Part shown: positions 1 to 64,000 of the stretch, piece after piece
Layout of the letters: the number at the start of each line of letters is the position of its first letter
Numbering within the stretch: the stretch's first letter is position 1
NCBI GenBank assembly: GCA_040902535.1
Contig: JBBDXD010000022.1
Span: 130,104-194,103 of the forward strand
DNA length: 64,000 nucleotides
Source of the DNA: Dehalococcoidia bacterium
GTDB lineage: Bacteria; Chloroflexota; Dehalococcoidia; DSTF01; JACRBR01
Direction of reading: 5' to 3'
The notes under the pieces: model-generated
The model's input: only the letters and a program-made list of their open reading frames with translations
Database searches by the model: none
Told to the model about the DNA's origin: nothing
Program-made: the position numbers and the translations under genes

Positions 1-343
1 CCCCCGTCGTCAGGCGGATCGCCTCGAGCATGCGCAACGCGCCCAGGCCCGTGATCTCGCCCGTCAACTCCGGCTGGTTCCAGGACAGCATCACGAAGCT
101 GATCGCCGCAAGGTTGTACACCTCGTCGGGCTGCACCTTCTGCACGGCGTTCATGAGCGATGCCTGGTCCAGCAGATCGCCCTCGATGATGCGGATCGCG
201 GGGAGCGTGCGCTCGATCTGGCTGAGCTTTGGGTTCGCCTGCCCCCGAATGAGGCCGTAGACCTCGTATCCCTGCTTCAGCAGGTGCTCCGAGAGGTAGT
301 AGCCGTCCTGCCCTGTGATTCCCGTAACGAGCGCTCGCGGCAT
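1..343 (-). CDS. gmd: GDP-mannose 4,6-dehydratase, N-terminal part (cut by window edge)
   Basis: Only about 114 N-terminal residues are in the window; the rest lies beyond the left edge. They show the SDR Rossmann opening (VTGITGQDGYYLSEHLL near residues 6-22), the conserved GDL stretch with Asp, and the phrase QPDEVYNLAA, all typical of GDP-mannose 4,6-dehydratases. The enzyme converts GDP-mannose to GDP-4-keto-6-deoxymannose in the cytoplasm, feeding deoxyhexose synthesis for surface glycans. The ATG is chosen because a purine-rich GGAAGGGGG stretch lies just ahead of it. The loop after LIRG is shorter than in many homologues, so a related nucleotide-sugar dehydratase cannot be excluded. 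Confidence 0.82.
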   Translation of the reverse strand, partial: MPRALVTGITGQDGYYLSEHLLKQGYEVYGLIRGQANPKLSQIERTLPAIRIIEGDLLDQASLMNAVQKVQPDEVYNLAAISFVMLSWNQPELTGEITGLGALRMLEAIRLTTG

Positions 344-484
344 GCGTCCTTGCCCCCTTCCAGGCTGCGGCAAGGATAGCGAATCGCCCCCAGTCGCAGG
401 GAATCGCGACCGCCCTGCGGCCATACGACCCGACGCACCGTTGCGTCGCGTCCGCACGCGCCGGCCATGGCCGCGCAGAACCGG

Positions 485-907
485 TTACGCCGCCTGCGTC
501 TCGGAGCCTGTCGCCGTGCCGGAAACCGAAAGCGGCTCGACCTTCATGATGATCCGCTGGTCGCCCGGTTGGTTGTACGGATAGGTGTCCTGGCCCAGGT
601 ACTTGTTCGCGAGCCGATCGATGTGCTCCGGCGCGCCCTCCGTCGTCATATCAACGACCCTGCCGCGGATCTCGACGTACTGGTACGGGTTCTCCATGTC
701 CGCGATCGAGACGGACACCCGCGCATCTCGCCTGAGGTTCTGTACCTTCACGCGCTTGACTTCGCTGTTGAGTACGATGTGCGACCCGTCGTACTCGACC
801 CACATCGGGGACACCTGCGGCTGCCCGTCGGGCATGAGCGTGCCGACGAACGCGAAATTCTTGCCCTTGATCAGCTTGATCGTCTGGTCGGACAGTTTGA
901 CTGCCAT
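485..907 (-). CDS. PPOX-class F420-dependent oxidoreductase
   Basis: A 140-residue protein of the split-barrel, Rv1155-like PPOX family. Residues 18-40 (FAFVGTLMPDGQPQVSPMW) form the first barrel strands, and RVSVSIADMENPYQYVEIRGRV carries the cofactor-binding region. Members reduce small substrates with deazaflavin F420 or bind flavin. Length is normal for the family. Two luciferase-like F420 enzymes lie 5-8 kb away, so F420 metabolism is likely in this organism. It diverges from the HAD gene across about 95 bases. The physiological substrate cannot be told from sequence. Confidence 0.85.
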   Translation of the reverse strand: MAVKLSDQTIKLIKGKNFAFVGTLMPDGQPQVSPMWVEYDGSHIVLNSEVKRVKVQNLRRDARVSVSIADMENPYQYVEIRGRVVDMTTEGAPEHIDRLANKYLGQDTYPYNQPGDQRIIMKVEPLSVSGTATGSETQAA

Positions 908-990
908 AACACCTGCTCTTCCATAACTGTGACCCCCCGAGCGTAGCGGAAATACGGATCACAACGTAACTGCCAACGCGGATAGTCGTC

Positions 991-996
991 TATCAT
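991..996 (+). promoter_or_regulatory. -10 hexamer for leaderless HAD gene
   Basis: TATCAT lies exactly six nucleotides before the ATG of the HAD gene, with no ribosome-binding site between. Transcription would begin at or next to the start codon. No convincing -35 box is seen. Confidence 0.5.
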
Positions 997-1002
997 CCTG
1001 CC

Positions 1003-1824
1003 ATGGATGCTCCGGTCCGCGCCTTCGTGTTCGACGTCGGCAACACGCTCTGGTTCGAGGCGAAGGCGCCCGACATGGATCGCGTTGCCGAACTCGAGGC
1101 CGCCCAGGTCGCACCGCTCCTCGATCGGTGGGGTGTGAAGCTCGATGAGCCGCTCGCCCCGATCATTACCGCGATCTGGGACGCATACATGGCGGCGTGG
1201 CAGATCGAGATGGACCGCGGCCGCTTCCGCGAGCCGAGTTTGCCCTTCCTGATCCGGGGCGCGATGGCCACGCGCGACATCGAACTCACAGATGAGCAGG
1301 CTCACGAATGGTGGCGCGCCGCCTGGATCTCATCGAAAGAGTTCGGCCTGCAGCTCTACCCCGATACGCTCGACGTGCTGCGCGCGCTGAAGGCAGCCGG
1401 CATGACGATCGGCGTGAACACGAACCGGCCGTGTACCGGCGCGATGTTCCTCGAAGATGGTGCTGCGGTGTTCGGCTTTCGCGAGTACATCGACGATGCG
1501 GTGTGTTCGTGCGATACGGGTTACCTGAAGCCGCACCCTTCGACGTTCAAACTGATCCTAGATCGGCTCGGGATGCGGCCCGATGAGGTCGTGATGGTCG
1601 GTAACACGCTGCACGCCGACATCGAGCCGGCGAAGGCGCTCGGGATGCACACCGTCTGGAAGCTCAACGGCCGTTACGACCTGCCGCCGTCGCCGGCCGC
1701 GGACTACGCCATCCACGACCTGAATGAGATACTCTCGCTGCCACTGTTGGGTGAGTTCGCGCATGCCGTCGCCTCCGCCGAGAGCCCGAACCCGCACGAC
1801 GACGACAACGAAGACCGCTACTAG
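1003..1824 (+). CDS. HAD-superfamily hydrolase
   Basis: A 273-residue HAD-fold protein. Motif I is FDVGNTLW at residues 10-17: the nucleophile Asp is present, but the usual second Asp two positions on is Gly. Motif II is in IGVNTNRP, the motif III lysine in GYLKPHPSTF, and motif IV reads VMVGNTLHADIEPAKALGM, with Asn in place of the usual GD aspartate. These changes make an ordinary phosphomonoesterase less certain, although DxGxTL variants occur in the superfamily. The tail after residue 255 is acidic and probably disordered. The gene appears leaderless. Substrate unknown. Confidence 0.8.
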   Translation: MDAPVRAFVFDVGNTLWFEAKAPDMDRVAELEAAQVAPLLDRWGVKLDEPLAPIITAIWDAYMAAWQIEMDRGRFREPSLPFLIRGAMATRDIELTDEQAHEWWRAAWISSKEFGLQLYPDTLDVLRALKAAGMTIGVNTNRPCTGAMFLEDGAAVFGFREYIDDAVCSCDTGYLKPHPSTFKLILDRLGMRPDEVVMVGNTLHADIEPAKALGMHTVWKLNGRYDLPPSPAADYAIHDLNEILSLPLLGEFAHAVASAESPNPHDDDNEDRY

Positions 1825-1893
1825 TGCCGACGCCAGGCGCGGTTGAAATTACCGAGACGGGGGCGCGTAGACCGAGAGCATGAGGAGTCCAAC

Positions 1894-2769
1894 ATGATCG
1901 AGACGAACGCGATCACCACCAAGAACATCGACGCGAACGGCATGACGTTCCGCAGCCGCGTGGCGGGCGACGCGGGCGAGCCCGTGATGCTGCTCCACGG
2001 CTTCCCCGAGACATCGCACATGTGGATCGATCTCATGCCGCGGCTCGTCGCAGCGGGTTACCGCTGCGTGGCGCCGGATCAGCGCGGCTACAGCCCCGAT
2101 GCTCGCCCCGCCGGGCTCGACGCATACCGCTACGAAGCGCTCGTATCCGACGTCTTCGCGCTCGCCGACGCGTCCGGCTTCGATCGCTTTCACCTGGTCG
2201 GCCACGATTGGGGCGCGCTCGTGGGGTGGGCCGTGCTCGGCAGCCAGGGCGCCGAACGCATCGCCTCGTACACGTCGCTATCCATCCCGCACGCGCTTGC
2301 GTTCGCGCGAGCGACGTACGAAGACGAGGGCGGCGGCCTCTATCGCACGATTCTCCAGTTGCTGCTCACTTCTGGCGGCCCGGAGACAGCGTTCCTCGCC
2401 AACGACGCCGCAGCGCTTCGCGGCGCCTACACGCACAGCACGCCGGAACAGATCGAGGACTACGTCGCCGTGCTCTCGCAGCCCGGCGCCATGACCGGCG
2501 CGGCGAACTGGTATCGCGCGTCGCGCGCGCACAAGCGCTCGCTCGAGGAGCCGGATGTCCCGTTTGGCGACGTGACGACCCCCGCGCTGCTCATCTGGGG
2601 CAAGAACGACCCCTATGTGCGGCGCATGTCCGTCGAGTTGGCGCCACCGCACATGAAGGGCGAGTACCGCCTCGTCGAAGCAGACACCGGCCACTGGATT
2701 GCGCAGGAGGCGCCGGATCTCGTTGCGGCTGAAGTGCTCGCCCACCTGCGCGCGCATTCCATCGTGTAG
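1894..2769 (+). CDS. Alpha/beta hydrolase, epoxide-hydrolase-like
   Basis: A 291-residue alpha/beta-hydrolase. HGFPE supplies the oxyanion region, VGHDWGALVGW places an Asp rather than a Ser at the nucleophile elbow, WGKNDPYV supplies the acid and TGHWIAQEAP the catalytic His. An Asp nucleophile with HGFPE is characteristic of soluble epoxide hydrolases and haloalkane dehalogenases; the HGFPE form favours epoxide hydrolase. The ATG is chosen because GAGGAG lies about six bases ahead; an in-frame start 51 bases earlier lacks this. It stands alone after the HAD gene. Exact substrate unknown. Confidence 0.85.
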   Translation: MIETNAITTKNIDANGMTFRSRVAGDAGEPVMLLHGFPETSHMWIDLMPRLVAAGYRCVAPDQRGYSPDARPAGLDAYRYEALVSDVFALADASGFDRFHLVGHDWGALVGWAVLGSQGAERIASYTSLSIPHALAFARATYEDEGGGLYRTILQLLLTSGGPETAFLANDAAALRGAYTHSTPEQIEDYVAVLSQPGAMTGAANWYRASRAHKRSLEEPDVPFGDVTTPALLIWGKNDPYVRRMSVELAPPHMKGEYRLVEADTGHWIAQEAPDLVAAEVLAHLRAHSIV

Positions 2770-2837
2770 CCGGCATGCAGGCCGCGCCGACCCCCCGGCT
2801 CAGCCGCCACCTGGCGACCGACGACCGCCCCGTACGG

Positions 2838-2843
2838 TACGAT
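2838..2843 (+). promoter_or_regulatory. -10 hexamer for leaderless recO
   Basis: TACGAT is followed by six bases and then the recO ATG, with no ribosome-binding site. It has the same geometry as several other genes in this window. Confidence 0.5.
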
Positions 2844-2849
2844 CGATCC

Positions 2850-3659
2850 ATGCCGCAACCGCCGCGCGTCTACAAGACACCCGCGATCGTGCTGCGCCAG
2901 CGCAGGCTGGGCGACGCCGACAAGATCCTCACGCTCTACACCGCCAGCCTCGGCAAGATCGATGCCGTCGCGAAGGGCGTTCGCAAGGCCAAGAGCCGCC
3001 TTGCCGGGCACGTCGAGCCGCTCACGCAGGCGACGTTCATGCTGGCGAAGGGCAAGTCGCTCGACATCGTGACGCAGGTCGAGACGATCGAAGCTTTTCA
3101 GCCCCTGCGCGACGACCTCGATCGACTCAGCCGCGCGTTTTATGCCAGCGAATTACTCGACAAGTTCACGGAGCCGCACGCCGAAAACTTCGGCCTGTAC
3201 CGCCTCCTGCTCGACACGCTGCGCCGCCTCGCGTCCGAGCCAGACGTCGATACGCCGCTGCGCTTCTACGAGATGTCGCTGCTCTTCGACGCCGGCTACA
3301 CGCCGGAGCTCGAGGAGTGCGTCGTCTGCCGCGAGCGCCTGCAGCCCGTGACCAACTACTGGACCGCGGGCGGCGGCGGCGTCGTCTGCCAGAATTGCCG
3401 CAGCGACGAGGCAGCGGTCCGTCCCATATCAGCCAACGCCGTGAAGCTGCTACGGCTGCTCCTGCATGGCCGCTACCAGGACGTCACGCGCGTCACGATC
3501 CAGGGCGAACTGGCGTCCGAACTGGAGCGGGCGCTCGGCGAATACGTCCGCTGGGTGCTGGAGCGTGACATCCGCTCCGCCGCGTTCATCGATACGGTGC
3601 GCAGGCGGCGTGCCCCGCGCGTGCCCGTTGCCGGCCGGGTCGAGGACGAAGCCACGTAG
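2850..3659 (+). CDS. recO: DNA repair protein RecO
   Basis: RecO helps load RecA on SSB-coated DNA in the RecFOR gap-repair pathway. The 269-residue protein has the N-terminal OB fold (YKTPAIVLRQRRLGDADKILTLYT) followed by the helical part, with a four-Cys zinc site made of CVVC near residue 150 and CQNC about 25 residues later. Length is normal. The ATG is chosen because a TACGAT hexamer six bases upstream fits a leaderless start; a longer in-frame reading from about 25 codons upstream does not match the family. The C-terminal end is basic (RRRRAPR). Confidence 0.92.
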   Translation: MPQPPRVYKTPAIVLRQRRLGDADKILTLYTASLGKIDAVAKGVRKAKSRLAGHVEPLTQATFMLAKGKSLDIVTQVETIEAFQPLRDDLDRLSRAFYASELLDKFTEPHAENFGLYRLLLDTLRRLASEPDVDTPLRFYEMSLLFDAGYTPELEECVVCRERLQPVTNYWTAGGGGVVCQNCRSDEAAVRPISANAVKLLRLLLHGRYQDVTRVTIQGELASELERALGEYVRWVLERDIRSAAFIDTVRRRRAPRVPVAGRVEDEAT

Positions 3660-3702
3660 GTCGCTACACTGGGCCGGGTTCATTGCATCGGGAGGGTGGC
3701 GC

Positions 3703-4113
3703 ATGCCCGTGTACGAGTATCTCTGCAAACATTGCGACGGCATCTTCGAGGCCATCCGCCCGATGAGCCAGGCGTCCGACGCGGCTCCGTGCCCGGTCTG
3801 CAATCGTAAAGCCCGGCGCGTGCCACCGACATCGTTCTCCGCCCGCACGATGCGTGAAGGCTATCCGCGCGCGATTCCCGACCGTGGCACCTACTACCAC
3901 CTCGGCAAGGAAGTGAAGTCGCGCATCACCGGCTCGACGCGCATGAACGAGCACCCCGAACTCGCGAAGCCGCGGCCGAAGCCCACAAAGTCGAAGGGCG
4001 AACGCGAGATCGTCCGTGAGAAGAAGTTTGCCGAAGCGAAGGAAGAAGCCCGCAAGCGGCGCGATGGCGTGCCGCGCGTCATCGACCGGACGAAGCGCCG
4101 CAGCGACGACTAG
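3703..4113 (+). CDS. FmdB-family zinc ribbon protein
   Basis: The N-terminus is the classic FmdB-type zinc ribbon: MPVYEYLCKHCDGIFE followed by CPVC about 20 residues later gives the four-Cys site. After residue 60 the protein is charged and rich in Lys, Arg and Glu, with a basic end (RTKRRSDD). FmdB-type proteins are named after a putative regulator of amidase and formamidase genes, but most are uncharacterised and some may bind nucleic acid. A GGGAGGG ribosome-binding site lies just upstream of the ATG. At 136 residues it is longer than the minimal 70-110 residue members because of the basic tail. Confidence 0.8.
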   Translation: MPVYEYLCKHCDGIFEAIRPMSQASDAAPCPVCNRKARRVPPTSFSARTMREGYPRAIPDRGTYYHLGKEVKSRITGSTRMNEHPELAKPRPKPTKSKGEREIVREKKFAEAKEEARKRRDGVPRVIDRTKRRSDD

Positions 4114-4171
4114 CCTTTGCGCGCACGCCCCCATCGCTGCGATCGCGTGTGAACGTTACGCGCGATGCCGG

Positions 4172-5209
4172 TCAGTCGATTCCGCAGTGCTCCGGCTCGA
4201 GGTCGGGACGCAGCGCGCTGAAAATCGGAAAGCGCAGGTATCCGTCGCCGGACCATTCGCTGAACCGCACGTGGCAGACCACCTTCGGTTCGGTCCAGTA
4301 GACCAGCCTCGCGATCGGCGGCGGGTCGTCGAACGTCGGCGTATCACGGACGAGCGGCTCAAGCATCGCCACTAACTGCTTCGCTTCGGCGTCGTTCAAG
4401 CCGCCGGCCACGGCGCCGACGTATTCGAAGCGACTGTCCGTGTAGCCGCCGAGCAGTAACTGGCTGAACGGGTCGCCTTTACGGCGCGTTCCCCCGAACG
4501 TGTACCCGCCCACGACGAAATCGCCGCTCCGCAGCGCCCGCACCTCGAGCCAGTCGCCTGACCGCGTACCGGGCGTGTACTCGCTGATCTTCCGCTTCGC
4601 GACGATGCCCTCGAGCCGTCGTTGCAGCACCGCGTCGAAGAACGCGATGCCCTCGTCGTCGACGAAGTCCACCGCCGCGAACTCCGCGCTGGGCCGGATC
4701 ACGTCATGGAGCCGGTTCTTGCGTTGCCAGAGCGTCTTGCCGACGAGCGAGCGCCCATCGAGCCACAGCAGGTCGAATGCCTGGTAGCAAAGTTGGCCCT
4801 CGACCTTACGCGGTTTGGTGAACTCGATCGGCGGCCCTTCTGCCGGCATCGACATAGCGTGCAGGCGGGGCCGCAGCGCGTCGAACGCCGGGTGGCCCTG
4901 CGCGTCCACGACGATGATCTCGCCGTCGAGGATCGCCTCGTAGGCGTTGAGCATGCCCGGAATGTGCGACAGCTCAGGGAAGTAGGGCGTCAGGTCGCGA
5001 CCATTTCGCCCCGCGAGCCGCACGACGCCGTCGTGTACGTACGCCATGGCGCGCAGGCCGCCCCACATCAGTTCGAAGATATGGTCGCGCGAATCAAACG
5101 GCTCCGGCGCGTCCTGTGCGAGCATCGGCGCGATGCTCGAAGGCATGCGGGAGGACGCAGCCCGTTTACTCGAGATAGACGTCGGCCCGTCGGTGTGGGA
5201 CGAGCTCAT
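4172..5209 (-). CDS. LigD-type ATP-dependent DNA ligase homologue with substituted active site
   Basis: This 345-residue protein aligns along the ligase and OB-fold domains of LigD. It has the typical opening IAPMLAQDAPEPF, a Glu-containing motif III (LDGEIIVVD, Glu97), motif IIIa FDLLWLDGR and motif IV EGIVAKR. The key motif I, normally KWDG with the nucleophilic Lys that becomes AMP-linked, here reads MWGG at residues 48-51. Motif V, normally DWLKxK, reads DWLEVR at 219-224. Thus the adenylated lysine and both motif V lysines are absent. The reading frame is otherwise intact. Its start overlaps the Ku stop as ATGA, so the two are translationally coupled. It is either an inactive structural partner or an unusual enzyme. 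Confidence 0.85.
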   Translation of the reverse strand: MSSSHTDGPTSISSKRAASSRMPSSIAPMLAQDAPEPFDSRDHIFELMWGGLRAMAYVHDGVVRLAGRNGRDLTPYFPELSHIPGMLNAYEAILDGEIIVVDAQGHPAFDALRPRLHAMSMPAEGPPIEFTKPRKVEGQLCYQAFDLLWLDGRSLVGKTLWQRKNRLHDVIRPSAEFAAVDFVDDEGIAFFDAVLQRRLEGIVAKRKISEYTPGTRSGDWLEVRALRSGDFVVGGYTFGGTRRKGDPFSQLLLGGYTDSRFEYVGAVAGGLNDAEAKQLVAMLEPLVRDTPTFDDPPPIARLVYWTEPKVVCHVRFSEWSGDGYLRFPIFSALRPDLEPEHCGID

Positions 5210-6090
5210 CCAGCCTTCCTGCGACGGGCGGGTTTCGCCTCTTCCTTGTCGTCTCTACTGGCCTTCGATGCGCGCTTTGCCGGAGCCGCTTCCTCATCCT
5301 CAGCAGCCTCTCCGCCGCGCTCGCGCCGCGCGTTCTCGACGCTGGCGCGCAGTGCTTCCATGAGATCCGTGACCTTGCTCACCGCGGGCGTCGCGGGCCG
5401 CGAGATCTCCTGGCCTTCCGCCTTCTGCTCGATCAGCTCCAAAAGTGCCTCGCGGTAGTTGTCCTGGTATTTCTCCGGCTCAAAGTCGCCCGTCAGCATC
5501 TCGACGAGCGACTTCGCCATCTTCAACTCCCGCTCGCCGATCTTGCCGTCCTCCGGTACGTCGAACTCCTCCGTAGAACGGATCTCGTCGGCATAGAACA
5601 TCGTCTCGAGCGCGATCGTCTTGTTGTACAGCCGTAGCGTCGCGAGCTGCTCCTTCTGGCGCAGCGTCACCTTTGCCAGTGCGATGAGCTTCGAGTCCTT
5701 GAGGACCTCGCGCAGCAGCGCGAAGGGCTTCGCGCCGATCTTCTCCGGCTCCAGGTAATACGTCTTCTGGTAGTAGATCGGGTCGATCTGGTCCGCTGGC
5801 ACGAAGTCCGTGATCTCGATCGTCCGCGTCGTGTCGACCGGCACCTTCTCGAAGTCGTCGTTTTCCAGGATCACGTACTGGCCGGGCGAGATCTCATACC
5901 CCTTAACGATGTCATTCAGCTCGACGACTTCGTCATCGGCCGGACAGTAGCGCTGATAGCGGATGCGCTCGTGGTCGGTCTTGTGAAGTTGATTGAAGGA
6001 GATGTCCTTCTCGTCGGTCGCGGTGTACAGCTTGATCGGGATGCTCACCATCCCAAAGCTCACCGCTCCCTTCCAGAGTGCTCGAGGCAT
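5206..6090 (-). CDS. ku: Ku, DNA end-binding protein of bacterial NHEJ
   Basis: Bacterial Ku forms a homodimeric ring on double-strand break ends and recruits LigD. The protein opens MPRALWKGAVSFGMVSIPIKLYTAT, a near-universal Ku start, followed by HKTDHERIRYQRYCP and the beta-barrel core through MLTGDFEPEKYQDNYREALLELI. At 294 residues it is typical, ending in an acidic then Lys/Arg-rich tail from about residue 255, like the basic C-terminal extensions that modulate DNA binding and ligase contact in other Ku proteins. It is the first gene of a two-gene operon with the altered ligase. A TTGACA lies upstream on the same strand near position 6155, but no well-spaced -10 is evident. Confidence 0.95.
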   Translation of the reverse strand: MPRALWKGAVSFGMVSIPIKLYTATDEKDISFNQLHKTDHERIRYQRYCPADDEVVELNDIVKGYEISPGQYVILENDDFEKVPVDTTRTIEITDFVPADQIDPIYYQKTYYLEPEKIGAKPFALLREVLKDSKLIALAKVTLRQKEQLATLRLYNKTIALETMFYADEIRSTEEFDVPEDGKIGERELKMAKSLVEMLTGDFEPEKYQDNYREALLELIEQKAEGQEISRPATPAVSKVTDLMEALRASVENARRERGGEAAEDEEAAPAKRASKASRDDKEEAKPARRRKAG

Positions 6091-6340
6091 ACAGTCCCGT
6101 CCTTCTTCGCCGGCGCGCCTGGCCGGAAACTCTCATCTAGCGTCCCTCTTGGCAGCCCATGCTGTCAATCCGAGAATCTCCACACGGGTGAATCTGGACG
6201 CTTCGTCGTATAGCAGCGTAGCGAATGGCGATGCGACGGCAATACGGCCCGGGTGTTGTCGCCGACGCCGCGCACCGCATCGACCGTTCGAGCGGCCTGA
6301 TCCACAATGCAGCCACTGCGGCCGGCGCGATGGAGGGTGC

Positions 6341-7171
6341 ATGCGGATTGGCGTCAAGGTCGGGCCCGGAGAGGAGCCGGGCCTGAAGCGCGCGGCACGG
6401 GCAGCCGAGCGCTTTGGCTTCGAGTCGATCTGGCTCAGCGAGCGCGTCGTGACGCCGCTCGACAAGCCGCATCCCTATGACCCGATGCCTGACCCCTGGA
6501 TCGGGCTGGCGTTCTGCGCGGCCGTGACCGAGCGCGTCCGCCTTGGCACGAGCGTCAGCCAGATCGCGCTGCGGCATCCGGTGCTGATGGCGCGCGAACT
6601 GGCGACAATCGACCGGTTGTCGCAGGGACGGCTGATCGTCGGCGCCGGCGCGGGATGGGTGATCGAGGAGTTCGTCTCGACAGGCGTGCCGTTCGACGAT
6701 CGCGGCGGCCGGCTCAGCGAGCATATCCGCGCGATGCGTCACCTGTGGACGACGCCGCATCAGAGGTTCACCGGTAAGTACTATGACATTCCACCAGTCG
6801 GCATCGTCATGCCGCGGACGCCGGGCGGGCCGCCGATCTGGCTGGGCGGCGTGCTGCCGCCGGGTTTGCGCCGCGCTGCGAAGTACGGCGACGGCTTCCT
6901 CGCCACCAACGTGCAGCCCGATCGGTTTGCCGCGACGAAGACGAAACTCGACGAACTACGCGCGAAGTACGGGCACACGGGCGACTTCCCGTGCTACGTC
7001 CAGGTCTCGCCGCCGGAGACGGTCGACGACGCGAAGGCGCTCGTGCGTTCGTTCGGCACCGCCGGCGCCGACGGTCTCATCCTGACGTACGCCGAAGGCG
7101 TTCCCGACGGCTTCCTGCGCACCGCCGACGCCGCGAAGGCACTGATCGAACTGGCGGCGGTGTACGCATGA
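6341..7171 (+). CDS. Luciferase-like (LLM) F420-dependent oxidoreductase
   Basis: A 276-residue TIM-barrel flavin/F420 oxidoreductase of the bacterial luciferase superfamily. Landmarks are MRIGVKVGPG, AERFGFESIWLSERV, TSVSQIALRHPVLMARELATIDRLSQGRLIVGAGAGW and GPPIWLGG. Such proteins transfer hydride with F420 or FMN in the cytoplasm; the substrate is unknown. The ATG overlaps no other gene and has GGAGGG very close upstream. Its stop overlaps the start of the pantothenate kinase (ATGA), and another LLM protein follows, so the three form one transcription unit. Confidence 0.85.
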   Translation: MRIGVKVGPGEEPGLKRAARAAERFGFESIWLSERVVTPLDKPHPYDPMPDPWIGLAFCAAVTERVRLGTSVSQIALRHPVLMARELATIDRLSQGRLIVGAGAGWVIEEFVSTGVPFDDRGGRLSEHIRAMRHLWTTPHQRFTGKYYDIPPVGIVMPRTPGGPPIWLGGVLPPGLRRAAKYGDGFLATNVQPDRFAATKTKLDELRAKYGHTGDFPCYVQVSPPETVDDAKALVRSFGTAGADGLILTYAEGVPDGFLRTADAAKALIELAAVYA

Positions 7172-8010
7172 CGGAAGCGCGCGCCGTCATTCGCGAAGTG
7201 ATCGAAGACGCGTCGCTGCTGGCGGAGGGCGCGGTGGGCATCGACGCCGGGCTGACGCTGACGAAGATCGCGCGCCGGAGCGCGAGGGGCGTCGAACTGG
7301 CCGCGTGCGAGACCGCAACCGTCCTTGATGGCCGCGCAGACGTCAGAGACTTCGGCCCGGGCGCCGTGCGCGTCGGCATCACGGGCGCGCGAGGCGATCG
7401 CGTGCACGACGGTGGCGGCGTCGTACCCGTGCAAGAGATCGAGGCTGCGGCGCACGGCGCCATCGCGCTGCTGACCGAGCCTCCACCGGAGTTCCTGCTG
7501 GCGCTGCTCGGCACCGGCACCGCGTTTGCCGCGGTACGCGACGGTCAGGTCACGCACCTCGGCGGCACGGCGATGGGCGGCGGCTCATTCCTCGCCATCG
7601 CCCGCCGCATTGCTCCGTCGCTGACCTATAGCGACGTCATCGACCGCGCCGCCCGCGGGGATCGTCGCAACGCCGATCTCATGGTGAGCGATGCCTACCC
7701 GCAAGGCATTGGCCGCATCGGCGCCGACATGACAGCGGCGCACCTGGCGAAGGACGCCGGTTCGCTCGACGATTTGCTTGCGGCGCTGCTGAACATGCAT
7801 GGTGAGAGCATCGCGCAGATCGCGGCCGGCCGAGGGCTGACGGCGGGCATCAGGACGATCGTCGTGGCGGGGGGCTTCGCGCATCAGAACGATGCGCTCA
7901 TCTCCTCGATCACCGCGATGAGCGGGTTGTTCGGCATGGCGGTCAACGTTACACCGCACGCCGGGTTCGCGGGCGCGATCGGCGCCGCGCTGATGGCAAG
8001 CAGGCAGTAG
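7168..8010 (+). CDS. Type II-like pantothenate kinase (Fumble family)
   Basis: Pantothenate kinase catalyses the first step of coenzyme A synthesis. The 280-residue protein has the ASKHA-fold signature of the eukaryote/staphylococcal type II family: GIDAGLTLTKIA (phosphate loop) near residue 24, GTGTAFAAV and GGTAMGGGSFLAI in the middle, and VVAGGFAHQN towards the end. The family is usually feedback-resistant to CoA, unlike type I. The gene is translationally coupled to the preceding luciferase-like oxidoreductase, and another such gene follows after 12 bases. I saw no other coenzyme A pathway gene in the window. A related ASKHA kinase is the main alternative. Confidence 0.75.
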   Translation: MTEARAVIREVIEDASLLAEGAVGIDAGLTLTKIARRSARGVELAACETATVLDGRADVRDFGPGAVRVGITGARGDRVHDGGGVVPVQEIEAAAHGAIALLTEPPPEFLLALLGTGTAFAAVRDGQVTHLGGTAMGGGSFLAIARRIAPSLTYSDVIDRAARGDRRNADLMVSDAYPQGIGRIGADMTAAHLAKDAGSLDDLLAALLNMHGESIAQIAAGRGLTAGIRTIVVAGGFAHQNDALISSITAMSGLFGMAVNVTPHAGFAGAIGAALMASRQ

Positions 8011-8022
8011 CAGGAGCAGCAC

Positions 8023-8889
8023 ATGAAGGTCGGCGTCGTCTTTCCGCAGACCGAGATCGGCGACGATCCGATCGTCATTCGCGATTACGCGCAGGCCGTC
8101 GAGCAACTGGGCTATGACCATCTGCTCGTCTTCGACCACGTGCTCGGTGCGCACCCGGACCGCTTCGAAGGCGATTTTCGCCCGCCCTACACGCATGAGA
8201 CGCCCTTCCACGAGCCCATGGTGCTCTTCGGCTATCTCGCGGCGCTGACGTCGAAGCTGGAACTCGTCACCGGCGTGATCATCCTGCCGCAGCGCCAGAC
8301 CGCGCTCGTCGCCAAGCAGGCGGCAGAGGTCGATGTGCTGTCGGGCGGCCGGCTGCGGCTGGGCGTCGGCATCGGCTGGAACTTCGTCGAGTACGAAGCC
8401 CTCAACGAGAACTTCCGCAATCGCGGCCGCCGCGTCGAGGAGCAGATCGCGCTCTTGCGCCGGTTGTGGGCAAAGCCGCTCATCGACTTCGATGGTCGCT
8501 ACCACAGCGTGAAGCGCGCCGGCATCAAGCCGCTTCCGGTCCAGCGACCGATCCCGATCTGGATGGGCGGGATGGCCGACCCTGTGCTGAAACGCGCCGC
8601 GCGCATCGCCGACGGGTGGTTTCCGCAGTTCCGTCCCGGACCGCACGGCACGGAGACGATCGAACGCCTGCGCGGCTACCTGCTCGACGCCGGACGCAAC
8701 GCCGGCGACTTCGGCATCGAAGGGCGTGTCAGTATCTTCAACACGCCGGAAGCCGGCTGGGCAGACGCGATCGATGGCTGGCGCGAGCTGGGCGCGACGC
8801 ACGTCACGTTGAACACGATGAACGCGCGCTTCGCGTCGCCACAGGCGCACCTCGACGCCGTGCGCCGGTTCAAGGACCTGGCGAAGTAG
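8023..8889 (+). CDS. Luciferase-like F420-dependent oxidoreductase (TIGR03619-type)
   Basis: A 288-residue luciferase-like TIM-barrel protein opening MKVGVVFPQTEIG, with YDHLLVFDHVLGAHPDRF, TGVIILPQRQTALVAKQAAEVDVLSGGRLRLGVGIGWN and RPIPIWMGG. The pattern matches the Rv2161c-like TIGR03619 F420 subfamily, in which the first residues and the DHVLGA segment line the cofactor pocket. It lies 12 bases after the pantothenate kinase, with AGGAG ahead of the ATG, as third gene of the unit. It converges on the membrane-protein gene with only three bases between the stops. Substrate unknown. Confidence 0.87.
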   Translation: MKVGVVFPQTEIGDDPIVIRDYAQAVEQLGYDHLLVFDHVLGAHPDRFEGDFRPPYTHETPFHEPMVLFGYLAALTSKLELVTGVIILPQRQTALVAKQAAEVDVLSGGRLRLGVGIGWNFVEYEALNENFRNRGRRVEEQIALLRRLWAKPLIDFDGRYHSVKRAGIKPLPVQRPIPIWMGGMADPVLKRAARIADGWFPQFRPGPHGTETIERLRGYLLDAGRNAGDFGIEGRVSIFNTPEAGWADAIDGWRELGATHVTLNTMNARFASPQAHLDAVRRFKDLAK

Positions 8890-8892
8890 CGG

Positions 8893-9714
8893 CTACGCCG
8901 CCTGCGTGTTCGAGGCGACCGGCACCGAGCGTGCCAATCGCCTCCGCTCCGTGCGCGTCCCGAGCAGGTAGACCGCCGACGCCGCGCCGATCAGCAACGC
9001 TTCGACGCCGCACATGATCCCCAGGAAGATCGTCATGTCGCGCCAGAACGGCTCCGGGAACATCTGGATCAGATGGTCCGTGCGAGTGTTGAGCAGCCAG
9101 AAGTCGTTCGCGAACGCGATGTTATGGAAGCGTTCCCACGCGGCGTCGAACCCCAAGGCCGCGACGAAGCCGACCGACCCCACGGCCAGCAGCCCGAGCG
9201 CCAGTCCGACGAGACAATGCATCGCAAGCTGGCGGACGTTGCCGTCCCGCGCCCAGATGAAGAACGCGACGACATACGCCAGCACAAAGACGATGCTCAG
9301 CTCCTGGATGCGGTTCACCCAGACGACCAACTCCTTCACGTCCTGCAGGTGACGCGTTTCGCGGGCATTGAAGACCGGCCCTTCGAGTCCGTCTTCGGTG
9401 ACCGTCTGGTAGAAGGTCTTCTCGCCGTTGTTGAAGTAGTCGCGCAGTCCGCCGCCGACCGAGTTGAGATCGTCGCGGGACAGGCCGGTGGCCGCTTCGG
9501 CATCGTAGCGGTCGAACGCGTAGTCATACGTCAGCGGCGTATTGAGCAAGATCCGGATGTTGGAGGTGACGAGTGCGACCGGAAGCGCGATCACGAAAAT
9601 GATCGTGGCGAGCGTACGGGCAAAGCCCATGTGGGTTCCCCCCTGCCGCCCCGCCGCCGCGACATCCGCATTCTCTGACGGTGGATCTATGTTGTCAAGC
9701 TGTTGGTCCGCCAC
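8893..9714 (-). CDS. TIGR01906/DUF1461-type integral membrane protein
   Basis: The protein has an N-terminal membrane segment (ARTLATIIFVIALPVALVTSNIRIL), a roughly 100-residue extracytoplasmic loop with NNGEKTF and FNARETRHLQDVKELV, and three further membrane segments, ending in a basic tail. This order matches the TIGR01906 family, whose function is unknown. The GTG given here has AAAGGG eight bases upstream; an internal ATG at 9630, directly before MGFARTL and preceded by AGGGGGG, is an equally good start and would remove a hydrophilic 28-residue leader. Confidence 0.75.
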   Translation of the reverse strand: MADQQLDNIDPPSENADVAAAGRQGGTHMGFARTLATIIFVIALPVALVTSNIRILLNTPLTYDYAFDRYDAEAATGLSRDDLNSVGGGLRDYFNNGEKTFYQTVTEDGLEGPVFNARETRHLQDVKELVVWVNRIQELSIVFVLAYVVAFFIWARDGNVRQLAMHCLVGLALGLLAVGSVGFVAALGFDAAWERFHNIAFANDFWLLNTRTDHLIQMFPEPFWRDMTIFLGIMCGVEALLIGAASAVYLLGTRTERRRLARSVPVASNTQAA

Positions 9715-9932
9715 CGGGATCGCCCTTTCCTCGGTGGAAGCTTAACGAGCGCCCGCGCACAGCGGCCAGTGTCCGACACGGCGCGTCAACCATCTCTTCC
9801 GTGACCTTCCAATGTGGGAGCCTGGCACCCTGTCGATTTCGACGCCTGTGGGGGCGACGAACACGTCGCTTGAGCCGTTGCGACGCGCGGCGAGCGTGCC
9901 CGGACGCTGCTCGACGTCGGCGCCGCGTCGCC

Positions 9933-11048
9933 CTATTCGGGCAGGATCAGGTGAAGGTCCCCGAACTCGTGCCAGAGGTAGCGCTGACGGATCGCCTCGC
10001 CGTAGGCGACGCGCAGGTGCCCGCAGCCCGTAATCGCCGCCAGCATCAGCAGATGGCTCGCCGCAGGCTCATGCAGCCCCGTCAGCAGACCATCCACGGC
10101 TCGCACCTTCCGCGCAGGCGTGATCGTGATGTCGGTCCAACCCTCGCCCGCATGAGTCACGCCCGCTGCATCCGTGACGGTCTCCAGTGCGCGGACCACG
10201 GTCGTGCCGACGGCGATCACGCGACTGCCGCGCGCGCGCGCGTCCGAGATGCGGCGAGCGCTCTCGGCGCTGACCCTGTAATGCTCGCTGTATGGCTCCT
10301 CGCCTTCTTCGAGGCTCGCGACGCCCGTGTGCAACAATACGGGCACAATCTCGACGCCGCGCGCCACCAGGCGCGTGATCAGCTCCGGCGTGAACGCACG
10401 CCCCGCTGACGGCATCTCGGCGCTGCCCGATTCCGTCGCGAAGACGGTCTGGTAGTACTCGAGCGGCCAGCGCTCCTGCACGTAGCCGTATCGGATCGGG
10501 AATCCATGCTCCGCGAGGTAGCGCGGCAACGGCGCAGGCAGCCGCAACGTCGCGCGCCAGAGGCGAGCAGGCTGGCGGCGCGAGTAGGGCGCTTCAAGCA
10601 TCGCTGTGCCGCCGCCGCACAGCAGCAAGCGGTCGCCGACCGCCCCGCCGAAGAACGGCGTTGTGCCGCCTTCGCCGGGCGTGCGCAGTTCGATCACCCA
10701 TTCATCGGCAGATGCGCGCGTCGAGAGGTGAACCTCGATCGGCATACCTGCGACCGTTTGCGCTTCGATGGCGGCATTGATCGTCGCGCTCGTGTTGATG
10801 ACCAGCACGTCGCCCGCGCGAAGATACTCGGTGATGTCGCGAAAACGGCCATGAGAGACGGCGTCGCTCCGGATGCGCGACACCATGAGCCGTACGTCGT
10901 CGCGCGCCAGTCCGCGCGCCTCCGGCGGCTCATGCGCTTCCAGCTCGGGCGGCAGTACGAAGTCGAACGGCCCGCATGGCAACGACGACGGGACGTGCTT
11001 CGTCGTCTTCATGTGGCGCCTTGTGGTGCCTGTCATCGCAATCGCCAT
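9933..11048 (-). CDS. queA: QueA-like S-adenosylmethionine:tRNA ribosyltransferase-isomerase
   Basis: QueA transfers the ribosyl part of SAM to preQ1 at tRNA position 34, giving epoxyqueuosine. The 371-residue protein carries family landmarks: FDFVLPPELEAHEPPEARGLARDD, HGRFRDITEYLRAGDVLVINTS, PYSEHYRVS, and VIAVGTTVVRALE followed by GLLTGLHEPAASHL. It is a divergent member, and none of tgt, queC, queD, queE, queF or queG is in the window, so its exact substrate is less certain than for canonical QueA. The ATG is chosen because GGAGGAG precedes it by five bases. It lies 23 bases after the SDR stop. Confidence 0.82.
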   Translation of the reverse strand: MAIAMTGTTRRHMKTTKHVPSSLPCGPFDFVLPPELEAHEPPEARGLARDDVRLMVSRIRSDAVSHGRFRDITEYLRAGDVLVINTSATINAAIEAQTVAGMPIEVHLSTRASADEWVIELRTPGEGGTTPFFGGAVGDRLLLCGGGTAMLEAPYSRRQPARLWRATLRLPAPLPRYLAEHGFPIRYGYVQERWPLEYYQTVFATESGSAEMPSAGRAFTPELITRLVARGVEIVPVLLHTGVASLEEGEEPYSEHYRVSAESARRISDARARGSRVIAVGTTVVRALETVTDAAGVTHAGEGWTDITITPARKVRAVDGLLTGLHEPAASHLLMLAAITGCGHLRVAYGEAIRQRYLWHEFGDLHLILPE

Positions 11049-11071
11049 GTCTTCTCCTCCGGAACGGCGCT

Positions 11072-11770
11072 TCACGCCGGGACGCCGAGCGCTTTCGCGG
11101 CATAGCGTCCGCTCGGCAGATCGCCGGTGATCAGTTCGATGAAGCCCGGGACGCTCTCTTCCGGAAGCGCCCGGTCACTGATGTCTTCACCGGGGAACGC
11201 CTCCTGGTGCATCGTCGTGCGCATGTCGCCGGGATCGACCCAGTACACGCGGACCTCGGCGTTCTCGGCGGCGAGCACGGCGCTGATCTGCTCCAGCGCA
11301 GCCTTGCTCGAGCCGTAGCCGCCCCACCCCTCGTACGCCTCGACGCCGGCGTCGCTCGTCACGTTGATGATGCGGCCGCCACGCCTGAGCGCCTCGCGGG
11401 CATGGACCGCCTGGAGCAACGCCAGCGGCGCGACGACGTTCGTGCGAAAAACGCGCTCGAGCACGTCCACCGGATAGTCCAACAAAGCCGGTTGCGGGCT
11501 GGGTCCCAGGATGCTCGCGTTGTTCACGACGAGGTCCACATCGCCGCCGTCGCGTGCCGCATCGGCGAGTGCCTCCCGGTGCGCCGGATCCGTGACATCG
11601 CCGGCGATCGCGACCACATCGCTCAGCGACGCCAGCTCCGCACGCGCGGCCTCGAGCGCTTCCGCGCCGCGCGCATCGATGATCAGGCTCCAGCCGCGGC
11701 GCGCGAGTTCGCGTGCAAGCGCAAGCCCCAGCCCCCGCGACGCCCCGGTGATCAGTGCTGTCTGTGCCAT
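11072..11770 (-). CDS. Short-chain dehydrogenase/reductase
   Basis: A 232-residue classical SDR. TGASRGLG near residue 8 binds the nucleotide, NNASILG is the structural NNAG-like motif, and the catalytic YxxxK is in YGSSKAALEQ, preceded by the catalytic Ser region INVTSDAG. An Arg soon after the glycine motif suggests NADPH preference. GGAGGAGGG five bases before the ATG fixes the start. It is immediately upstream of the QueA homologue on the same strand, though a functional link is not evident. Substrate unknown. Confidence 0.88.
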   Translation of the reverse strand: MAQTALITGASRGLGLALARELARRGWSLIIDARGAEALEAARAELASLSDVVAIAGDVTDPAHREALADAARDGGDVDLVVNNASILGPSPQPALLDYPVDVLERVFRTNVVAPLALLQAVHAREALRRGGRIINVTSDAGVEAYEGWGGYGSSKAALEQISAVLAAENAEVRVYWVDPGDMRTTMHQEAFPGEDISDRALPEESVPGFIELITGDLPSGRYAAKALGVPA

Positions 11771-11919
11771 GTCGACCCTCCTCCGTGGCCTTCGGTGTTC
11801 ACTGCAGTCATCGTAGGCAGCACCCAACCGCGCCACATCGGAGTGGGGACGTGACGTTCGTACCGAATCGGGCCTAGGTCGGAGGATGTAGCTGAGAGAT
11901 CGCCGGAACGCCGGCCGGG

Positions 11920-12561
11920 CTAGGGTTCGACGAGGCGCCGCCGGACGGCGTAGAGCGCCGCCTGCGTACGGTCAGCGAGGCGCAACTTCTGCAGAATGTT
12001 GCTGACGTGCGTCTTCACTGTCTTTTCGGACAGCGAGAGGTCGCGTGCGATCTCCTTGTTCGAACGACCCTGCGCGATCAGCTTCAGCACTTCGATCTCG
12101 CGCTCGGTCAGGTGATCGCCGGCTTCTTCCGACGGCCGGCCGACCTCGTCCATCAGTCGGCGCATCACGCCCGGCGCCAGGATCGGCTCGCCCGCGTGTA
12201 CCATGCGGATCGCGCGCGCCAGCTCCTGCGGCGATACGTCCTTCATCAGGTATCCCGCCGCACCGACTCGGATCGCGGCGAAGATTCGTTCGTCATCGGC
12301 GAAGCTCGTCAGCACGATGATGCGCGTGGACGGCGACGACTCGTGGATGCGCGCGATGGCCTCGATGCCATCCAGCACCGGCATCACCAGGTCCATCAGC
12401 ACGACGTCCGGCTTGATCCGCTCCGCGAGCGCGACGGCCCGCTCCCCGTCCGCCGCCTCGCCGCCGACCTCGATGCCCTCCTGCAACTCCAGGAACGTCG
12501 TCAGCCCCTGCCGGACGATCGCGTGGTCGTCGGCTATCAACACGACGATGGCATCGCTCAT
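11920..12561 (-). CDS. NarL/FixJ-family response regulator
   Basis: A 213-residue response regulator. The receiver domain covers residues 1-120, with the acidic pair in IADDHAIV, the phosphoacceptor Asp in VVLMDLVMP, and Thr and Lys in VLTSF and YLMKDV. A LuxR-type helix-turn-helix is at about 147-205 (LTEREIEVLKLIAQGRSNKEIARDLSLSEKTVKTHVSNIL). It is expected to bind DNA as a phosphorylated dimer. The start overlaps the stop of the adjacent GAF kinase gene by four bases, so they are co-translated partners. The regulon is unknown. Confidence 0.95.
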   Translation of the reverse strand: MSDAIVVLIADDHAIVRQGLTTFLELQEGIEVGGEAADGERAVALAERIKPDVVLMDLVMPVLDGIEAIARIHESSPSTRIIVLTSFADDERIFAAIRVGAAGYLMKDVSPQELARAIRMVHAGEPILAPGVMRRLMDEVGRPSEEAGDHLTEREIEVLKLIAQGRSNKEIARDLSLSEKTVKTHVSNILQKLRLADRTQAALYAVRRRLVEP

Positions 12562-13688
12562 GCGTCGACCTCCAGGCGGACGGTAGTACCACGCCCCGAC
12601 GAGTCGATGGTAAGCCGCCCGCCGAGCATCGTCGCGCGTTCGTGCATCGATGTCAGGCCGAGGCGCCTCGCGCGTATCTGCGGATCGTCTGGATTAAATC
12701 CGGAGCCGTCATCTCGCACCGTGAGTGTCACGGGCACGGCGAGGTCAAGCTCGACGGCGATCGCTCGCGCGCCGCTGTGCTTCAGCGCGTTGTTGAGCGC
12801 CTCCTGTGCGATGCGGAAGATGTCGCGTTCGACGCCGGCCGGCAATCGCCGCTCGCCGCCGACGCGTAGCTCGATCTCGGCGCCGCGCACCTGCCGCAAC
12901 ACGTCGACATGCTTCCGTAGGGTGCCAGTCAGTCCCTCCATCTCGAGGTCCGCCGGCCGCAACTCGAAGATCAACGAGCGCATCTCGCGGACGGCGTCCT
13001 GCGCCATCTGCTTGAGCTTGTTGAGTTGTGCCTTCGCCATGTCGTTATCGCGCCCGAGAAGGGTATCCGCAGCCTCCGCGGTGAGCGCCAGGCTGAACAG
13101 TGTCTGCGTCACGGAGTCGTGCAGCTCCCGCGCCAGCCGGTTCCGCTCCTCGATCACGCTCAACTCGCGACTGCGCTCGTACAGCCGCGCATTCTCGATC
13201 GAGATCGCGGCGTGCGCTGCCAGCATTTCGATCAGCTTCTGGTCCTCTTCGCTGAAATGCGCGTCGCCCAGCTTGTCCGTGAGGTAAAACGCACCGATGA
13301 TCCGCGACTTGGAGACGATCGGTACGCCGAGGAACGATCGCATGTCCGGGTGCGCCGAAGGCCATCCCCAGAACCGCGGATCACGCTGGATGTTCGGCGT
13401 GCGAAATGGCGCCGGATCCTCGAGCATCGCGCCGAGCAGGCCGTGGGTGCGTGGAAGCGGGCCGATGCGCGCGATCTGGTCGTCGGCGATGCCGGAGGTG
13501 ATGAACTGCTCGAATCCGCCCTCGCCGTCGGGGATGCCGAGTGCGGCGTAGCGGGCGCCGGCCAGCTCACGCGCCGCGTCGACCATCTTCTGGAATGCCC
13601 GCTCGACCGTGACTTCGGCCGTGATCGATAGCAGCGCGTCACTCATCGCGCGCAGCGCTCGATCTCCCGGCTGCGGGTCATCCTTCAC
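12558..13688 (-). CDS. GAF-domain sensor histidine kinase (HisKA_3 type)
   Basis: A soluble 376-residue kinase. A GAF domain spans about residues 20-165, with FWGWPSAHPDMRSFLGVPI, a pattern resembling the GAF of DevS/DosT-like redox or gas sensors. The dimerisation box with phosphoacceptor His is ERNRLARELHDSVTQTLFSLAL, and the ATPase has IAQEALNNALKHS and VRDDGSGF. It would phosphorylate the NarL-type regulator it is coupled to. The start is a GTG reading GTG-AAG-GAT-GAC, with TAGAAT exactly six bases before it, so the operon is probably leaderless. No membrane segment is seen, so the signal is cytoplasmic. Whether it binds heme is a guess. Confidence 0.93.
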   Translation of the reverse strand: MKDDPQPGDRALRAMSDALLSITAEVTVERAFQKMVDAARELAGARYAALGIPDGEGGFEQFITSGIADDQIARIGPLPRTHGLLGAMLEDPAPFRTPNIQRDPRFWGWPSAHPDMRSFLGVPIVSKSRIIGAFYLTDKLGDAHFSEEDQKLIEMLAAHAAISIENARLYERSRELSVIEERNRLARELHDSVTQTLFSLALTAEAADTLLGRDNDMAKAQLNKLKQMAQDAVREMRSLIFELRPADLEMEGLTGTLRKHVDVLRQVRGAEIELRVGGERRLPAGVERDIFRIAQEALNNALKHSGARAIAVELDLAVPVTLTVRDDGSGFNPDDPQIRARRLGLTSMHERATMLGGRLTIDSSGRGTTVRLEVDA

Positions 13689-13694
13689 GCACTG

Positions 13695-13700
13695 ATTCTA
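13695..13700 (-). promoter_or_regulatory. -10 hexamer for leaderless kinase-regulator operon
   Basis: On the minus strand TAGAAT is followed by six bases and then the GTG start of the GAF kinase. It lies about 60 bases from the oppositely oriented GATAAT of the mazG-like gene, so the gap carries two divergent leaderless promoters. Confidence 0.5.
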
Positions 13701-13761
13701 GCGCGGCATCCAGGCACGCGCCGTCCAGTGCATCGAACTTCCGCCGGCCGATCGCCGGGGC

Positions 13762-13767
13762 GATAAT
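13762..13767 (+). promoter_or_regulatory. -10 hexamer for leaderless mazG-like gene
   Basis: GATAAT is followed by six bases and then the GTG start of the methylase-MazG fusion, with no ribosome-binding site between. Confidence 0.5.
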
Positions 13768-13773
13768 GCGCGG

Positions 13774-15162
13774 GTGGCGGATACAGGTACGCACACTCTG
13801 ACCGTCGTCGGGCTCGGACCCGGCGATCCATCGCTGTTGACGCAGCAGGCGCGCGACATCCTCGCCGCCGCCGACGAGGTCTGGCTGCGGACGGCGCGCC
13901 ATCCAACCGTCGCCGGATTGCCTCCCGGCCCCCGCTATCAGTCGTTCGACGAGATCTACGAGTCCGGCGCCTCCTTCGAGGACGTGTACCGACAGATCGT
14001 CGCGAGGGCGCTCGAACTGGCATCGCGGCCGGGCGGCCTCGTCTACGCCGTGCCCGGGCATCCGCTCTTCGGCGAGGCCACGGTGCGCGCGCTGCTCGAT
14101 CGAGCGCCGGCGGAGGGCATCAGCACGGCCGTCGTACCCGGGATCAGCTTTCTCGATTCGGCAGCGGTCGCACTGGCATTCGATCCGCTCGCCGATGGCG
14201 TGCTGCTGCTCGACGCGCTCGCCTTCGCGCCGCATCGACGTCTGCTCGTGCCAGAACGCCCGACGATCGTCGCGCAGGTGTATGACCGCCGCGCAGCGTC
14301 GCAGACGAAGCTCGCACTGCTGGAGTCGTACCCGCCGCAGCACGCTGTGCGCGTCTTGCGGGCGTCAGGCACGGCGGACGCGCAGATCGCTGATACGACC
14401 GTCGAAGAACTGGACCGCACCGACGGCTTCGACCACCTGACGCTGCTCTACGTTCCGCCGCTTCCTCCGCTCGAAGACGTGCGTTCCTTCGAAGGCGTGC
14501 GCGCCGTCGTGGCGCGGCTGCGTGCGCCCGAAGGCGGCTGTCCGTGGGACCTGGAGCAGACGCACGAAACGCTGCGACGCTACCTGCTCGAAGAGGCATA
14601 CGAGGCCGTCGATGCGCTCGACGCCGGCGAACCGAAGCGCCTGGCGGAAGAACTCGGCGACCTGCTGATGCAGATCGTGCTCCACGCCCAGGTCGCCGAG
14701 GACAACGGCGAGTTCGTCGTTGAAGATGTGTTCGCGTCGATCGCCACGAAGCTCATCCGCCGGCATCCGCACGTCTTCGGCGACCTGCAGGTCGCCGGAT
14801 CCGACGAGGTGCTGCGAAACTGGGAGACGTTAAAGCAAAATGAGCGCGGCGACGAGCCACTCCTCGACCACGTACCGAAGGCTATGCCCGCGCTGCTCCA
14901 GGCGCAGTCCGTGCAAAGCCGCGCCGCAAAGGCGGGATTGGCGCCTCCGCCCCCCGACCCCTCTGCCGTCATCGCGGCGTTAGACGCCCTCAGCGACGAC
15001 GGCGTGACCTCCTCGCCGGAACGGCTCGGCGAACTGCTGATGGGCATCGTCGCTCTCGCGCGCGACCGCGGGTTCGACGCCGAGGAGGCGCTGCGGCACG
15101 CGATCGGACGCTATCGCGCACAGGTTGCCGATGCAGAATCGGCGAGACGGACCGCGGGCTAG
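13774..15162 (+). CDS. mazG: Tetrapyrrole-methylase/MazG fusion, YabN-like NTP pyrophosphohydrolase
   Basis: A 462-residue two-domain protein. Residues 5-225 are a tetrapyrrole (corrin/porphyrin) methylase-type domain with LTVVGLGPGDPSLLT and AVPGHPLFGE. Residues 245-360 are a MazG domain with CPWDLEQTHETLRRYLLEEAYEAVDAL and the metal-binding AEELGDLLMQIVLHAQVAEDNGEF. The C-terminal MazG-like half ends in ELLMGIVALARDRGFDAEEALRHAI. MazG proteins hydrolyse abnormal NTPs to monophosphates. The fusion is the known YabN layout of Gram-positive and Chloroflexi bacteria; the methylase-like part has no assigned substrate. It starts at GTG and appears leaderless. Confidence 0.92.
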   Translation: MADTGTHTLTVVGLGPGDPSLLTQQARDILAAADEVWLRTARHPTVAGLPPGPRYQSFDEIYESGASFEDVYRQIVARALELASRPGGLVYAVPGHPLFGEATVRALLDRAPAEGISTAVVPGISFLDSAAVALAFDPLADGVLLLDALAFAPHRRLLVPERPTIVAQVYDRRAASQTKLALLESYPPQHAVRVLRASGTADAQIADTTVEELDRTDGFDHLTLLYVPPLPPLEDVRSFEGVRAVVARLRAPEGGCPWDLEQTHETLRRYLLEEAYEAVDALDAGEPKRLAEELGDLLMQIVLHAQVAEDNGEFVVEDVFASIATKLIRRHPHVFGDLQVAGSDEVLRNWETLKQNERGDEPLLDHVPKAMPALLQAQSVQSRAAKAGLAPPPPDPSAVIAALDALSDDGVTSSPERLGELLMGIVALARDRGFDAEEALRHAIGRYRAQVADAESARRTAG

Positions 15163-15431
15163 CGCTTCGCTGCGTTGCGTATCGCGCGGCCGCGTATCGT
15201 CGAGAATGCCGCGGCGGAGAGCGCGCCGAGAATAGCGCTCGCGAGCAGCGCCCAGATCAGCCCCGTGCTCCACTCCATCCACAGAAACTCGACGTCCACT
15301 TCCTGCCGGTTCTGAATGACGAACACGATGAGTGCCGCAACGCCCGTAACGCCGACGATGAGCTTGATCCAGTCGACGAGGCTGCGCTCGTCGATCGCGG
15401 GCATGGCCGTCGCTTCGTTTCGTGTTGACAT
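15159..15431 (-). CDS. LapA-domain small membrane protein
   Basis: A 90-residue protein with two membrane segments: WIKLIVGVTGVAALIVFVIQN around residues 21-41, and LIWALLASAILGALSAAAF near 59-77. The sequence between them (FVIQNRQEVDVEFLWMEW) is the recognisable LapA/DUF1049 pattern. Members assist lipopolysaccharide assembly in proteobacteria, but elsewhere their role is unknown. GAGGAGGG four bases before the ATG supports the start. The stop overlaps the mazG stop by four bases on opposite strands. It lies 13 bases after the DUF255 gene. Confidence 0.8.
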   Translation of the reverse strand: MSTRNEATAMPAIDERSLVDWIKLIVGVTGVAALIVFVIQNRQEVDVEFLWMEWSTGLIWALLASAILGALSAAAFSTIRGRAIRNAAKR

Positions 15432-15444
15432 GTGACCCTCCTCG

Positions 15445-17283
15445 CTAGTCGGACTCGCGCTCGCTGCGTGGTCCGGCCAGTGGCTCCGCTGGGCGAGACG
15501 CCTCGTACGCCTGGCGCGTGCGATCGACGATATCAAACAAGTCGTCGGGCGTGGTCACCGGTGCGCTGCACAACGTGCCGTAACAGGCGTACGCGGCCGG
15601 TGCGGGACGCGGAGGCAGCGCCTCTGCGCTCAGCGCGTCCGCATCCGACGCATCGATCATCCGCACGATGCGGTCCGGCACTGGCAGTGCGAGCGCGGCG
15701 AGGTGCAGCGGCCACGCGCCGTTATCCGCGGCGGCAACGATCTTCACCTCGGCCCCCGGATTGAGCAGCATGTCGACGGTCCGTGCGTAGTTCGACGCGA
15801 AGTATCCCTGCGACTCGATGACGTCTGCAAACTGGGCAAGCGCACGCCGCGCAGCTTCCTTGAAGCGATGCTCGTGCGTGAGACGCGCGAGCCTGATCAG
15901 TGCTTCGGCGGCCACGGCGTTCTCCTTCACCGGCGTCTGCCGCATCGAAAGCCGCCCGAGCGTCTCCGACTCCGCCGGCGTGTCGTAGAACGCACCGGCG
16001 TCCGATGCCACGCGCTCGATCATGAACTCGGCCAGTCCGCGTGCGCGCTGAAGGTCCCGCGGACGCGCCGCGACCTCGTATGCGTCGAGGAGCGCCACTG
16101 CCGTCCACGCCTGTTCGCCCAGCAGTCCGCCGATCTGCGGCCCGTCCGGCGCCAGGTATCGATGAATGCCGCCGTCGTGCGTGTGCAGCGAATCCCAAAC
16201 AAAGTCCAGCGCGCGCAGCGCACGATCGCGCAGGTCGGCGCGCCCGCGCGTCCACGACGCTTCGAGGTACGCGCTGATCGCCATCGCATTCCACGACGCG
16301 TAGATGCGCCGGTCGATGTAGGGCGGATCGTGGCGTTCCCGCTCGGACGCGGGCAGCGGATAGAACTCCTCGTCAGCGTCCTGCGAACCGTAGAACGCGC
16401 CGGTGGCCGGATCGCTGAGCCACTTGTCGAGGTACGCCACCGTGAAGTCGATGTACTGCGCGTGTGACTCATCCTGCGTGATGCGATAGAGCTTCAGCAG
16501 GTTCTTGAGCAGGAGCGCGTTGTCTTCGAGCATCTTTTCGTAGTGCGGGACGCTCCAGTCACGCTTGGTCGAATATCGATAGAAACCGCCCCACTCCTGG
16601 TCGTACGTGCCGCCCCGCGTCATGTATTCGAGCGTCTTGCGTGCCATGTGGAGCGCGTCGCGATCGCCAAAGCGCAAGTACGCGTGCAGCAGCAGGTCGT
16701 TCGCGTCGGTGTGCGGGAATTTCTGTTCCGACCCGAACCCGCCGAAGACCGGATCGTACGCATCGAGCGCCGAGTTGAGCGTGTCCCGCAGGATCTGGTC
16801 GGAGAGCGCGCCCTCCGCTTCGCCGTCGGAGTGCATCGCGCGCGCGCGGTTCAGCGTCAACTCGGCGATCTTCTGTTCGATCGATTCCTTGTTGTCTTTG
16901 TAGTAGGTGCTCACCTGGTTGAGCACGTCGCGCATCTGGTCAGCCGGGACGTACGTCATGCCGGCCATCACTTCGCCGGTCGGTGTCAGGAACGCCGTCG
17001 TCGGCCAGCCGCCCATGTTGTAGCGCGCGTTGATATCGGGCCGCACGTCGTTATCGACGCGCACCGCGACGAAACGGTCGTTGATGAGTTGAATAACGTC
17101 GCTGTCCGAATAGGTTGTCTCGTCCATCACGTGGCACCAGTGGCACCACACGGCGGAGATGCCGAGGAGCAGCGGCTTGTCCTCGCGCTGCGCCCGGTCG
17201 AAGGCGTCACTGCTCCACTCGTTCCAGGCGATCTCGCTGGCGCGATTCGGGCGTGGAGAGAAGTGGAAGGCGGAGTCGGTCAT
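15445..17283 (-). CDS. DUF255 thioredoxin-domain protein (YyaL/SSP411-like)
   Basis: A 612-residue protein of the YyaL/spermatogenesis-associated protein 20 family. Residues 15-150 form a thioredoxin-like domain with the redox motif in SAVWCHWCHVMDETTYSD and GGWPTTAFLTP. The remainder is an alpha/alpha barrel like N-acylglucosamine 2-epimerases, with TRGGTYDQEWGGFYRYSTKRDWSVPHYEKMLEDNALLL. The biochemical role of the family is not established. GGAGGGG lies upstream of the ATG. It is followed closely by the LapA-like gene. At 612 residues it is somewhat shorter than the common 650-700. Confidence 0.9.
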   Translation of the reverse strand: MTDSAFHFSPRPNRASEIAWNEWSSDAFDRAQREDKPLLLGISAVWCHWCHVMDETTYSDSDVIQLINDRFVAVRVDNDVRPDINARYNMGGWPTTAFLTPTGEVMAGMTYVPADQMRDVLNQVSTYYKDNKESIEQKIAELTLNRARAMHSDGEAEGALSDQILRDTLNSALDAYDPVFGGFGSEQKFPHTDANDLLLHAYLRFGDRDALHMARKTLEYMTRGGTYDQEWGGFYRYSTKRDWSVPHYEKMLEDNALLLKNLLKLYRITQDESHAQYIDFTVAYLDKWLSDPATGAFYGSQDADEEFYPLPASERERHDPPYIDRRIYASWNAMAISAYLEASWTRGRADLRDRALRALDFVWDSLHTHDGGIHRYLAPDGPQIGGLLGEQAWTAVALLDAYEVAARPRDLQRARGLAEFMIERVASDAGAFYDTPAESETLGRLSMRQTPVKENAVAAEALIRLARLTHEHRFKEAARRALAQFADVIESQGYFASNYARTVDMLLNPGAEVKIVAAADNGAWPLHLAALALPVPDRIVRMIDASDADALSAEALPPRPAPAAYACYGTLCSAPVTTPDDLFDIVDRTRQAYEASRPAEPLAGPRSERESD

Positions 17284-17478
17284 GCGGGCGGTGCCCCTCC
17301 GTGAATCGTCAGACGATCCAGAGTAGCAAGCCCATCGCCTCCGCTCCTACGCGAAGGCGACGAGGGCGCCTCGACCGAAAGGGATCCGCTACCTGGCGTA
17401 GGTCTTTGCGCCGCTGATACGTTCGAACACGCTTGGCCTATTGCGCCTGCGCCGCCGGCGGGTTGCGATTCTCGCCGG

Positions 17479-18555
17479 TCAGGTCACAGGTGCGACGCCG
17501 TTCTTCCGCCCCGGCACGAACCAGACGTGCATCATCTCGACGGTTTCGCCGTACAGGTAGCCCTCCGCGCACGTCGCCCCGTGGTCGACGGGCACCACAT
17601 CGCGCATCTCGCGATTCGTACACGTCGCGTGCGTATGCCAGGACGTGACGGCGCCGCATGGCTGAGGCCCGCTTTGCCCGCGCGGCATCGTGAACATCAC
17701 GCCGATCAGCACCTTCTCGGCAGTCTCCCTGTTCGTGTAGTAGATCAGCGTCTCCGGGTTCGCCAGGTCCATGCTCTTCCCATCGAGCCGATACGTCCGG
17801 TTTCCGTAATGGGTGGCTTCCGGCTTCGCGGGATTGCTTCGATATCCCTCCGCCGCGGCGACGTTGAAGTCCGCGAAGCGCGCCGTCGCTTCCTGCGTGC
17901 GATGTACGAGGTCGTTGCCGCAGGCGATCTCCTCGGCCGTTGCATTGAGGGCGCTGTGCCGGTGGCTCCCGTTCGCGGCCTCGCGCGCCGGCGACGCCCC
18001 CGGCATCGACTCGTCGTGCGCGTGTGTGCCGTCCATGTGCGCTGCATCCGCATCCGACGCCGATGCAGCGTCAGCGTGGGTGTGCACGGGCGTCGCCGGA
18101 CCGGCTGACGCGCCGGCCGAGAGTTGCTGCGCGCTCGCTGCGTCGATGGACTCACCATCCGTATGCGTCATTCCGCCGTCATGCACGTGAGCGACGCTCT
18201 CCTCTGCGTCTCCGTGCTCGTGCCCGCTCGCCGACACGCTCAGCGCGAACACCACGGCGCCAATCGAGGCCAACGCTGAAGCGCGCATCGATAGCGCTCG
18301 GACGTACGGCTTGCCCAGCATCCCCTCCGGCCGTGCCATGCCCCATGCGATGTGCAACGCCGAGAGAATCCCTCCGCAGGTGAGCAATACCCCGAGCCCA
18401 AGCAACGCATGCCCCGGGTTGCTCAGCGTGAAGATGCCCTCGCGTTGGGCCAATGACGGATCTTCGGCGTGCAGCCAGGCGTCGATGCTGAGGCCGGCGA
18501 GCAGCAGCGCGATCCCCACGGCCCCGGCGATGAGCGAGATCAGCAGTCGTTTCAT
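17479..18555 (-). CDS. Membrane protein with His-rich linker and conserved C-terminal domain
   Basis: I cannot name this 358-residue protein. It has three membrane segments (about residues 5-25, 48-72 and 88-110). A linker at residues 112-200 is full of His, Asp and Glu (HEHGDAEE, HVHDGG, HTHAD, HMDGTHAHDE, HRH) and is likely to bind metal. The C-terminal domain, from about 205, carries HYGNRTYRLDG, NPETLIYY, LIGVMFTMP and WHTHATCTNRE, conserved His/Cys motifs seen in uncharacterised actinobacterial and Chloroflexi secreted proteins. GAGGAGGG before the ATG fixes the start. A metal-binding or metal-sensing surface role is inference. Confidence 0.7.
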   Translation of the reverse strand: MKRLLISLIAGAVGIALLLAGLSIDAWLHAEDPSLAQREGIFTLSNPGHALLGLGVLLTCGGILSALHIAWGMARPEGMLGKPYVRALSMRASALASIGAVVFALSVSASGHEHGDAEESVAHVHDGGMTHTDGESIDAASAQQLSAGASAGPATPVHTHADAASASDADAAHMDGTHAHDESMPGASPAREAANGSHRHSALNATAEEIACGNDLVHRTQEATARFADFNVAAAEGYRSNPAKPEATHYGNRTYRLDGKSMDLANPETLIYYTNRETAEKVLIGVMFTMPRGQSGPQPCGAVTSWHTHATCTNREMRDVVPVDHGATCAEGYLYGETVEMMHVWFVPGRKNGVAPVT

Positions 18556-18667
18556 GGCAGCCCTCCTCTGCGCGTCCTGTCGCATCCAGCATCGCGTGAG
18601 GCGGCCGGGGTATGACGTGCAAGGCGTAACCGCTGCGTAAACTCTGCGGCAATTCTGGCTGACGGCG

Positions 18668-20248
18668 CTACCAGCCCGCCGCGCCGCCTTCGCCTCGCGA
18701 GTCGGAGCCGCCGATGAACGCGCCTGACTCGCCGTCGATGACGATCGCCTGCGGGCGCCCCGTACCGTTGCCGCGCTTTGCGACGAGTCGGACGTCGTGG
18801 CCCCGGCGCGCCAGTTCTTTCGACGTGTGCTCCGGCATGTCGTCTTCGATCAGCAGGCCGTCCGGCGTATCGCCCCAGCGCGCCGCGTCGACCGCTGCCT
18901 GCGGATCGAGCGCGAAGTCGAGCACGCCCGTGATCACCTGTAAGTTCGTCTGTACCTGGAAGTCCGCACCCGGCGTGTTGCCGATGAGGTAGGGACGCCC
19001 GTCGCGGAACACCATGTACGTGTTGAGCGTGTGCATCGTGCGCTTGCCGGGCGCCAGCGCGTTCGGGTGCGCTGGATCGAGCGAGAAGCCGCACATCCGG
19101 TTGTTCATGATGATTCCCAGTTCCGGCAGGCAGATCGCCGACCCGAACGGCGCGTACACGCTCTGGATGAACGAACAGCAGTTGCCAGCCGCGTCGGCAA
19201 CCACGAACGACGTCGTGTCCGATGACGCTGCCGCGATCGCGGACGCACGCGCGCGTTCGGGATCGATCTCGCCGCGGCGCGACGCCGCGTGTTCCTTCGT
19301 CAGCAGCCTCATCGCGTCGAAGTCGACGAACGACGGGTCGCCGGCGAAGCGCTGCCGGTCCTCGAACGCCAGTTTCTTCGCTTCGACCATGTGATGTATC
19401 GCATCGCCGGACAGGTGCCCCCACCCCGCCACGTCGTAGCCCTCGATGATGTTCAGTTCTTCGAGCAGGATCAGCCCCTGCGAGTTCGGCGGCGTCTCGT
19501 ACACCGTGTAGCCACGATAGTCCACGTACAGCGGCTCAGCGACGTCCGCGCTATGCGAACGCAGGTCCTCGGCGGTAACGTAGCCACCGGTTGCCTGTAC
19601 GCCTTCGGCGATCTGCTGCGCGATCGCGCCCTCGTAGAACGCCGCGCGGCCGCCATGCGCCACGGCGTCGAGCGTCGCAGCCAGCGCCGGTTGACGCAGC
19701 ACTTGTCCCGTGCGCGGCGGCGCGCCGTCGATATACAGCGACTGCGCGAGCCCCGTGTATTTCGTGAACATGCCCTGTGTACCCGCCAGCAGCAATTCGA
19801 GTTCGCGCGACACCGCGAAGCCCTCCCGCGCGTAGCCGATGGCGGGAGCGAGCGCGTCGGCCATCGGCATGCTGCACCAGCGGTCGCGGAACACCTGCCA
19901 CGCATCGACGAGCCCCGGGATCGCGATCGTCTTGCCGCCGCGCGGCGGCATGCCGTCGGCATAGGCGGCGAGCGACGTTGCCATGGGCGCCTTGCCGCCC
20001 GAGCAGATCGCCGTGACGCGCCCTTCACGCTTCGGATACGCGAGGATGTAGGCGTCCCCGCCCAGATGGCTGCGGCCGGGCTTCACGACCGGCAGCACCG
20101 CTGACATCGCGAGCGCTGCGTCGAACGCGTTGCCGCCGCGCCGCAGCACGGCGACGCCCGTCTGCGATACGAGCGGATGCTCCGACGCCACCATGCCGTG
20201 CATGCCAGCGACGGGCCCGCGTGCCTGCAACCGATCGACATCAGGCAT
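18668..20248 (-). CDS. ggt: Gamma-glutamyltranspeptidase family protein
   Basis: A 526-residue Ntn-hydrolase precursor. The N-terminal half has MVASEHPLVSQTGVAVLRRGGNAFDAALA; the autoprocessing Thr lies in SSDTTSFVVADAAGNCCSFIQS at about residues 345-365. The canonical DTTHF box reads DTTSF here, and the lid/GSSSGG region is replaced by NNRMCGFSLDP, as in many bacterial GGT-like acylases. It may therefore be a transpeptidase, glutathione hydrolase or related acylase. No signal peptide is evident, so a cytoplasmic location is possible. The start overlaps the stop of the methyltransferase gene by eight bases, making it the last gene of a long minus-strand series. Confidence 0.85.
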   Translation of the reverse strand: MPDVDRLQARGPVAGMHGMVASEHPLVSQTGVAVLRRGGNAFDAALAMSAVLPVVKPGRSHLGGDAYILAYPKREGRVTAICSGGKAPMATSLAAYADGMPPRGGKTIAIPGLVDAWQVFRDRWCSMPMADALAPAIGYAREGFAVSRELELLLAGTQGMFTKYTGLAQSLYIDGAPPRTGQVLRQPALAATLDAVAHGGRAAFYEGAIAQQIAEGVQATGGYVTAEDLRSHSADVAEPLYVDYRGYTVYETPPNSQGLILLEELNIIEGYDVAGWGHLSGDAIHHMVEAKKLAFEDRQRFAGDPSFVDFDAMRLLTKEHAASRRGEIDPERARASAIAAASSDTTSFVVADAAGNCCSFIQSVYAPFGSAICLPELGIIMNNRMCGFSLDPAHPNALAPGKRTMHTLNTYMVFRDGRPYLIGNTPGADFQVQTNLQVITGVLDFALDPQAAVDAARWGDTPDGLLIEDDMPEHTSKELARRGHDVRLVAKRGNGTGRPQAIVIDGESGAFIGGSDSRGEGGAAGW

Positions 20249-21140
20249 GGTCAGTCTCCCTCACTTTTGTTGCGCTGAGCAGCGCGAATGACGACCGGGA
20301 CGGCCGCCCGCCGCGTTCCAGCGCTGGCCGTGCGTGCTTCTCGAACAGCACGAACTCTTCCGGCGAGAAGATGTCATGCAGCATTTCGCCTATCGCGGGA
20401 ATATTCGGATTTCCCGACGTGTTCAGCCATGTGTCCCAGGTCACCGTCTCCGACGGCAACACATAGACGTGGGTCGCCAGATGCACTGTGCGGAAGCCGG
20501 CGTCCTCGGCGTGCCGCAACAGGTCGTACTCGTCGAAGTTCATCATCGGATCGCTGTCCAGCGGCTGTATCGCGCGAAAGTGCTCGCCGATGCGACGCCA
20601 CAGGTGCGCGATCTCGAGCTGTTCCGACGTCAGCGTGTCTCGCTCGGCATCGTACGTGGCGTTGAAGCGATTGATCGGCTCCCAGAGCGAGATTCGACCG
20701 CCCGGGCGCAGCACGCGGTAAAACTCTCGAAACGCACGTTCCTTGTCGCGCACGTAGATCAGCACAGAGCGCGTGGTCACCACTTCGACGCTTTCGTCGT
20801 GAAACGCGGCAAGATCATCCGCGGAAGCGTTCACGAACTCGCACCGGTCGAGCACGTCCAGTTCGCGCGCGAGTGCGCGGCACCGGTCGAGCAGTGGCTC
20901 GGAGATGTCGCTGAAGATGACCTTCCCGCGTTCGCCGGCGCGGTCCAGCGCGCCGAACGCCACCAGACCGTCGCCGCAGCCGATGTCGAGGACGGTCTCC
21001 CCCGCCGCGACCTTCGCTTCATCCAAAATGCTGTCGCGGACCCGGTACAGCATGCGCATGCCGCGCTCGGCCGCTTCTGCGTCGCCGCCGAAGCGCTTCT
21101 CGAGCAGCCATGCGGACCACTTGTCGGCTGTCGTTATCAT
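20241..21140 (-). CDS. Class I SAM-dependent methyltransferase
   Basis: A 299-residue methyltransferase. Motif I is VLDIGCGDGLVAFGAL near residue 50, motif II in VIFSDIS, and the post-I and III region in VEVVTTRSVLIYVRDKERAFREFYRVLRPGGRISLWEPINRF. These resemble ubiquinone/menaquinone and arsenite-type small-molecule methyltransferases, but the C-terminal part (after 200) gives no recognised substrate. It sits two bases after the Nudix stop and overlaps the GGT start, so it is co-transcribed with both. Confidence 0.85.
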   Translation of the reverse strand: MITTADKWSAWLLEKRFGGDAEAAERGMRMLYRVRDSILDEAKVAAGETVLDIGCGDGLVAFGALDRAGERGKVIFSDISEPLLDRCRALARELDVLDRCEFVNASADDLAAFHDESVEVVTTRSVLIYVRDKERAFREFYRVLRPGGRISLWEPINRFNATYDAERDTLTSEQLEIAHLWRRIGEHFRAIQPLDSDPMMNFDEYDLLRHAEDAGFRTVHLATHVYVLPSETVTWDTWLNTSGNPNIPAIGEMLHDIFSPEEFVLFEKHARPALERGGRPSRSSFALLSATKVRETDHA

Positions 21141-21142
21141 CG

Positions 21143-21610
21143 TCAGGTCGCCGCTTCCGTCAGCGCGTCGCGCGCCATCTCGACGACCTTGCGTTCGCTG
21201 GGGAACGCGAGCATGTGCATCGCGTCGTCGAGCGGCACGAAGCGCGCCTCCTGCACCTCGTGGTCGTGGGCTGCCGTCGAACCGCGCACATAGCGCAGGA
21301 GAAAGAAGTGCACGAACTTGTGGACCCGGACGGGCTCTCCAGGCTCATAGTTCGACCGATACCAGTACTCGATCGTATCGAGCGGCACCACTATCTCCGC
21401 TTCGATGCCGGCTTCCTCGCGCACTTCGCGGATTGCCGTCTGCTCCTTCGCCTCGCCGTCCTCGACCCAGCCCTTGGGCAATTGCCACCGCCCCTCGTGC
21501 GTGAGAATCAATGCGACGTCGAAGCCTGCGCCTTCGCCCGCGCGGAAGACGACGCCGCCCGCCGAGATTTCGTTACGCGTCTTCACGCCGGCGACGCGGC
21601 CTCGCGCCAT
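21143..21610 (-). CDS. Nudix hydrolase
   Basis: A 155-residue Nudix protein. The box is complete: GWVEDGEAKEQTAIREVREEAG, matching the G-x5-E-x7-REUXEEXGU pattern that holds Mg ions. The opening SAGGVVFR and LILTHEGRWQLPKG is typical of small housekeeping Nudix enzymes such as diadenosine polyphosphate hydrolases. The start overlaps the end of the Lon-family gene; an in-frame GTG eight codons in (21586) would reduce this overlap. Substrate cannot be assigned from sequence. Confidence 0.88.
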   Translation of the reverse strand: MARGRVAGVKTRNEISAGGVVFRAGEGAGFDVALILTHEGRWQLPKGWVEDGEAKEQTAIREVREEAGIEAEIVVPLDTIEYWYRSNYEPGEPVRVHKFVHFFLLRYVRGSTAAHDHEVQEARFVPLDDAMHMLAFPSERKVVEMARDALTEAAT

Positions 21611-24089
21611 TGTCTCGAGGTTTCGTCCCTTTAGCAGCGGCAGCGGGCAGGACGGGGATCGGCGCCATCAGCTCGCGCTGCGCCGCGCGGTTCACCTCAA
21701 CCGCGCGCCGCGTCATCGACTCCAGCGTATCCGTGACGCGGCGGAACAGCGTGCCTTCGGCGTAGCTGCCGTCCTTGCGTGCCTTGCCCGCCGGCATGCC
21801 CGTCAGCAGTTCCAACCCCTGCTCGATCGTCGACACGCCCCACACGTGAAACTCGCCCTTGCGAATCGCTTCGACGACTTCATGTCTGAGCATCAGATTG
21901 TGGATGTTGTCCTTCGGGATGATCACGCCCTGCTCGCCGGTGATGCCCTTCGCCTTGCACACCGCGTAAAAGCCCTCGACCTTCTCGTTGACGCCGCCAA
22001 TCGCCTGCACCTCGCCGAGCTGATTGACGGAGCCCGTCACGGCGATGCCTTGCTTGAGCGGCACATCCGTGATCGCCGAAAGAAGCGCGTACAACTCCGT
22101 CGAAGAAGCGCTGTCACCGTCCACCTCATCGTACACCTGTTCAAACGTAATGCTGGCTGCGAACGACGGCGGCTGCCGGTGCGCGAACTTGCCGTTGATG
22201 TAGCCGATCAGGATCAGAAAGCCCTTGCTGTGCGATGGCCCGCTCTTCTGGATCTCCCGCTCGAGGTTGATGACCTGCCCCCGGCCCAGGCTGACGCGTG
22301 CCGTGATCCGCGAGGGACGCCCGAACGCGTAGTCCCCCAGGTCGTAGACCGAAAGCCCGTTCACCTGCCCGGCGACTTCTCCCTTCACGTCGACCTTGAT
22401 CGTCCCGTTCGTAATGAACTCCTGGATTCGCTCTTCCATCAGGTTCGAGCGGTAGATCTTCTTCTCCAGCGCCACCTCCACGTACTTCGCCGCGACGACC
22501 TTCTTGCCCTCATCGCAAGCCCAGTAGTCCGCTTCGACGAGCACATCGACGATGTCCATCATGCGCAGCGATAACTTCTCCTGGTCCGCGGCAAGTCGCG
22601 CCGAGTACTCCACGATGCGAGCGACGGCGGCACGGTCGAACGGACGCATGCCCAGGTCCGACACCTGCTTCGATATGAAGCGCGCGTAGGCCTGCACGTT
22701 TTGGGCGTCCCGCGCGACGTCAATCGTAAAGTCGGCCTTGGCCTTGAAAAGCTTGCGGAAGTCCTCGTCCGCCGATTGCAGGATCGTGAAGATGCGATTG
22801 TTGCCGATGATCGCAACCTTCACGTTGAGGGGGATCGGCTCCGGCGCCAGCGTCGCGGTCGGGACGATGCTCAATTGTTCGCCGAGATTTTCGAGCATCA
22901 GTTGTTGCGTCCGCAGCGCTCGCTTCAGGGTCTCCCACACCAGTGGCTGCGTGAAGATATCCAGCGCCTCGACGACGATGAAGCCTCCGTTCGCGCGGTG
23001 CAGCGCCCCGGGCTTGATCATCGTGTGGTCTGTGGTCATGGAGCCGAAACTCGTCCGGTAGTCGATGCGACCGAACATGCGGTAGTACGAAGGACTGTCT
23101 TCGAACACGACGGGCGCGCTCGCCTCGCCATCATGCGTGACGATCACGTTGACCGTGTAGCGGTTGAGCACGCTTTCGCGCAGGTTCGCGGCGAGGCCCG
23201 GGATGGGCGTCTGTGGCTGCTCTTCCGGACTCCGGAACGCATCGAGATTCGACACCATGTCTTCGCGCACGCGATCGAGAAAGTCGGTGACATCCCGCTG
23301 GCTGGCGTAATCGCGCTTCAGATCATCGATGAGCGGCTCCGTGATCGCCACCATCACGTGTCGATCGAGTTCCGCCAGCAGTTGCGCCACGTCCCGGTCG
23401 AGACGCCGAAGTTGCGGCACGAACTGCGCGATGATCGAGTCAAGCTCGGCGGTCCGTGCCTGCACGTCGCGCTTGGCCTCTTCGCTAAGCTGGTCGTACT
23501 GCTCCTTCGTGAGCGGTTTGTCCTCGACGACCGGCACCGTCGTGATGCCCATCGGCGTTGCGTTGACCGCCATCTGGCGCGCGTCCGCTTCCTTCTGCAA
23601 CGCGCCGAACATCTGCTCGCGCTGCGCCTGCACTTCGCGGTTCACCTGGTCGCGTCGCTGGGCGTATTCGTCGCTTTCGAATGCTTTGGGTACTTCTGCA
23701 CGCACGGTCTCGACGAGTTCGTCGATGTCATCTGAAAGCTGGTGGCCGCGATCGGGCGGCAGGCTCAGCGCGCGCGGCCGCGCCGGATCCTTGAAGTTGA
23801 AGACGTAGCACCAGTCCCGAGGCGCTGGTCGCCCCGCCGCAATGCGCTCCACCTGCATCCGAAGCTCGGTGGAGCGCCCCGTGCCCGGCGGGCCGGAAAC
23901 GAACAGATTGAAGCCCGCCGCCTCAATGCTCAGCCCGAAGTCCATCGCCTCGACGGCGCGTGCCTGGCCGACCGTACCCTCCAGCGGCGCCACCTCGGCG
24001 GTCGTCTTGAATTTGAATACGCTCGCGTCGCATGCCCGCCTGAGCTTCGATACGGGTACGCGCAACGATGAGTTCGATCGTCCGGCCAT
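21573..24089 (-). CDS. Lon-family (LonC/YcbZ-like) ATP-dependent protease
   Basis: An 838-residue protein. The N-terminal AAA_32-type domain has a Walker A-like GPPGTGRST, in which Arg replaces the usual Lys, interrupted by a long coiled-coil insertion at about residues 130-260. The Lon proteolytic domain at the C-terminus has the catalytic Ser in VDGDSASSTELYALLSAI and Lys in GGVNEKVEGFYAVC. FILIGYINGKFAH and ASITFEQVYDEVDGDSAS match the YcbZ/LonC type. It would degrade substrates in the cytoplasm, possibly with weak or absent ATPase activity. AAGGGAG five bases before the ATG fixes the start. It follows a two-component pair and overlaps the Nudix gene. Confidence 0.9.
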   Translation of the reverse strand: MAGRSNSSLRVPVSKLRRACDASVFKFKTTAEVAPLEGTVGQARAVEAMDFGLSIEAAGFNLFVSGPPGTGRSTELRMQVERIAAGRPAPRDWCYVFNFKDPARPRALSLPPDRGHQLSDDIDELVETVRAEVPKAFESDEYAQRRDQVNREVQAQREQMFGALQKEADARQMAVNATPMGITTVPVVEDKPLTKEQYDQLSEEAKRDVQARTAELDSIIAQFVPQLRRLDRDVAQLLAELDRHVMVAITEPLIDDLKRDYASQRDVTDFLDRVREDMVSNLDAFRSPEEQPQTPIPGLAANLRESVLNRYTVNVIVTHDGEASAPVVFEDSPSYYRMFGRIDYRTSFGSMTTDHTMIKPGALHRANGGFIVVEALDIFTQPLVWETLKRALRTQQLMLENLGEQLSIVPTATLAPEPIPLNVKVAIIGNNRIFTILQSADEDFRKLFKAKADFTIDVARDAQNVQAYARFISKQVSDLGMRPFDRAAVARIVEYSARLAADQEKLSLRMMDIVDVLVEADYWACDEGKKVVAAKYVEVALEKKIYRSNLMEERIQEFITNGTIKVDVKGEVAGQVNGLSVYDLGDYAFGRPSRITARVSLGRGQVINLEREIQKSGPSHSKGFLILIGYINGKFAHRQPPSFAASITFEQVYDEVDGDSASSTELYALLSAITDVPLKQGIAVTGSVNQLGEVQAIGGVNEKVEGFYAVCKAKGITGEQGVIIPKDNIHNLMLRHEVVEAIRKGEFHVWGVSTIEQGLELLTGMPAGKARKDGSYAEGTLFRRVTDTLESMTRRAVEVNRAAQRELMAPIPVLPAAAAKGTKPRDNGARPRRRREDA

Positions 24090-24173
24090 GCTGGCTCCCT
24101 TGCAACCAGAACATGCTACCGGAGGCACCGCTCACGCAAACGCCGCCTGCATATCGAATCAGTGCCGGGCCAG

Positions 24174-25691
24174 TTACGATGGTTGCAGGCCGTCCTCCGT
24201 CCGGGGCAGGGCATCCGGTGGCGCGGGCTCGCGCGCCGGCGCTGCGGACGGCTCCGCCGGCAGCGTGAATCGGAACTCCGTGCCACCGCCGCTGCGCGCC
24301 GAAGCATGGATCTCGCCGCCGTGCGCGCGCACGATCCCGCGCGATATCGCCAGCCCCAGGCCGGCCCCCGGCGTCTCCGGCTCGCCGAGCGCACGGCGAT
24401 AGAATCGGTCGAATATGTGCGGCAGGTCCTCGGCGGCGATGCCCTTGCCGTCGTCACGCACCACGCATTCCACGTACCCCGTCTCGCCGTCTTCGACGCG
24501 TAACTCGATGCGGCCGCCGCGTGGTGTGTGGCGGAGCGCATTGTCGATGAGATTGCTGAGCACTTGTTCGACGCGGTCGAAGTCCGCACGCAGCGTCCGC
24601 GGCCCCGCGGCCTGCACGTCGAGCGTGATGCCGGCCTCCTCCGCGCGCATCGAGAAGACGTCGCCGACGTGCGTCATCAGTTCTGCCGCGTCGATGGGCG
24701 CGATGTCCAACTGTTGCTGGCCGGACTCGATGCGCGAGAGGTCCATCAGCTCCGTCACGAGCAGCAGCACTCGTCGCGACTCCACGTCGATCACCCGTGC
24801 CGCGCGCGCCCGCTCCTCCGGCGTGTCGAGCGTGCCATCCTGCAACGCCTGCGAGAAGCCCCGGATCGAAGTAAGCGGCGTTTTCAGCTCGTGCGAGACA
24901 TTCGCCAGGAACTCTCGCAGCGTGCGCTGTGACGTCTCCACGGAGTCGGCCATGCGGTTGACGCCGCGTGCCAGCGCTTTGATCTCGGATGGCCCGGTCT
25001 CCGGCACCCGTTGGCCGTAGTCCCCGGCCGCGACGGCCTGGATGGCGCCCGTGGCTTTACGCAGCGTGCGAAAGAGCGATCCCCACAGCAGCGCTGCGAC
25101 GGCTGACCCCGCAAGCACGCCGATGATCCCCGCGAAGATCAGCCGCGGCAGCAGGTCCGCCCACACGTCGCGGCGGTCGGACTCTGGAAGCGCAACGACA
25201 ATACCGTGGATGCCGGCATCCTGAGCGCGCACCAGGCGTGGCATCGGCACCGTCACGTGTACCAGCCGTTCGCCCTCCGACGTCGTGTAGCTGTTCTCGG
25301 GAAGCTGCGAAAAGTCCGGGCCGCGCGCCGGCGCCTGCGGCACGGCGAACCGCTCATCGAGCAGGCGCTCGTCCGTCGTGCTGTCGGGGATCACGCGTCC
25401 ATTCGCATCGAGAAGCAGCACGATGACACCCGTCTCGTCATGCTGCAGTTCGAGATACGCCGCCAGCTCTGCTCGTAGCTCGCGGCCCGCCGGCACCGCC
25501 CCGCCGAAGCGCGGCGAGAAGAAGGTCAGGTTGTAGTAGATCGGCGCGGCCACTTGCCGCAGCGTCCCGGTCGCCAGTTCATCGCGATAACTGCCCAGGC
25601 GCGCCAGCAGCGCGACGCCGGCGGACAGCAACGTCACGCTGACGATGATGATCAGCGCGAGGATCTGGCGGCTCAGGACGCTCTTAAACAA
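24174..25691 (-). CDS. Membrane sensor histidine kinase (HAMP, HisKA, HATPase)
   Basis: A 505-residue sensor kinase: first membrane segment at residues 8-30 (ILALIIIVSVTLLSAGVALLA), an extracytoplasmic domain of about 140 residues, a second membrane segment (LIFAGIIGVLAGSAVAALLWG), a HAMP-like linker, the H box FLANVSHELKTPLTSIRGF, the N box NLIDNALRHTPRGG, and G boxes DDGKGIA and GAGLGLAIS. It pairs with the OmpR-type regulator, whose stop overlaps the TTG start by eight bases. TTG is preferred because an upstream ATG at 25736 would lie deep inside the regulator. The signal is unknown; PhoR-like architecture is apparent. Confidence 0.92.
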   Translation of the reverse strand: MFKSVLSRQILALIIIVSVTLLSAGVALLARLGSYRDELATGTLRQVAAPIYYNLTFFSPRFGGAVPAGRELRAELAAYLELQHDETGVIVLLLDANGRVIPDSTTDERLLDERFAVPQAPARGPDFSQLPENSYTTSEGERLVHVTVPMPRLVRAQDAGIHGIVVALPESDRRDVWADLLPRLIFAGIIGVLAGSAVAALLWGSLFRTLRKATGAIQAVAAGDYGQRVPETGPSEIKALARGVNRMADSVETSQRTLREFLANVSHELKTPLTSIRGFSQALQDGTLDTPEERARAARVIDVESRRVLLLVTELMDLSRIESGQQQLDIAPIDAAELMTHVGDVFSMRAEEAGITLDVQAAGPRTLRADFDRVEQVLSNLIDNALRHTPRGGRIELRVEDGETGYVECVVRDDGKGIAAEDLPHIFDRFYRRALGEPETPGAGLGLAISRGIVRAHGGEIHASARSGGGTEFRFTLPAEPSAAPAREPAPPDALPRTEDGLQPS

Positions 25692-26394
25692 TGTCCGGTG
25701 CCGCGCTGCGCTCCTGCACCAGTTTGTAGCCCACACCGCGTACCGTCCGGATGCTCACGCCCGATCCTGCAATCTTGGCGCGCACGTGCTGCACGTGCAC
25801 GTCGACGGTGCGCGTCTCTCCGTAGAAGTTGTACCCCCACACGCGGTCGAGCAACTGTTCGCGCGTGAGCACGATGCCGGCGTGCTCCGCGAGCATGGCC
25901 AGCAGGTCGAACTCCTTCGTGCGCAGCGTCAGCTCTTCGTCGCCGGCGCGCGCTTCGCGTCGCTGACGGTCGATCGCAAGAGCACCGGCGCGGATGATCG
26001 AAGTATCGGGCGTCACGGCGCCGGCCTCCGCGCGACGCAGGATCGCCTTGACGCGAGCGACCAACTCACGCGGATTGAACGGCTTTGTGACGTAGTCGTC
26101 GGCGCCCAACTCAAGCCCGACGATCTTGTCCACGTCCTCATCGCGCGCCGTCAGCATCAGGATCGGGACATTGCTGTCCTGCCGAAGCGCCCTGCATACG
26201 TCATAACCGCTCATTCCCGGCAACATCAGGTCGAGGATCACCAGGCTCGGCTTCTCGTCCGCCACCTGCGCGAGCGCGGCATGGCCATCGGACGCGGACA
26301 CCACGTCGAAGCCCTCCTTGCGCAAGTACACGGAAGCGAGCTCGCGAATCCCCTCGTCGTCATCGACGATGACGATAGTTCCGGATGACGGCAT
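25684..26394 (-). CDS. OmpR/PhoB-family response regulator
   Basis: A 236-residue regulator: receiver at residues 6-118 with acidic VDDDEG, phosphoacceptor in LVILDLMLPGMSGYD, Thr in LTARDED and Lys in YVTKPF; a winged helix follows from about 140, with LTLRTKEFDLLAMLAEHAGIVLTREQLLDRVWGYNFYGETRTVDVHVQHVRAKI. It binds DNA as a tandem dimer when phosphorylated by the coupled kinase. The ATG chosen matches the usual family start; in-frame sequence extending 80 codons upstream has no homology-like features. A TACAAT about 85 bases upstream may be its -10. Confidence 0.95.
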   Translation of the reverse strand: MPSSGTIVIVDDDEGIRELASVYLRKEGFDVVSASDGHAALAQVADEKPSLVILDLMLPGMSGYDVCRALRQDSNVPILMLTARDEDVDKIVGLELGADDYVTKPFNPRELVARVKAILRRAEAGAVTPDTSIIRAGALAIDRQRREARAGDEELTLRTKEFDLLAMLAEHAGIVLTREQLLDRVWGYNFYGETRTVDVHVQHVRAKIAGSGVSIRTVRGVGYKLVQERSAAPDIV

Positions 26395-26737
26395 ACGGCC
26401 CCCCAGATATATCGGCGCGGCGCGTCCGCGGCGACTGAGGATATCGTCGCCCCAAACCCGGCGCGGCGTGTGCCAGGATTGTAAAACGCCCGGAAAAAGC
26501 CGGAAAAACCGAGAGCCAGCCGATCCGCCAGTCGAGTAAGACCCGCCTGTGGCGCAGCCACGCATCGCCTCAAGGCCGGTCCTAAGCGGGAAGCCGCCAT
26601 GAGGCCTTAGCCGTCGTGAGCCGATCTGAGCCACTCGTTATGGACTACAGGCACCGGAACGGCGCATACACGGGATCGCCATGAATTCAGGGAGAACACT
26701 GATACGTTGGTTCGCGCGCCATCGGGACAATGCCGGC
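26395..26737. other. Intergenic region with structured repeats, no gene seen
   Basis: The gap separates the OmpR regulator (minus) from a small plus-strand ORF. On the minus strand TACAAT (26478-26483) is a candidate -10, with TTTCCG 17 bases before it. Further out, AAGGCC (26572-26577) can pair with GGCCTT (26603-26608), while CTAAG (26582-26586) can pair instead with CTTAG (26606-26610). These stems are mutually exclusive. No known riboswitch consensus was recognised. Confidence 0.35.
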
Positions 26738-26902
26738 ATGGACATCAACAACGAAACACCGCCTGAGCGCGAGCACGAATCGCATGACCGCACCCGCGAG
26801 TTGAGCGCGAGCGTCGAAGAGCGCGAGCGCATCATTCGCGCGCTGAACGAGGCGTTGGAGCGCGACCTCGACGAACTCTTCGAGGACGACCGCGCCGCCT
26901 AG
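26738..26902 (+). CDS. Small charged, helical protein of unknown function
   Basis: A 54-residue ORF starting MDINNETPPERE. From residue 18 it is an almost continuous run of Glu, Arg and Asp with hydrophobic residues at heptad-like spacing (LSASVEERERIIRALNEALERDLDELFEDD), consistent with an amphipathic helix or short coiled coil. No clear ribosome-binding site precedes either this ATG or an alternative 19 codons upstream. It ends 20 bases before the convergent end of the binding-protein gene. Function unknown; it may be spurious. Confidence 0.4.
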   Translation: MDINNETPPEREHESHDRTRELSASVEERERIIRALNEALERDLDELFEDDRAA

Positions 26903-28105
26903 CTACGGGATCGGCTCGAATCGCCCGTCCGTCACGCGATAGATGCGCAACCCCGCATCCGTCGCGCTGTCGCCGCGACGGTCGCCCACGGCGTCGAACG
27001 AAATGTGACCCGTGAGCCCGTCGTACTCCATGCCGCGCAGTTGAGCGAGGAGCGCGGCGCGCTCGATCGATAGCGTGCGTCCTTCGGTCACGGCGATCGC
27101 GTCGACCGCCCGCAGCAACACCGTCACGGCGTCGTGTGACTGCAGCACGAACGGTGTGCTTGGCCGGCGCTGGAAGCGTTCTTCAAAGCGCAGGATGAAC
27201 GCCTCGTCCGGCGTCGGCCCGCCGGTGATGATCGCGCCCTCGGCCGGTGGGCCTGCCGTTTCCAGGAAGTCGCGCGTGCTCAGCAGTCCGTCAGGCGCCA
27301 TGAATGCGCCGGTGTACTGGCCATCACGCAGGGCCTTGACGATCAGCGCGCCTTCAGGGTTCAGGCCTTCGAAGACGACGAGATCGGGCGCCGCCGCAAC
27401 CATCTCCCGCGCCAGCGGCACGAAGTCCACGTCGCCGCGCGCGACGCGTTCGCGCGCGAGCACCTGGCCGCCAGCCTCCTCGAAGCGCGCGGCAAACGCA
27501 TCCGCAAGGCCCTTGCCGTACGGGTCGCCGTCGTCGATCACGACTGCGGTCTTCGCCTGCAGCACGTCCGTGGCGTGCGAAGCCTGAAGCATCGCCTGCA
27601 CGTCGTCGCGCCAGGATGTGCGGAAGAAGTACGTCTCGCCTTTTTCTGAAAGATCGACGCGCGTCGCCGACGGCGACATGTGCACGATCCCGGCGCGCTC
27701 GTATTCGTCGTTCGCCGCCTGCGCACCGGTCGTGCACATCGGCCCGATGACGCCGATCAGCGTGTCGTCGGCAAGGAGATCCTCCGCCACCTCCACGGCC
27801 TTCTCGGCGTCGGTGCATCGGTCATCCAGGCGCTTGACCGCGATACGGTGTGATTTGAGCGCACCGCCGAAGTCTTGCACCGCCAATTCCACTGCATCCG
27901 CGATGTCCGTGCCCAGATTCACCTGGTCGCCGCTGAGTGCGACAGAGACGCCGATCGTGAGGGGCGCGCCGGCGGGGATCGAGATCGAAGCCGCGGGCGG
28001 TGGATCGCCCGGGGCGGTCGGTTCGGAGGATATCGCGCCATCGCCGCCACACGCCGTCATGATGATGACGGCTGCCGTGGCGAGCCACGCGGAGACGTGC
28101 CGCAT
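26903..28105 (-). CDS. Branched-chain amino-acid-type ABC substrate-binding lipoprotein
   Basis: A 400-residue periplasmic-binding-fold type 1 protein (Peripla_BP_6/LivJ-like). Residues 1-19 form a lipoprotein signal ending IIMTACGG, with the Cys as lipid anchor. LTIGVSVALSGDQVNLGTDIADAVELAVQDFGG and GVIGPMCTTGAQAANDEYERAGIVHMSPSATRVDL are diagnostic of the family. No permease or ATPase genes of the LivHMGF type adjoin it, so it is an orphan receptor that may serve a transporter elsewhere or act in sensing. The ligand may be an amino acid or other small organic molecule. Confidence 0.88.
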   Translation of the reverse strand: MRHVSAWLATAAVIIMTACGGDGAISSEPTAPGDPPPAASISIPAGAPLTIGVSVALSGDQVNLGTDIADAVELAVQDFGGALKSHRIAVKRLDDRCTDAEKAVEVAEDLLADDTLIGVIGPMCTTGAQAANDEYERAGIVHMSPSATRVDLSEKGETYFFRTSWRDDVQAMLQASHATDVLQAKTAVVIDDGDPYGKGLADAFAARFEEAGGQVLARERVARGDVDFVPLAREMVAAAPDLVVFEGLNPEGALIVKALRDGQYTGAFMAPDGLLSTRDFLETAGPPAEGAIITGGPTPDEAFILRFEERFQRRPSTPFVLQSHDAVTVLLRAVDAIAVTEGRTLSIERAALLAQLRGMEYDGLTGHISFDAVGDRRGDSATDAGLRIYRVTDGRFEPIP

Positions 28106-28207
28106 GAGTCTCGCTTTCCCGGGGCCGGTGTGACGAGCCCAGATGCCGCACGTATTATCTCTGGAGGCAGACCTTGCCGCTACCGCGCGTTGAAAGCCGT
28201 AGTAAAG

Positions 28208-28606
28208 ATGCCAAAAGAGAGAGCGTTCGCGATCAACGCGTCGCCGGCGGAGATCTACGCGGCGATCGAGCGCGATCTGCAGGAAGCCGATCAGCACCAG
28301 GGCGATACGTTCGCCGTCCTGCACCGCGACCCGCCGCGATCGATCGATCTGCGCGTGACAATTGGCGGCGTCTCATGCTGGCTGACATATTGCTTGCACG
28401 CGCGCGACGATTACACCGAAGTCGTCGGGACCGTGACGCCGTACGGATGGAAGTACGCGTTCTTCAAGACCATCACGTTTGGCATGCGCGACCAGGGGTT
28501 CGAGGTGGCGCTCATCGAAGGACTTGCGAACCTGAAGGCCGAAGTCGAAGGCACGGGCCTTGTCGAAATCGGCGCCGACGATGACGGACTGCCCTCCGAG
28601 CAGTGA
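28208..28606 (+). CDS. SRPBCC-like (polyketide-cyclase-fold) small protein
   Basis: A 132-residue protein starting MPKERAFAINASPAEIYAAIERDLQEA, the opening of the START/SRPBCC ligand-binding fold, where a strand is followed by a helix beginning SPAEIY. The rest alternates strands (SIDLRVTIGGVSCWLTYCLHARDDYTEVVGTVTPYG) and ends in the long C-terminal helix. The fold binds hydrophobic ligands in a cavity; the ligand and role are unknown. It converges on modC with 16 bases between the stops. Confidence 0.65.
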   Translation: MPKERAFAINASPAEIYAAIERDLQEADQHQGDTFAVLHRDPPRSIDLRVTIGGVSCWLTYCLHARDDYTEVVGTVTPYGWKYAFFKTITFGMRDQGFEVALIEGLANLKAEVEGTGLVEIGADDDGLPSEQ

Positions 28607-28622
28607 TGTGACGCCGAATGCG

Positions 28623-29741
28623 TTACCCTCCTGATGCACCATCCCGGCTGATCAACGTCAGATGGTCGCTCGTCAGCGCGATGCGCCATTCGCGTTTCGA
28701 TGAAATGCCGAGTACCTCGTACGGATGCGCCGGCACGTCGACCTCGAACACGTATGGCTCTCCGATCTCGGCGCCCGTCACGTCCGTGCGCATGTACAGG
28801 CGATGCGTGTTCGCCGTCGCCGTCTCGTCGATGATCTCAGCATCGAGTACGACGTCGAGCGGGTCATGCGCTTCGTGGCCCTCGCGCAGCACGATGATGT
28901 GTTCCGGCCGGATGCACAGGTAAACGTCGCCGCGCACCGGTGCCTCCGCATCGTGTACGCGGGCAGTGAACCATGGTGTCCGTACCACGGCGACGCCCTC
29001 CGCGTACGCGCCGATCGCGCCGGGGATGATGTTGCGCACCTCGACCAGTTCCGCCACGCGTCGCGACGACGGGCGGCGAAAGATCGCATCTCGCGTGCCG
29101 TGCTGCAGCACCATGCCGTCGTCGTAGACCGCGATGCTGTCAGCTAGTCCGTAGGCCTCGTTGAGGTCGTGCGTCACCAGCAGCGCCGTCAGGTCCAGCC
29201 GCTTGCGAAGCGTCGCCAATTCGCGCCGAAGCACGGAACGCAGCGGCGCTTCGAGTGCGGAGAACGGCTCGTCGAGCAGCAGCAACGATGGCTCCGCCGC
29301 CAGCGCGCGCGCCAGCGCCACTCGCTGCTGCTGGCCACCGGACATCGCGCGCGGACGGCGGTCCGCCAATCCCTCCAGGTCCAGCATCGCGATCAGCCGG
29401 TCCGCCCGCGCTCGCCTCCGCTGCTTCGTCCAGTGCGCCACGCCGAACTCGATGTTCTGCCGCGCGCTCATGTGCGGAAACAGCGCCAGTTCCTGCACCA
29501 CGTACCCGATGTTGCGCTGCTGCGGTGGCACGTTGATCTTCGTCGAAGCATCGAATGCGACGAGTCCGCCCGGCAACTCGATGCGTCCTCGCTCCGGTGT
29601 CAACAGCCCTGCGACCGCCTGCAACGTCAGCGACTTCCCCGACCCCGACGGCCCGAAGAGCACCACGAACTCGCCCCGCGCTTCGAACGCCGGCCGCAGG
29701 TGAAAGTCGCCTACGCGCTGCTCGATGTCGATGCGAAACAT
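28623..29741 (-). CDS. modC: Molybdate-type ABC transporter ATP-binding protein
   Basis: A 372-residue ATPase: Walker A GPSGSGKSLT at about residues 30-39, signature MSGGQQQRVALARALA, Walker B LLLLDEPFSALE and switch His in VTHDLNEA. The C-terminal part after 240 has the TOBE-like region (VYLCIRPEHIIVL) common to ModC and sulfate/putrescine importers. Context settles the call: it starts two bases after the stop of the ModB-like permease, which overlaps the ModA-like receptor. It powers molybdate (or tungstate) import. Confidence 0.88.
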   Translation of the reverse strand: MFRIDIEQRVGDFHLRPAFEARGEFVVLFGPSGSGKSLTLQAVAGLLTPERGRIELPGGLVAFDASTKINVPPQQRNIGYVVQELALFPHMSARQNIEFGVAHWTKQRRRARADRLIAMLDLEGLADRRPRAMSGGQQQRVALARALAAEPSLLLLDEPFSALEAPLRSVLRRELATLRKRLDLTALLVTHDLNEAYGLADSIAVYDDGMVLQHGTRDAIFRRPSSRRVAELVEVRNIIPGAIGAYAEGVAVVRTPWFTARVHDAEAPVRGDVYLCIRPEHIIVLREGHEAHDPLDVVLDAEIIDETATANTHRLYMRTDVTGAEIGEPYVFEVDVPAHPYEVLGISSKREWRIALTSDHLTLISRDGASGG

Positions 29742-29743
29742 CG

Positions 29744-30586
29744 CTACATGCTCGCCGGGGCGCCGCGCGCGAGGATGCGCAGCATCAGCAACAGGACCGC
29801 CGCCGCCGCCACGAGGATCACCGACAGCGCGATCGGCACGTCGATCGAACGGCCGGATTCGAATGCGCTGATGATCGCCAGCGGCATGGTCTGCGTGCGT
29901 CCTTGCAGGTTTCCCGCGAAGATCAGCGTCGCGCCGAGTTCACTCAGCGCGCGTGCCCAGCAGAGGATGGCGCCCGCCACGATCGATGGCCACGCCAGCG
30001 GCAGCGTCACGCGCCAGAACGTCCGCAACGGCGATGCGCCCAGCGTCGATGCAACTCCCTCGTACACCGGCTCGACCGCCTCGAACCCGGCTTTCACGGT
30101 GCGAATGTAGAACGGCGCCGAGACGAACAGTTGGGCCAGCACGACCGCGACCGTCGTGAACGCGATCTGCACGCCTGACGCATCGAGCGAATCGCCGATG
30201 ACGCCGCGGCGCCCGAGCGTCACCAGAAGCGCGACGCCGGCGACGGTTGGTGGCAGCACGATCGGCAGGTCGAGCAGCATGTCGATGACGATCTTGCCGC
30301 GAAACTGCCGCCGCGCGAGCAAATACGCGAGCGGCGTCCCCACCATGATCGCGACGAGCAGCGTGACCGTGCTGGTGATCGCGCTCAAGCGCAGCGAATC
30401 AAGCACAAGCTCCGAGGTGACGTTCTCGCTCAGCTCGCCGCTCGATATCGCGCGCCAAGCAAGTGCGACCATGGGCACGGAAAAGAACAGGAGCGCCAGT
30501 AGAGCTGGAGCGCCGAACGCCCAATCCAGCCCGATCCGCGATGTGATGCCCGGCCGCAACTGCCTGGTTCGTGATGTCGCGTTCAT
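29744..30586 (-). CDS. modB: Molybdate-type ABC transporter permease
   Basis: A 280-residue membrane protein with about six membrane helices. The binding-protein-dependent transport signature (EAA-like loop) is VEPVYEGVASTLGASPLRTFWRVTLPLAWPSIVAGAILCWARALSELGATLIFAGN, and the SELGATLIFAGN part is typical of ModB and CysT/W permeases. GTPLAYLLARRQFRGKIVIDMLLDLPIVLPPTVAGVALL is the ModB-like second loop. Its ATG overlaps the modA stop by four bases, and modC follows after two bases. Confidence 0.92.
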   Translation of the reverse strand: MNATSRTRQLRPGITSRIGLDWAFGAPALLALLFFSVPMVALAWRAISSGELSENVTSELVLDSLRLSAITSTVTLLVAIMVGTPLAYLLARRQFRGKIVIDMLLDLPIVLPPTVAGVALLVTLGRRGVIGDSLDASGVQIAFTTVAVVLAQLFVSAPFYIRTVKAGFEAVEPVYEGVASTLGASPLRTFWRVTLPLAWPSIVAGAILCWARALSELGATLIFAGNLQGRTQTMPLAIISAFESGRSIDVPIALSVILVAAAAVLLLMLRILARGAPASM

Positions 30587-31392
30587 GAAGCTCGCTCGAA
30601 GCCCCGCACCTCGAAGATGTCCTGGCCTTCATCGGAGAGCAGGAAGTCGATGAACGCCTGCGCTGCTTCCGGCTCCGCGGCATTGCTTGTGATCGCCACC
30701 GGATACGCCGCTTCGATATTGTAATCGAGCGGGATCTCGACGCTGTCCACGTCGTCGTCGATCTCGGGCGTCACGTCGGACACGTAGACGATGCCGGCGT
30801 CCGCTTCGCCGAGTTGCACCTTGGCGACCACGGACTTCACGTTCGGCTCCTGCGAGACCACGTTCGCCAGCACCATCTCGCGCAGCCCGGGCACGAAGCC
30901 ATCGTCTTCGGCGATCTTGTCCAGCACCTTGAGCGTGTAACGGCCAGCCGGCACTTCCGGGGCCGCCATGACGATGCGCAGCGATTGCTTCCCGAGGTCC
31001 GACAGCAAATGCACGTTGCCGGGGTTATCCGCCGGCACGATGACCGTCAGCGCATTACGAGCAAACGTGCGTGCGTCGGGCAACACGAGCCCGGCGGCCA
31101 GCGCCGCCTGCATGTTCTCGACGTCCGCCGCTGCGTACACGTCCGCCGCTGCGTCTTGATCGAGTTGCGTGCGAAGCGTCGGGCTGCCCGCGAAGTTGAA
31201 GCGCACGTCGATGTCGGTGCGGCGCGCCATGAACTCCGTCGCCGCGTCCTCGAACGCCTCCGTCAACGACGAGGCGGCGAATATTGTCAGCGTCGTGCGC
31301 GGCGGTTCATCGTCGCCGCCGCCATTACACGCGACGCACCCGAGGATGCAGACGGCCGCGAGGATGAGAAGCAAGAAACGTCGATCAGCCAC
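30583..31392 (-). CDS. modA: Molybdate-binding lipoprotein
   Basis: A 269-residue type 2 periplasmic-binding-fold protein: lipobox LGCVAC at about residue 20; then LTIFAASSLTEAFEDAATEF with the oxyanion-binding Ser pair, FAGSPTLRTQLDQDAAADVYAAAD, and EVPAGRYTLKVLDKI with QLGEADAGIVYVSD near the end. These are ModA landmarks. The start is a GTG overlapping the metallo-hydrolase stop by eight bases, since this gives the signal peptide directly. It delivers molybdate or tungstate to ModBC. Confidence 0.9.
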   Translation of the reverse strand: MADRRFLLLILAAVCILGCVACNGGGDDEPPRTTLTIFAASSLTEAFEDAATEFMARRTDIDVRFNFAGSPTLRTQLDQDAAADVYAAADVENMQAALAAGLVLPDARTFARNALTVIVPADNPGNVHLLSDLGKQSLRIVMAAPEVPAGRYTLKVLDKIAEDDGFVPGLREMVLANVVSQEPNVKSVVAKVQLGEADAGIVYVSDVTPEIDDDVDSVEIPLDYNIEAAYPVAITSNAAEPEAAQAFIDFLLSDEGQDIFEVRGFERAS

Positions 31393-32065
31393 CGGCCCGC
31401 TTCGCAAGTTCCATCCGGACGTACGGATTGCGCTGGCGCTCGTGCCCGATCGTCGTTTGGTCCATGTGCCCGGGCAGCACGATCGTGTGGTCCGGCAACA
31501 CCAGCAGGCGCTCGACGATGCTCGCCATCTCCTCGTCGTAATCGCCGCCCGGCAAGTCGGTGCGCCCGATCGACCCGGCGAACAGCGTGTCCCCCGCAAA
31601 CAACACGCCGTTGGCGTAGAAGCAGACGCTGCCGCGCGTGTGGCCCGGCGTATGGAGCACGCTTAGCTTCAGCCCGTCGATGTCTATATCGTCGCCGTCG
31701 TCGAGGAAGGCGTCCGGGTCCGGCGGGTTCGGAATGTCGACACCCATCCAGCTACGCGCCGAGTTGGCCGTGTTGCGCGCCAGGTCCAGGTCGGCGGCGT
31801 GGAGCAGGAACTTCGCGCCGGTCGTATCGCGGATCGCGCCGACACCCAGGATGTGGTCGATGTGCGCGTGCGAGTTCGCGATGTACTTGATCGCGACGCC
31901 CATGTCCTTCGCCATCGCCAGGATCTCGGCGGGCTCATCGCCCGGATCGACGCAGATCGCCTCACCCGTGCGCCGGTTGCCGATCACCCAGCAGTTTTCC
32001 TGGAACGCGCCGACGACAATCCCCCGGACGATGGTCTCGCTGACAGAAGCGTCGCTGGTATCCAC
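31385..32065 (-). CDS. Metallo-beta-lactamase-fold hydrolase, glyoxalase II-like
   Basis: A 226-residue MBL-fold enzyme with all zinc-site motifs: SHAHIDHILGV (HxHxDH), HTPGHTRGS, FAGDTLFAGSIGRTDL and VLPGHMDQTTIGHE. The compact YcbL-like length and EENC-like start (GAFQENCWVIG) fit hydroxyacylglutathione-hydrolase-like thioesterases or detoxification enzymes. The GTG start is chosen because TATATT lies exactly six bases before it, implying a leaderless message; an upstream ATG at 32188 would add 41 residues without homology. It is the first gene of the unit ending modC. Confidence 0.87.
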   Translation of the reverse strand: MDTSDASVSETIVRGIVVGAFQENCWVIGNRRTGEAICVDPGDEPAEILAMAKDMGVAIKYIANSHAHIDHILGVGAIRDTTGAKFLLHAADLDLARNTANSARSWMGVDIPNPPDPDAFLDDGDDIDIDGLKLSVLHTPGHTRGSVCFYANGVLFAGDTLFAGSIGRTDLPGGDYDEEMASIVERLLVLPDHTIVLPGHMDQTTIGHERQRNPYVRMELAKRAGG

Positions 32066-32071
32066 GCACCG

Positions 32072-32077
32072 AATATA
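32072..32077 (-). promoter_or_regulatory. -10 hexamer for leaderless metallo-hydrolase-mod operon
   Basis: Minus-strand TATATT, six bases, then the GTG start. With the overlaps downstream this would drive the hydrolase and modABC as one message with no 5' leader. Confidence 0.5.
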
Positions 32078-32194
32078 GGGGGTTGCGAGGCTTTCGGCGA
32101 GGAACCGCCGCTGCCGATAGTGCGTATTGTCGGTACCAGCATGTACGCCGCGCACCAGTGTTTCGGGCGTCGTGTGGCGGTACCGCAAATCTGC

Positions 32195-32223
32195 TTGTGC
32201 TGCTCAAGGGTAGGCACTAGACT
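32195..32223 (+). promoter_or_regulatory. Sigma-70-type promoter of the TPR gene
   Basis: TTGTGC and TAGACT separated by 17 bases lie about 40 bases ahead of the TPR gene start. Confidence 0.5.
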
Positions 32224-32261
32224 CTCGTGAATCTCAGCACCCGATACTCCCCCGAGGACCC

Positions 32262-33095
32262 ATGACCAACCAGACGCAGGACAAGGCGCGCAACCGCCGG
32301 CAACAGCTCGCCAAGCAGGCGATCGAGTTCGCCATGCAGAGCCGCTGGGAAGACGCCATTGCCACGAACAGGACGATCATCGCGTCATTCCCTGACGAGC
32401 AGGGTGCCTTCAACCGGCTCGGCAAGGCGCTCACGGAGACCGGCAAGATCAAGGAAGCGCGCGAGGCCTACCAGCGCGCGCTGGAACTCGACCCTTCGAA
32501 CGCCATCGCGAAGAAGAACCTCGATCGCCTGTCGCAGATGAAGGGGAAGACCGAGCCCGACAAGGCCCAGCAGGTCGACACCAGCCTCTTCATCGAAGAG
32601 ATGGGCAAGACGGGCGTCACGTCACTCCGGCCGCAAAGCATGAAGCTGCTCACGACGCTTTCGGCCGGCGATGAAGTCGCGCTGAAGCCCGTTGGCAACC
32701 GCCTCACCGTGGAGACCATGGCCGGCGACTACGTCAGCGATGTCGAACCGAAGCTTGCGTTGCGCCTGACCAAGCTCATGGACGGCGGCAACAAGTACGC
32801 CGCAGCCGTGGCCGGCGTCACGCCCGACAACGTGCGCGTGATCATCAAGGAGACCTTCCAGCACCCCACGCAGGTGGGCAGGCTCTCCTTCCCGGCCGGC
32901 AAGGCCGGTGATGTCATTCGTCCCCACATTCGCGAGAGCATGGTGCGCACAGACGCCGAGGACGATGACGACGCCGGCGATGAAACCGAGGACTGGGACG
33001 ACAGCGAAGAGGAGACCACCGAAGCTCCGCGCGACGTCAGCCTCTTCGACGCATCCCGCGAAGAAGATTCCGACGACTCCGACTTCGACGAGTAG
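32262..33095 (+). CDS. TPR-repeat protein with acidic tail
   Basis: A 277-residue protein in three parts. Residues 10-90 hold about two tetratricopeptide repeats (WEDAIATNRTIIASFPDEQGAFNRLGKAL, then IKEAREAYQRALELDPSNAIAKKNL), which usually mediate protein contacts. Residues 115-225 form a small mixed domain with LSAGDEVALKPVGNRLTVETMAGDYVSDV that I cannot name. The last 50 residues are an Asp/Glu-rich, probably disordered tail. A plausible promoter lies upstream. The architecture suggests an adaptor; no function can be assigned. Confidence 0.75.
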   Translation: MTNQTQDKARNRRQQLAKQAIEFAMQSRWEDAIATNRTIIASFPDEQGAFNRLGKALTETGKIKEAREAYQRALELDPSNAIAKKNLDRLSQMKGKTEPDKAQQVDTSLFIEEMGKTGVTSLRPQSMKLLTTLSAGDEVALKPVGNRLTVETMAGDYVSDVEPKLALRLTKLMDGGNKYAAAVAGVTPDNVRVIIKETFQHPTQVGRLSFPAGKAGDVIRPHIRESMVRTDAEDDDDAGDETEDWDDSEEETTEAPRDVSLFDASREEDSDDSDFDE

Positions 33096-33152
33096 GGATC
33101 GCTCGCACGCCGCACGCTGACCTGCCCGGTTTCCACGCCGCTGCGCGGACGT

Positions 33153-33158
33153 TACGCT
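33153..33158 (+). promoter_or_regulatory. -10 hexamer for leaderless amidotransferase-like gene
   Basis: TACGCT followed by six bases and the ATG, without ribosome-binding site. The hexamer fits TAnnnT but is weak. Confidence 0.35.
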
Positions 33159-33164
33159 CAGCGC

Positions 33165-33890
33165 ATGAAGAAGCCACGTATCGGCGTCACGCGATGGGAA
33201 GACGTCCCCGGCGAAGCCGTCGACCGCTACTGGGATCGGCTCACCGAGTCCGGTGCCGAAGTCGTCGACCTCGATGAGTCAGCCGCCTCTCGCGTCGACG
33301 AGCTGTCGCCCCTGATCGACGCGCTCATGCTCACCGGCGGCATCGATGTCGACCCGGCGACCTACGGCGCCGCCGCGCGCCACGAAAAAGTGCGCGAGAC
33401 CGCCCCTGAGCGCGACCGCATGGAGCTGGCATACCTGGAATCAGCGCTCAAGCGCGATATTGCCGTGCTCGCGATCTGCCGCGGCCACCAGCTCCTCAAC
33501 GTGGGCTTCGGCGGACAACTGCTGCAGCACATCGATAGCGGCGAGCATCGCGCGGACTACCGCACCGAGGGCTATCCGTCGCGGTGGCACGATTTGCGCG
33601 TCCAGGAAGGCGCCCGGCTCGCGTCCGTGCTGAGTGCCACATCACTCGAGATCAACTCACGTCACCACCAGGCCGTGACGCGCGACGTGCTCGCGAGCGG
33701 ACTGCGCCCGGTCGCCTGGGCGGAAGATCACGGCCGGAACCTCGTCGAGGGCATGGAGAGCGAAGCGCACCGCTGGGTCGTCGCCGTACAGTGGCACCCG
33801 GAACGTCTCGAGGAGCACAAACCGGCGTTCGCTCCCCTGATGCGACGCTTGTTCGCCGCATTTATCGATCAGGCGCAAGAACGCTCTTAG
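33165..33890 (+). CDS. Class I glutamine amidotransferase-like hydrolase (PuuD/peptidase C26 type)
   Basis: A 241-residue protein opening KPRIGVTRWEDVPGEAVDRYWDRL. The nucleophile Cys is in AICRGHQLLNVGFGGQLLQHI, the catalytic His in VVAVQWHPERLEE with Glu two residues on, and MLTGGIDVDPATYGA is the oxyanion region typical of gamma-glutamyl-GABA hydrolases. These enzymes cleave gamma-glutamyl amides in polyamine catabolism. No other puu genes are nearby, so the substrate is unproven. It converges on the DUF6941-type gene, the stops overlapping by four bases. Confidence 0.87.
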   Translation: MKKPRIGVTRWEDVPGEAVDRYWDRLTESGAEVVDLDESAASRVDELSPLIDALMLTGGIDVDPATYGAAARHEKVRETAPERDRMELAYLESALKRDIAVLAICRGHQLLNVGFGGQLLQHIDSGEHRADYRTEGYPSRWHDLRVQEGARLASVLSATSLEINSRHHQAVTRDVLASGLRPVAWAEDHGRNLVEGMESEAHRWVVAVQWHPERLEEHKPAFAPLMRRLFAAFIDQAQERS

Positions 33891-34315
33891 CGCGACGGCC
33901 GCTTTATGACGCGAAACGGCACCGACTTCGCGAGCTTGTCGTCGAGCCACAACTCCGCCACCGCCTCGACCGGCTTTTCGAGCTTGATCGCCATGTTCAT
34001 CGAGATCAGTACGCGCTGCGTGGAACCGGGCGGCAGTCCGGGCGGCCGCCCCTGTTCGAACTCGCCGCCGATGTCGCCGAAGCTCGCACCGTCCTCGCCC
34101 CGCAGCCGGATGCGGAACTGGTGCTTGTGATTCGTGTCCATCCACGGCACCAGGATCGCCGCCGCCACCGCCAACTGGTGCTGCACGGGAAAGTCTTTCG
34201 CCCAGATCAGCGACCAGCCGCCGCCGAGCAGGTAGAGCTTGTCCCCTTGCACCTGCGCGGCATCCGCCAGGATCAGAAAGTCGACGGTGGTGCTGTCTTC
34301 CACGTGTTCCCTCAT
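33887..34315 (-). CDS. DUF6941-type protein of unknown function
   Basis: A 142-residue protein with the sequence VDFLILADAAQVQGDKLYLLGGGWSLIW, which I recognise as the DUF6941 type. It is beta-rich, with HKHQFRIRLRGEDGASFGDIGGEFEQG and a C-terminal VAELWLDDKLAKSVPFRVIKRP. There is no signal peptide or membrane segment. The ATG overlaps the LCP gene stop (ATGA), so both are co-translated. The role is unknown; coupling to an LCP transferase suggests, but does not show, an envelope connection. Confidence 0.72.
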   Translation of the reverse strand: MREHVEDSTTVDFLILADAAQVQGDKLYLLGGGWSLIWAKDFPVQHQLAVAAAILVPWMDTNHKHQFRIRLRGEDGASFGDIGGEFEQGRPPGLPPGSTQRVLISMNMAIKLEKPVEAVAELWLDDKLAKSVPFRVIKRPSR

Positions 34316-35442
34316 GGCGTGACGCCCGCAGCGACCAGCATCTCCGCCGCCAGTGCGCCCGCCTCGCTGTCTCCAAACGCTTCCGTGATGATCGCCTGCA
34401 CCTTCACGGGATCCAGCAGTTGGATCGAAGCCTCGCACGAGCCGCACGAGACCGCCGCCTCGGCCAGCGATTTGGTGGTGAGCTTGTCGTCGGGCACGCG
34501 CTTGAGCAGCGATAGCACGCCCGCCGACTGCCGCGTGCTCATGTCGGTCTTGACGGTCTTTCGAAATGCTCCGTACGCCCCCGGCAGGCGAAAGATCGAC
34601 AGCGGCGACGAAGCACTGTCGATCAGCGCCGACCCCACCCGCTGCTGGCGTTCGATACGTTCGAAGTCACTTGAACCCTCGCGGATCCGGCCATAGGCGA
34701 CCGCCTCGTAGCCGTTCAGCTTCAGCTTGCCTTCAGGGAAGAACTGCGGGATGACGTTAACGTCGTCGTCCGAGTAATTGTCCTGGCCAAACTCCTGCGG
34801 ATTGTCGATGGTCACGCCCCCCATCGCGTCGATCAGGTCCTTCGCACTGTACTGATCGAAGATCACGTAGTGATCGACCTCGATGCCCAGGTTGTGCTCG
34901 ATCGTTTCCATGACGGCGCGTGGCGCCGCGCTTTCGTCGTCCGCCGACCAGTTGTAGACGAACGCCGTATTGATCCTGTCCTGCGCATAGCCGCCCTCCA
35001 CGGGCACCTGCATCAGGGCGTCTCGCGGGATGCTCAGAAACGCGGCTTCATGATCGCGCGGGTCGATGCGCAGCAGCAGCACGGTGTCCGTCCGGCTTGG
35101 CCCCTCCGTCCCGGGGCGCCGGTCAAGGCCGATCACGACGACCGTGAAGGGACGGTTCGGCAATCCGAAGATCAGCGGCGCGCCGCCGGGGATCGGCGCC
35201 GAGACGCGCAGTCCGGTGAACGGCACCGGCAGCGGCTGGACCGCCGTCAGCACCGCAATGAACAGATAGCCGAAGAACACCAATGCGGCGGTCCGCAGCC
35301 AGTGCGAGCGCTTCTTGCGCGAGGGTGCGGCGACTTCCGGTGGCGCTTCCGCCGGGGCGGGGCCGCGCTGTTTTGCGCCGCGCGTGGGGGGGATGGCTCG
35401 GGGGCGGTCTCTGAGCTGCCCGTACGCCTCAAAGTCTTCCAT
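34312..35442 (-). CDS. LytR-CpsA-Psr (LCP) family glycopolymer transferase
   Basis: A 376-residue protein: cytoplasmic Pro/Arg-rich start, one membrane segment at about residues 50-68 (TAALVFFGYLFIAVLTAV), then the extracytoplasmic LCP domain with FTVVVIGLDRRPGTEGPSRTDTVLLLRIDP, AAFLSIPRDALM, INTAFVYN and AVAYGRIREGSSDFERIERQQR. The conserved Arg and Asp residues that hold the lipid pyrophosphate are present. LCP enzymes move glycopolymers from lipid carriers onto the wall or other surface acceptors. The start could also be one of two ATGs 12-15 bases upstream. It diverges from ispF. Confidence 0.9.
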   Translation of the reverse strand: MEDFEAYGQLRDRPRAIPPTRGAKQRGPAPAEAPPEVAAPSRKKRSHWLRTAALVFFGYLFIAVLTAVQPLPVPFTGLRVSAPIPGGAPLIFGLPNRPFTVVVIGLDRRPGTEGPSRTDTVLLLRIDPRDHEAAFLSIPRDALMQVPVEGGYAQDRINTAFVYNWSADDESAAPRAVMETIEHNLGIEVDHYVIFDQYSAKDLIDAMGGVTIDNPQEFGQDNYSDDDVNVIPQFFPEGKLKLNGYEAVAYGRIREGSSDFERIERQQRVGSALIDSASSPLSIFRLPGAYGAFRKTVKTDMSTRQSAGVLSLLKRVPDDKLTTKSLAEAAVSCGSCEASIQLLDPVKVQAIITEAFGDSEAGALAAEMLVAAGVTP

Positions 35443-35502
35443 GACCGCCGGCATCATACCGGACGCCGCCGCGGCCCTTCGCGCCAGTGATCGCGCCGCA
35501 GA

Positions 35503-35508
35503 TACAAT
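35503..35508 (+). promoter_or_regulatory. -10 hexamer for leaderless ispF
   Basis: TACAAT, six bases, then the ispF ATG; no ribosome-binding site. One of the clearer cases of this geometry. Confidence 0.55.
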
Positions 35509-35514
35509 CGCGGC

Positions 35515-35982
35515 ATGAGGATCGGCCAGGGCTTCGACGCGCACCGCTTCGTCGAGGGGCGCAAACTCATGCTCGGCGGCGTCGAAGTGCCGTACGAACG
35601 CGGCCTCGCCGGCCATTCAGACGGCGACGTGCTGCTGCACGCCATCATCGATGCGCTGCTCGGCGCGGCGGCGCTGGGTGACATCGGCGCGATGTTCCCC
35701 TCGTCGGATGACCGCTGGAAGGACGCCAACAGCCTTGATCTGCTCCTCCGCGCCCGGACCCGCGTGCGGGAAGCCGGCTTTAGGATCGCCAACGTCGATG
35801 CCACGGTCATCGCGGAGGCGCCGAAAGTGGCGCCGCAGGTGATGGTCATGCGGCGCACGATCGCGCAGGCGCTCCAAATTGACATAACAGACGTGAGCGT
35901 GAAGGGCACGACCGCCGATGGCATGGGATTCACGGGCGAAGGGGAGGGCGTTGCCGCTTCCGCGGTGGTGCTGTTAGAGTAG
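35515..35982 (+). CDS. ispF: 2-C-methyl-D-erythritol 2,4-cyclodiphosphate synthase
   Basis: IspF closes the cyclodiphosphate ring in the MEP isoprenoid pathway. The 155-residue protein has the zinc ligands in GQGFDAHRF (Asp8, His10) and the third His in GLAGHSDGDVLLHAIIDALLGAAALGDIG, plus FPSSDDRWKDANS, NVDATVIAEAPK, and KGTTADGMGFTGEGEGVAASAVVLL at the end. All match. It stands alone, diverging from the LCP gene; ispD is not in the window. Length is typical. Confidence 0.97.
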   Translation: MRIGQGFDAHRFVEGRKLMLGGVEVPYERGLAGHSDGDVLLHAIIDALLGAAALGDIGAMFPSSDDRWKDANSLDLLLRARTRVREAGFRIANVDATVIAEAPKVAPQVMVMRRTIAQALQIDITDVSVKGTTADGMGFTGEGEGVAASAVVLLE

Positions 35983-36027
35983 ACCATAACGATCTGCGAG
36001 CCTTCACGGCCGCCAGGTGAGTGCAAC

Positions 36028-36111
36028 ATGACCGACTCCTACGTTCGATGGGCGAGCGCCCGGTCCCTCTGCGGGGCGCACTGCAGTTGTCCCTCGGGGT
36101 TGTCCGCCTAG
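36028..36111 (+). CDS. Cys-codon leader peptide upstream of cysE
   Basis: A 27-codon ORF with a strong ribosome-binding site (AGGTGAG, six bases before ATG) that ends 60 bases before cysE. It encodes MTDSYVRWASARSLCGAHCS followed by CPSGLSA: three Cys codons at positions 15, 19 and 21, in a residue rare in neighbouring proteins. The placement and codon content are those of an attenuator leader peptide, where shortage of charged Cys-tRNA would stall the ribosome. The Cys codons overlap base-pairing segments described separately. That it is translated is inference. Confidence 0.6.
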   Translation: MTDSYVRWASARSLCGAHCSCPSGLSA

Positions 36112-36170
36112 CGGGCGCCCCTCTCCGCGCCGACAACCACCATCGGTACGTAGCAGTAGGACACCGTCCT
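36073..36170 (+). promoter_or_regulatory. Candidate cysteine attenuator with hairpin over the cysE ribosome-binding site
   Basis: Four sets of complementary segments are visible. GGGGCGC (36073-36079), inside the leader ORF, pairs with GCGCCCC (36115-36121). GTTGTCC occurs twice (36086-36092 over the Cys21 codon, and 36099-36105), and either copy can pair with GACAAC (36132-36137). TGTCC of either copy can pair with GGACA (36159-36163). Finally AGGAC (36158-36162) and GTCCT (36166-36170) form a five-base-pair hairpin that hides the cysE ribosome-binding site. Ribosome position on the leader could choose between them. Confidence 0.5.
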
Positions 36171-36171
36171 C

Positions 36172-36951
36172 ATGTCTGTTCTCAAGTCGATCCGAAGAGA
36201 CATCGATGCCATCCGGGAGCGCGACCCGGCCGCCAAAGGCACCCTCGAGGTGATCCTGGCCTATCCTGGCTTCCACGCCCGCCAGATGCACCGCCTGGCC
36301 CACACGCTCCACGCACGGCGCGTGCCTGTCTTGCCCCGCGTCATCTCCAACTTCAGCCGCTTCGCCACCGGTATCGAGATTCATCCCGGCGCCACGATCG
36401 GCGAGGGACTCTTTATCGACCACGGCATGGGCGTCGTGATCGGTGAGACGGCCGAAATCGGCGACGACTGTCACCTTCTGCAGGGCGTCACGCTCGGCGG
36501 TACCAGCACGCACCGCACCAAGCGCCACCCGACGCTCGGGAGCCGTGTCACCGTCGGCGCCGGCGCAAAGCTCATCGGCGCCGTCGAGGTCGGGGACAAC
36601 GCCCGCATTGGCGCCGGTTCCGTCGTCGTCACGAACGTGCCGCCGAACGCGACGGTGGTCGGCGTGCCCGGTCACGTCGTCGCGTTTCACGATCCGGGCA
36701 GCGAGACGACGGTGAAGCTTCCGGACCCCGAGTGGGACCGCATCGACGCGCTCGAACGTCACATCGAACGCATGGACCGACGCCTCCGCGCGCTTCAGGA
36801 CAAACTCGACACGCTCGGCGCCGCCGCGGTCAATGCGACGACCGGCGCCGCGAACGAACCCATGCACCTCCACAAGCTGCGCGAGGGCGCCCCGGACGCC
36901 GATGAAGGCGATGGTGAGTCGCTTCCGAGCCGGGAGGCGATCGGCGGTTGA
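36172..36951 (+). CDS. cysE: Serine O-acetyltransferase
   Basis: CysE makes O-acetylserine from serine and acetyl-CoA, the rate-setting step of cysteine synthesis. The 259-residue protein has the helical start ([17 protein letters not shown]), then a left-handed beta-helix of hexapeptide repeats: [45 protein letters not shown], containing catalytic His and Asp, and [18 protein letters not shown]. From about residue 175 there is an extra coiled-coil-like and acidic tail of 85 residues, longer than in minimal bacterial CysE. The stop overlaps the cysS start. Upstream lies the Cys-rich leader. Confidence 0.95.
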
Positions 36952-38324
36952 TCCGCTTCACGAACACGCTCACCCGTCAGCTCGAAGACTTCACACCGCA
37001 GGGCGATGTCGTGTCGCTGTACGTCTGCGGCGTCACCCCCTACGACGTCTCGCATATCGGCCACGCCATGAGCTACGTCGTGTTCGACGTGCTCAAGCGC
37101 TACCTCGTCTGGCGTGGCTACAAGGTTAAGCACGTCCAGAACTTCACGGACATCGACGACCGCATCATCGAGCGCGCCAACCGTCGCGACATGAGCACCG
37201 ACGCCCTCGTCGAAAAGTTCGTGAACGCCTACCTCGATGACATGCGCGACCTCAACATCGTCCCGCCTGACGCCTACCCGTACGCCACCCGTGAAGTCCC
37301 CGAGATGATCGAGATCATCAAGGGCCTCATCGACAAGGGTTTTGCCTACGAGGCGTCGTCACCGCAGAGCGAGTGGTCGGACGTCTACTATCGCGTCTCG
37401 GCGAAGAGCGACTACGGCAAGCTCGCGCATCGCACCCAGGATTCGCTGCTCGCCGGCGCCCGCATCGAGCCCGGGGAGCAAAAGGAGAACCCGGCGGACT
37501 TCGCGTTGTGGAAGGGCGCCAAGGCGGGCGAGCCTTCATGGGACAGTCCGTGGGGCAGAGGCCGTCCTGGCTGGCACATCGAATGCTCCGCCATGTCGCT
37601 GAAGTACCTCGGTCCGCAGATCGATATCCACGGCGGCGGCGAAGACCTGATCTTCCCCCACCACGAGAACGAGATCGCCCAGACGGAGGCGTACACCGAT
37701 AACCCGCCCTTTGTCCGCTACTGGTTGCACAACGCCTGGGTGAAGATGGGCGACGAGAAAATGAGCAAGTCGCTCGGTAACTTCGTCACCATCCGCGATG
37801 CGCTCGACAAGGTCGGCGCCGATGCCCTGCGGCTCTGGACCCTTACGTCGCACTACCGCAAACCGCTTACATTCTCGGAAGACACGCTCGACGCGGCGAA
37901 ACACGGCGCGGACCGGCTGCAAACCGCCGCGCGTACACCCTCGTTCGACGGCGAGGGCGCCATCGAGATCGCTGCCTTTCGTCAGCGCTTCATCGATGCG
38001 ATGGACGACGATCTGAACACGCCGCAGGCCCTGGCCGTGCTATTCGACCTGGCGAAGGAAATCAACCGGGCGCGAGACGAAGGCAAGGGCGTCGCGACCG
38101 CCCAGGGCGCCCTGCTCGAACTGGCCGATGTGCTCGGCATGCGGCTCGAACAGAGTGAGCGCAGCATCGAGGCTGCGCCGTTCGTCGACCTGCTCGTGCA
38201 AATTCGCAACGAGTTGCGCGCGGCAAAACAGTTTCAGCTCGCCGACCGCGTGCGCGAAGGCCTCGCCGAGCTTGATATCGTGCTTGAAGACTCGCCCGAC
38301 GGCACAAGCTGGAAGCCCGCCTGA
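36948..38324 (+). CDS. cysS: Cysteinyl-tRNA synthetase
   Basis: This class I synthetase charges tRNA-Cys. The 458-residue protein has [25 protein letters not shown] with a HIGH-type motif (HIGHA), the zinc-binding residues [16 protein letters not shown] and HHENE, and the KMSKS loop in [18 protein letters not shown]. Length is normal. The TTG start overlaps the cysE stop (TTGA), so translation is coupled. Cysteine synthesis and charging genes under one leader make regulatory sense; in Firmicutes the same pair is commonly under a T-box. Confidence 0.96.
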
Positions 38325-38331
38325 GCGGCTT

Positions 38332-38715
38332 CTAAGCTGCCGCCAGCAGCGAGCTGTTCTCGATGTCCGCTCGGTCGCGCGGGAAACAAAACGTCGCCAC
38401 CTGCCAGCGGCCGGCTTCCACCGTCAGCCGGTTGCGGATGCGGAACAACGCGTCATGCGCGCCCTGCTCATCCGTCTCGACAAGCAGAGCGGCGACCGTA
38501 TCCTCGAAGATGCGCGCAACCACATCAGACGCTCGAAGCTGTAACGCGATCGTGTCCAGCGCGAACTCGAGCTTCTTCCGCATCGGGATGCCGTCCGTCG
38601 CCGGCACCGCCTCGAAGACGAGCATCGAGAACGCACGCTCGTAGCGGCGCGCGCGTTCCAGTTCCTCGCGCAGGCGCGACTGAAAATACGCTCGGTCGTG
38701 CTTCTCCGACGGCAA
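38332..38715 (-). CDS. Degenerate GGDEF-like domain protein
   Basis: A 127-residue protein whose pattern resembles the core of a diguanylate cyclase: FQSRLREELERARRYERAFSMLVFEA at the start, then LRASDVVARIFEDTVAALLVETDEQGAHDALFRIRNRL. The GGDEF signature that should follow VARI is replaced by FEDTV, so catalysis is not expected. It could be a structural or binding remnant. The start is a TTG with GGGAGG seven bases upstream. It converges on cysS, eight bases away. Confidence 0.6.
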   Translation of the reverse strand: MPSEKHDRAYFQSRLREELERARRYERAFSMLVFEAVPATDGIPMRKKLEFALDTIALQLRASDVVARIFEDTVAALLVETDEQGAHDALFRIRNRLTVEAGRWQVATFCFPRDRADIENSSLLAAA

Positions 38716-38844
38716 GAACGGACCTCCCTCGCGCCGGGGACGCGATGATCTCCTGTCAAGGTGTCGGCGGCGCGTGCGTCTGAGTTAACGCCGAGTAAGA
38801 GCTTTTCCGGCTTGCAGTTTGGCGTCTGCCAGATTCAAACCTTG

Positions 38845-38873
38845 TTGCCGCTAGATTCGGGCGTTCCTATAAT
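38845..38873 (+). promoter_or_regulatory. Promoter of the usp-trkA operon
   Basis: TTGCCG and a perfect TATAAT are separated by 17 bases, about 50 bases ahead of the universal stress protein start. This is the best sigma-70 match I found in the window. Confidence 0.7.
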
Positions 38874-38923
38874 GGCGGGACGCCGCCGGAATCGCCGCTC
38901 GGAGCGGCCCCACGGAGTATGAG

Positions 38924-39373
38924 TTGGCTGGATCTGATCCCACCGCCGGCGTCCGCTCGATCCTCGTTCCGGTCGACGGTTCCCCTGCTAGCCTCGATGC
39001 GGTCCTGCTCGCCTGCTCGATCGCCAAGCGCAACAAGGGCAAGGTCTACGCCGTCCACGTCATCGAGGTGAAGCGGTCCCTGCCACTCGATGCCGAACTC
39101 ACCGACGAGGCCGCCGCCGGCGAGGATGTCCTCACACGCGCCGAGCGCGCCGCGGCCGAGGCCGACTTCCGCATCGATGGCGAATTGCTGCAGGCCCGCG
39201 AGGCGGGCCATGCCATCGTCGATGAGGCCATGGAGCGCGCCGTCGACCTGATTCTCATGGGCTCGGAACACAAGGCGCCGCTCGGTGAGTACCAGATGGG
39301 TCGCTTGACACAATATGTACTGCGCGCCGCTCCCTGCAGCGTCTGGCTCTGGCGTCACCCCGTACGAGAATGA
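38924..39373 (+). CDS. Universal stress protein
   Basis: A 149-residue UspA-fold protein: RSILVPVDGSPASLDAVLLACSIAKRNKGKVYAVHVIEV at the start, with the nucleotide-binding Asp, then LILMGSEHKAPLGEYQMGRLTQYVLRAAPCSVWLWR at the end. The usual G-x2-G-x9-G-S/T ATP loop is only partly kept (GRLT instead of GSVA), so ATP binding is uncertain. TTG start with GGAG about six bases upstream. It leads a unit with two TrkA-type proteins, a pairing consistent with control of ion transport. Confidence 0.85.
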   Translation: MAGSDPTAGVRSILVPVDGSPASLDAVLLACSIAKRNKGKVYAVHVIEVKRSLPLDAELTDEAAAGEDVLTRAERAAAEADFRIDGELLQAREAGHAIVDEAMERAVDLILMGSEHKAPLGEYQMGRLTQYVLRAAPCSVWLWRHPVRE

Positions 39374-39394
39374 GCCTGTACACTGCCTGCTGAT

Positions 39395-39850
39395 ATGAAA
39401 GTCGTGATCATGGGCTGCGGCCGCGTCGGCGCCGCGCTCGCCGTGGACCTCGACCGCGAAGGCAACGATGTGCTGGTGCTCGATACCGACTCCAGCGCCT
39501 TCCGCTTCCTCCCGGACGACTTCTCCGGATCGACCTACGTCGGCAGCGGCATCGACATCGACACGCTGCGCAAGATCGGTGTCGAAAAGTCCGACGTCTT
39601 CGTCAGCGCGACGCGCGGTGACAACCGCAACGTCATGGCCGCGCAGATGGCACGGCACATCTTCGGCGTCAAGGTCGTCGCGAGCCGCGTCTTCGACCCC
39701 CTGCGCGAGGAGATGTACCGCTACATGGGCGTGCGCACCATCAACCCCACCCGCGTCCAGGCGAAGCGCCTCAAGCGCATCATCGAGGCGCCCTCCGACG
39801 AAGAATCCATCAACATCGCTCGCGAGTTCATCGAAAAGGACGGCGACTGA
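39395..39850 (+). CDS. TrkA-N (RCK) nucleotide-binding protein, short form
   Basis: A 151-residue single RCK N-domain: MKVVIMGCGRVGAALAVDLDREGNDVLVLDTD is the Rossmann NAD-binding start, followed by GSGIDIDTLRKIGVEKSDVFVSATRGDNRNVMAAQMARHIFGV. It lacks the C-terminal ligand domain (TrkA_C) and ends in a short helical tail. Such proteins gate TrkH/KtrB-type potassium channels as rings. It is followed after three bases by a full-length TrkA-type protein, suggesting a mixed ring. Confidence 0.88.
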   Translation: MKVVIMGCGRVGAALAVDLDREGNDVLVLDTDSSAFRFLPDDFSGSTYVGSGIDIDTLRKIGVEKSDVFVSATRGDNRNVMAAQMARHIFGVKVVASRVFDPLREEMYRYMGVRTINPTRVQAKRLKRIIEAPSDEESINIAREFIEKDGD

Positions 39851-39853
39851 TCC

Positions 39854-40549
39854 GTGGTCGAAAAGAAGCTCTACATCATCCTCATCGGCGGCGGTAAGGT
39901 CGGTTTCCATCTCGCCAAGGAACTCGTCGAGGCCAATCACGAAGTACTCGTGATCGAAATGGACCCCCAGACCGCCGAGGCGATCCAGGACGAACTCGGC
40001 GACATCGTGATGGAGGGCGACGGTTGCGAAGCCACCGTCCTCGAGAAAGCCGGCACCGGCCGCGCCGATATGTTCCTCGCCGTCACCGGCGATGACGAGG
40101 ACAACCTCGTTGCCTGCCAGGTCGCCAAGCAACGGTTCAACGTGCCGCGCACCGTGGCACGCATCAACAATCCGATCAACGAGGAACTCTTCCAGAAGTT
40201 GGAAGTCGATATTACGGTCAGCGCTACCTCCGCGATCATGGCGCACATCGAGCCGGAGCTCCCCACCCACCAGCTCATTCCCCTTCTGAAGCTCAAGGGC
40301 AGCGGCCTCGAGATCGTCGAGATCCGCATCCCGGTGGACTCGCGCGTCGCCAATCGCGCCATTCGCGAAGTGATGCTGCCGTATCAGTCGATGATCGCGC
40401 TGGTCGTCGGCGAAGACGGCCAGCCCAAGCTTCCCAGCGGCGAGACCGTGATCCACGCCGGCGATGCCGTGGTCGCCGTCACGCTCCACGAAAGCGAGGA
40501 GGCGCTGCGAGAGGCGCTCATGTCGCCGCCGCCGCCGCGTAGCTTTTAG
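39854..40549 (+). CDS. trkA: TrkA-family potassium uptake regulator
   Basis: A 231-residue protein: RCK N-domain at residues 1-130 (YIILIGGGKVGFHLAKELVEANHEVLVIEMD, VMEGDGCEATVLEKAGTGRADMFLAVTGDDEDN) and a TrkA_C domain at about 145-225 (IRIPVDSRVANRAIREVMLPYQSMIALVVGEDGQPKLPSGETVIHAGDAVVAVT). It binds NAD/NADH or ATP/ADP and regulates potassium uptake. GTG start. No membrane subunit (TrkH/KtrB) is in the window. The stop overlaps the pheA start by one base. Confidence 0.92.
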   Translation: MVEKKLYIILIGGGKVGFHLAKELVEANHEVLVIEMDPQTAEAIQDELGDIVMEGDGCEATVLEKAGTGRADMFLAVTGDDEDNLVACQVAKQRFNVPRTVARINNPINEELFQKLEVDITVSATSAIMAHIEPELPTHQLIPLLKLKGSGLEIVEIRIPVDSRVANRAIREVMLPYQSMIALVVGEDGQPKLPSGETVIHAGDAVVAVTLHESEEALREALMSPPPPRSF

Positions 40550-41391
40550 TGAAACGCGTCGCCCGCGCCGCCTACTTCGGACCCGCCGGTACGAACACGG
40601 AAGTGGCCGCGCTGCGCCTGTACCGGGACGTCGAACTCGTGCCGTTGCCCACGATTCCGGCCGTCGCACGCGCCGTCCAGACACGCGATGTCGACGCCGG
40701 CGTCGTGCCGATCGAAAACAGCCTGCAAGGCACCGTGACCGATACCGTCGACGAACTCATCCACGATGCCGGCCTCGCCGTCTGCGCCGAGGTCGTGCTG
40801 CCGATTGAACACTGCCTCATGGTGCAACCCGGGCTCGACCGCTCGACGATCCGCGTCATCTACTCCCACCCGCAATCACTCGGACAATGCCGCCATTACC
40901 TCGAAGCGAACTTTCCTGAAACCCGCACCGAAGCCGCGCTGTCGAACGCCGCCGCCGTCGAAATCGCAATGAAGACGCCGGAGTCGGCGGCGATCGGCCC
41001 CGCCCGCGCCGCCGACATCTATGGCGCCCAGATCCTCGAGCGCGGTATCGAGGACTCGCGCGTGAACAAGACGCGCTTTATCGCGCTCGCCGCCGAGGGC
41101 GCCGCGCCGACTGGCGACGACAAAACGTCCATCGCCTTCGCTGTCGCCCACGACCGGCCTGGCACGCTCGTCAGCGTGTTGCATGAGTTCTCCGACCGCG
41201 CGATCAATATGACCAAGATCGAGTCACGGCCGTCCGGCGAAGAACTCGGCGTCTACATTTTCCTCGTCGACATCGAGGGGCACCGTGATGAGCCGATGAT
41301 CGCGCAGGCGCTCGCCGCCGTGAAGGAGCAGGCCGCCTACTTCACGATCTTCGGTTCGTACCCCGCCTGGCGCGACGCCCCGAATCCCTGA
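40549..41391 (+). CDS. pheA: Prephenate dehydratase
   Basis: Converts prephenate to phenylpyruvate for phenylalanine synthesis. The 280-residue monofunctional enzyme has AAYFGPAGTNTEVAAL, VVPIENSLQGTVTDTVDEL, the catalytic Thr in VNKTRFIAL, and a C-terminal ACT domain (TSIAFAVAHDRPGTLVSVLHEFSDRAINMTKIESRPSGEELGVYIFLVDIEGH) for allosteric control by phenylalanine. GTG start overlapping the TrkA stop. Its place after potassium genes looks like simple operon packing. Confidence 0.95.
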   Translation: MKRVARAAYFGPAGTNTEVAALRLYRDVELVPLPTIPAVARAVQTRDVDAGVVPIENSLQGTVTDTVDELIHDAGLAVCAEVVLPIEHCLMVQPGLDRSTIRVIYSHPQSLGQCRHYLEANFPETRTEAALSNAAAVEIAMKTPESAAIGPARAADIYGAQILERGIEDSRVNKTRFIALAAEGAAPTGDDKTSIAFAVAHDRPGTLVSVLHEFSDRAINMTKIESRPSGEELGVYIFLVDIEGHRDEPMIAQALAAVKEQAAYFTIFGSYPAWRDAPNP

Positions 41392-41410
41392 TCGTCTCTG
41401 CTCTCTTTTG

Positions 41411-41432
41411 GAGCGCGGGCTTTCAGCGCGCG
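41411..41432. repeat. Variant copy of the GCGGGCT-TTC-AGC hairpin repeat
   Basis: GCGCGGGCTTTCAGCGCGCG differs from the paired copies near 45.7 kb in the right arm. It sits in the 229-base gap after pheA, which holds no gene I can support. Confidence 0.5.
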
Positions 41433-41620
41433 TTCTCGCTCCTGCATCCGTCGTCGCACTACTCCTCGAACGTCTTCGCCGGTAGCATGGGCCAATTCGT
41501 CCAACCCCGAACGTGATCGCCAGGGAGACCCGACGTGGGCGCCGCCGCCGCACTGCTGTCTTCTGCCGCATGGGCCCTCATCTCCTTGGGTCATGAGTCG
41601 GCCGTCCCTTGGGGCGTCAG

Positions 41621-43819
41621 CTAGATCTCGTATCGCCGTCGCCGGCGACGGCGCTGGTCGTCCGGCGGTTGCGGCCGCGGCGCCGGCGACCGCATCGGGA
41701 TGCGCAGCATGCGGCGTCGCTCTTCCATCGGCGTCGGCTCCGGATATTGCACGCGCGGATGGTAGACCGCGCGCATCGTCGATTTGAACGACTCGGCGAT
41801 CGTGCGCAGGTCGCGCAGCGTCAGGTCGCTGTCATCGAGCTGGCCCTCGGACAGACGCTCGGCGATGACCTCCTCCACCATCCGGTCGATCTGCTCCGGC
41901 GAACGCTCCGACGCGCTGCGGATCAGCGCTTCCGTCGAGTCGGCGAGCATGACGATCGCCGTCTCCTTCGTCTGCGGACGCGGCCCCGGATACTGAAACA
42001 GCGCCGGATCGATCGAAGGATCCTTCTCCGCCGCCGTGCGATAGAAATACGTGACGAGCCGCGTGCCGTGGTGCTCCGGAATGAACGCCTGTACGCGCGC
42101 CGGCAACCGTGCATGGCGCGCAAGCTCCAGCCCCCGCACCACGTGTTGCTGGATCGATGCGGCGCTCTCTTCCGGCGTCATCTCTTCGTGTGGGCTGGCG
42201 CCGCCCATCTGGTTCTCGATGTACATGCCAGGTTGCAGCACCTTGCCGATGTCGTGGTAATAGCACCCGACGCGCGCCAGCAACGGGTCTGCACCCACGA
42301 GGTCCGCCGCCCGCTCCGCCAGGTTGCCGACGATCACGCTGTGGTGGAACGTGCCCGGCGCCTCGTCTTGCAGGCGCCGCAGCAACGGTGCGTTGAGCTG
42401 TGACAGCTCCATCAGCTGCACACGCGTCGTCACGCCGAACAGCACGCCTACGGTCACGAACGCGCCCGCGCCGAGGATCCCGGCGCTCACACCCCCGACG
42501 CTTGCCGAGAGCGCCATCCACGCGAGGTCCATGGCCTCGCGGTCGGTATCCGTGAACCACGTCGCGAGCAGCGCCAGGTACGACACGCCGGCGACGGCGA
42601 TGCCTGCGCTGAGATAGCGGTTCAGGCGCTCGGCGCGGTGTACCAAGTAGACGCCTGCCATCGGTGCAAGCCCGTACACCGCGAGGATGCGGAACGTATC
42701 GAGGGCGCCGACGGTGGTGATGAGCGACACGTCGGGGATTAACGCGCTGACGAACGCCACCAGCGCGCCGATGATCGCCGAAACGACGACGGCGACATCC
42801 GTCTCCAGCAACGCCGCGATCAGAATAGGAGACGCCGCAACGGGCAGGATGTACGCCAGGAAGTGCCGGTCGTCGTCGGGGATCACCAGCGGCAGGTAAA
42901 ACTTCGCCACCATCAGCGGCACCATCATCACCAGCGCCAGCGCGATCATGTGGCGCTCGGATGTGATCCCGCCCGGCTGCATGACGAAGATGTAGCCGGC
43001 CACGATGAACGCCGCGATGCTCGACACGATCGCCACCGCGAACACGTTGCGCCACTCGACCGTGCTCGAAAGCAGGCCCGTCGCGCGCAGTTTCTCGATC
43101 GCCACTTCATCGACCCGCGTGCCGGTCGCGACGATCACGTCACCGTCCTCGACGTTCACGCGTTCGGCGGGGACCGCGGCCCGCGCCGACTCCCGCGCCC
43201 GCGCCGTCTGCTCATCGTCCACGGCGAGCGTCGTCGCGACGAGCGGCCGCACGAGTTCCGCCGTCAGCAGCGCCTCATCGGCAAAGAAGTCGACGCTGAT
43301 GCGCGAATCTACGGTGTCTTTTGCCTGCGTCGCCGCAGATTCATCCAGCGAGACGTTCAGTTCTTCGCCCAGCACGCGGCGTCCCTCGGCGGCGACCTGC
43401 TGCCAGCGCTCGTCCGGCAGCGCGATCACCGCATCGACGCTGCGCGGCGAAAGCCCGAGCCCTGCCAACGAATCACGTTTGCGCGTCTCGTCCGTGAGCG
43501 CGCGGATCTGCGTCACTTGGGCGGTCAACTGATCGTAGGCGTTCACCTGAGCCGTGCGCACTCCCGGGTCGAAGACCCGCGAAGGCTGGACGGCCGTCGC
43601 CGCTTCCTCACGCCGCTGCTCCGTCAGGAATTCACTGACGAACGAGACCGTCTTCGGAGCGCGCACCGTCCGCGAAGCGATGTCGTCGGTGCGGATGTTG
43701 AGTTGGCGCGGGAAGACCGGAAACAGCGCGATCAGCAACAGCGTCGCGAGCGCCACGCCGAACACCGCGGCCGCGCCGAGGCTGATGCTGCGCCGGGTCA
43801 CGTTAGGCACGCTGAGCAA
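41621..43819 (-). CDS. 7TM-HD (PgpH-like) cyclic-dinucleotide phosphodiesterase
   Basis: A 732-residue protein in the PgpH layout: one N-terminal membrane helix, an extracytoplasmic 7TMR-HDED domain of about 240 residues, seven further membrane helices (about residues 265-475), then a cytoplasmic HD domain with GTFHHSVIVGNLAERAADLVGADPLLARVGCYYHDIGKVLQPGMYIENQ and QQHVVRGLELARHARLPARVQAFIPEHHGT. All HD metal ligands appear present. PgpH hydrolyses cyclic di-AMP in Gram-positives; the same is likely here but unproven. The C-terminal end is Pro/Arg-rich. TTG start. The usual ybeY neighbour is absent. Confidence 0.92.
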   Translation of the reverse strand: MLSVPNVTRRSISLGAAAVFGVALATLLLIALFPVFPRQLNIRTDDIASRTVRAPKTVSFVSEFLTEQRREEAATAVQPSRVFDPGVRTAQVNAYDQLTAQVTQIRALTDETRKRDSLAGLGLSPRSVDAVIALPDERWQQVAAEGRRVLGEELNVSLDESAATQAKDTVDSRISVDFFADEALLTAELVRPLVATTLAVDDEQTARARESARAAVPAERVNVEDGDVIVATGTRVDEVAIEKLRATGLLSSTVEWRNVFAVAIVSSIAAFIVAGYIFVMQPGGITSERHMIALALVMMVPLMVAKFYLPLVIPDDDRHFLAYILPVAASPILIAALLETDVAVVVSAIIGALVAFVSALIPDVSLITTVGALDTFRILAVYGLAPMAGVYLVHRAERLNRYLSAGIAVAGVSYLALLATWFTDTDREAMDLAWMALSASVGGVSAGILGAGAFVTVGVLFGVTTRVQLMELSQLNAPLLRRLQDEAPGTFHHSVIVGNLAERAADLVGADPLLARVGCYYHDIGKVLQPGMYIENQMGGASPHEEMTPEESAASIQQHVVRGLELARHARLPARVQAFIPEHHGTRLVTYFYRTAAEKDPSIDPALFQYPGPRPQTKETAIVMLADSTEALIRSASERSPEQIDRMVEEVIAERLSEGQLDDSDLTLRDLRTIAESFKSTMRAVYHPRVQYPEPTPMEERRRMLRIPMRSPAPRPQPPDDQRRRRRRRYEI

Positions 43820-43847
43820 CCATCCGGCCTACAGCATATCAGGGGTG

Positions 43848-44405
43848 CTACGCCGCCCTCTGTGCCCGGTAAAGCGCTCCCGGCGATTGTGCGGAGCGAC
43901 CGCGCAGCGTCGAGAGCAGCGCATCCGGGTCGGTCACCGCGAGCCAGACACGGGTGACGTCGATGTACCGCGGCCAGAGCCGCGTGCGCCACGGACGTGC
44001 CAGCGTCACTTCGATGAGACGACCGCCGTGGCTGCACGATATGCGGTCCGCGAAGTTCGTCGATAACCCGAAGCGATACCGCCAGCGCGGTCGCGGATCG
44101 ATCAGTCGCGCGCTCACTACGTCGTTGAGCGGGAACTCCATGTTGAAGAACGCTTCGAACCGGACGTACACCACCTCGCCTTCGATCTCCACGAAACTGT
44201 CGTTGATCGCGACGGCGAACGTGCTGGCGATCGCCGCGAACATGGCGACGACCGTGAACCCGAAGATCGCCCGCTGTACGTCATCCGCGTCGCCGTCCAT
44301 CAGCGCGGGCACGAGCGACAGGAAGGCGAACACGGTCACGCAGAGCACCAGCACCTTGAGCGGCACCCGGAACCAGAACGCCGTCGCGAAGTCGAAGCGT
44401 CGCAT
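43848..44405 (-). CDS. Membrane protein with PH-like domain
   Basis: A 185-residue protein with two N-terminal membrane helices (VPLKVLVLCVTVFAFLSLVPALM and AIFGFTVVAMFAAIASTFAVAI) and a beta-rich cytoplasmic part beginning FVEIEGEVVYVRFEAFFNMEFPLNDVVSARLID, which resembles bacterial PH-like domains seen after paired membrane helices. GAGAGGGA five bases before the ATG supports the start. Function unknown. It is 28 bases from the 7TM-HD gene start on the same strand. Confidence 0.6.
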   Translation of the reverse strand: MRRFDFATAFWFRVPLKVLVLCVTVFAFLSLVPALMDGDADDVQRAIFGFTVVAMFAAIASTFAVAINDSFVEIEGEVVYVRFEAFFNMEFPLNDVVSARLIDPRPRWRYRFGLSTNFADRISCSHGGRLIEVTLARPWRTRLWPRYIDVTRVWLAVTDPDALLSTLRGRSAQSPGALYRAQRAA

Positions 44406-44677
44406 CACGGTCCCTCTCGCGGAGCGGCGACGGCGCTGCGGTCCGGGCGGGCGGACCGAAGCGCGTCTACCTCTGATATCGGCCCCGGCCACGAGAAATC
44501 CTGAGGGAACGCACCCTGCTGGCGTCGTTCGGCTGCGTTTGCAAGCCCGGACAATGCCCTCGATCGCGGCCATTCGCCGTCAATTCCAACGTTCGATACA
44601 CGTTCGCAGCGGACGCGGGCCAGGACGTGGCGGAAGCGCTCTCCGAAGCCGGAAAGACTTCGGATAGGAGGGTCGTC

Positions 44678-45685
44678 ATGTTCGCACACAAGTTGGCCAT
44701 AGTAACGGGCGCGTTGGCGATCGCTGGCGCGCTCATGATGGGCTGTGGCGAGAGCGCAGAGAAGCAACTCGACCACGGCAACCTGTCCGTCGACGAGGCC
44801 GTCGCCGCAGTACACGTGCCGTGCCTCGACTCGAATCAGGACCTCGCACTGAGCGCCGAGGACTTTGGCCAACCGCTCGCGGGAGGCGCGGAATCCGACG
44901 GGGATGGCATTGACTTCAACGCCGACGGCACCGTCGATGACGCCGACGCCGCGTTCCTCGATGTCGATCTGCAGGTCGCGCCTGGATCAGACCCCGCTGC
45001 CTGTGGCGATGCGCCGCTCGAATACCTCGTCGCGAGTGACACCGTCCCCGCGATCACGTGCGATGATGGCGCCAGGGCGATCGTCATCGTAGGGGTGGCG
45101 GGTGGCGTCGTCGACCTGCGGAACGCTGAGAATGCGGCCGGCGTGCGCTGGATGACCAACGCGCTCATCGACGAACTCGACGAGCGCGACTACCAGACGC
45201 TCGCGCTCATCGCCGGACCTGGACTGCCCGGCATTGACGCGCAGCTCAACTCGGGCATGGAGACGTGGATCGCGCACAGCCTCCAGACTGTGCTCGATCA
45301 ATACCCGTGCGCTCAAGCCGTCCTGCTGGGCCATAGCCACGGCGCCATAACCACGGACGTGGTGGCGTCGCGCCTCGAAGAGGCGTACGGCAACCGGATC
45401 CTGCTCGTCGTCTCCAATGACCGCATCGAAGGCCTCTACATGGGCGACACGCAGTCGCGCCCGCAGAGTGTGCCGGTGTTCAACATCTTCGAGACGAATG
45501 ATTCCGACGCCACAGGTGCGTCATTCGATGCCCCGAACGTCGAAAACTGGGACGCGAGCGGCGAACAGGCGCCAGAGCACGGCGAGGACGGCGGCGCGAG
45601 CAAGCCGGTCAATCACACCACCATCGACAACTCAGCCGGCGTGCGCGACCGCATCATCGATGAGGTGGTGGAGCGGCTGCCCTGA
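44678..45685 (+). CDS. Secreted lipoprotein: dockerin-like repeats plus lipase-type hydrolase
   Basis: A 335-residue protein: lipobox LMMGCGES at about residue 20; then two calcium-loop-like segments (LDSNQDLALSAEDF and DFNADGTVDDADAAF) that together look like a dockerin/EF-hand module at residues 50-92; then an alpha/beta-hydrolase-like part with VLLGHSHGAITTDVVASRL (nucleophile Ser) and a probable catalytic His in KPVNHTTID near the end. It is likely a surface-anchored esterase. AGGAGGG before the ATG fixes the start. The partner of the dockerin-like part, if any, is not visible here. Confidence 0.7.
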   Translation: MFAHKLAIVTGALAIAGALMMGCGESAEKQLDHGNLSVDEAVAAVHVPCLDSNQDLALSAEDFGQPLAGGAESDGDGIDFNADGTVDDADAAFLDVDLQVAPGSDPAACGDAPLEYLVASDTVPAITCDDGARAIVIVGVAGGVVDLRNAENAAGVRWMTNALIDELDERDYQTLALIAGPGLPGIDAQLNSGMETWIAHSLQTVLDQYPCAQAVLLGHSHGAITTDVVASRLEEAYGNRILLVVSNDRIEGLYMGDTQSRPQSVPVFNIFETNDSDATGASFDAPNVENWDASGEQAPEHGEDGGASKPVNHTTIDNSAGVRDRIIDEVVERLP

Positions 45686-45716
45686 GCGTCGCATCAACGA
45701 GCCCGCGCGCCACCCC

Positions 45717-45776
45717 GTGGCGCGGGCTTTCAGCCCGCGAACGCCCAGATCTGTGGCGCGGGCTTTCAGCCCGCGA
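45717..45776. repeat. Two identical 24-base hairpin repeats
   Basis: Two perfect copies (45717-45740 and 45753-45776), each containing CGCGGGCT-TTC-AGCCCGCG, an eight-base-pair stem with a three-base loop. They follow the esterase stop and may also end transcription, though there is no T-run. Confidence 0.75.
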
Positions 45777-45800
45777 AACCGTCGTCGATACTCCCCCAGC

Positions 45801-45849
45801 GACCAGCGACCAGCGACCAGCGACCAGCGACCAGCGACCAGCGACCAGC
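45801..45849. repeat. Heptanucleotide tandem array, GACCAGC x7
   Basis: Seven exact tandem copies of GACCAGC end one base before the stop of the GNAT gene. It is the most regular member of the CAG-phased heptamer arrays in this window. Confidence 0.9.
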
Positions 45850-45850
45850 C

Positions 45851-46354
45851 TTACAACGCCAGCGTGTACCGCACCGCCGTGAGCTTCGTCCCGCCATAGT
45901 CATTGATCTGCGTCGCGGCATCGTCAATCTGCCAGCAGGCGCGCTCGTAGAACGCGCGCGCGCGTTCATTGCGACGAAGCACCCACAGGACGGCCATGCG
46001 GTATCCATCCTGCCTGAATGCGTCGCACGTCGGCGCCATCAGCGCGCTTCCGACACCGCGGCGCCAGTACGCGGGCGTGACGTACATCAGGTAGAGGAGG
46101 CCGCTGCCCGACTCGCCGTCGGGGCCGATGGTTGCATAGCCGACGAGCGCGTCTTCGTCTTCAGCCACCAGCGTGCGCTTGTTCCGCGGCCGTTCACGCG
46201 CCAGGCTCCGCGCCCATTGCGCCGCCTTTTCCTCGACGGACAGGGCGTCGAGGTATGCGTCCGGCATGAGCCCGCGATACGCGGCGCGCCAGCTCATCAC
46301 ATCGACTTCGGTGATCGCTGCGGCGTCATCAGGAGTGGCGGAACGTACGTTCAC
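45851..46354 (-). CDS. GNAT-family N-acetyltransferase
   Basis: A 167-residue acetyltransferase: VNVRSATPDDAAAITEVDVMSWRAAYRGLMPDAYLD at the start, the acetyl-CoA loop in LYVTPAYWRRGVGSALM-like sequence (YWRRGVGSAL), and VLRRNERARAFYERACWQ near the end. It resembles the RimI/YitH-like small-molecule acetyltransferases. The GTG start is chosen because it begins the GNAT fold directly and lies 11 bases after the pmbA stop, although no strong ribosome-binding site is seen. Substrate unknown. Confidence 0.85.
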   Translation of the reverse strand: MNVRSATPDDAAAITEVDVMSWRAAYRGLMPDAYLDALSVEEKAAQWARSLARERPRNKRTLVAEDEDALVGYATIGPDGESGSGLLYLMYVTPAYWRRGVGSALMAPTCDAFRQDGYRMAVLWVLRRNERARAFYERACWQIDDAATQINDYGGTKLTAVRYTLAL

Positions 46355-46365
46355 CGAACCGGCTG

Positions 46366-47718
46366 TCAGAGTCCGCTCACGGTGAGACGCGCCATCTTGA
46401 TCGTCGGCGCCGCGGTGCCGGCGAGCCACGTCAGGTCGGAGCCGACCGCCTCGATGTCGCGCAGCATGTCCTTCAGATTGCCCGAGACGTTGATTTCGGT
46501 GACGGGATAGGTCAACTCGCCGTTTTCGATCCAGATGCCGGCGGCCCCGCGCGAGAAGTCCCCCGTCGTCACGTTGATGCCGAAGCCCATGAGCGTCGTC
46601 AGGTACAGCCCGTCCTGCACGGAGCCGATGATCTCCTCCGGCGCCGTCGCGCCCGCTTCGAGCACCAGGTTGCCGCCGCCGATCGAGATCGCGTCGCCGG
46701 AGCGCACGGCGCTCCCCGTCGTCTTGCGGCCGAGACGGCGCGCGTAATAGCTGTCGAACAGGAAGTGCTGAAAGACGCCGTCCGTGACGAGCTGGTTGCG
46801 ACGCGTCGCCACGCCTTCGCCGTCGAACGGGCGCGAGCCGAGTTGTGCCGGCAGCCGCGCGTCGGACACGACGTTCAGCAGCGGCGATGCGATCGCTTCG
46901 CCCTCGCGGTCGGCGAGAAACGTCGATCGCTTGAACAGCGCTTCGCCGCTCGCCGCGTTCGACACGACGCCGGCCAGCCCCGCCGCGGTGACCGGATCCC
47001 ACACGACCGGCACCTCGCGCGTGCTGACCTTGCGGGCGCCGATCTTGCGCACTGCGCGAGCGGCGGCGCGGCGTCCCACTTCCTCGGGCGACGACAGCCG
47101 ATGGATGAGGCGTTCGGCGCTGTACCAGTAGTCGTTGCGCTTCTTGCCGTCTTCGTCGTCGGCCATGACCTGCACGCTGAAGCTGGCGGCGGTGTACGGA
47201 AAGCTGCCGGCGAATCCCAGGCTGTTCGCCAGCACGACGAGCCCGCGCTCGGCGCCGAAGTCCGCGCCCTCCGAGTTGTTGATCCGCTTGTCGAAGTCGA
47301 ATGCCGCCTGCTCCGCGCGCAGGACGATGTCCTTCATTTCCTCGACAGTTAGCGACTCAATACGCTCGTCATAAAGCTGCAGCGCGATGTCGACGTCGGA
47401 CGCAAGGTCTGCCTTGTCGGGCAGGCCGGCGAACTCGTCCGGCTCGCTGATCTTCGCCAGCTCGACGGCGGTCTGCACGAGTTCGTCGAGCGCTTTCGGC
47501 GTCAGGTCCGACGTGTTGCAGACCGCCGTCCGCTTGTCCTTGATGACGCGGATCGAAACCGAGCGCGATCCCGCTTCGATCAGCTTCTCCAGCTCGCCCA
47601 TGCGGACGCTGACCGACGACTCGACGCCGCTTCGGATATAGGCGTCGGCCTCGTCGGCGCCGCGCGCGCGCGCCTTCTCGACGATGTCGCTCGCGACGGA
47701 GCGCAGGTCTTCGTTCAT
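46366..47718 (-). CDS. pmbA: TldD/PmbA family protein, PmbA (TldE)-type
   Basis: A 450-residue protein of the metalloprotease-related TldD/TldE system, lacking the zinc-binding HExxxH of TldD, as expected for the TldE/PmbA partner. Landmarks are MGELEKLIEAGSRSVSIRVIKDKRTAVCNTSDL, NSLGFAGSFPYTAASFSVQVMA, VWDPVTAAGLAGVVSNAASGEALFKRSTFLADREGEAIASPLLNVV and GVATRRNQLVTDGVFQHFLFDSYYARRLG. In E. coli the heterodimer trims peptides such as the microcin B17 precursor. It lies downstream of tldD on the same strand with a tiny membrane-peptide gene between. Confidence 0.9.
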   Translation of the reverse strand: MNEDLRSVASDIVEKARARGADEADAYIRSGVESSVSVRMGELEKLIEAGSRSVSIRVIKDKRTAVCNTSDLTPKALDELVQTAVELAKISEPDEFAGLPDKADLASDVDIALQLYDERIESLTVEEMKDIVLRAEQAAFDFDKRINNSEGADFGAERGLVVLANSLGFAGSFPYTAASFSVQVMADDEDGKKRNDYWYSAERLIHRLSSPEEVGRRAAARAVRKIGARKVSTREVPVVWDPVTAAGLAGVVSNAASGEALFKRSTFLADREGEAIASPLLNVVSDARLPAQLGSRPFDGEGVATRRNQLVTDGVFQHFLFDSYYARRLGRKTTGSAVRSGDAISIGGGNLVLEAGATAPEEIIGSVQDGLYLTTLMGFGINVTTGDFSRGAAGIWIENGELTYPVTEINVSGNLKDMLRDIEAVGSDLTWLAGTAAPTIKMARLTVSGL

Positions 47719-47790
47719 GCCTGGTCGATCAGTCCCTCAGTCTGTCGGTCAGTTCGGCAACGTCGAGGAAGAACGCTGATGTGTGTACAC

Positions 47791-47817
47791 GTCATCCTGA
47801 GCCGCGGCGAAGATCTC
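47791..47817 (-). repeat. Reverse-oriented copy of the ATCCTTCGC dispersed repeat
   Basis: GTCATCCTGAGCCGCGGCGA and adjoining bases are the reverse complement of the ATCCTTCGC...GCTCAGGAT family found in tandem near 54.1 kb. It occupies most of the gap between pmbA and the small peptide gene. Confidence 0.65.
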
Positions 47818-47892
47818 TCTCGTCATGCGGGCACTTCGGCCAGGGCGAGAGCTGCTTCGCTTTGCTTTACATGACTCCTGGGCTCCGGCCCT

Positions 47893-47979
47893 CTACAGCT
47901 CTGAGTTGCGCCCGCTGAGCTTCGAGAACGCGAAACCCGCCACCGCGAGTACGACCACGAGGATAAGGAGCTTCTTCAC
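47893..47979 (-). CDS. 28-residue single-pass membrane peptide between tldD and pmbA
   Basis: A short ORF starting at GTG with AAAGGA seven bases ahead. It encodes MKKLLILVVVLAVAGFAFSK followed by LSGRNSEL: two Lys, a 16-residue hydrophobic stretch and a short polar tail. This is a typical layout for a tiny membrane protein and resembles the start of the actinobacterial DLW-39 peptides. It lies 36 bases after tldD in the same orientation. It could be a processed peptide, given its protease-gene neighbours, but that is speculation. Confidence 0.5.
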   Translation of the reverse strand: MKKLLILVVVLAVAGFAFSKLSGRNSEL

Positions 47980-48015
47980 GATTGAATCCTTTCCACTCCG
48001 CCAATTTCCGGCCGG

Positions 48016-49458
48016 CTAGCCTATGGCTGTTCCACCGACCGTCATTCCACTGATCAACACCGTCGGGATGCCGACGCCGACGGGGACGGACTGACCGTCC
48101 TTGCCGCAGGTCCAGCGACCATCGCTCAGCGCGAAGTCGCTGCCGACTGCGGTCACCTTGCGTAACACGTCCGGCCCGTTGCCGATGAGGTTCACGTTCC
48201 GGATCGGCGCGGTGACCTTGCCGCCCTCGATCATGTACCCCTCGGTGACGCTGAACACGAAGTCGCCGTTGCTGATGTTCACCTGGCCGCCGTTGAACGC
48301 GACGCAATAGATGCCGCGCTCGACGGAGCGGATGATGTCCTCCGGCGCCGACTGTCCCGCCAGCATGTAGGTGTTCGTCATGCGCGGCATGGGATAGTGC
48401 TTGAACGACTGCCGGCGGCCGTTGCCCGTCGGTTCGACCTTGAAGTGCTTCGTGCTCATGTGATCCTGGATGTAGCCCTTGAGCACGCCATCTTCGATAA
48501 GCACGTTGTAGCCGGGCAGGTTGCCTTCGTCATCGATATTGATGGAGCCTCGGCTGTCCTTGATCGTGCCGTCGTCGACGACAGTGCACAACTCGGACGC
48601 GACGACGTTGCCGACCTGATCCGTGTAGTTGCTCGTGCGCTTGCGGTTGAAGTCCGCCTCCAGTCCGTGACCGATCGCCTCGTGCAGCAGGATGCCGCTG
48701 TCGCCGCCGGCCAACACGACCGGAAATGTGCCCGCCGGCGCGTCGATGGCGGATTGCAGCACCGTCGCCTGGCGCGCCGCTTCCCGCGCGAGCATCTCCG
48801 GCGTGTGCGTCTCGAAGTACGACATGCCCATGCGGCCACCGCCGCCCCAGCGCGCGTTCTGACGGTTGCCTTCCCGCTCGGAGAGGCACGACACGTTGAA
48901 GCGCACGAGCGGCTGCACGTCGCCCGCCATGCGGCCGCCGGCGGTCACGATCATCACGTGCTTCAACTCGTCGATGAAGTTGACATCGACCCGCGCGATG
49001 CTCGCGTCGTAGGCGCGCGCAGCGTCATCGGCGCGGCGGATCAGGTCGACCTTGTCGGAGGCAGGGACGCTGAGCGTACCCGCTTCGGGCGTGTAGAAGT
49101 TGGCCGACTCGTAGTGCATCACATCGACCGGCTCTGCCTTGTCGCCGCGCGATGCAATGCGTGCGGCCGTGTCGGCGGCGCGGCGCATCGACTCGCGGCT
49201 CAGGTCCTCGCTGTACGCATAGCCGATGGCGTCGCCCTGCAACACGCGCACGCCGACGCCCTGCGTGGTCGTGCGGCTCGCCGTCTTCACGTGCTGCTGC
49301 TCGAACGTGATGTTCGAGCCCTGGCGGTGCTCGAAATACAACTCCGCGTGGTCGCCGCCCCGGCTCATCGCGACGCCGATCAGGTCAGCGGCCACGGTCC
49401 CATCGATGTTGTAGCGGTCGCGAAAGAAGGCCTCGGCCATGCGTCCGCTGTCGGTCAT
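48016..49458 (-). CDS. tldD: TldD-type zinc metalloprotease
   Basis: A 480-residue protein with the TldD zinc motif GILLHEAIGHGLEADFNRKRTSNYTDQVG. Other landmarks are MSRGGDHAELYFEHRQGSNITFEQQHVKTASRTTTQGVGVRVLQGDAIGYAYSEDLS and MTNTYMLAGQSAPEDIIRSVERGIYC. With PmbA it forms a heterodimeric protease that takes only unfolded peptides. GAGAGGA seven bases before the ATG fixes the start. It leads the tldD-peptide-pmbA-GNAT series. Confidence 0.93.
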   Translation of the reverse strand: MTDSGRMAEAFFRDRYNIDGTVAADLIGVAMSRGGDHAELYFEHRQGSNITFEQQHVKTASRTTTQGVGVRVLQGDAIGYAYSEDLSRESMRRAADTAARIASRGDKAEPVDVMHYESANFYTPEAGTLSVPASDKVDLIRRADDAARAYDASIARVDVNFIDELKHVMIVTAGGRMAGDVQPLVRFNVSCLSEREGNRQNARWGGGGRMGMSYFETHTPEMLAREAARQATVLQSAIDAPAGTFPVVLAGGDSGILLHEAIGHGLEADFNRKRTSNYTDQVGNVVASELCTVVDDGTIKDSRGSINIDDEGNLPGYNVLIEDGVLKGYIQDHMSTKHFKVEPTGNGRRQSFKHYPMPRMTNTYMLAGQSAPEDIIRSVERGIYCVAFNGGQVNISNGDFVFSVTEGYMIEGGKVTAPIRNVNLIGNGPDVLRKVTAVGSDFALSDGRWTCGKDGQSVPVGVGIPTVLISGMTVGGTAIG

Positions 49459-49534
49459 CGGGAAGTCCTCTCGGTGGAGCGTTCGACGGGTGTCGCGAGC
49501 ATGATAGCAAGGCCGCGCGGCGGACACCGATTCG

Positions 49535-50341
49535 TCATAACGAGCGCACTGTTGAACGAGCTCGCGCCGTGTCTGTTGACGGTAACTGGCTCATGGCTTG
49601 CTTCCGTGCGACGAATGTCAGGCTCTTCGGCCAGATCAGCGCGCCCGCGCCGTCGATCGCCGCGATGAAGCGCGACGTGCGCATCGCCTCGCGCAGATGG
49701 CGACGCCATGCCGGCACGCGACGCTCCGCGGCCACGGCGATCAAGACCGCGGCTTCGAAGTCGCTCTTCGGCTTTGTAGGGCGCACGAAGTCCACCAGAC
49801 AGAACCGCAGCCAGAACAGCGAGTCGACAAAATGCACGTACCGAAAGTCCGTGACCGCAAGTCCCGCATCGCAAAGCCGTCGAAACAGCACCTTCGGCGC
49901 ATAGATGCGGACGTGGCCGCCCGGCGTCTCGTAGTAGCCGCGCGACAACTTCCAGAACGGGATCTCCGTGAAGTGCGATGGCACGGCGCCGTGCAGTGTC
50001 CCGCCGTCGCGCATGGCGCGCGCGATCTCAGCGATCGCGCCGGCGTCGTCAGGCAGGTGCTCGAGCGTTTCGGTGCAGATGACGGCGTCGAACGCGGCGT
50101 CGCGGAACGGGAGATGCGACGCATCGGCCGCGACGAGGTCCACGCGATGCGCGCCGATGCGTTGGCGCGCCTTTCGCAGCTCCGCCGCGTCGTAGTCGAC
50201 GCCGACAGTGAAGCACCCGCGCTTCGCCGCTTCGATGATGTGGCGTCCATCGCCGCACCCGACGTCGAGCACGCGCATGTGCGCGCCGCGCGGCAGGCGC
50301 TCGGGGCGAATACTGAGCTTGGCGGACGCGATCTCAGGCAT
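49535..50341 (-). CDS. Class I SAM-dependent methyltransferase
   Basis: A 268-residue methyltransferase with motif I VLDVGCGDGRHIIEAAKRG near residue 25, an acidic motif II in VGVDYDAAELRKA, and VICTETLEHLPDDAGAIAEIARAMRDGGTLHGAVPSHF. The later residues (SRGYYETPGGHVRIYAPKVLFRRL) resemble Methyltransf_11 proteins acting on lipids or natural products. The ATG is chosen because sequence before it runs into a heptamer repeat. Substrate unknown. Confidence 0.85.
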   Translation of the reverse strand: MPEIASAKLSIRPERLPRGAHMRVLDVGCGDGRHIIEAAKRGCFTVGVDYDAAELRKARQRIGAHRVDLVAADASHLPFRDAAFDAVICTETLEHLPDDAGAIAEIARAMRDGGTLHGAVPSHFTEIPFWKLSRGYYETPGGHVRIYAPKVLFRRLCDAGLAVTDFRYVHFVDSLFWLRFCLVDFVRPTKPKSDFEAAVLIAVAAERRVPAWRRHLREAMRTSRFIAAIDGAGALIWPKSLTFVARKQAMSQLPSTDTARARSTVRSL

Positions 50342-50349
50342 GGGTGGTG

Positions 50350-50377
50350 GACAACAGAGAACAGACAACAGACAACA
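50350..50377. repeat. Heptamer array, GACAACA/GAGAACA x4
   Basis: Four tandem heptamers (GACAACA, GAGAACA, GACAACA, GACAACA) end just outside the methyltransferase start codon. The same array occurs after the thiolase gene at 53.9 kb. Confidence 0.85.
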
Positions 50378-50437
50378 GAGGAGACGCGCAGTGTCTGGGG
50401 AACGAAGGCTTGCTGTTCGGTTGGTGGCATTCCACGG

Positions 50438-50466
50438 CGGGATCCTTCGCTGCGCTCAGGATGACC
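50438..50466 (+). repeat. Copy of the ATCCTTCGC dispersed repeat
   Basis: GGGATCCTTCGCTGCGCTCA followed by GGATGACC, close to the array copies near 54.1 kb. It sits between two heptamer arrays. Confidence 0.7.
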
Positions 50467-50498
50467 TTCGGTTGGTCGCTGCCGCATCGGGGTCTACC

Positions 50499-50526
50499 AC
50501 TGACGACTGACAACTGACGACTCACC
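50499..50526. repeat. Heptamer array, ACTGACG/ACTGACA
   Basis: Three clear tandem heptamers (ACTGACG, ACTGACA, ACTGACG) and a fourth degenerate unit end four bases before the phosphatase stop. On the other strand they read CAGTNNN. Confidence 0.8.
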
Positions 50527-50530
50527 CCAG

Positions 50531-51274
50531 CTACGTCATCCGCATGCCGTCGAGGTGAGCGAGGTCGTTGAGACGCCAGAGCGCGCGTCGGGCGCCCGCC
50601 GCCCGGATCGACGTGATCGATGCGTTGAACGCGTAAAACGGGAAGTCCGAGTGCAGACCCAGCACGTGCCCGACGTACGACTGGATGACGCCGCCGTGGC
50701 ACGTCACCGCGACCTTCTTGCCGGGATTCTCGGCGATGATCTGGTCGATCGCGCCCGAGATGCGGGCGCGGAACGGCGCGCTCTTCTCGTTGCCGGGGAG
50801 GTTGTCCCAGGTCGGGTCGTCTTCGAAGCGGCGCTTGATGGCCTCGTGCGTCATGCCCGGCGGCAGGATCTCCTCGGGGTTCACCTCGGTGCCGCGGAGC
50901 GGTTCGTTGATCTCCTGCAGGTCGTCGAGGACTTTGATTTCCAAGTTGAGGCGCTTGGCGATCTCGGCGCCCGTGTTGTAGGCGCGCTGCAGCGGGCTGC
51001 TGTAGACGACGTCGACGCCGTAGGTGGCCATGCGCTCGCCGAGCCTCCGCGCCTGCTCCTCGCCGACGGGCGTCAGCGGCGGGTCGAAGACGGACGGAGC
51101 GCCGACGAGGCGAGCTTCGTTATTGCCGGACTGGCCGTGACGGATCAGGTAGAGGCGGACGGCATCGGGGCGGTTGAGGAGCAGGATGTCCTGGAAGTAG
51201 TACGCCATCGGGTCGATGGGCGCGGGTACGGTCCGGGGGTCGCGGTCGGGGTCGCGCATCGAGGGGTTCGCCAT
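50531..51274 (-). CDS. Histidine phosphatase (phosphoglycerate-mutase-like)
   Basis: A 247-residue enzyme of the histidine phosphatase superfamily: LYLIRHGQSGNNEARLVGAPSVFDPPLTPVGEEQARRLGERM has the phosphohistidine RHG box, VVYSSPLQRAYNTGAEIA the second Arg, and VAVTCHGGVIQSYVGHVLGL the second catalytic His. GMTHEAIKRRFEDDP is the variable lid. Substrate unknown. The ATG is chosen because TACCTT lies exactly six bases before it (leaderless geometry); an upstream start would read through the parS-like site. Confidence 0.87.
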   Translation of the reverse strand: MANPSMRDPDRDPRTVPAPIDPMAYYFQDILLLNRPDAVRLYLIRHGQSGNNEARLVGAPSVFDPPLTPVGEEQARRLGERMATYGVDVVYSSPLQRAYNTGAEIAKRLNLEIKVLDDLQEINEPLRGTEVNPEEILPPGMTHEAIKRRFEDDPTWDNLPGNEKSAPFRARISGAIDQIIAENPGKKVAVTCHGGVIQSYVGHVLGLHSDFPFYAFNASITSIRAAGARRALWRLNDLAHLDGMRMT

Positions 51275-51280
51275 GGCGGC

Positions 51281-51286
51281 AAGGTA
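51281..51286 (-). promoter_or_regulatory. -10 hexamer for leaderless phosphatase gene
   Basis: Minus-strand TACCTT, six bases, then ATG. A weak TAnnnT match but the geometry is exact. Confidence 0.35.
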
Positions 51287-51347
51287 ATGCGGGGTCGCGA
51301 TTGAGGCAACCACACTTCGCCCCAAGGACTCGGCGGCGACGGGGCAT

Positions 51348-51363
51348 TGTTTCACGTGAAACA
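51348..51363. other. parS centromere-like site
   Basis: TGTTTCACGTGAAACA is a perfect 16-base palindrome identical to the widely conserved chromosomal parS consensus bound by ParB. It lies in the 154-base gap between the phosphatase and the divergently transcribed ArsR-SRPBCC gene. ParB spreading from such sites organises chromosome origins for segregation. No parA or parB is in the window. Chance occurrence of an exact 16-mer in 64 kb is very unlikely. Confidence 0.85.
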
Positions 51364-51392
51364 TTAGTTCTGGATTACGACGAGTGCCCATG

Positions 51393-51422
51393 TTGACAGG
51401 TGACCAAAACGTCACCTAACAT
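51393..51422 (+). promoter_or_regulatory. Promoter with inverted-repeat operator in its spacer
   Basis: TTGACA (51393-51398) and TAACAT (51417-51422) are 18 bases apart. The spacer holds a perfect inverted repeat, AGGTGAC-CAAAAC-GTCACCT (51398-51417), touching both boxes. The GTG start follows six bases after TAACAT. A bound repressor would block polymerase directly; the gene downstream encodes an ArsR-type domain, so autoregulation is likely. Confidence 0.65.
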
Positions 51423-51428
51423 TCGACG

Positions 51429-52229
51429 GTGGAAGCGGTGTTCAAAGCGCTCAGCGACGAGCATCGGCGGGTGCTGCTGGACCGGCTCTTCGAGCGTGAT
51501 GGCCAGGCGCTCACGGAGCTGGAGGCGGCATTGCCATCGATGACCAGGTTCGGGGTCATGAAGCACCTGCGCGTCCTGGAGGGCGCAGGGCTCGTGACTA
51601 CGCGCCGGGTGGGGCGCCAGAAGCTGCACTATCTCAACCCCGTCCCGATCCGTCTCGTGCTCGACCGCTGGATCAGCAAGTACGCCGCACCCTGGGTCGA
51701 GACGATGACGGGCATCAAGCATGCACTGGAGGACGACATGACGACCCAAACAGCACCCAAGCATGTCTTCGAGATCTACGTGAAGACAACGCCACAGAAG
51801 CTCTGGGACGCGATCACGAGCCGAGAGATGACGCGCGAGGTTTTCGGCCTCGACGTTGAATCCGACTGGCAGCCCGGCTCGAAGTATCGCTACTCGTTCC
51901 TCAGCGCGTTCTCGATGGGCGAGATGAACGTGCAGGCGGGCGACTCCGCCCACTTCGGCACGATTCTCGAGGCGGAACCGCCGAGGCGGCTCGTGCAGAC
52001 GTTCGAGAGCGACTTCCCGGAGGAGATGGGCGGCGGGCCGGACCAGGCGACGAAGGTGACGTGGGAGATCGAGCAGATGGGCGACGTCTGCAAGTTAACA
52101 CTGCTGCACGAGGGCTGGAAGGACGAGTCGATGGCGTTCCAGTCGTCGCGGACCGGTTGGGCGCAGATCTTGAGCAGCCTGAAGTCGCTGCTGGAGACGG
52201 GATCGGTGCTGGCGTTCCCGGAGGCGTAA
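51429..52229 (+). CDS. ArsR-type regulator fused to SRPBCC (AHSA1-like) domain
   Basis: A 266-residue fusion. Residues 1-85 form an ArsR winged helix (VFKALSDEHRRVLLDRLFERDGQALTELEAALPSMTRFGVMKHLRVLEGAGLVTTRRVGRQKLHYLNP). Residues 110-260 are an AHSA1-type SRPBCC domain (FEIYVKTTPQKLWDAITSREMTREVFGLDVESDWQPGSKYRY, then VTWEIEQMGDVCKLTLLHEGW), which could bind a hydrophobic ligand. The two parts usually occur as adjacent genes or as this fusion. The GTG start is placed by the promoter, which leaves no leader. Ligand and regulon unknown beyond the likely own operator. Confidence 0.87.
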   Translation: MEAVFKALSDEHRRVLLDRLFERDGQALTELEAALPSMTRFGVMKHLRVLEGAGLVTTRRVGRQKLHYLNPVPIRLVLDRWISKYAAPWVETMTGIKHALEDDMTTQTAPKHVFEIYVKTTPQKLWDAITSREMTREVFGLDVESDWQPGSKYRYSFLSAFSMGEMNVQAGDSAHFGTILEAEPPRRLVQTFESDFPEEMGGGPDQATKVTWEIEQMGDVCKLTLLHEGWKDESMAFQSSRTGWAQILSSLKSLLETGSVLAFPEA

Positions 52230-52269
52230 GCTTCCGGCAGGGACGACGGGCACGTTTGGACGGAGCGCG

Positions 52270-52656
52270 ATGACACCTGCACGCATGGCCCTGCGCATCG
52301 ATGCGCTGTTTGAACTCGCGCTGGCAACACTCGTCGTGGTGGCGGCGGCGACAGGCGTCGATGTGGGAGAGGCGTTCGCACTCAACGAGTGGCTGGTCAT
52401 CGTGATTGGCATTGCGCTGGTGCCGGTCGGCGTCGGCCTGTGGCTGGCGAAGCCCGACCGACCGACGCTGTTGACCATCGGCGTCGCGAACGCGGTCGGC
52501 GCGGTGGCGTTCGCGGTCTACCTGGCGCTTCGAGGGGGCGAGATGAACGGCTACGGCCTCGCCGTCGTGACCGCCGCCGTCGTGGGGCTGGTCGCGCTCG
52601 CAGTGGCGGAATTGTCGCTGGCGCGCGATGCGGGACGGCACGCCTTTGTCTCCTGA
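52270..52656 (+). CDS. Small four-helix membrane protein
   Basis: A 128-residue protein with four hydrophobic helices (about residues 13-30, 42-58, 66-86 and 96-114) and short basic loops. I do not recognise the family. It lies 40 bases after the ArsR-SRPBCC gene in the same direction and may be its regulated partner; small integral membrane proteins often follow such regulators. No catalytic motif is apparent. Confidence 0.6.
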   Translation: MTPARMALRIDALFELALATLVVVAAATGVDVGEAFALNEWLVIVIGIALVPVGVGLWLAKPDRPTLLTIGVANAVGAVAFAVYLALRGGEMNGYGLAVVTAAVVGLVALAVAELSLARDAGRHAFVS

Positions 52657-52734
52657 TGGCTGGTTATGAAGCCGGAGACAGCGTTACACTGAAGTGCAAA
52701 TGTTCACACCAGCCGAAGTAATAGGAGGCCTGTT

Positions 52735-53886
52735 TTGGCTCGAGAAGTAGTCATCGTCAACGCCGTACGGAGCGCGATGGGACGTCGCAACGGCATGCTG
52801 TCGGGCACGCACCCGGTGACGCTGGGCGGGAAGGTGCTGCGGGCGGTTGTCGACCAGGTAGGCGTCGACGATGCGCTCGTCGGCGACGTCGTGTTCGGCA
52901 ACGTCTCGCAGGTGGGCGAGCAGGCCGCGAACATCGGCCGCAACGTCGTGCTGGAGGCGGGCTTTCCGATCGAAGTGCCGGGCACGACGGTGGACCGGCA
53001 GTGCGGGTCCGGCCAGCAGGCGATCCACTTCGCGGCGAATCTGATCGCGGCGGGCGTGGTCGACGTGGCGATCGGCGGCGGCGTCGAGGTGATGTCGCGG
53101 GTGCCGATGGGCTCGAATTTCAAGGTGGCGGGTTTCCCGTTCACGGAGTTCATGCGCACCGAGTACGACCTGACGTCGCAGGGCGTCGCGGCGGACAACA
53201 TCGCGCGCAAGTGGGGCATTTCGCGGCAGCAGCTCGACGAGTTCGCGCTCGAGAGCCAGAACCGGGCGAAGGCGGCGCGCGACGGCGGCAAGTTCAAGAA
53301 GGAGATCCTCGGCGTCGAGGTCGAGCACGAGGGCGTGAAGGGCACCTTCGACACGGACGAAGGCATTCGCGACTCGTCGCTGGAGAAGCTGAGCACGCTC
53401 GCGCCTTCGTTCGGCGAGGATGGCCTGCATCACGCCGGCAACTCGAGCCAGATCACGGACGGCGCGGCGGCGGTGCTGATGATGTCGCGCGAGAAGGCGG
53501 ATGAGCTTGGCCTCAAGCCGCGGGCGCGCATCGTCGCGCAGGCGGTGGTCGGCTCGGACCCGCACCTGATGCTGACGGGCCCGATCACCGCGACGCCTGC
53601 CGTGCTCAAGAAGGCCGGCCTGACGTTCCAGGACATCGACCGCACGGAGATCAACGAGGCGTTCGCGTCGGTCGTGCTGGCGTGGCAGAAGGAGACGGGC
53701 GCGGACCTGTCGAAGGTCAACGTGAACGGCGGCGCGATCGCGCTGGGCCACCCGCTGGGCTGCACGGGCGCGCGGTTGATGACGTCACTGCTGCACGAGT
53801 TGGAGCGCACGGGCGGCCGTTACGGGCACGAAGTGATGTGCTGCGGCGGCGGCATCGGCACGGCGACGATCATCGAGCGGTTGTAA
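52735..53886 (+). CDS. Acetyl-CoA C-acetyltransferase (thiolase)
   Basis: A 383-residue thiolase with all active-site motifs: nucleophile Cys90 in TVDRQCGSGQQAIHFAANLI, the GHP His in NVNGGAIALGHPLGCTGARL, and the second Cys in HEVMCCGGGIGTATII. It condenses or cleaves acyl-CoAs in lipid metabolism or ketone/PHB-type pathways. The TTG start is fixed by AGGAGG six bases upstream. A terminator-like hairpin follows. The direction of the reaction in vivo is unknown. Confidence 0.93.
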   Translation: MAREVVIVNAVRSAMGRRNGMLSGTHPVTLGGKVLRAVVDQVGVDDALVGDVVFGNVSQVGEQAANIGRNVVLEAGFPIEVPGTTVDRQCGSGQQAIHFAANLIAAGVVDVAIGGGVEVMSRVPMGSNFKVAGFPFTEFMRTEYDLTSQGVAADNIARKWGISRQQLDEFALESQNRAKAARDGGKFKKEILGVEVEHEGVKGTFDTDEGIRDSSLEKLSTLAPSFGEDGLHHAGNSSQITDGAAAVLMMSREKADELGLKPRARIVAQAVVGSDPHLMLTGPITATPAVLKKAGLTFQDIDRTEINEAFASVVLAWQKETGADLSKVNVNGGAIALGHPLGCTGARLMTSLLHELERTGGRYGHEVMCCGGGIGTATIIERL

Positions 53887-53893
53887 ACCTTCG

Positions 53894-53921
53894 GACAACA
53901 GAGAACAGACAACAGAGAACA
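53894..53921. repeat. Heptamer array, GACAACA/GAGAACA x4
   Basis: Alternating GACAACA and GAGAACA, two of each, immediately before the thiolase terminator hairpin. It is nearly the same as the array at 50.35 kb. Confidence 0.85.
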
Positions 53922-53925
53922 GAGG

Positions 53926-53948
53926 AGCCCCGGCGATTGGCCGGGGCT
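53926..53948 (+). terminator. Terminator-like hairpin after the thiolase gene
   Basis: AGCCCCGGC and GCCGGGGCT form a perfect nine-base-pair stem with loop GATTG, followed by TTCATT. The T-tract is short, so efficiency is uncertain. Confidence 0.6.
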
Positions 53949-53995
53949 TCATTGCGGGCGTGGCCCGTCACCTGGTCTAGTTGCGACGGGCGTGC

Positions 53996-54251
53996 CGTGA
54001 TGAGATCCTTCGCGTTCGCTCAGGATGACGTTATGCGATGCTCTGTTGTGTCGCTGCGACGACTGTGTCGTGATGAGATCCTTCGCGTTCGCTCAGGATG
54101 ACGTTATGCGCCGGTTGGTGCGCGGGTCGAGCTGTTCGTGCTGGGAGATTCTTCGCTTCGCTCTGAATGACGGTATGCGGCGGCGCTGGTGTGCGGTGGG
54201 TCGGTGTCGCCGTGACGGGATCCTTCGCCTGCGCTCAGGATGACGTCGATG
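53996..54251 (+). repeat. Four-copy cluster of the ATCCTTCGC...GCTCAGGAT repeat
   Basis: Two copies are identical over 42 bases (53996-54037 and 54069-54110); two more diverged copies follow (about 54140-54180 and 54208-54251). Start spacing is 73, 71 and 68 bases. Each has ATCCT and AGGAT (or ATTCT and TGAAT) arms flanking a TCGC core, giving a small imperfect palindrome. Confidence 0.85.
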
Positions 54252-54257
54252 TAGAGA

Positions 54258-55514
54258 TCACTCCGTCCACTCGATCGGTGCGTCGTCTGCGCGGTGTGTG
54301 AGTTGTCCGCGCTCGGCGGTGTTGACGTCGATGATCGTGATGCCGGCGACGTCTTCTCCGTGGATCGCGAGGAAGCGTCCGTCGGGCGACCAGACGATGA
54401 CGCAGCCGTCCATCAGGTGGCGGCCGGCGCCGGTGATCGGGTCGACGACCCACGTTTCGTGGTGCGTGCGCTCGATGTCGTACGTGGAGACTGCGATGTT
54501 CGTGCCGTCGGCCGTCCAGCGGATCTCGCCCGGGTAACCGCTGGGGAACTCCGTGACGACGCTGGCGCCCGTGTCGATGTTCACCGTCGTCATGATGTAC
54601 GGCGGATCGAAGCCGCCGCCGAACGCGACCTGCGTGCCGTCGGGCGACCAGGCGAGGTACATCGGGCCGCCCTTGCCCGCTGCTTCGGGCGCGAGTTGTT
54701 CGGGCGTGCTGGCGTTCGCCGGATCCGAGCCCATGTTGCCGAGATTCGTCACAGCGTTGGTCGTCGCGTCGAGCATCCAGAGTTGCCAGCCATCGGCCGC
54801 GGCCTGCGTGAAGAGGAAGCGCGATCGATCCGGCGACGGGTAGAAGTACATCGCCGCGCCGGGGACGCCGTCGACCGGGGTCAGCGCCCCATCGAGCGAG
54901 AGCCAGCGCAGGCCGGCCCTGCCAGCGAAGGTGCCGGAGACCAGCAGGCGGTCGCCGTGCCAGGCGAGCGTGCTGATGCTCGTGGTTGCGTCTGCATCGA
55001 TGAGCACGCGGACGGATGGCGATGCACCATCGATCACGATCAGTTGCGTGCGGTTGTCGAGCGTCGTCGCGGAGAACGCGAAGCGCGCGCGGGCGGGCGA
55101 CCATTCGGGCGACATGCACCACTGAAACTCTTTGGCGTAGGCAACGCCGCCGGTCGACGGGCCGGGGTTGGCGTCGTCGTGGAGCGTCACGGTGCAGGTT
55201 TCGTCGCCACCGAGTTGCACCCACCAGCCGGACGCCGACGAGAGGTCATCGACCGGCGTCGATGGCGGTGCGTAGCGCTGCTCCTCGATGACCTGCGGGA
55301 AGCGCACGCCGACCAGTTCGTGGCCGGTGCGGTAGGTGAGGGCGCCCCAGACGCCGGCGGGCAGGTCTGGCACCGGCGTGGCGGTCGGCGCGGGACGCGG
55401 GGTCGCGGTGGCGTCGGGGTTAGCGACGGTGGCGCTGCCGGGGTTCATCGCCACCCAGGCGAACACGGCGGCGAGCAGCATGGACGGCACGAGCAGGATA
55501 CGAAGCGCGGTCAT
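54258..55514 (-). CDS. Secreted beta-propeller-like (TolB/PD40) protein
   Basis: A 418-residue protein with an N-terminal signal or anchor (ALRILLVPSMLLAAVFAWVAM), a Thr/Pro/Ala linker at residues 36-50 (ATPRPAPTATPVP), and then repeats of the TolB/PD40 type: SPEWSPARARFAFSA, LAWSPDGTQVAFGGG, VVWSPDGRFLAIHG. Such propellers often act as binding scaffolds outside the cell. AGGAGG six bases before the ATG fixes the start. Binding partner unknown. Confidence 0.75.
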   Translation of the reverse strand: MTALRILLVPSMLLAAVFAWVAMNPGSATVANPDATATPRPAPTATPVPDLPAGVWGALTYRTGHELVGVRFPQVIEEQRYAPPSTPVDDLSSASGWWVQLGGDETCTVTLHDDANPGPSTGGVAYAKEFQWCMSPEWSPARARFAFSATTLDNRTQLIVIDGASPSVRVLIDADATTSISTLAWHGDRLLVSGTFAGRAGLRWLSLDGALTPVDGVPGAAMYFYPSPDRSRFLFTQAAADGWQLWMLDATTNAVTNLGNMGSDPANASTPEQLAPEAAGKGGPMYLAWSPDGTQVAFGGGFDPPYIMTTVNIDTGASVVTEFPSGYPGEIRWTADGTNIAVSTYDIERTHHETWVVDPITGAGRHLMDGCVIVWSPDGRFLAIHGEDVAGITIIDVNTAERGQLTHRADDAPIEWTE

Positions 55515-55853
55515 GGGGCACCTCCTGTGATGCTAGTACAGCGCAGCGCGGGTGATGGTTCCGGACGGGTGGCTGGCGGTTGGGCTACGCGTCGTAACCG
55601 ATGGGTGTGTTGGTGGTTGTCCGCGTGCGGCGGACGTGAACAGCCGAGGGCGGCTGGTCTCCGCGCTTCGCGTCAGGTGTACCGGCGACGGAGACAAACA
55701 TGTGCAGCCACGGCAGGGCGGCGATGCGGAGGGGCGTCATCGAACGCCAGTGGTTGTCCCGCCTGCGGCGCACGGAACAGCCGAGGGCGGCTGTTCTCCA
55801 CGCTGCGCGTCTAGTCTTGTCGCGCACGCCAGGCCATGCGAGCGGGATGCGCG
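55515..55853. other. Gap holding a pair of 65-base direct repeats, no gene seen
   Basis: Apart from the two repeat copies listed separately, nothing recognisable lies between the propeller gene (minus) and the anti-sigma-like gene (minus). Confidence 0.6.
55613..55816. repeat. Paired direct repeats with ACAGCCG hairpin
   Basis: Two copies of about 65 bases (55613-55680 and 55750-55816) begin GTGGTTGTC and share AACAGCCGAGGGCGGCTG. The ACAGCCG/CGGCTGT arms form a seven-base-pair stem (one mismatch in the first copy) with loop AGGG. Confidence 0.75.
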
Positions 55854-56591
55854 CTAGGGCAGGGATTCGGCGATGCGGAGGGCGTCGTCGAACGCGAGCG
55901 CCGTTTCCATGCGGAAGAACGTCTGGCCGTCGTTCCAGATGAGCGTGTTGGCTTCGACGGTGCGGTCGGAGCCGGGGACGAATACGCCGCCGGCGTCGTA
56001 GAACTGGACGATGTGGGCGCCGCCGCTGACCCATCGCGCGGGCATGCCGTCGACGAAGGTGTCCTCGACGGTGACGCCGGGCGGGGCGCCCTTGCCGAAG
56101 TTCGCGTCGGAGGGAAGGCGGGCCTGCCAGAGGTCGAACTCGTCATAACGGATCACGGCGACGGCCTGGTCGCCGTAACGGACGATGTAGGTGGCGCGCG
56201 GATCTTCGCCGGCGGGCAGCACCAGGTCGAAGCCCGTCGCGTCGCTCGCATCGTCGATGGACGTCAGCCACGCGCGCGACGCGATGTCGTCGGGCGGCGG
56301 CAGCGGCGTTTCGGCGGGGATGACTTCGATCTCGGAACCTTCGATGCCGAAGAAGTCGGCGACCGCGGAGCGGCTCGACGGGACGGCCAGCGTCGCCACG
56401 ATCGCCGCCAGGACGATGGCGAGCGCGGCGCCGGCGAACGCGAACGGCGGGCGCGTGTGCGGGGTCGTGCGCCGCGTTGCGGGCGTTCCGGCGATCGAAG
56501 CGAGCACGCCTGCGCGCAGCGACGGCGTCGCTGGATATGACGCCCGCGCGGCAATCGCGCCGATATCCCGGTCAAAGGTGGACTCATTCAT
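55854..56591 (-). CDS. Anti-sigma-factor-like membrane protein
   Basis: A 245-residue protein: cytoplasmic N-terminus of about 48 residues, a membrane segment at 49-70 (FAFAGAALAIVLAAIVATLAVP), and an extracytoplasmic domain with VADFFGIEGSEIEVIPAETPLPPPD, a pattern found in DUF4367-like proteins that follow ECF sigma genes. The ATG overlaps the sigma stop by eight bases. It lacks the HxxxCxxC zinc motif of common anti-sigma factors, so the role as sigma inhibitor rests on position and topology only. Confidence 0.65.
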   Translation of the reverse strand: MNESTFDRDIGAIAARASYPATPSLRAGVLASIAGTPATRRTTPHTRPPFAFAGAALAIVLAAIVATLAVPSSRSAVADFFGIEGSEIEVIPAETPLPPPDDIASRAWLTSIDDASDATGFDLVLPAGEDPRATYIVRYGDQAVAVIRYDEFDLWQARLPSDANFGKGAPPGVTVEDTFVDGMPARWVSGGAHIVQFYDAGGVFVPGSDRTVEANTLIWNDGQTFFRMETALAFDDALRIAESLP

Positions 56592-57159
56592 GGATGGCCT
56601 CCGCCAGTTGCGGGTATTTCTGCTCGATCAACTCGCGCAGACGCTTGCTTGCGCGGTGCAGCCTGGATTTCACGGTGCCGGCCGGCTTGCCGATCGTCGC
56701 GGCGATCTCACGCTCGGGCAGGTCGAGGAAGTAGCGCAGGTGCAGCACGACGCGGTCATCGAGCGGCAGTTCGTTGATGGCGCGGGCGAGTGTGGATGCG
56801 TGGGCATCGCCAAGCGAGACGTCGGGCGCTTCGGTGGACGTCGGGGTGATGGCGGCGAAACGTCCGAGCAGGCCCGTCCGACGCTGCCGTGAGCGGACCT
56901 CGTTGATCGCGGTGTTGGTGACGATCCGCAGCAGCCAAGGCCGGAAGGGCTCGCCGCGTCGGAAGCTGGCGAGGTGGCGATAGGCGCGGATGAAGGCGTC
57001 CTGGGCGACGTCTTCCGCGGCGGGGGCATCGCGCACGACGAGGTATGCCGCACGGAAGGCGACCTCCTGGTATTGCTCGACGAGCGAGCCGAAGGCGGCG
57101 TGGTCGCCGCTGCGGGCGCGCTCGATCGCTTCGGCTTCGCCGATGAGCGTCTGTTTCAC
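56584..57159 (-). CDS. ECF-type RNA polymerase sigma factor
   Basis: A 191-residue sigma-70 factor. Region 2 has EDVAQDAFIRAYRHLASFRRGEPFRPWLLRIVTNTAINEVRSRQRR (-10 recognition), and region 4 has LPLDDRVVLHLRYFLDLPEREIAATIGKPAGTVKSRLHRASKRLRELI (-35 recognition). The GTG start has TACCGT six bases before it, so the message is probably leaderless. The next gene, an anti-sigma-like membrane protein, overlaps its stop. Its regulon may include its own promoter, but no matching site was identified. Confidence 0.93.
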   Translation of the reverse strand: MKQTLIGEAEAIERARSGDHAAFGSLVEQYQEVAFRAAYLVVRDAPAAEDVAQDAFIRAYRHLASFRRGEPFRPWLLRIVTNTAINEVRSRQRRTGLLGRFAAITPTSTEAPDVSLGDAHASTLARAINELPLDDRVVLHLRYFLDLPEREIAATIGKPAGTVKSRLHRASKRLRELIEQKYPQLAEAIHE

Positions 57160-57165
57160 GTGCTA

Positions 57166-57171
57166 ACGGTA
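57166..57171 (-). promoter_or_regulatory. -10 hexamer for leaderless sigma factor gene
   Basis: Minus-strand TACCGT, six bases, then the GTG start; no ribosome-binding site. Confidence 0.35.
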
Positions 57172-57338
57172 CACCGGTGGGTGTGGGGTGGTTCCGTTTG
57201 GGCGTCCGGGGATGTTGGATGTTGGAAGGAGGGAGTCATCATTCGGTGCGGCATTCACAAAGGGTGGGGTGGGGTCGTAAGATGGATGGGAGTCGTGATT
57301 AGGAGATGCGCCCCGAGGGGCCTGAAAGGAAGCTTCGC

Positions 57339-58580
57339 ATGCGGAGAGTGGCAGTCGTCGGCGCGGGCATGACGCGCTTCGGAAAGTGGATGGACCGCGG
57401 GCTTAAGGATCTGGGGCGCGAGGCCGTCGAGGGCGCGATGAAGGAAGCGGGCGTCGAGCAGTCGCAAATCGAGGCGGCCATCGTCGGCAACGCGACGGCG
57501 GGGCTGATTACCGGCCAGGAGATGATCCGCGCACAGGTGATCCTGCGCGAGATGGGCTTCGGCGACATCCCGATGATCAACACCGAGAACGCGTGCGCGA
57601 GTTCGTCGACGGCGTTCCACCTGGCGTGGATGTACGTCGCGTCGGGCATGTATGACGTCGTGCTCGCGCTGGGCGTCGAGAAGCTCTACCACGAGGACAA
57701 GCGTCGGTCGTTCCAGGCGATCGGATCCGCCGTGGACATGGAGGCGATCAAAGACCTGATGAAGGCGACGGCCGCGCGCGGGCGCAGCGAGGGCGATGCG
57801 TCGAACGCGGAAGACGGCGGCGGCGCGGGCGAGAAGCGCTCGATGTTCATGGACTTTTACGCGGCGAGCGCGCGCGAGCACATGAAGCGCCACGGGACGA
57901 CGGCGATCCAGTACGCGAAGGTGGCGGTGAAGAGTCACCAGAACGCATCGCTGAATCCGTACGCGCAGTATCGCGAGACGTATACCGTCGAGGGGATTAT
58001 GAACTCGCCGATTGTCGCGGAACCGCTGACGCGGCTGATGTGCTCGCCGATCGGTGACGGCGCGGCGGCGTTAGTGCTGGTATCGGAGGAGAAGGCGCGC
58101 CAGCTCACGACGAAGCCGGTCTGGGTGACGGCATCGGTGCTGGGATCGGGGAAGGACCGCGCGCCGGGCGAGCCGGGCGTCACGACGCGCATGGCGCGCA
58201 AGGCGTACGAACTGGCGGGCGTCGGGCCGGAAGACATCGACGTGATCGAACTGCACGATGCGTCGTCGCCGGCGGAGTTGATGGAATACGAGGAGTTGGG
58301 GCTCTGCAAGGTGGGCGAAGGCGGCAAGCTCATCGAAGACGGCGTGACGGCGCTCGATGGCAAGATCCCGGTAAATCCGAGCGGCGGCCTGCTCTCGAAG
58401 GGGCACCCGATCGGCGCGACGGGGTGCGCGCAATTGACGGAAGTCTTCTGGCAGTTGCGCGGCGAGGCGGGCGACCGCCAGGTGAAGGGCGGCGACGCGA
58501 AGATCGGGCTGACGCAGAACGGCGGCGGCATGATGAAGGGCGAAGCCGCGGCGATGACGATCCACGTGCTGGAGCGCTGA
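57339..58580 (+). CDS. Thiolase-superfamily protein (SCP-x type)
   Basis: A 413-residue thiolase-like protein: VAVVGAGMTRFGKW start, Cys in INTENACASSSTAFHLAW, His in NPSGGLLSKGHPIGATGCAQLTEVFWQLRG, and TQNGGGMMKGEAAAMTIHVL at the end, where the second catalytic Cys of classical thiolases is replaced, as in the sterol-carrier-protein-x group. An insertion at residues 140-170 is Ala/Gly/Glu-rich. These proteins often work with a DUF35 OB-fold partner in acyl or steroid degradation; none is adjacent. AAGGA ahead of the ATG fixes the start. Confidence 0.88.
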   Translation: MRRVAVVGAGMTRFGKWMDRGLKDLGREAVEGAMKEAGVEQSQIEAAIVGNATAGLITGQEMIRAQVILREMGFGDIPMINTENACASSSTAFHLAWMYVASGMYDVVLALGVEKLYHEDKRRSFQAIGSAVDMEAIKDLMKATAARGRSEGDASNAEDGGGAGEKRSMFMDFYAASAREHMKRHGTTAIQYAKVAVKSHQNASLNPYAQYRETYTVEGIMNSPIVAEPLTRLMCSPIGDGAAALVLVSEEKARQLTTKPVWVTASVLGSGKDRAPGEPGVTTRMARKAYELAGVGPEDIDVIELHDASSPAELMEYEELGLCKVGEGGKLIEDGVTALDGKIPVNPSGGLLSKGHPIGATGCAQLTEVFWQLRGEAGDRQVKGGDAKIGLTQNGGGMMKGEAAAMTIHVLER

Positions 58581-58588
58581 GGCTTAGT

Positions 58589-58623
58589 CGTCAGTTATCA
58601 GTCTTCAGTTGGCAGTGTTCAGT
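58589..58623. repeat. Heptamer array, NNNCAGT x5
   Basis: Five heptamers share CAGT and vary elsewhere (CGTCAGT, TATCAGT, CTTCAGT, TGGCAGT, GTTCAGT). They lie just after the thiolase stop and before a terminator hairpin. Confidence 0.8.
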
Positions 58624-58631
58624 TAAGGCGA

Positions 58632-58652
58632 GAGGCCCACGTTGTGGGCCTC
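58632..58652. terminator. Bidirectional terminator hairpin
   Basis: GAGGCCCAC-GTT-GTGGGCCTC is a perfect nine-base-pair stem between two convergent genes. No long T-run follows on either strand. Confidence 0.6.
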
Positions 58653-58658
58653 GCCCAG

Positions 58659-60122
58659 TCAGTAGGAGGACGTGCGGTCGAGGATGCGGATGTTCGTGCC
58701 TTCGACGACGGTCTCGCCGTTGACGATTGCCTTCGAGGCGTACTGAGCTTCCGTGCAGTAGCCGTCCAGCAGCGCTGTGGGCTGCGCGCACTCGAATTCG
58801 ACGGCGCCGGTGCCGAACCAGCGGCGGTGTACGTCACGCGGGTCGACAGCGTTCGTCACCACGCCATCGACCGAGAGCAGGGACCACTCGGTGGTCGCGC
58901 CATCCCACTCGCACGAGGTGTCGGTTGGGCCCCTCGGGTATGCCTGAGTGAAATACAGCAGCTCCGTGCCGTCCGGGGACCATTCGAACGGGAAGAAGAC
59001 GCGATGGTCGTCGGAGACCGTGGCGAACAGCACATGTCCGGTCTCGATGTCCACGATGCGCAGCTCATGACGGCGCAGGTTTAGGTTTTCGCACGGCTCG
59101 ATTTCCCCCGTGGCGATGCGCGTACCGTTGTTGGGGACGAAGTAATCGAGCGGCGTGCTGATGATCACGCGGCCGTCGAGATACACGGTCGCGCGGTTGC
59201 CGGGCTGCTCGCTTTGCGTCGATCCGGTGACCACGAACGCCTGGCCGTCGGCGCGCCAGACGGGGTGTGCGGCCTGGCCAGTGAGACCGCCGAAGCGTGC
59301 ATCGCTCTGCGGGATGCGCAGCACTTGATCACCGGTAAGCGCGTCGACTACCAAGACGGCCGTTACGTCGGCGAACGTCCGGCCGCAGGGACCGCTCGTG
59401 GCGCCTTCGGGAAGCGGCAGGCATAGTTCGTCTTCGGTCTGAACGGTCAGCGCCAGCAGCCGGCCATCTGGTGATGAAGCCACGTCGTAGAGCCAGCCTT
59501 TGTCGATCTCGAGGACGGTGAGCTTGTCCGTACCGTCAATGCGGTGACTGTCGAGGCGCTTGCCGTAGTTGACGACGATGCGGTCGCCGGCGATCACGGC
59601 GGATGACGGCGTGTCGCTGTCGTGGCCGGCGTCGAATGATGCGATCTGGCGCATCGCTACGCTGTCGAAGACGCCGATACGCCACGTTTCGTCGCCCGAC
59701 TTGAACGCGACGAGCTCCCGCGACGCCAGGCGTGCAGCCAGCTCGTCGTCTCGTCCGACATGGTCGGTGCCAGCGAGGGCAAGGATGAGCAGCACGATCC
59801 CGGCGGCGACACCGGCCATCGCGGCGACGCTCGCCGTGGAGGCCACCAGGCTCAGCTTGCTCTTCGGGATGAGCGGGAGCGCGAGCAGACCGCGCAACCA
59901 GGAGCGGCGTTCGACGCCTGGTTCCACGAGGGCGGCCTCGTAACGGTCGCGCACGTCCAGACGACGCAGGACTTCGGCGACGTGGTACTTCACGCCATCG
60001 ACGCTGATGTCGAGGGCCGACGCGATCTGTTCGTTCGTCAGGCCGCGCCGCAGGAGCGCGAGCACCTCCTGCTGCCGTGGCGTGAGCGTCTCGGGATGGC
60101 GTGGGCGGCCTCGGGTCCGCAA
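58659..60122 (-). CDS. Membrane-anchored LuxR-type regulator with extracytoplasmic propeller
   Basis: A 487-residue protein of unusual build. Residues 11-70 are a LuxR/GerE helix-turn-helix (TLTPRQQEVLALLRRGLTNEQIASALDISVDGVKYHVAEVLRRL). One membrane segment follows at about 92-118 (STASVAAMAGVAAGIVLLILALAG). The remaining 365 residues are outside the cell, with propeller-like repeats (VASSPDGRLLALTV, PVWRADGQAFVVTG, FEWSPDGTELLYF). There is no receiver domain. The layout recalls ToxR/CadC-type one-step transmembrane regulators, with LuxR in place of a winged helix. The TTG start has GGAGGA four bases upstream. Signal and targets unknown. Confidence 0.82.
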   Translation of the reverse strand: MRTRGRPRHPETLTPRQQEVLALLRRGLTNEQIASALDISVDGVKYHVAEVLRRLDVRDRYEAALVEPGVERRSWLRGLLALPLIPKSKLSLVASTASVAAMAGVAAGIVLLILALAGTDHVGRDDELAARLASRELVAFKSGDETWRIGVFDSVAMRQIASFDAGHDSDTPSSAVIAGDRIVVNYGKRLDSHRIDGTDKLTVLEIDKGWLYDVASSPDGRLLALTVQTEDELCLPLPEGATSGPCGRTFADVTAVLVVDALTGDQVLRIPQSDARFGGLTGQAAHPVWRADGQAFVVTGSTQSEQPGNRATVYLDGRVIISTPLDYFVPNNGTRIATGEIEPCENLNLRRHELRIVDIETGHVLFATVSDDHRVFFPFEWSPDGTELLYFTQAYPRGPTDTSCEWDGATTEWSLLSVDGVVTNAVDPRDVHRRWFGTGAVEFECAQPTALLDGYCTEAQYASKAIVNGETVVEGTNIRILDRTSSY

Positions 60123-60305
60123 GCAGTCCTCCTCGTTGCCTTGCGGGCGGCACTCTAGCGAATGCGAAGCTGAATTGCCCTACTCTCGGGCTGGGGAAAC
60201 CGCGCGATCTGGGCTGCATGGTTCGCTTGATGCACGGGCGGGAAATGATGCGGAATCGAGAATCTGGATTGATATTCTCGATACAAGAGCATCAAGGAGG
60301 TTGTG

Positions 60306-60890
60306 ATGGGAGTGCTGAAGGAAGTCCTAACGGCGAATCAAAAGTATGCCGCATCGTTCGGAGACAGGTCGTCGCTGCCAATGCCGCCGGGACGCCATTT
60401 CGCGATCCTGACGTGCATGGACGCGCGCCTCGATCCGGCGAAGTTCGCGGGGCTGACGGAGGGCGATGCGCACGTCATCCGCAACGCCGGCGGCCGCGCG
60501 ACCGACGATGCAATTCGATCGCTTGTAATCTCGTACAAGCTGCTCGGCACTCACGAGTGGTTCGTGGTCCACCACACGGACTGCGGGATGCTCGCGTTTA
60601 CCGAACCGATCATGCGTGATCTGCTGTCCGAGAGCCTTTCGCCCGCGACGATTGAGCACGGGGTCTGGAGAAACACGGGCGATGCCCCCGGTTCCAAAGA
60701 CGGCCAGTACATCGACTGGCTGACGATCGACAATCAGGAGCAAAGCGTCGCGGACGACGTAGAGCGCCTTCGGCGGCATCCGCTGATACCGCCCGACATC
60801 GCGATCTACGGCTATGTCATCGATGTCAAGTCAGGCCGTCTCAACGAGGTGCCGTCGGCGTCCGCAATCGGCCGGGCCAAGGCGGCCTGA
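60306..60890 (+). CDS. Beta-class carbonic anhydrase
   Basis: A 194-residue enzyme interconverting carbon dioxide and bicarbonate. Zinc ligands are Cys37 in [10 protein letters not shown] (with Asp39 and Arg41 as the active-site dyad), and His90 and Cys93 in [28 protein letters not shown] is the conserved helix region. There is no signal peptide, so it acts in the cytoplasm. AAGGAGG five bases before the ATG fixes the start over an adjacent GTG. It diverges from the LuxR-propeller gene. Confidence 0.93.
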
Positions 60891-61224
60891 CCGCTCACCG
60901 CGATCATCCGGCGACCTCCGTGAGCGGGGGTGGCGTATCTGCGCCAGGCGCGTCGCTTGACGGCGCTTTTCGCGTTTTGACGCAGACTCCAGCGGGCGGC
61001 GTTGTTAGGTCAGGGCGGTCTGCCCGTGGGATTCGCGTGTCCGTCACCTGCCGACTCAGAGTTGGAGGCATCTTGACGTTGTTATTGAGGCGGATCCGGC
61101 CCGCGGATATCATTTGCCGGTACCCCGCGCTCAGGCATCTGCATCTGCGTCCAGACGGCTGGCCCATCGACGCCCGAGGCCCCGCGGCCGATCGGACCGT
61201 GATCCACTTGAAAAGCACCCGCGG
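60891..61224. other. Gap with no recognised feature
   Basis: The 334 bases between the carbonic anhydrase and the LPG-synthase-like gene carry open frames on both strands, but none resembles a protein family or has a good ribosome-binding site. No RNA gene was recognised. Confidence 0.5.
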
Positions 61225-62241
61225 ATGAACGTCTCGAACCTACGCCAGAAGCTGCTGATCTCCGTCGTGCTGGGGATCATCGTGTTCGGGGCGCTGGTCG
61301 TGTACGGCGACATCCGCAGCGTGCGCGCCAGCCTGGCCGACTTTCGCTGGGAATTGATGCCCCTCGTGCTGCTCATCGCGGCGGGGAACTACGTGCTGCG
61401 CTGGGTGAAGTGGCATTACTACCTGCGGCGGATCGGCGAGACGAGTGTGCCGCGGTTGGACAGCTTTCTGATTTTTATGTCCGGCCTCGGGATGGTCGTG
61501 ACGCCGGCGAAGGTCGGTGAGTGGCTGAAGTGCTACTTGCTCAAGGACAAGTACGGGACGCCGGTGATGCGCTCGACGCCGATCCTGTTCGCCGAGCGTC
61601 TTACCGACGCACTGGCGCTGATGCTGCTGGCGCTGGTCGGCGTCGTTGCGTTTGAGCGGAGCGTCTGGCCACTCGTCGCGGTCGTGATCCTGGGATCGGC
61701 GATCGTCATCGCGGTCTCGCGGCACCGGCCGGCATGGCGGCGCATGGTCGACCTGGCACGCAGACTGCCGCTTGTCGGCCGCCTCTCGCCGCGCATCGAC
61801 GAGATGGCGGAGAGCAACTATCAACTGATGGATCCGTGGGGCGTGGTGCTCATGACTGGCCTGAGTGTCGTGGCGTGGGGCACGCAGGTCGTGGCGTTCT
61901 ACCTCGTGCTGGCGGGGCTCGGCGTCGATGCGGGCGGCGATACGTTCATGAAGGCATCGTTCATCTTGCCGATTTCGACGTTGGGCGCGGGGATCCTGCT
62001 GCTGCCGGGCGGCCTTGGCGTCGCGGAGACCGGGATCGCATCGCTGACCGAAAGCCTCCTGGAAACGAGCAGGGGCGTGGCTTCGACGGCCACGCTGTTG
62101 ATCCGCGTCTCGACGCTGTGGTTCGCGGTTGTCCTTGGGCTTGTCGCCTTCTTCGTAGTCATGCGGCGAGAACCCGTGGGGGAGCCAGAGGATGAAATCG
62201 CAGAGAGCCGCCTCGTTACGGCGAGCGACCCCATCGCGTAG
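61225..62241 (+). CDS. LPG-synthase-like (UPF0104) membrane protein
   Basis: A 338-residue protein with about eight membrane helices. GLGMVVTPAKVGEWLKCYLLKDKYG and LPISTLGAGILLLPGGLGVAETGIASLTESLL are hallmark loops of the lysylphosphatidylglycerol-synthase transmembrane (UPF0104) family, which covers flippases and lipid-linked transporters. There is no C-terminal synthase domain, so amino-acyl lipid synthesis is not expected. Nine bases separate it from the following GT-C-like gene, suggesting joint action on a lipid-linked glycan. Confidence 0.85.
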   Translation: MNVSNLRQKLLISVVLGIIVFGALVVYGDIRSVRASLADFRWELMPLVLLIAAGNYVLRWVKWHYYLRRIGETSVPRLDSFLIFMSGLGMVVTPAKVGEWLKCYLLKDKYGTPVMRSTPILFAERLTDALALMLLALVGVVAFERSVWPLVAVVILGSAIVIAVSRHRPAWRRMVDLARRLPLVGRLSPRIDEMAESNYQLMDPWGVVLMTGLSVVAWGTQVVAFYLVLAGLGVDAGGDTFMKASFILPISTLGAGILLLPGGLGVAETGIASLTESLLETSRGVASTATLLIRVSTLWFAVVLGLVAFFVVMRREPVGEPEDEIAESRLVTASDPIA

Positions 62242-62250
62242 GTCGTTGCC

Positions 62251-64000
62251 TTGAGCATCGAACAGGCGACGGCGGTGAGCACAACAGCGGCGCCCGACGG
62301 GTTGCTGGCCGCTTCGGGCGAACTGTTGCGAAAGCACGTCGCCGGTATTTCGCTGGCGCTGTTGTTGGCAGCGCTCCTCGTCGCGCCTCGCTGGTGGACG
62401 TTCGTGAGCGACCCGGACGATGGCGCGCGCGTCTCGATCAGCCCGTATGCGGCCGGCGCGGTCGGTTACGACGAAGCGTTGTACGCGGCATCGATCCGCG
62501 ACGCGTTCGAGGGCGAGGTGCCGATCCGCGACCCGTTTCTCGTCAATCACCGGGACGGTTCGCCGCAGCGAAGCTCGATACCGCACACGGTCATTGGCGC
62601 GGCGGGACGCGTCACCGGCGGGCCGTTTGCGTCGCTGGCGATCGCGACGACGGTCGCCGCGCTCGCCGCGCTCGTCCTGCTCTACGCGCTCATGCTGGGT
62701 ATCACCGGCTCTCGCTTTGCGGCGCTCGTGCTGATGCCGATCGTGATCCTCGCGGTCCATGTTTTGAACTTCGCCGATGGCATCTTGCCGCTGCGTCACG
62801 CGGAGGTCCTTGGTGCGCTCGTAACGGTCGATCCGGAGGACCAGGTACACGCGTGGGCGCGTTTTCCGGCGCCAATCCTCGTGCTGGCGCCGTTCTTCGC
62901 GGCAGTGCTCGCGTTGCCGAAGGCCGTGGCGGCGGGCTCGCGCGGATGGATGGCGACGGCCGCGACCGCGATCGCGTTGCTGATCTATACGTATCTCTAC
63001 TACTGGGCTGCGCTCGGGCTCGCGCTCGCGGCGTGGCTTGCCGTGCTGATGCTGCGCGGCGAGCGTGCCGAAGCAGGCCGGTTGCTCGCCATCGGCGGGC
63101 TGGCGCTCGTCATCGCGTTGCCGGAGATCGTGGTCATTGGCTGGGCCGGTGTCTCGCTGCCGGCGGACGTCCGCGACCGGGTGGGACTTGATCCGATCGG
63201 GCTGGATACGTCGCTCGCCTCGTCGATCGCGCAGCGCTTGCTCGTCGGTCTGCCGCTCTTGATTGCGTTGATGCTCCGCGCGACGTCGCGCAGCATGTTG
63301 TACGTGTTGTTGTTCCTGGCGCCGCTCGTACTGGCGCCGGTGCAGGGCGTGCTGCCGCAGCAATGGCACTTCGAAACGCAGGTGTGGGGCGTCTTCGCGA
63401 TCCCGGCGTTCGTCGCCGGAGGCGTCGCCATAGCGTCGTCGTTGCGCTGGTCGCAGCCGCCTCGATTCGCGTACGCGGGGATCGTCGTGGTGGCGCTCGC
63501 TTCGCTTGTGTACGTCGGGGCGCTGCAGGCGCGCGCCGTAAGCAGCACGGCGGACGGGTACGTGCTTTCGGACGATGAGCAGGCGGCGTTCGCGTGGATG
63601 CGGGCGCACGTCGATGAGGACGACACCGTGGTGTCGCCGAGCGTCAGCACGAACCTGCTCCTCGCGGGGCTGACATCATCGGCGCAGTACCTGGCGGATG
63701 GCGGCTTCACGTATGCCGAGGACGATGAACTCGGCGAGCGCATCCTGCGCGTGCAGGCCGCGTACGGATACAGCGAGGGCGAAGTCATGCGACGCGTGAG
63801 CCTCGACGGTGAGTTCGAGGGGTTCCCGCTGAACGACCCGGATCCCGACGTCGAAGCGCAGGAGCGGCTACTGGAGGACCACCTGGCGTTCTTCATCTTC
63901 AGCTTCGAGATCACGGACCGCGGCGCGTTCGAGGCGCGAGCGGAGTCGTGGCGCGGCAGGTATCGGACGCTCCTGAGCACGAACGATGTGCTCGACAGAT
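62251..64000 (+). CDS. Large multi-pass membrane protein, GT-C glycosyltransferase-like (cut by window edge)
   Basis: An open frame of at least 583 codons running off the right edge. After a short N-terminal tail come a membrane helix (HVAGISLALLLAALLVAPRW), a loop with DDGARVSISPYAAGAVGYDEALYAASIRDAFEGEVPIRDPF, at least eight more hydrophobic helices, then a soluble part with DDEQAAFAWMRAHVDEDDTVVSPSVSTNLLLAG. The ordering, with an acidic first loop and an AWMRAH-type C-terminal domain, resembles GT-C mannosyl- or arabinosyl-transferases. Starts possible at TTG 62251 or GTG 62275. Donor and acceptor unknown. Confidence 0.75.
   Translation, partial: MSIEQATAVSTTAAPDGLLAASGELLRKHVAGISLALLLAALLVAPRWWTFVSDPDDGARVSISPYAAGAVGYDEALYAASIRDAFEGEVPIRDPFLVNHRDGSPQRSSIPHTVIGAAGRVTGGPFASLAIATTVAALAALVLLYALMLGITGSRFAALVLMPIVILAVHVLNFADGILPLRHAEVLGALVTVDPEDQVHAWARFPAPILVLAPFFAAVLALPKAVAAGSRGWMATAATAIALLIYTYLYYWAALGLALAAWLAVLMLRGERAEAGRLLAIGGLALVIALPEIVVIGWAGVSLPADVRDRVGLDPIGLDTSLASSIAQRLLVGLPLLIALMLRATSRSMLYVLLFLAPLVLAPVQGVLPQQWHFETQVWGVFAIPAFVAGGVAIASSLRWSQPPRFAYAGIVVVALASLVYVGALQARAVSSTADGYVLSDDEQAAFAWMRAHVDEDDTVVSPSVSTNLLLAGLTSSAQYLADGGFTYAEDDELGERILRVQAAYGYSEGEVMRRVSLDGEFEGFPLNDPDPDVEAQERLLEDHLAFFIFSFEITDRGAFEARAESWRGRYRTLLSTNDVLDR

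Follow-up and report, generated by a model that had tools for sequence, protein, structure and literature searches.

A conserved Ku-coupled pseudo-ligase of the LigD type with altered catalytic motifs in Dehalococcoidia

Analysis of a 64,000-nucleotide stretch of a Dehalococcoidia genome (the window) identified a Ku gene that overlaps a gene for a LigD-type ligase domain, in which the nucleophile lysine and aspartate of motif I and both lysines of motif V have been replaced. The same four sites are changed in all eight genomes of the family, and the gene is kept under purifying selection. Loss of catalytic residues combined with such selection marks the protein as a pseudoenzyme, and we regard its group as an offshoot of LigD-type ligase domains with this character. 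On balance, and with analogy to ligase IV as a guide, we lean towards a functional, conserved pseudo-ligase that would act as a non-catalytic partner of Ku or DNA ends in end joining while LigD seals.

The Ku–ligase locus

The window belongs to a metagenome-assembled genome of the Chloroflexota (Dehalococcoidia; G000, 96% complete), and its Ku gene is the sole PF02735 match of that whole genome. The locus contains the following features.

5206..6090, minus strand: Ku gene, 294 aa (TIGR02772, 328.9 bits, E 2.1e-98; Pfam PF02735)
4172..5209, minus strand: pseudo-ligase gene, LigD-type ligase domain, 345 aa (PF01068 and PF04679; TIGR02779, 225.5 bits)
5206..5209, minus strand: ATGA overlap of Ku stop and ligase start (-3 junction, 8/8 family loci)
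4547..5128, minus strand: nucleotidyltransferase (NTase) domain, residues 28-221 (PF01068)
4202..4474, minus strand: OB-fold domain, residues 246-336 (PF04679)

The direct coupling of Ku to a ligase-like gene is the arrangement of a bacterial NHEJ operon, and both the Pfam and TIGR matches and the 4-base overlap bear out an earlier sequence-only reading of this DNA, which had described Ku coupled to a LigD-type ligase. The ATGA overlap with the Ku stop recurs at all eight family loci (8 genomes, 5 genera), and translational coupling of Ku and the pseudo-ligase through it is likely. A gene for a zinc-ribbon protein (PF09723; window positions 3664-4113, plus strand) lies convergent with the ligase gene, with no evident link to repair.

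The 345-aa open reading frame matched Pfam DNA_ligase_A_M at 94.8 bits and DNA_ligase_A_C at 80.5 bits, both above cut-off, and its TIGR02779 score was narrowly below the curated cut-off of 227.75. An AlphaFold2 model had a pLDDT of 92.6 and a pTM of 0.88, with approximately 20 N-terminal residues and two loops of low confidence. The best PDB structural matches of this model were DNA ligases, the first being the M. tuberculosis LigD ligase domain, and the full-length best fits among the matches listed were archaeal ligases such as 4EQ5 (TM 0.72). The Pfam order, the model and the structure matches all indicate the NTase plus OB order and fold of a LigD-type ligase domain; the 345 residues hold ligase domains only, with no polymerase or phosphoesterase fusion as in multidomain LigD. 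The landmarks LDGE (94-97), FDLLWLDG (145-152), EGIVAKR (200-206) and WLEVR (220-224) were located in the protein, and the fold-level ones, including the OB fold, were as the sequence-only reading had listed them. With a net charge that averages -5.9 over the family members, the ligase-like domain lacks the positive charge that would make strong DNA binding obvious.

Catalytic residues and selection

Residues were mapped by aligning the family profile to M. tuberculosis LigD (1VS0, E 4e-69), with numbering counted from the alignment and with residue roles as given in PMC8656161. Positions relevant to catalysis are as follows.

5066..5068, minus strand: Met48, site of the motif I nucleophile lysine (M. 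tuberculosis LigD K481); ATG codon; M in six and L in two family members
5060..5062, minus strand: Gly50, site of the motif I Asp (D483); G in 8/8 family members
4544..4546, minus strand: Glu222, site of motif V lysine K635; E in six and Q in two family members
4538..4540, minus strand: Arg224, site of motif V lysine K637; R in 8/8 family members
5051..5053, minus strand: Arg53 (R486, ribose contact), kept; invariant in the 42 clade rows tabulated (42/42)
4595..4597, minus strand: Lys205 (K618, adenine contact, motif IV), kept; K in 41/42 clade rows, R in one
4610..4612, minus strand: Glu200 (E613, metal ligand, motif IV), kept here; E in seven and D in one family member

Codons 45-54 (TTC GAA CTG ATG TGG GGC GGC CTG CGC GCC; F E L M W G G L R A) confirm that motif I is MWGG, encoded by ATG TGG GGC GGC, in place of KxDG with its nucleophile lysine. 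The earlier description of motif V as WLEVR also proved correct and can be refined: both lysines of the KxK pair are gone, the first with a reversal of charge (K635 to E222) and the second by replacement with arginine (K637 to R224). In LigD domains (n=25), the motif I lysine, the motif I aspartate and the motif V KxK are all invariant (25/25). K481 is the nucleophile of M. tuberculosis LigD, and the engineered K481M change, which trapped the pre-adenylylation state in crystal structure 6NHZ (PMC8656161), is the same change that Met48 represents in nature. Nick sealing by M. tuberculosis LigD is abolished by E613A or K637A; Lys-to-Arg at K637 is not among the LigD mutants described (PMC8656161).

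Conservation among homologues had been proposed as a check with the sequence-only reading: all eight family members, which share 62-71% identity and represent five genera, carry the ligase-like gene, in which position 48 is M or L, position 50 is G, position 222 is E or Q and position 224 is R. Glycine at position 50 is also found at six related KWGG/RWGG loci. That reading had named a wrong base in the assembly at motif I as something that would refute it; such an error was rejected, since eight independent genomes carry the same change. Pseudogene decay was likewise rejected by the open reading frame in all family genomes and by omega, which is well below 1 in all pairs tested. Within the family, omega for the ligase-like gene is approximately 0.12-0.27, near that of Ku; in close pairs across the clade, dN/dS ranges from 0.05 to 0.31 for the ligase-like gene and from 0.06 to 0.22 for Ku, the lowest values being rough because some pairs are saturated at synonymous sites. 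Taken over the family alignment, the four changes give good support to loss of the normal route of self-adenylation, as the sequence-only reading had proposed from one sequence; mutants of LigD (PMC8656161) and motif I and V mutants of yeast Dnl4 (PMC3694833) point to the same loss.

LigD has 65 columns with a conservation of 85% or more. Ten of them are lost in the whole family, namely all four phosphate-chemistry columns (48, 50, 222 and 224) and 6 of the 61 others (Fisher p 3e-4, in a post hoc test for which the columns were grouped once the data had been seen, and in which the rows are related). The residues R68, E97 and R216 (R501, E530 and R629 of M. tuberculosis LigD) are also kept in the pseudo-ligase; R68 and E200 have been lost in several clade lineages, with E200 replaced by H, A, G or P in some other pseudo-lineages. 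E46 and R53, the adenine/ribose contacts, are invariant in all degraded lineages, including those without Ku, and K205 is replaced once among them, by R. The alignment thus shows a selective erosion, in which phosphate-transfer chemistry has gone and the adenosine pocket is largely kept, and this pattern fits a fold-keeping constraint or non-covalent nucleotide binding alike.

Two further candidates were discarded. A shifted nucleophile near motif I was rejected, there being no conserved lysine in that region, and loss of the motif VI lysine was dropped as an additional sign of inactivity because several intact LigDs also do without it, including that of the window's own genome (REDI).

Relatives, other ligases and copies without Ku

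Relatives were collected by scanning 84,980 species genomes with a pattern left free at the lysine position, together with whole-genome searches. The stand-alone relatives occur mainly in Dehalococcoidia and in soil Chloroflexota/Dormibacteraeota. A tree built without the catalytic columns set 43 stand-alone proteins apart from 18 LigD-type domains, with support of 100/98 for the branch between them; the pseudo-ligase therefore does not group with the LigD ligase domains, and whether its clade is sister to them or nested depends on the root. One subgroup of the clade (L050, L047, L052, L053 and L056) has intact KWDG and WLKIK motifs.

At least six changes of the motif I lysine, at least five of the motif I aspartate and at least five in motif V were counted on the tree, counts that alone do not separate loss from gain; loss is the natural direction, the full catalytic set being present both in LigD and in the intact subgroup. 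Motif I reads MWGG or LWGG in the window's family, KWGG, RWGG, AWDG, LRGG, LWGG or LWEG in other families, and I/L-WDG, KWEG or QWEG elsewhere in the clade. In the window's branch of 14 members, the aspartate is lost in all 14 and the lysine survives in five, and aspartate loss therefore probably preceded lysine loss there, as judged from the tree. The sequence-only reading had considered the change in relation to Ku at a single locus; the change extends beyond that locus and is part of a recurrent erosion across the clade.

Several other lineages of the clade deserve description. A separate Ku-coupled lineage (L159-L164, in G224, G281, G263, G186 and G336) keeps the lysine, in the form KWEG, and its motif IV metal ligand has changed from E to H, another route to active-site loss. 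In the lineage of L054, L055, L071 and L162, LDGE has become LDGV, LDGA or IDGV and the motif I lysine is lost too. An intact LigD adjoins the clade gene in at least two loci (L055 and L162).

The second ligase that the sequence-only reading had anticipated does exist. Three PF01068 genes besides the pseudo-ligase were found in the window's genome: a full LigD on contig C19 with PE-LIG-POL domains and intact KMDG and WLKVK motifs, a LigC-type ligase (NF006078 / PRK08224) with KWDG, and a short LigD-like ligase. The last of these (L004, L005; G000:C23:24784-25659; 296 aa) has intact KFDG and WLKMK motifs and a shortened stretch after LDGE, and a similar ligase of 307 aa occurs in G011. LigD was found in seven of the eight family genomes, always with KLDG or KMDG and with KxK, the remaining genome being 72% complete; sealing capacity therefore exists in trans.

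No Ku was found in six genomes that carry lysine-less copies, namely G044 (95% complete), G073 (98%), G117 (70%), G103 (82%), G084 (96%) and G147 (96%). These genomes represent three separate lineages, and in each the sole PF01068 match is the lysine-less protein, LigD not being found; the absence of both Ku and LigD is probable, all six being drafts. Omega for two close Ku-less pairs was 0.05 (saturated) and 0.15. Because lysine-less copies persist without Ku or LigD, some role of the protein is independent of Ku, at least in some relatives. No shared gene neighbourhood was seen among the Ku-less copies when the adjacent genes were judged by eye from the first part of their sequences, with a simple gene caller that missed the ligases L191 and L195 themselves; the neighbours are presumably CoA transferases, NADH dehydrogenase subunits and a substrate-binding protein. 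The QWEG proteins of two of these genomes (L149 and L150, in G147 and G084) have a net charge of approximately -15, unlike most LigD domains, and ordinary DNA binding is disfavoured for them because they are so acidic. In G009, an RWGG pseudo-ligase (L166/L196) and Ku are on separate contigs, and the gene near Ku is instead LigD; coupling to Ku can thus be broken with the pseudo-ligase gene retained.

Possible functions and comparison with known systems

In the mechanism that we favour, the NTase and OB domains would be made together with Ku and would form no covalent ligase-AMP intermediate. The retained ligase fold would engage Ku, the DNA end or both, and might help synapsis, hold the ends or gate access to them, while end processing and sealing would be carried out by the separate complete LigD. 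A scaffold role with Ku, one of the functions that the sequence-only reading had put forward, is plausible given its precedent in eukaryotic ligase IV. Yeast Dnl4 proteins with the motif I/V changes K282R, D284A or K466A, in which adenylation is severely reduced, still gather at breaks and support imprecise joining (PMC3694833); catalytically dead Lig4 stimulates joining through a different ligase (PMC9638927, PMC11754673), and synapsis requires DNA binding by Lig4 (PMC10858965). In M. tuberculosis, the Ku core directly binds the LigD ligase domain (PMC9638933). By analogy with these proteins we infer a structural role at ends. The favoured mechanism also supposes that sealing activity is lost altogether, that the protein touches Ku or DNA, and that it helps joining instead of inhibiting it. 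The interpretation given with the sequence-only reading is, as a whole, partly supported: the loss of adenylation stands, and a pure Ku scaffold leaves the copies without Ku and LigD unexplained.

Because those copies may leave a scaffold role incomplete, some weight is given to a possible, though doubtful, alternative, in which the pocket would bind ATP, AMP, NAD or a 5'-adenylated DNA end without chemistry and would report energy state or abortive ligation, partly independently of Ku. E46, R53 and, nearly always, K205 outlast the phosphate-transfer residues in the degraded lineages, the equivalent residues of LigD touch adenine and ribose, crystals of the K481M ligase domain contained ATP and magnesium (PMC8656161), and the gene is kept in three separate lineages without detected Ku or LigD. 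However, the three residues may be retained for folding alone, R68 and E200 have gone from several lineages, and the Ku-less neighbours, assigned by eye, suggest no common pathway. A speculative extension, to which we attach a low likelihood, is that, within one bacterial class, the ligase fold turned on at least six occasions from an enzyme of end joining into a protein that binds adenosine nucleotides or adenylated ends non-covalently, acting with Ku where Ku is present and alone where Ku and LigD have gone; if this were true, ligase-derived sensors or regulators would form a class of their own, new to the field.

The dead domain might instead compete with LigD for Ku or ends and so limit error-prone joining. 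The data that suggest a scaffold suit such a negative regulator equally, and co-translation with Ku would set the ratio, but dead Dnl4 showed no dominant-negative effect in yeast (PMC3694833) and persistence without Ku is left unexplained, which makes this function unlikely. The use of pre-adenylated ends, which the sequence-only reading had also suggested, is disfavoured. LigD, which could adenylate such ends, is present in the same cells, and motif I lysine mutants of the RNA ligase MthRnl retain step 3 on pre-adenylated substrates; however, a double mutant in motifs I and V is inactive in all steps (PMC3514331), both motifs and the motif I aspartate are changed in the pseudo-ligase, and other lineages have also lost the metal-binding glutamate. 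Loss of step 3 is thus probable by comparison with MthRnl, and a step 3-only ligase is quite improbable. An active enzyme with another nucleophile or altered chemistry is very improbable: the family has three fixed lysines (K164, K205 and K207), of which K205 belongs to the pocket by homology, but its LigD counterpart already serves adenine recognition, the motif V and motif I aspartate losses remove transition-state stabilisation, and replacement of the lysine by M, L, I, Q, R or A according to lineage suggests lost constraint and not one new chemistry. Erosion of catalytic residues in several lineages might be taken for a decaying gene or an assembly error, but open frames, low omega and identical changes in independent assemblies make this scarcely credible. 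The reading that we still prefer is that of a non-catalytic partner in end joining.

Whether ligase IV has a structural role in end joining apart from sealing is a live question in eukaryotes, which the studies cited above addressed with engineered mutants. A natural, conserved and repeatedly evolved dead ligase coupled to Ku would allow an independent test in bacteria, where the system is simple. A Ku-plus-ligase operon is by itself no evidence of a sealing-competent pair, and copies that persist in the absence of Ku and LigD would suggest an additional role of the ligase fold. A limited search of the open-access literature found no described bacterial pseudo-ligase or natural ligase-dead partner of Ku, which is weak evidence that none has been described.

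Among known systems, the LigD ligase domain (TIGR02779; M. tuberculosis LigD LIG, 1VS0, 6NHX, 6NHZ) has the same NTase plus OB architecture and link to Ku, is the best PDB sequence match of the family profile, and shares its adenosine-contact residues with the pseudo-ligase. The pseudo-ligase differs from it in standing alone, in lacking the nucleophile, the motif I aspartate and the motif V lysines, in scoring just under the family cut-off and in forming its own clade. The LigC-type ligase of the same genome is also a stand-alone NTase plus OB protein of similar length, but its motifs are intact, it belongs to a different family and it is not located beside Ku. The stand-alone ligases L050, L052 and L056 share the clade and length of the pseudo-ligase and usually lie beside Ku; unlike it, they retain all catalytic residues and so are probably active, and they probably show the ancestral condition. 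Dead ligase IV proteins (yeast Dnl4-K282R/D284A, human Lig4-K273A and mouse Lig4-K273S) resemble the pseudo-ligase in being ligases of a Ku pathway with the motif I lysine or aspartate removed, and they still recruit or aid another ligase in those studies, but they are laboratory mutants of a larger eukaryotic protein, whereas the pseudo-ligase is a natural and long-conserved bacterial state.
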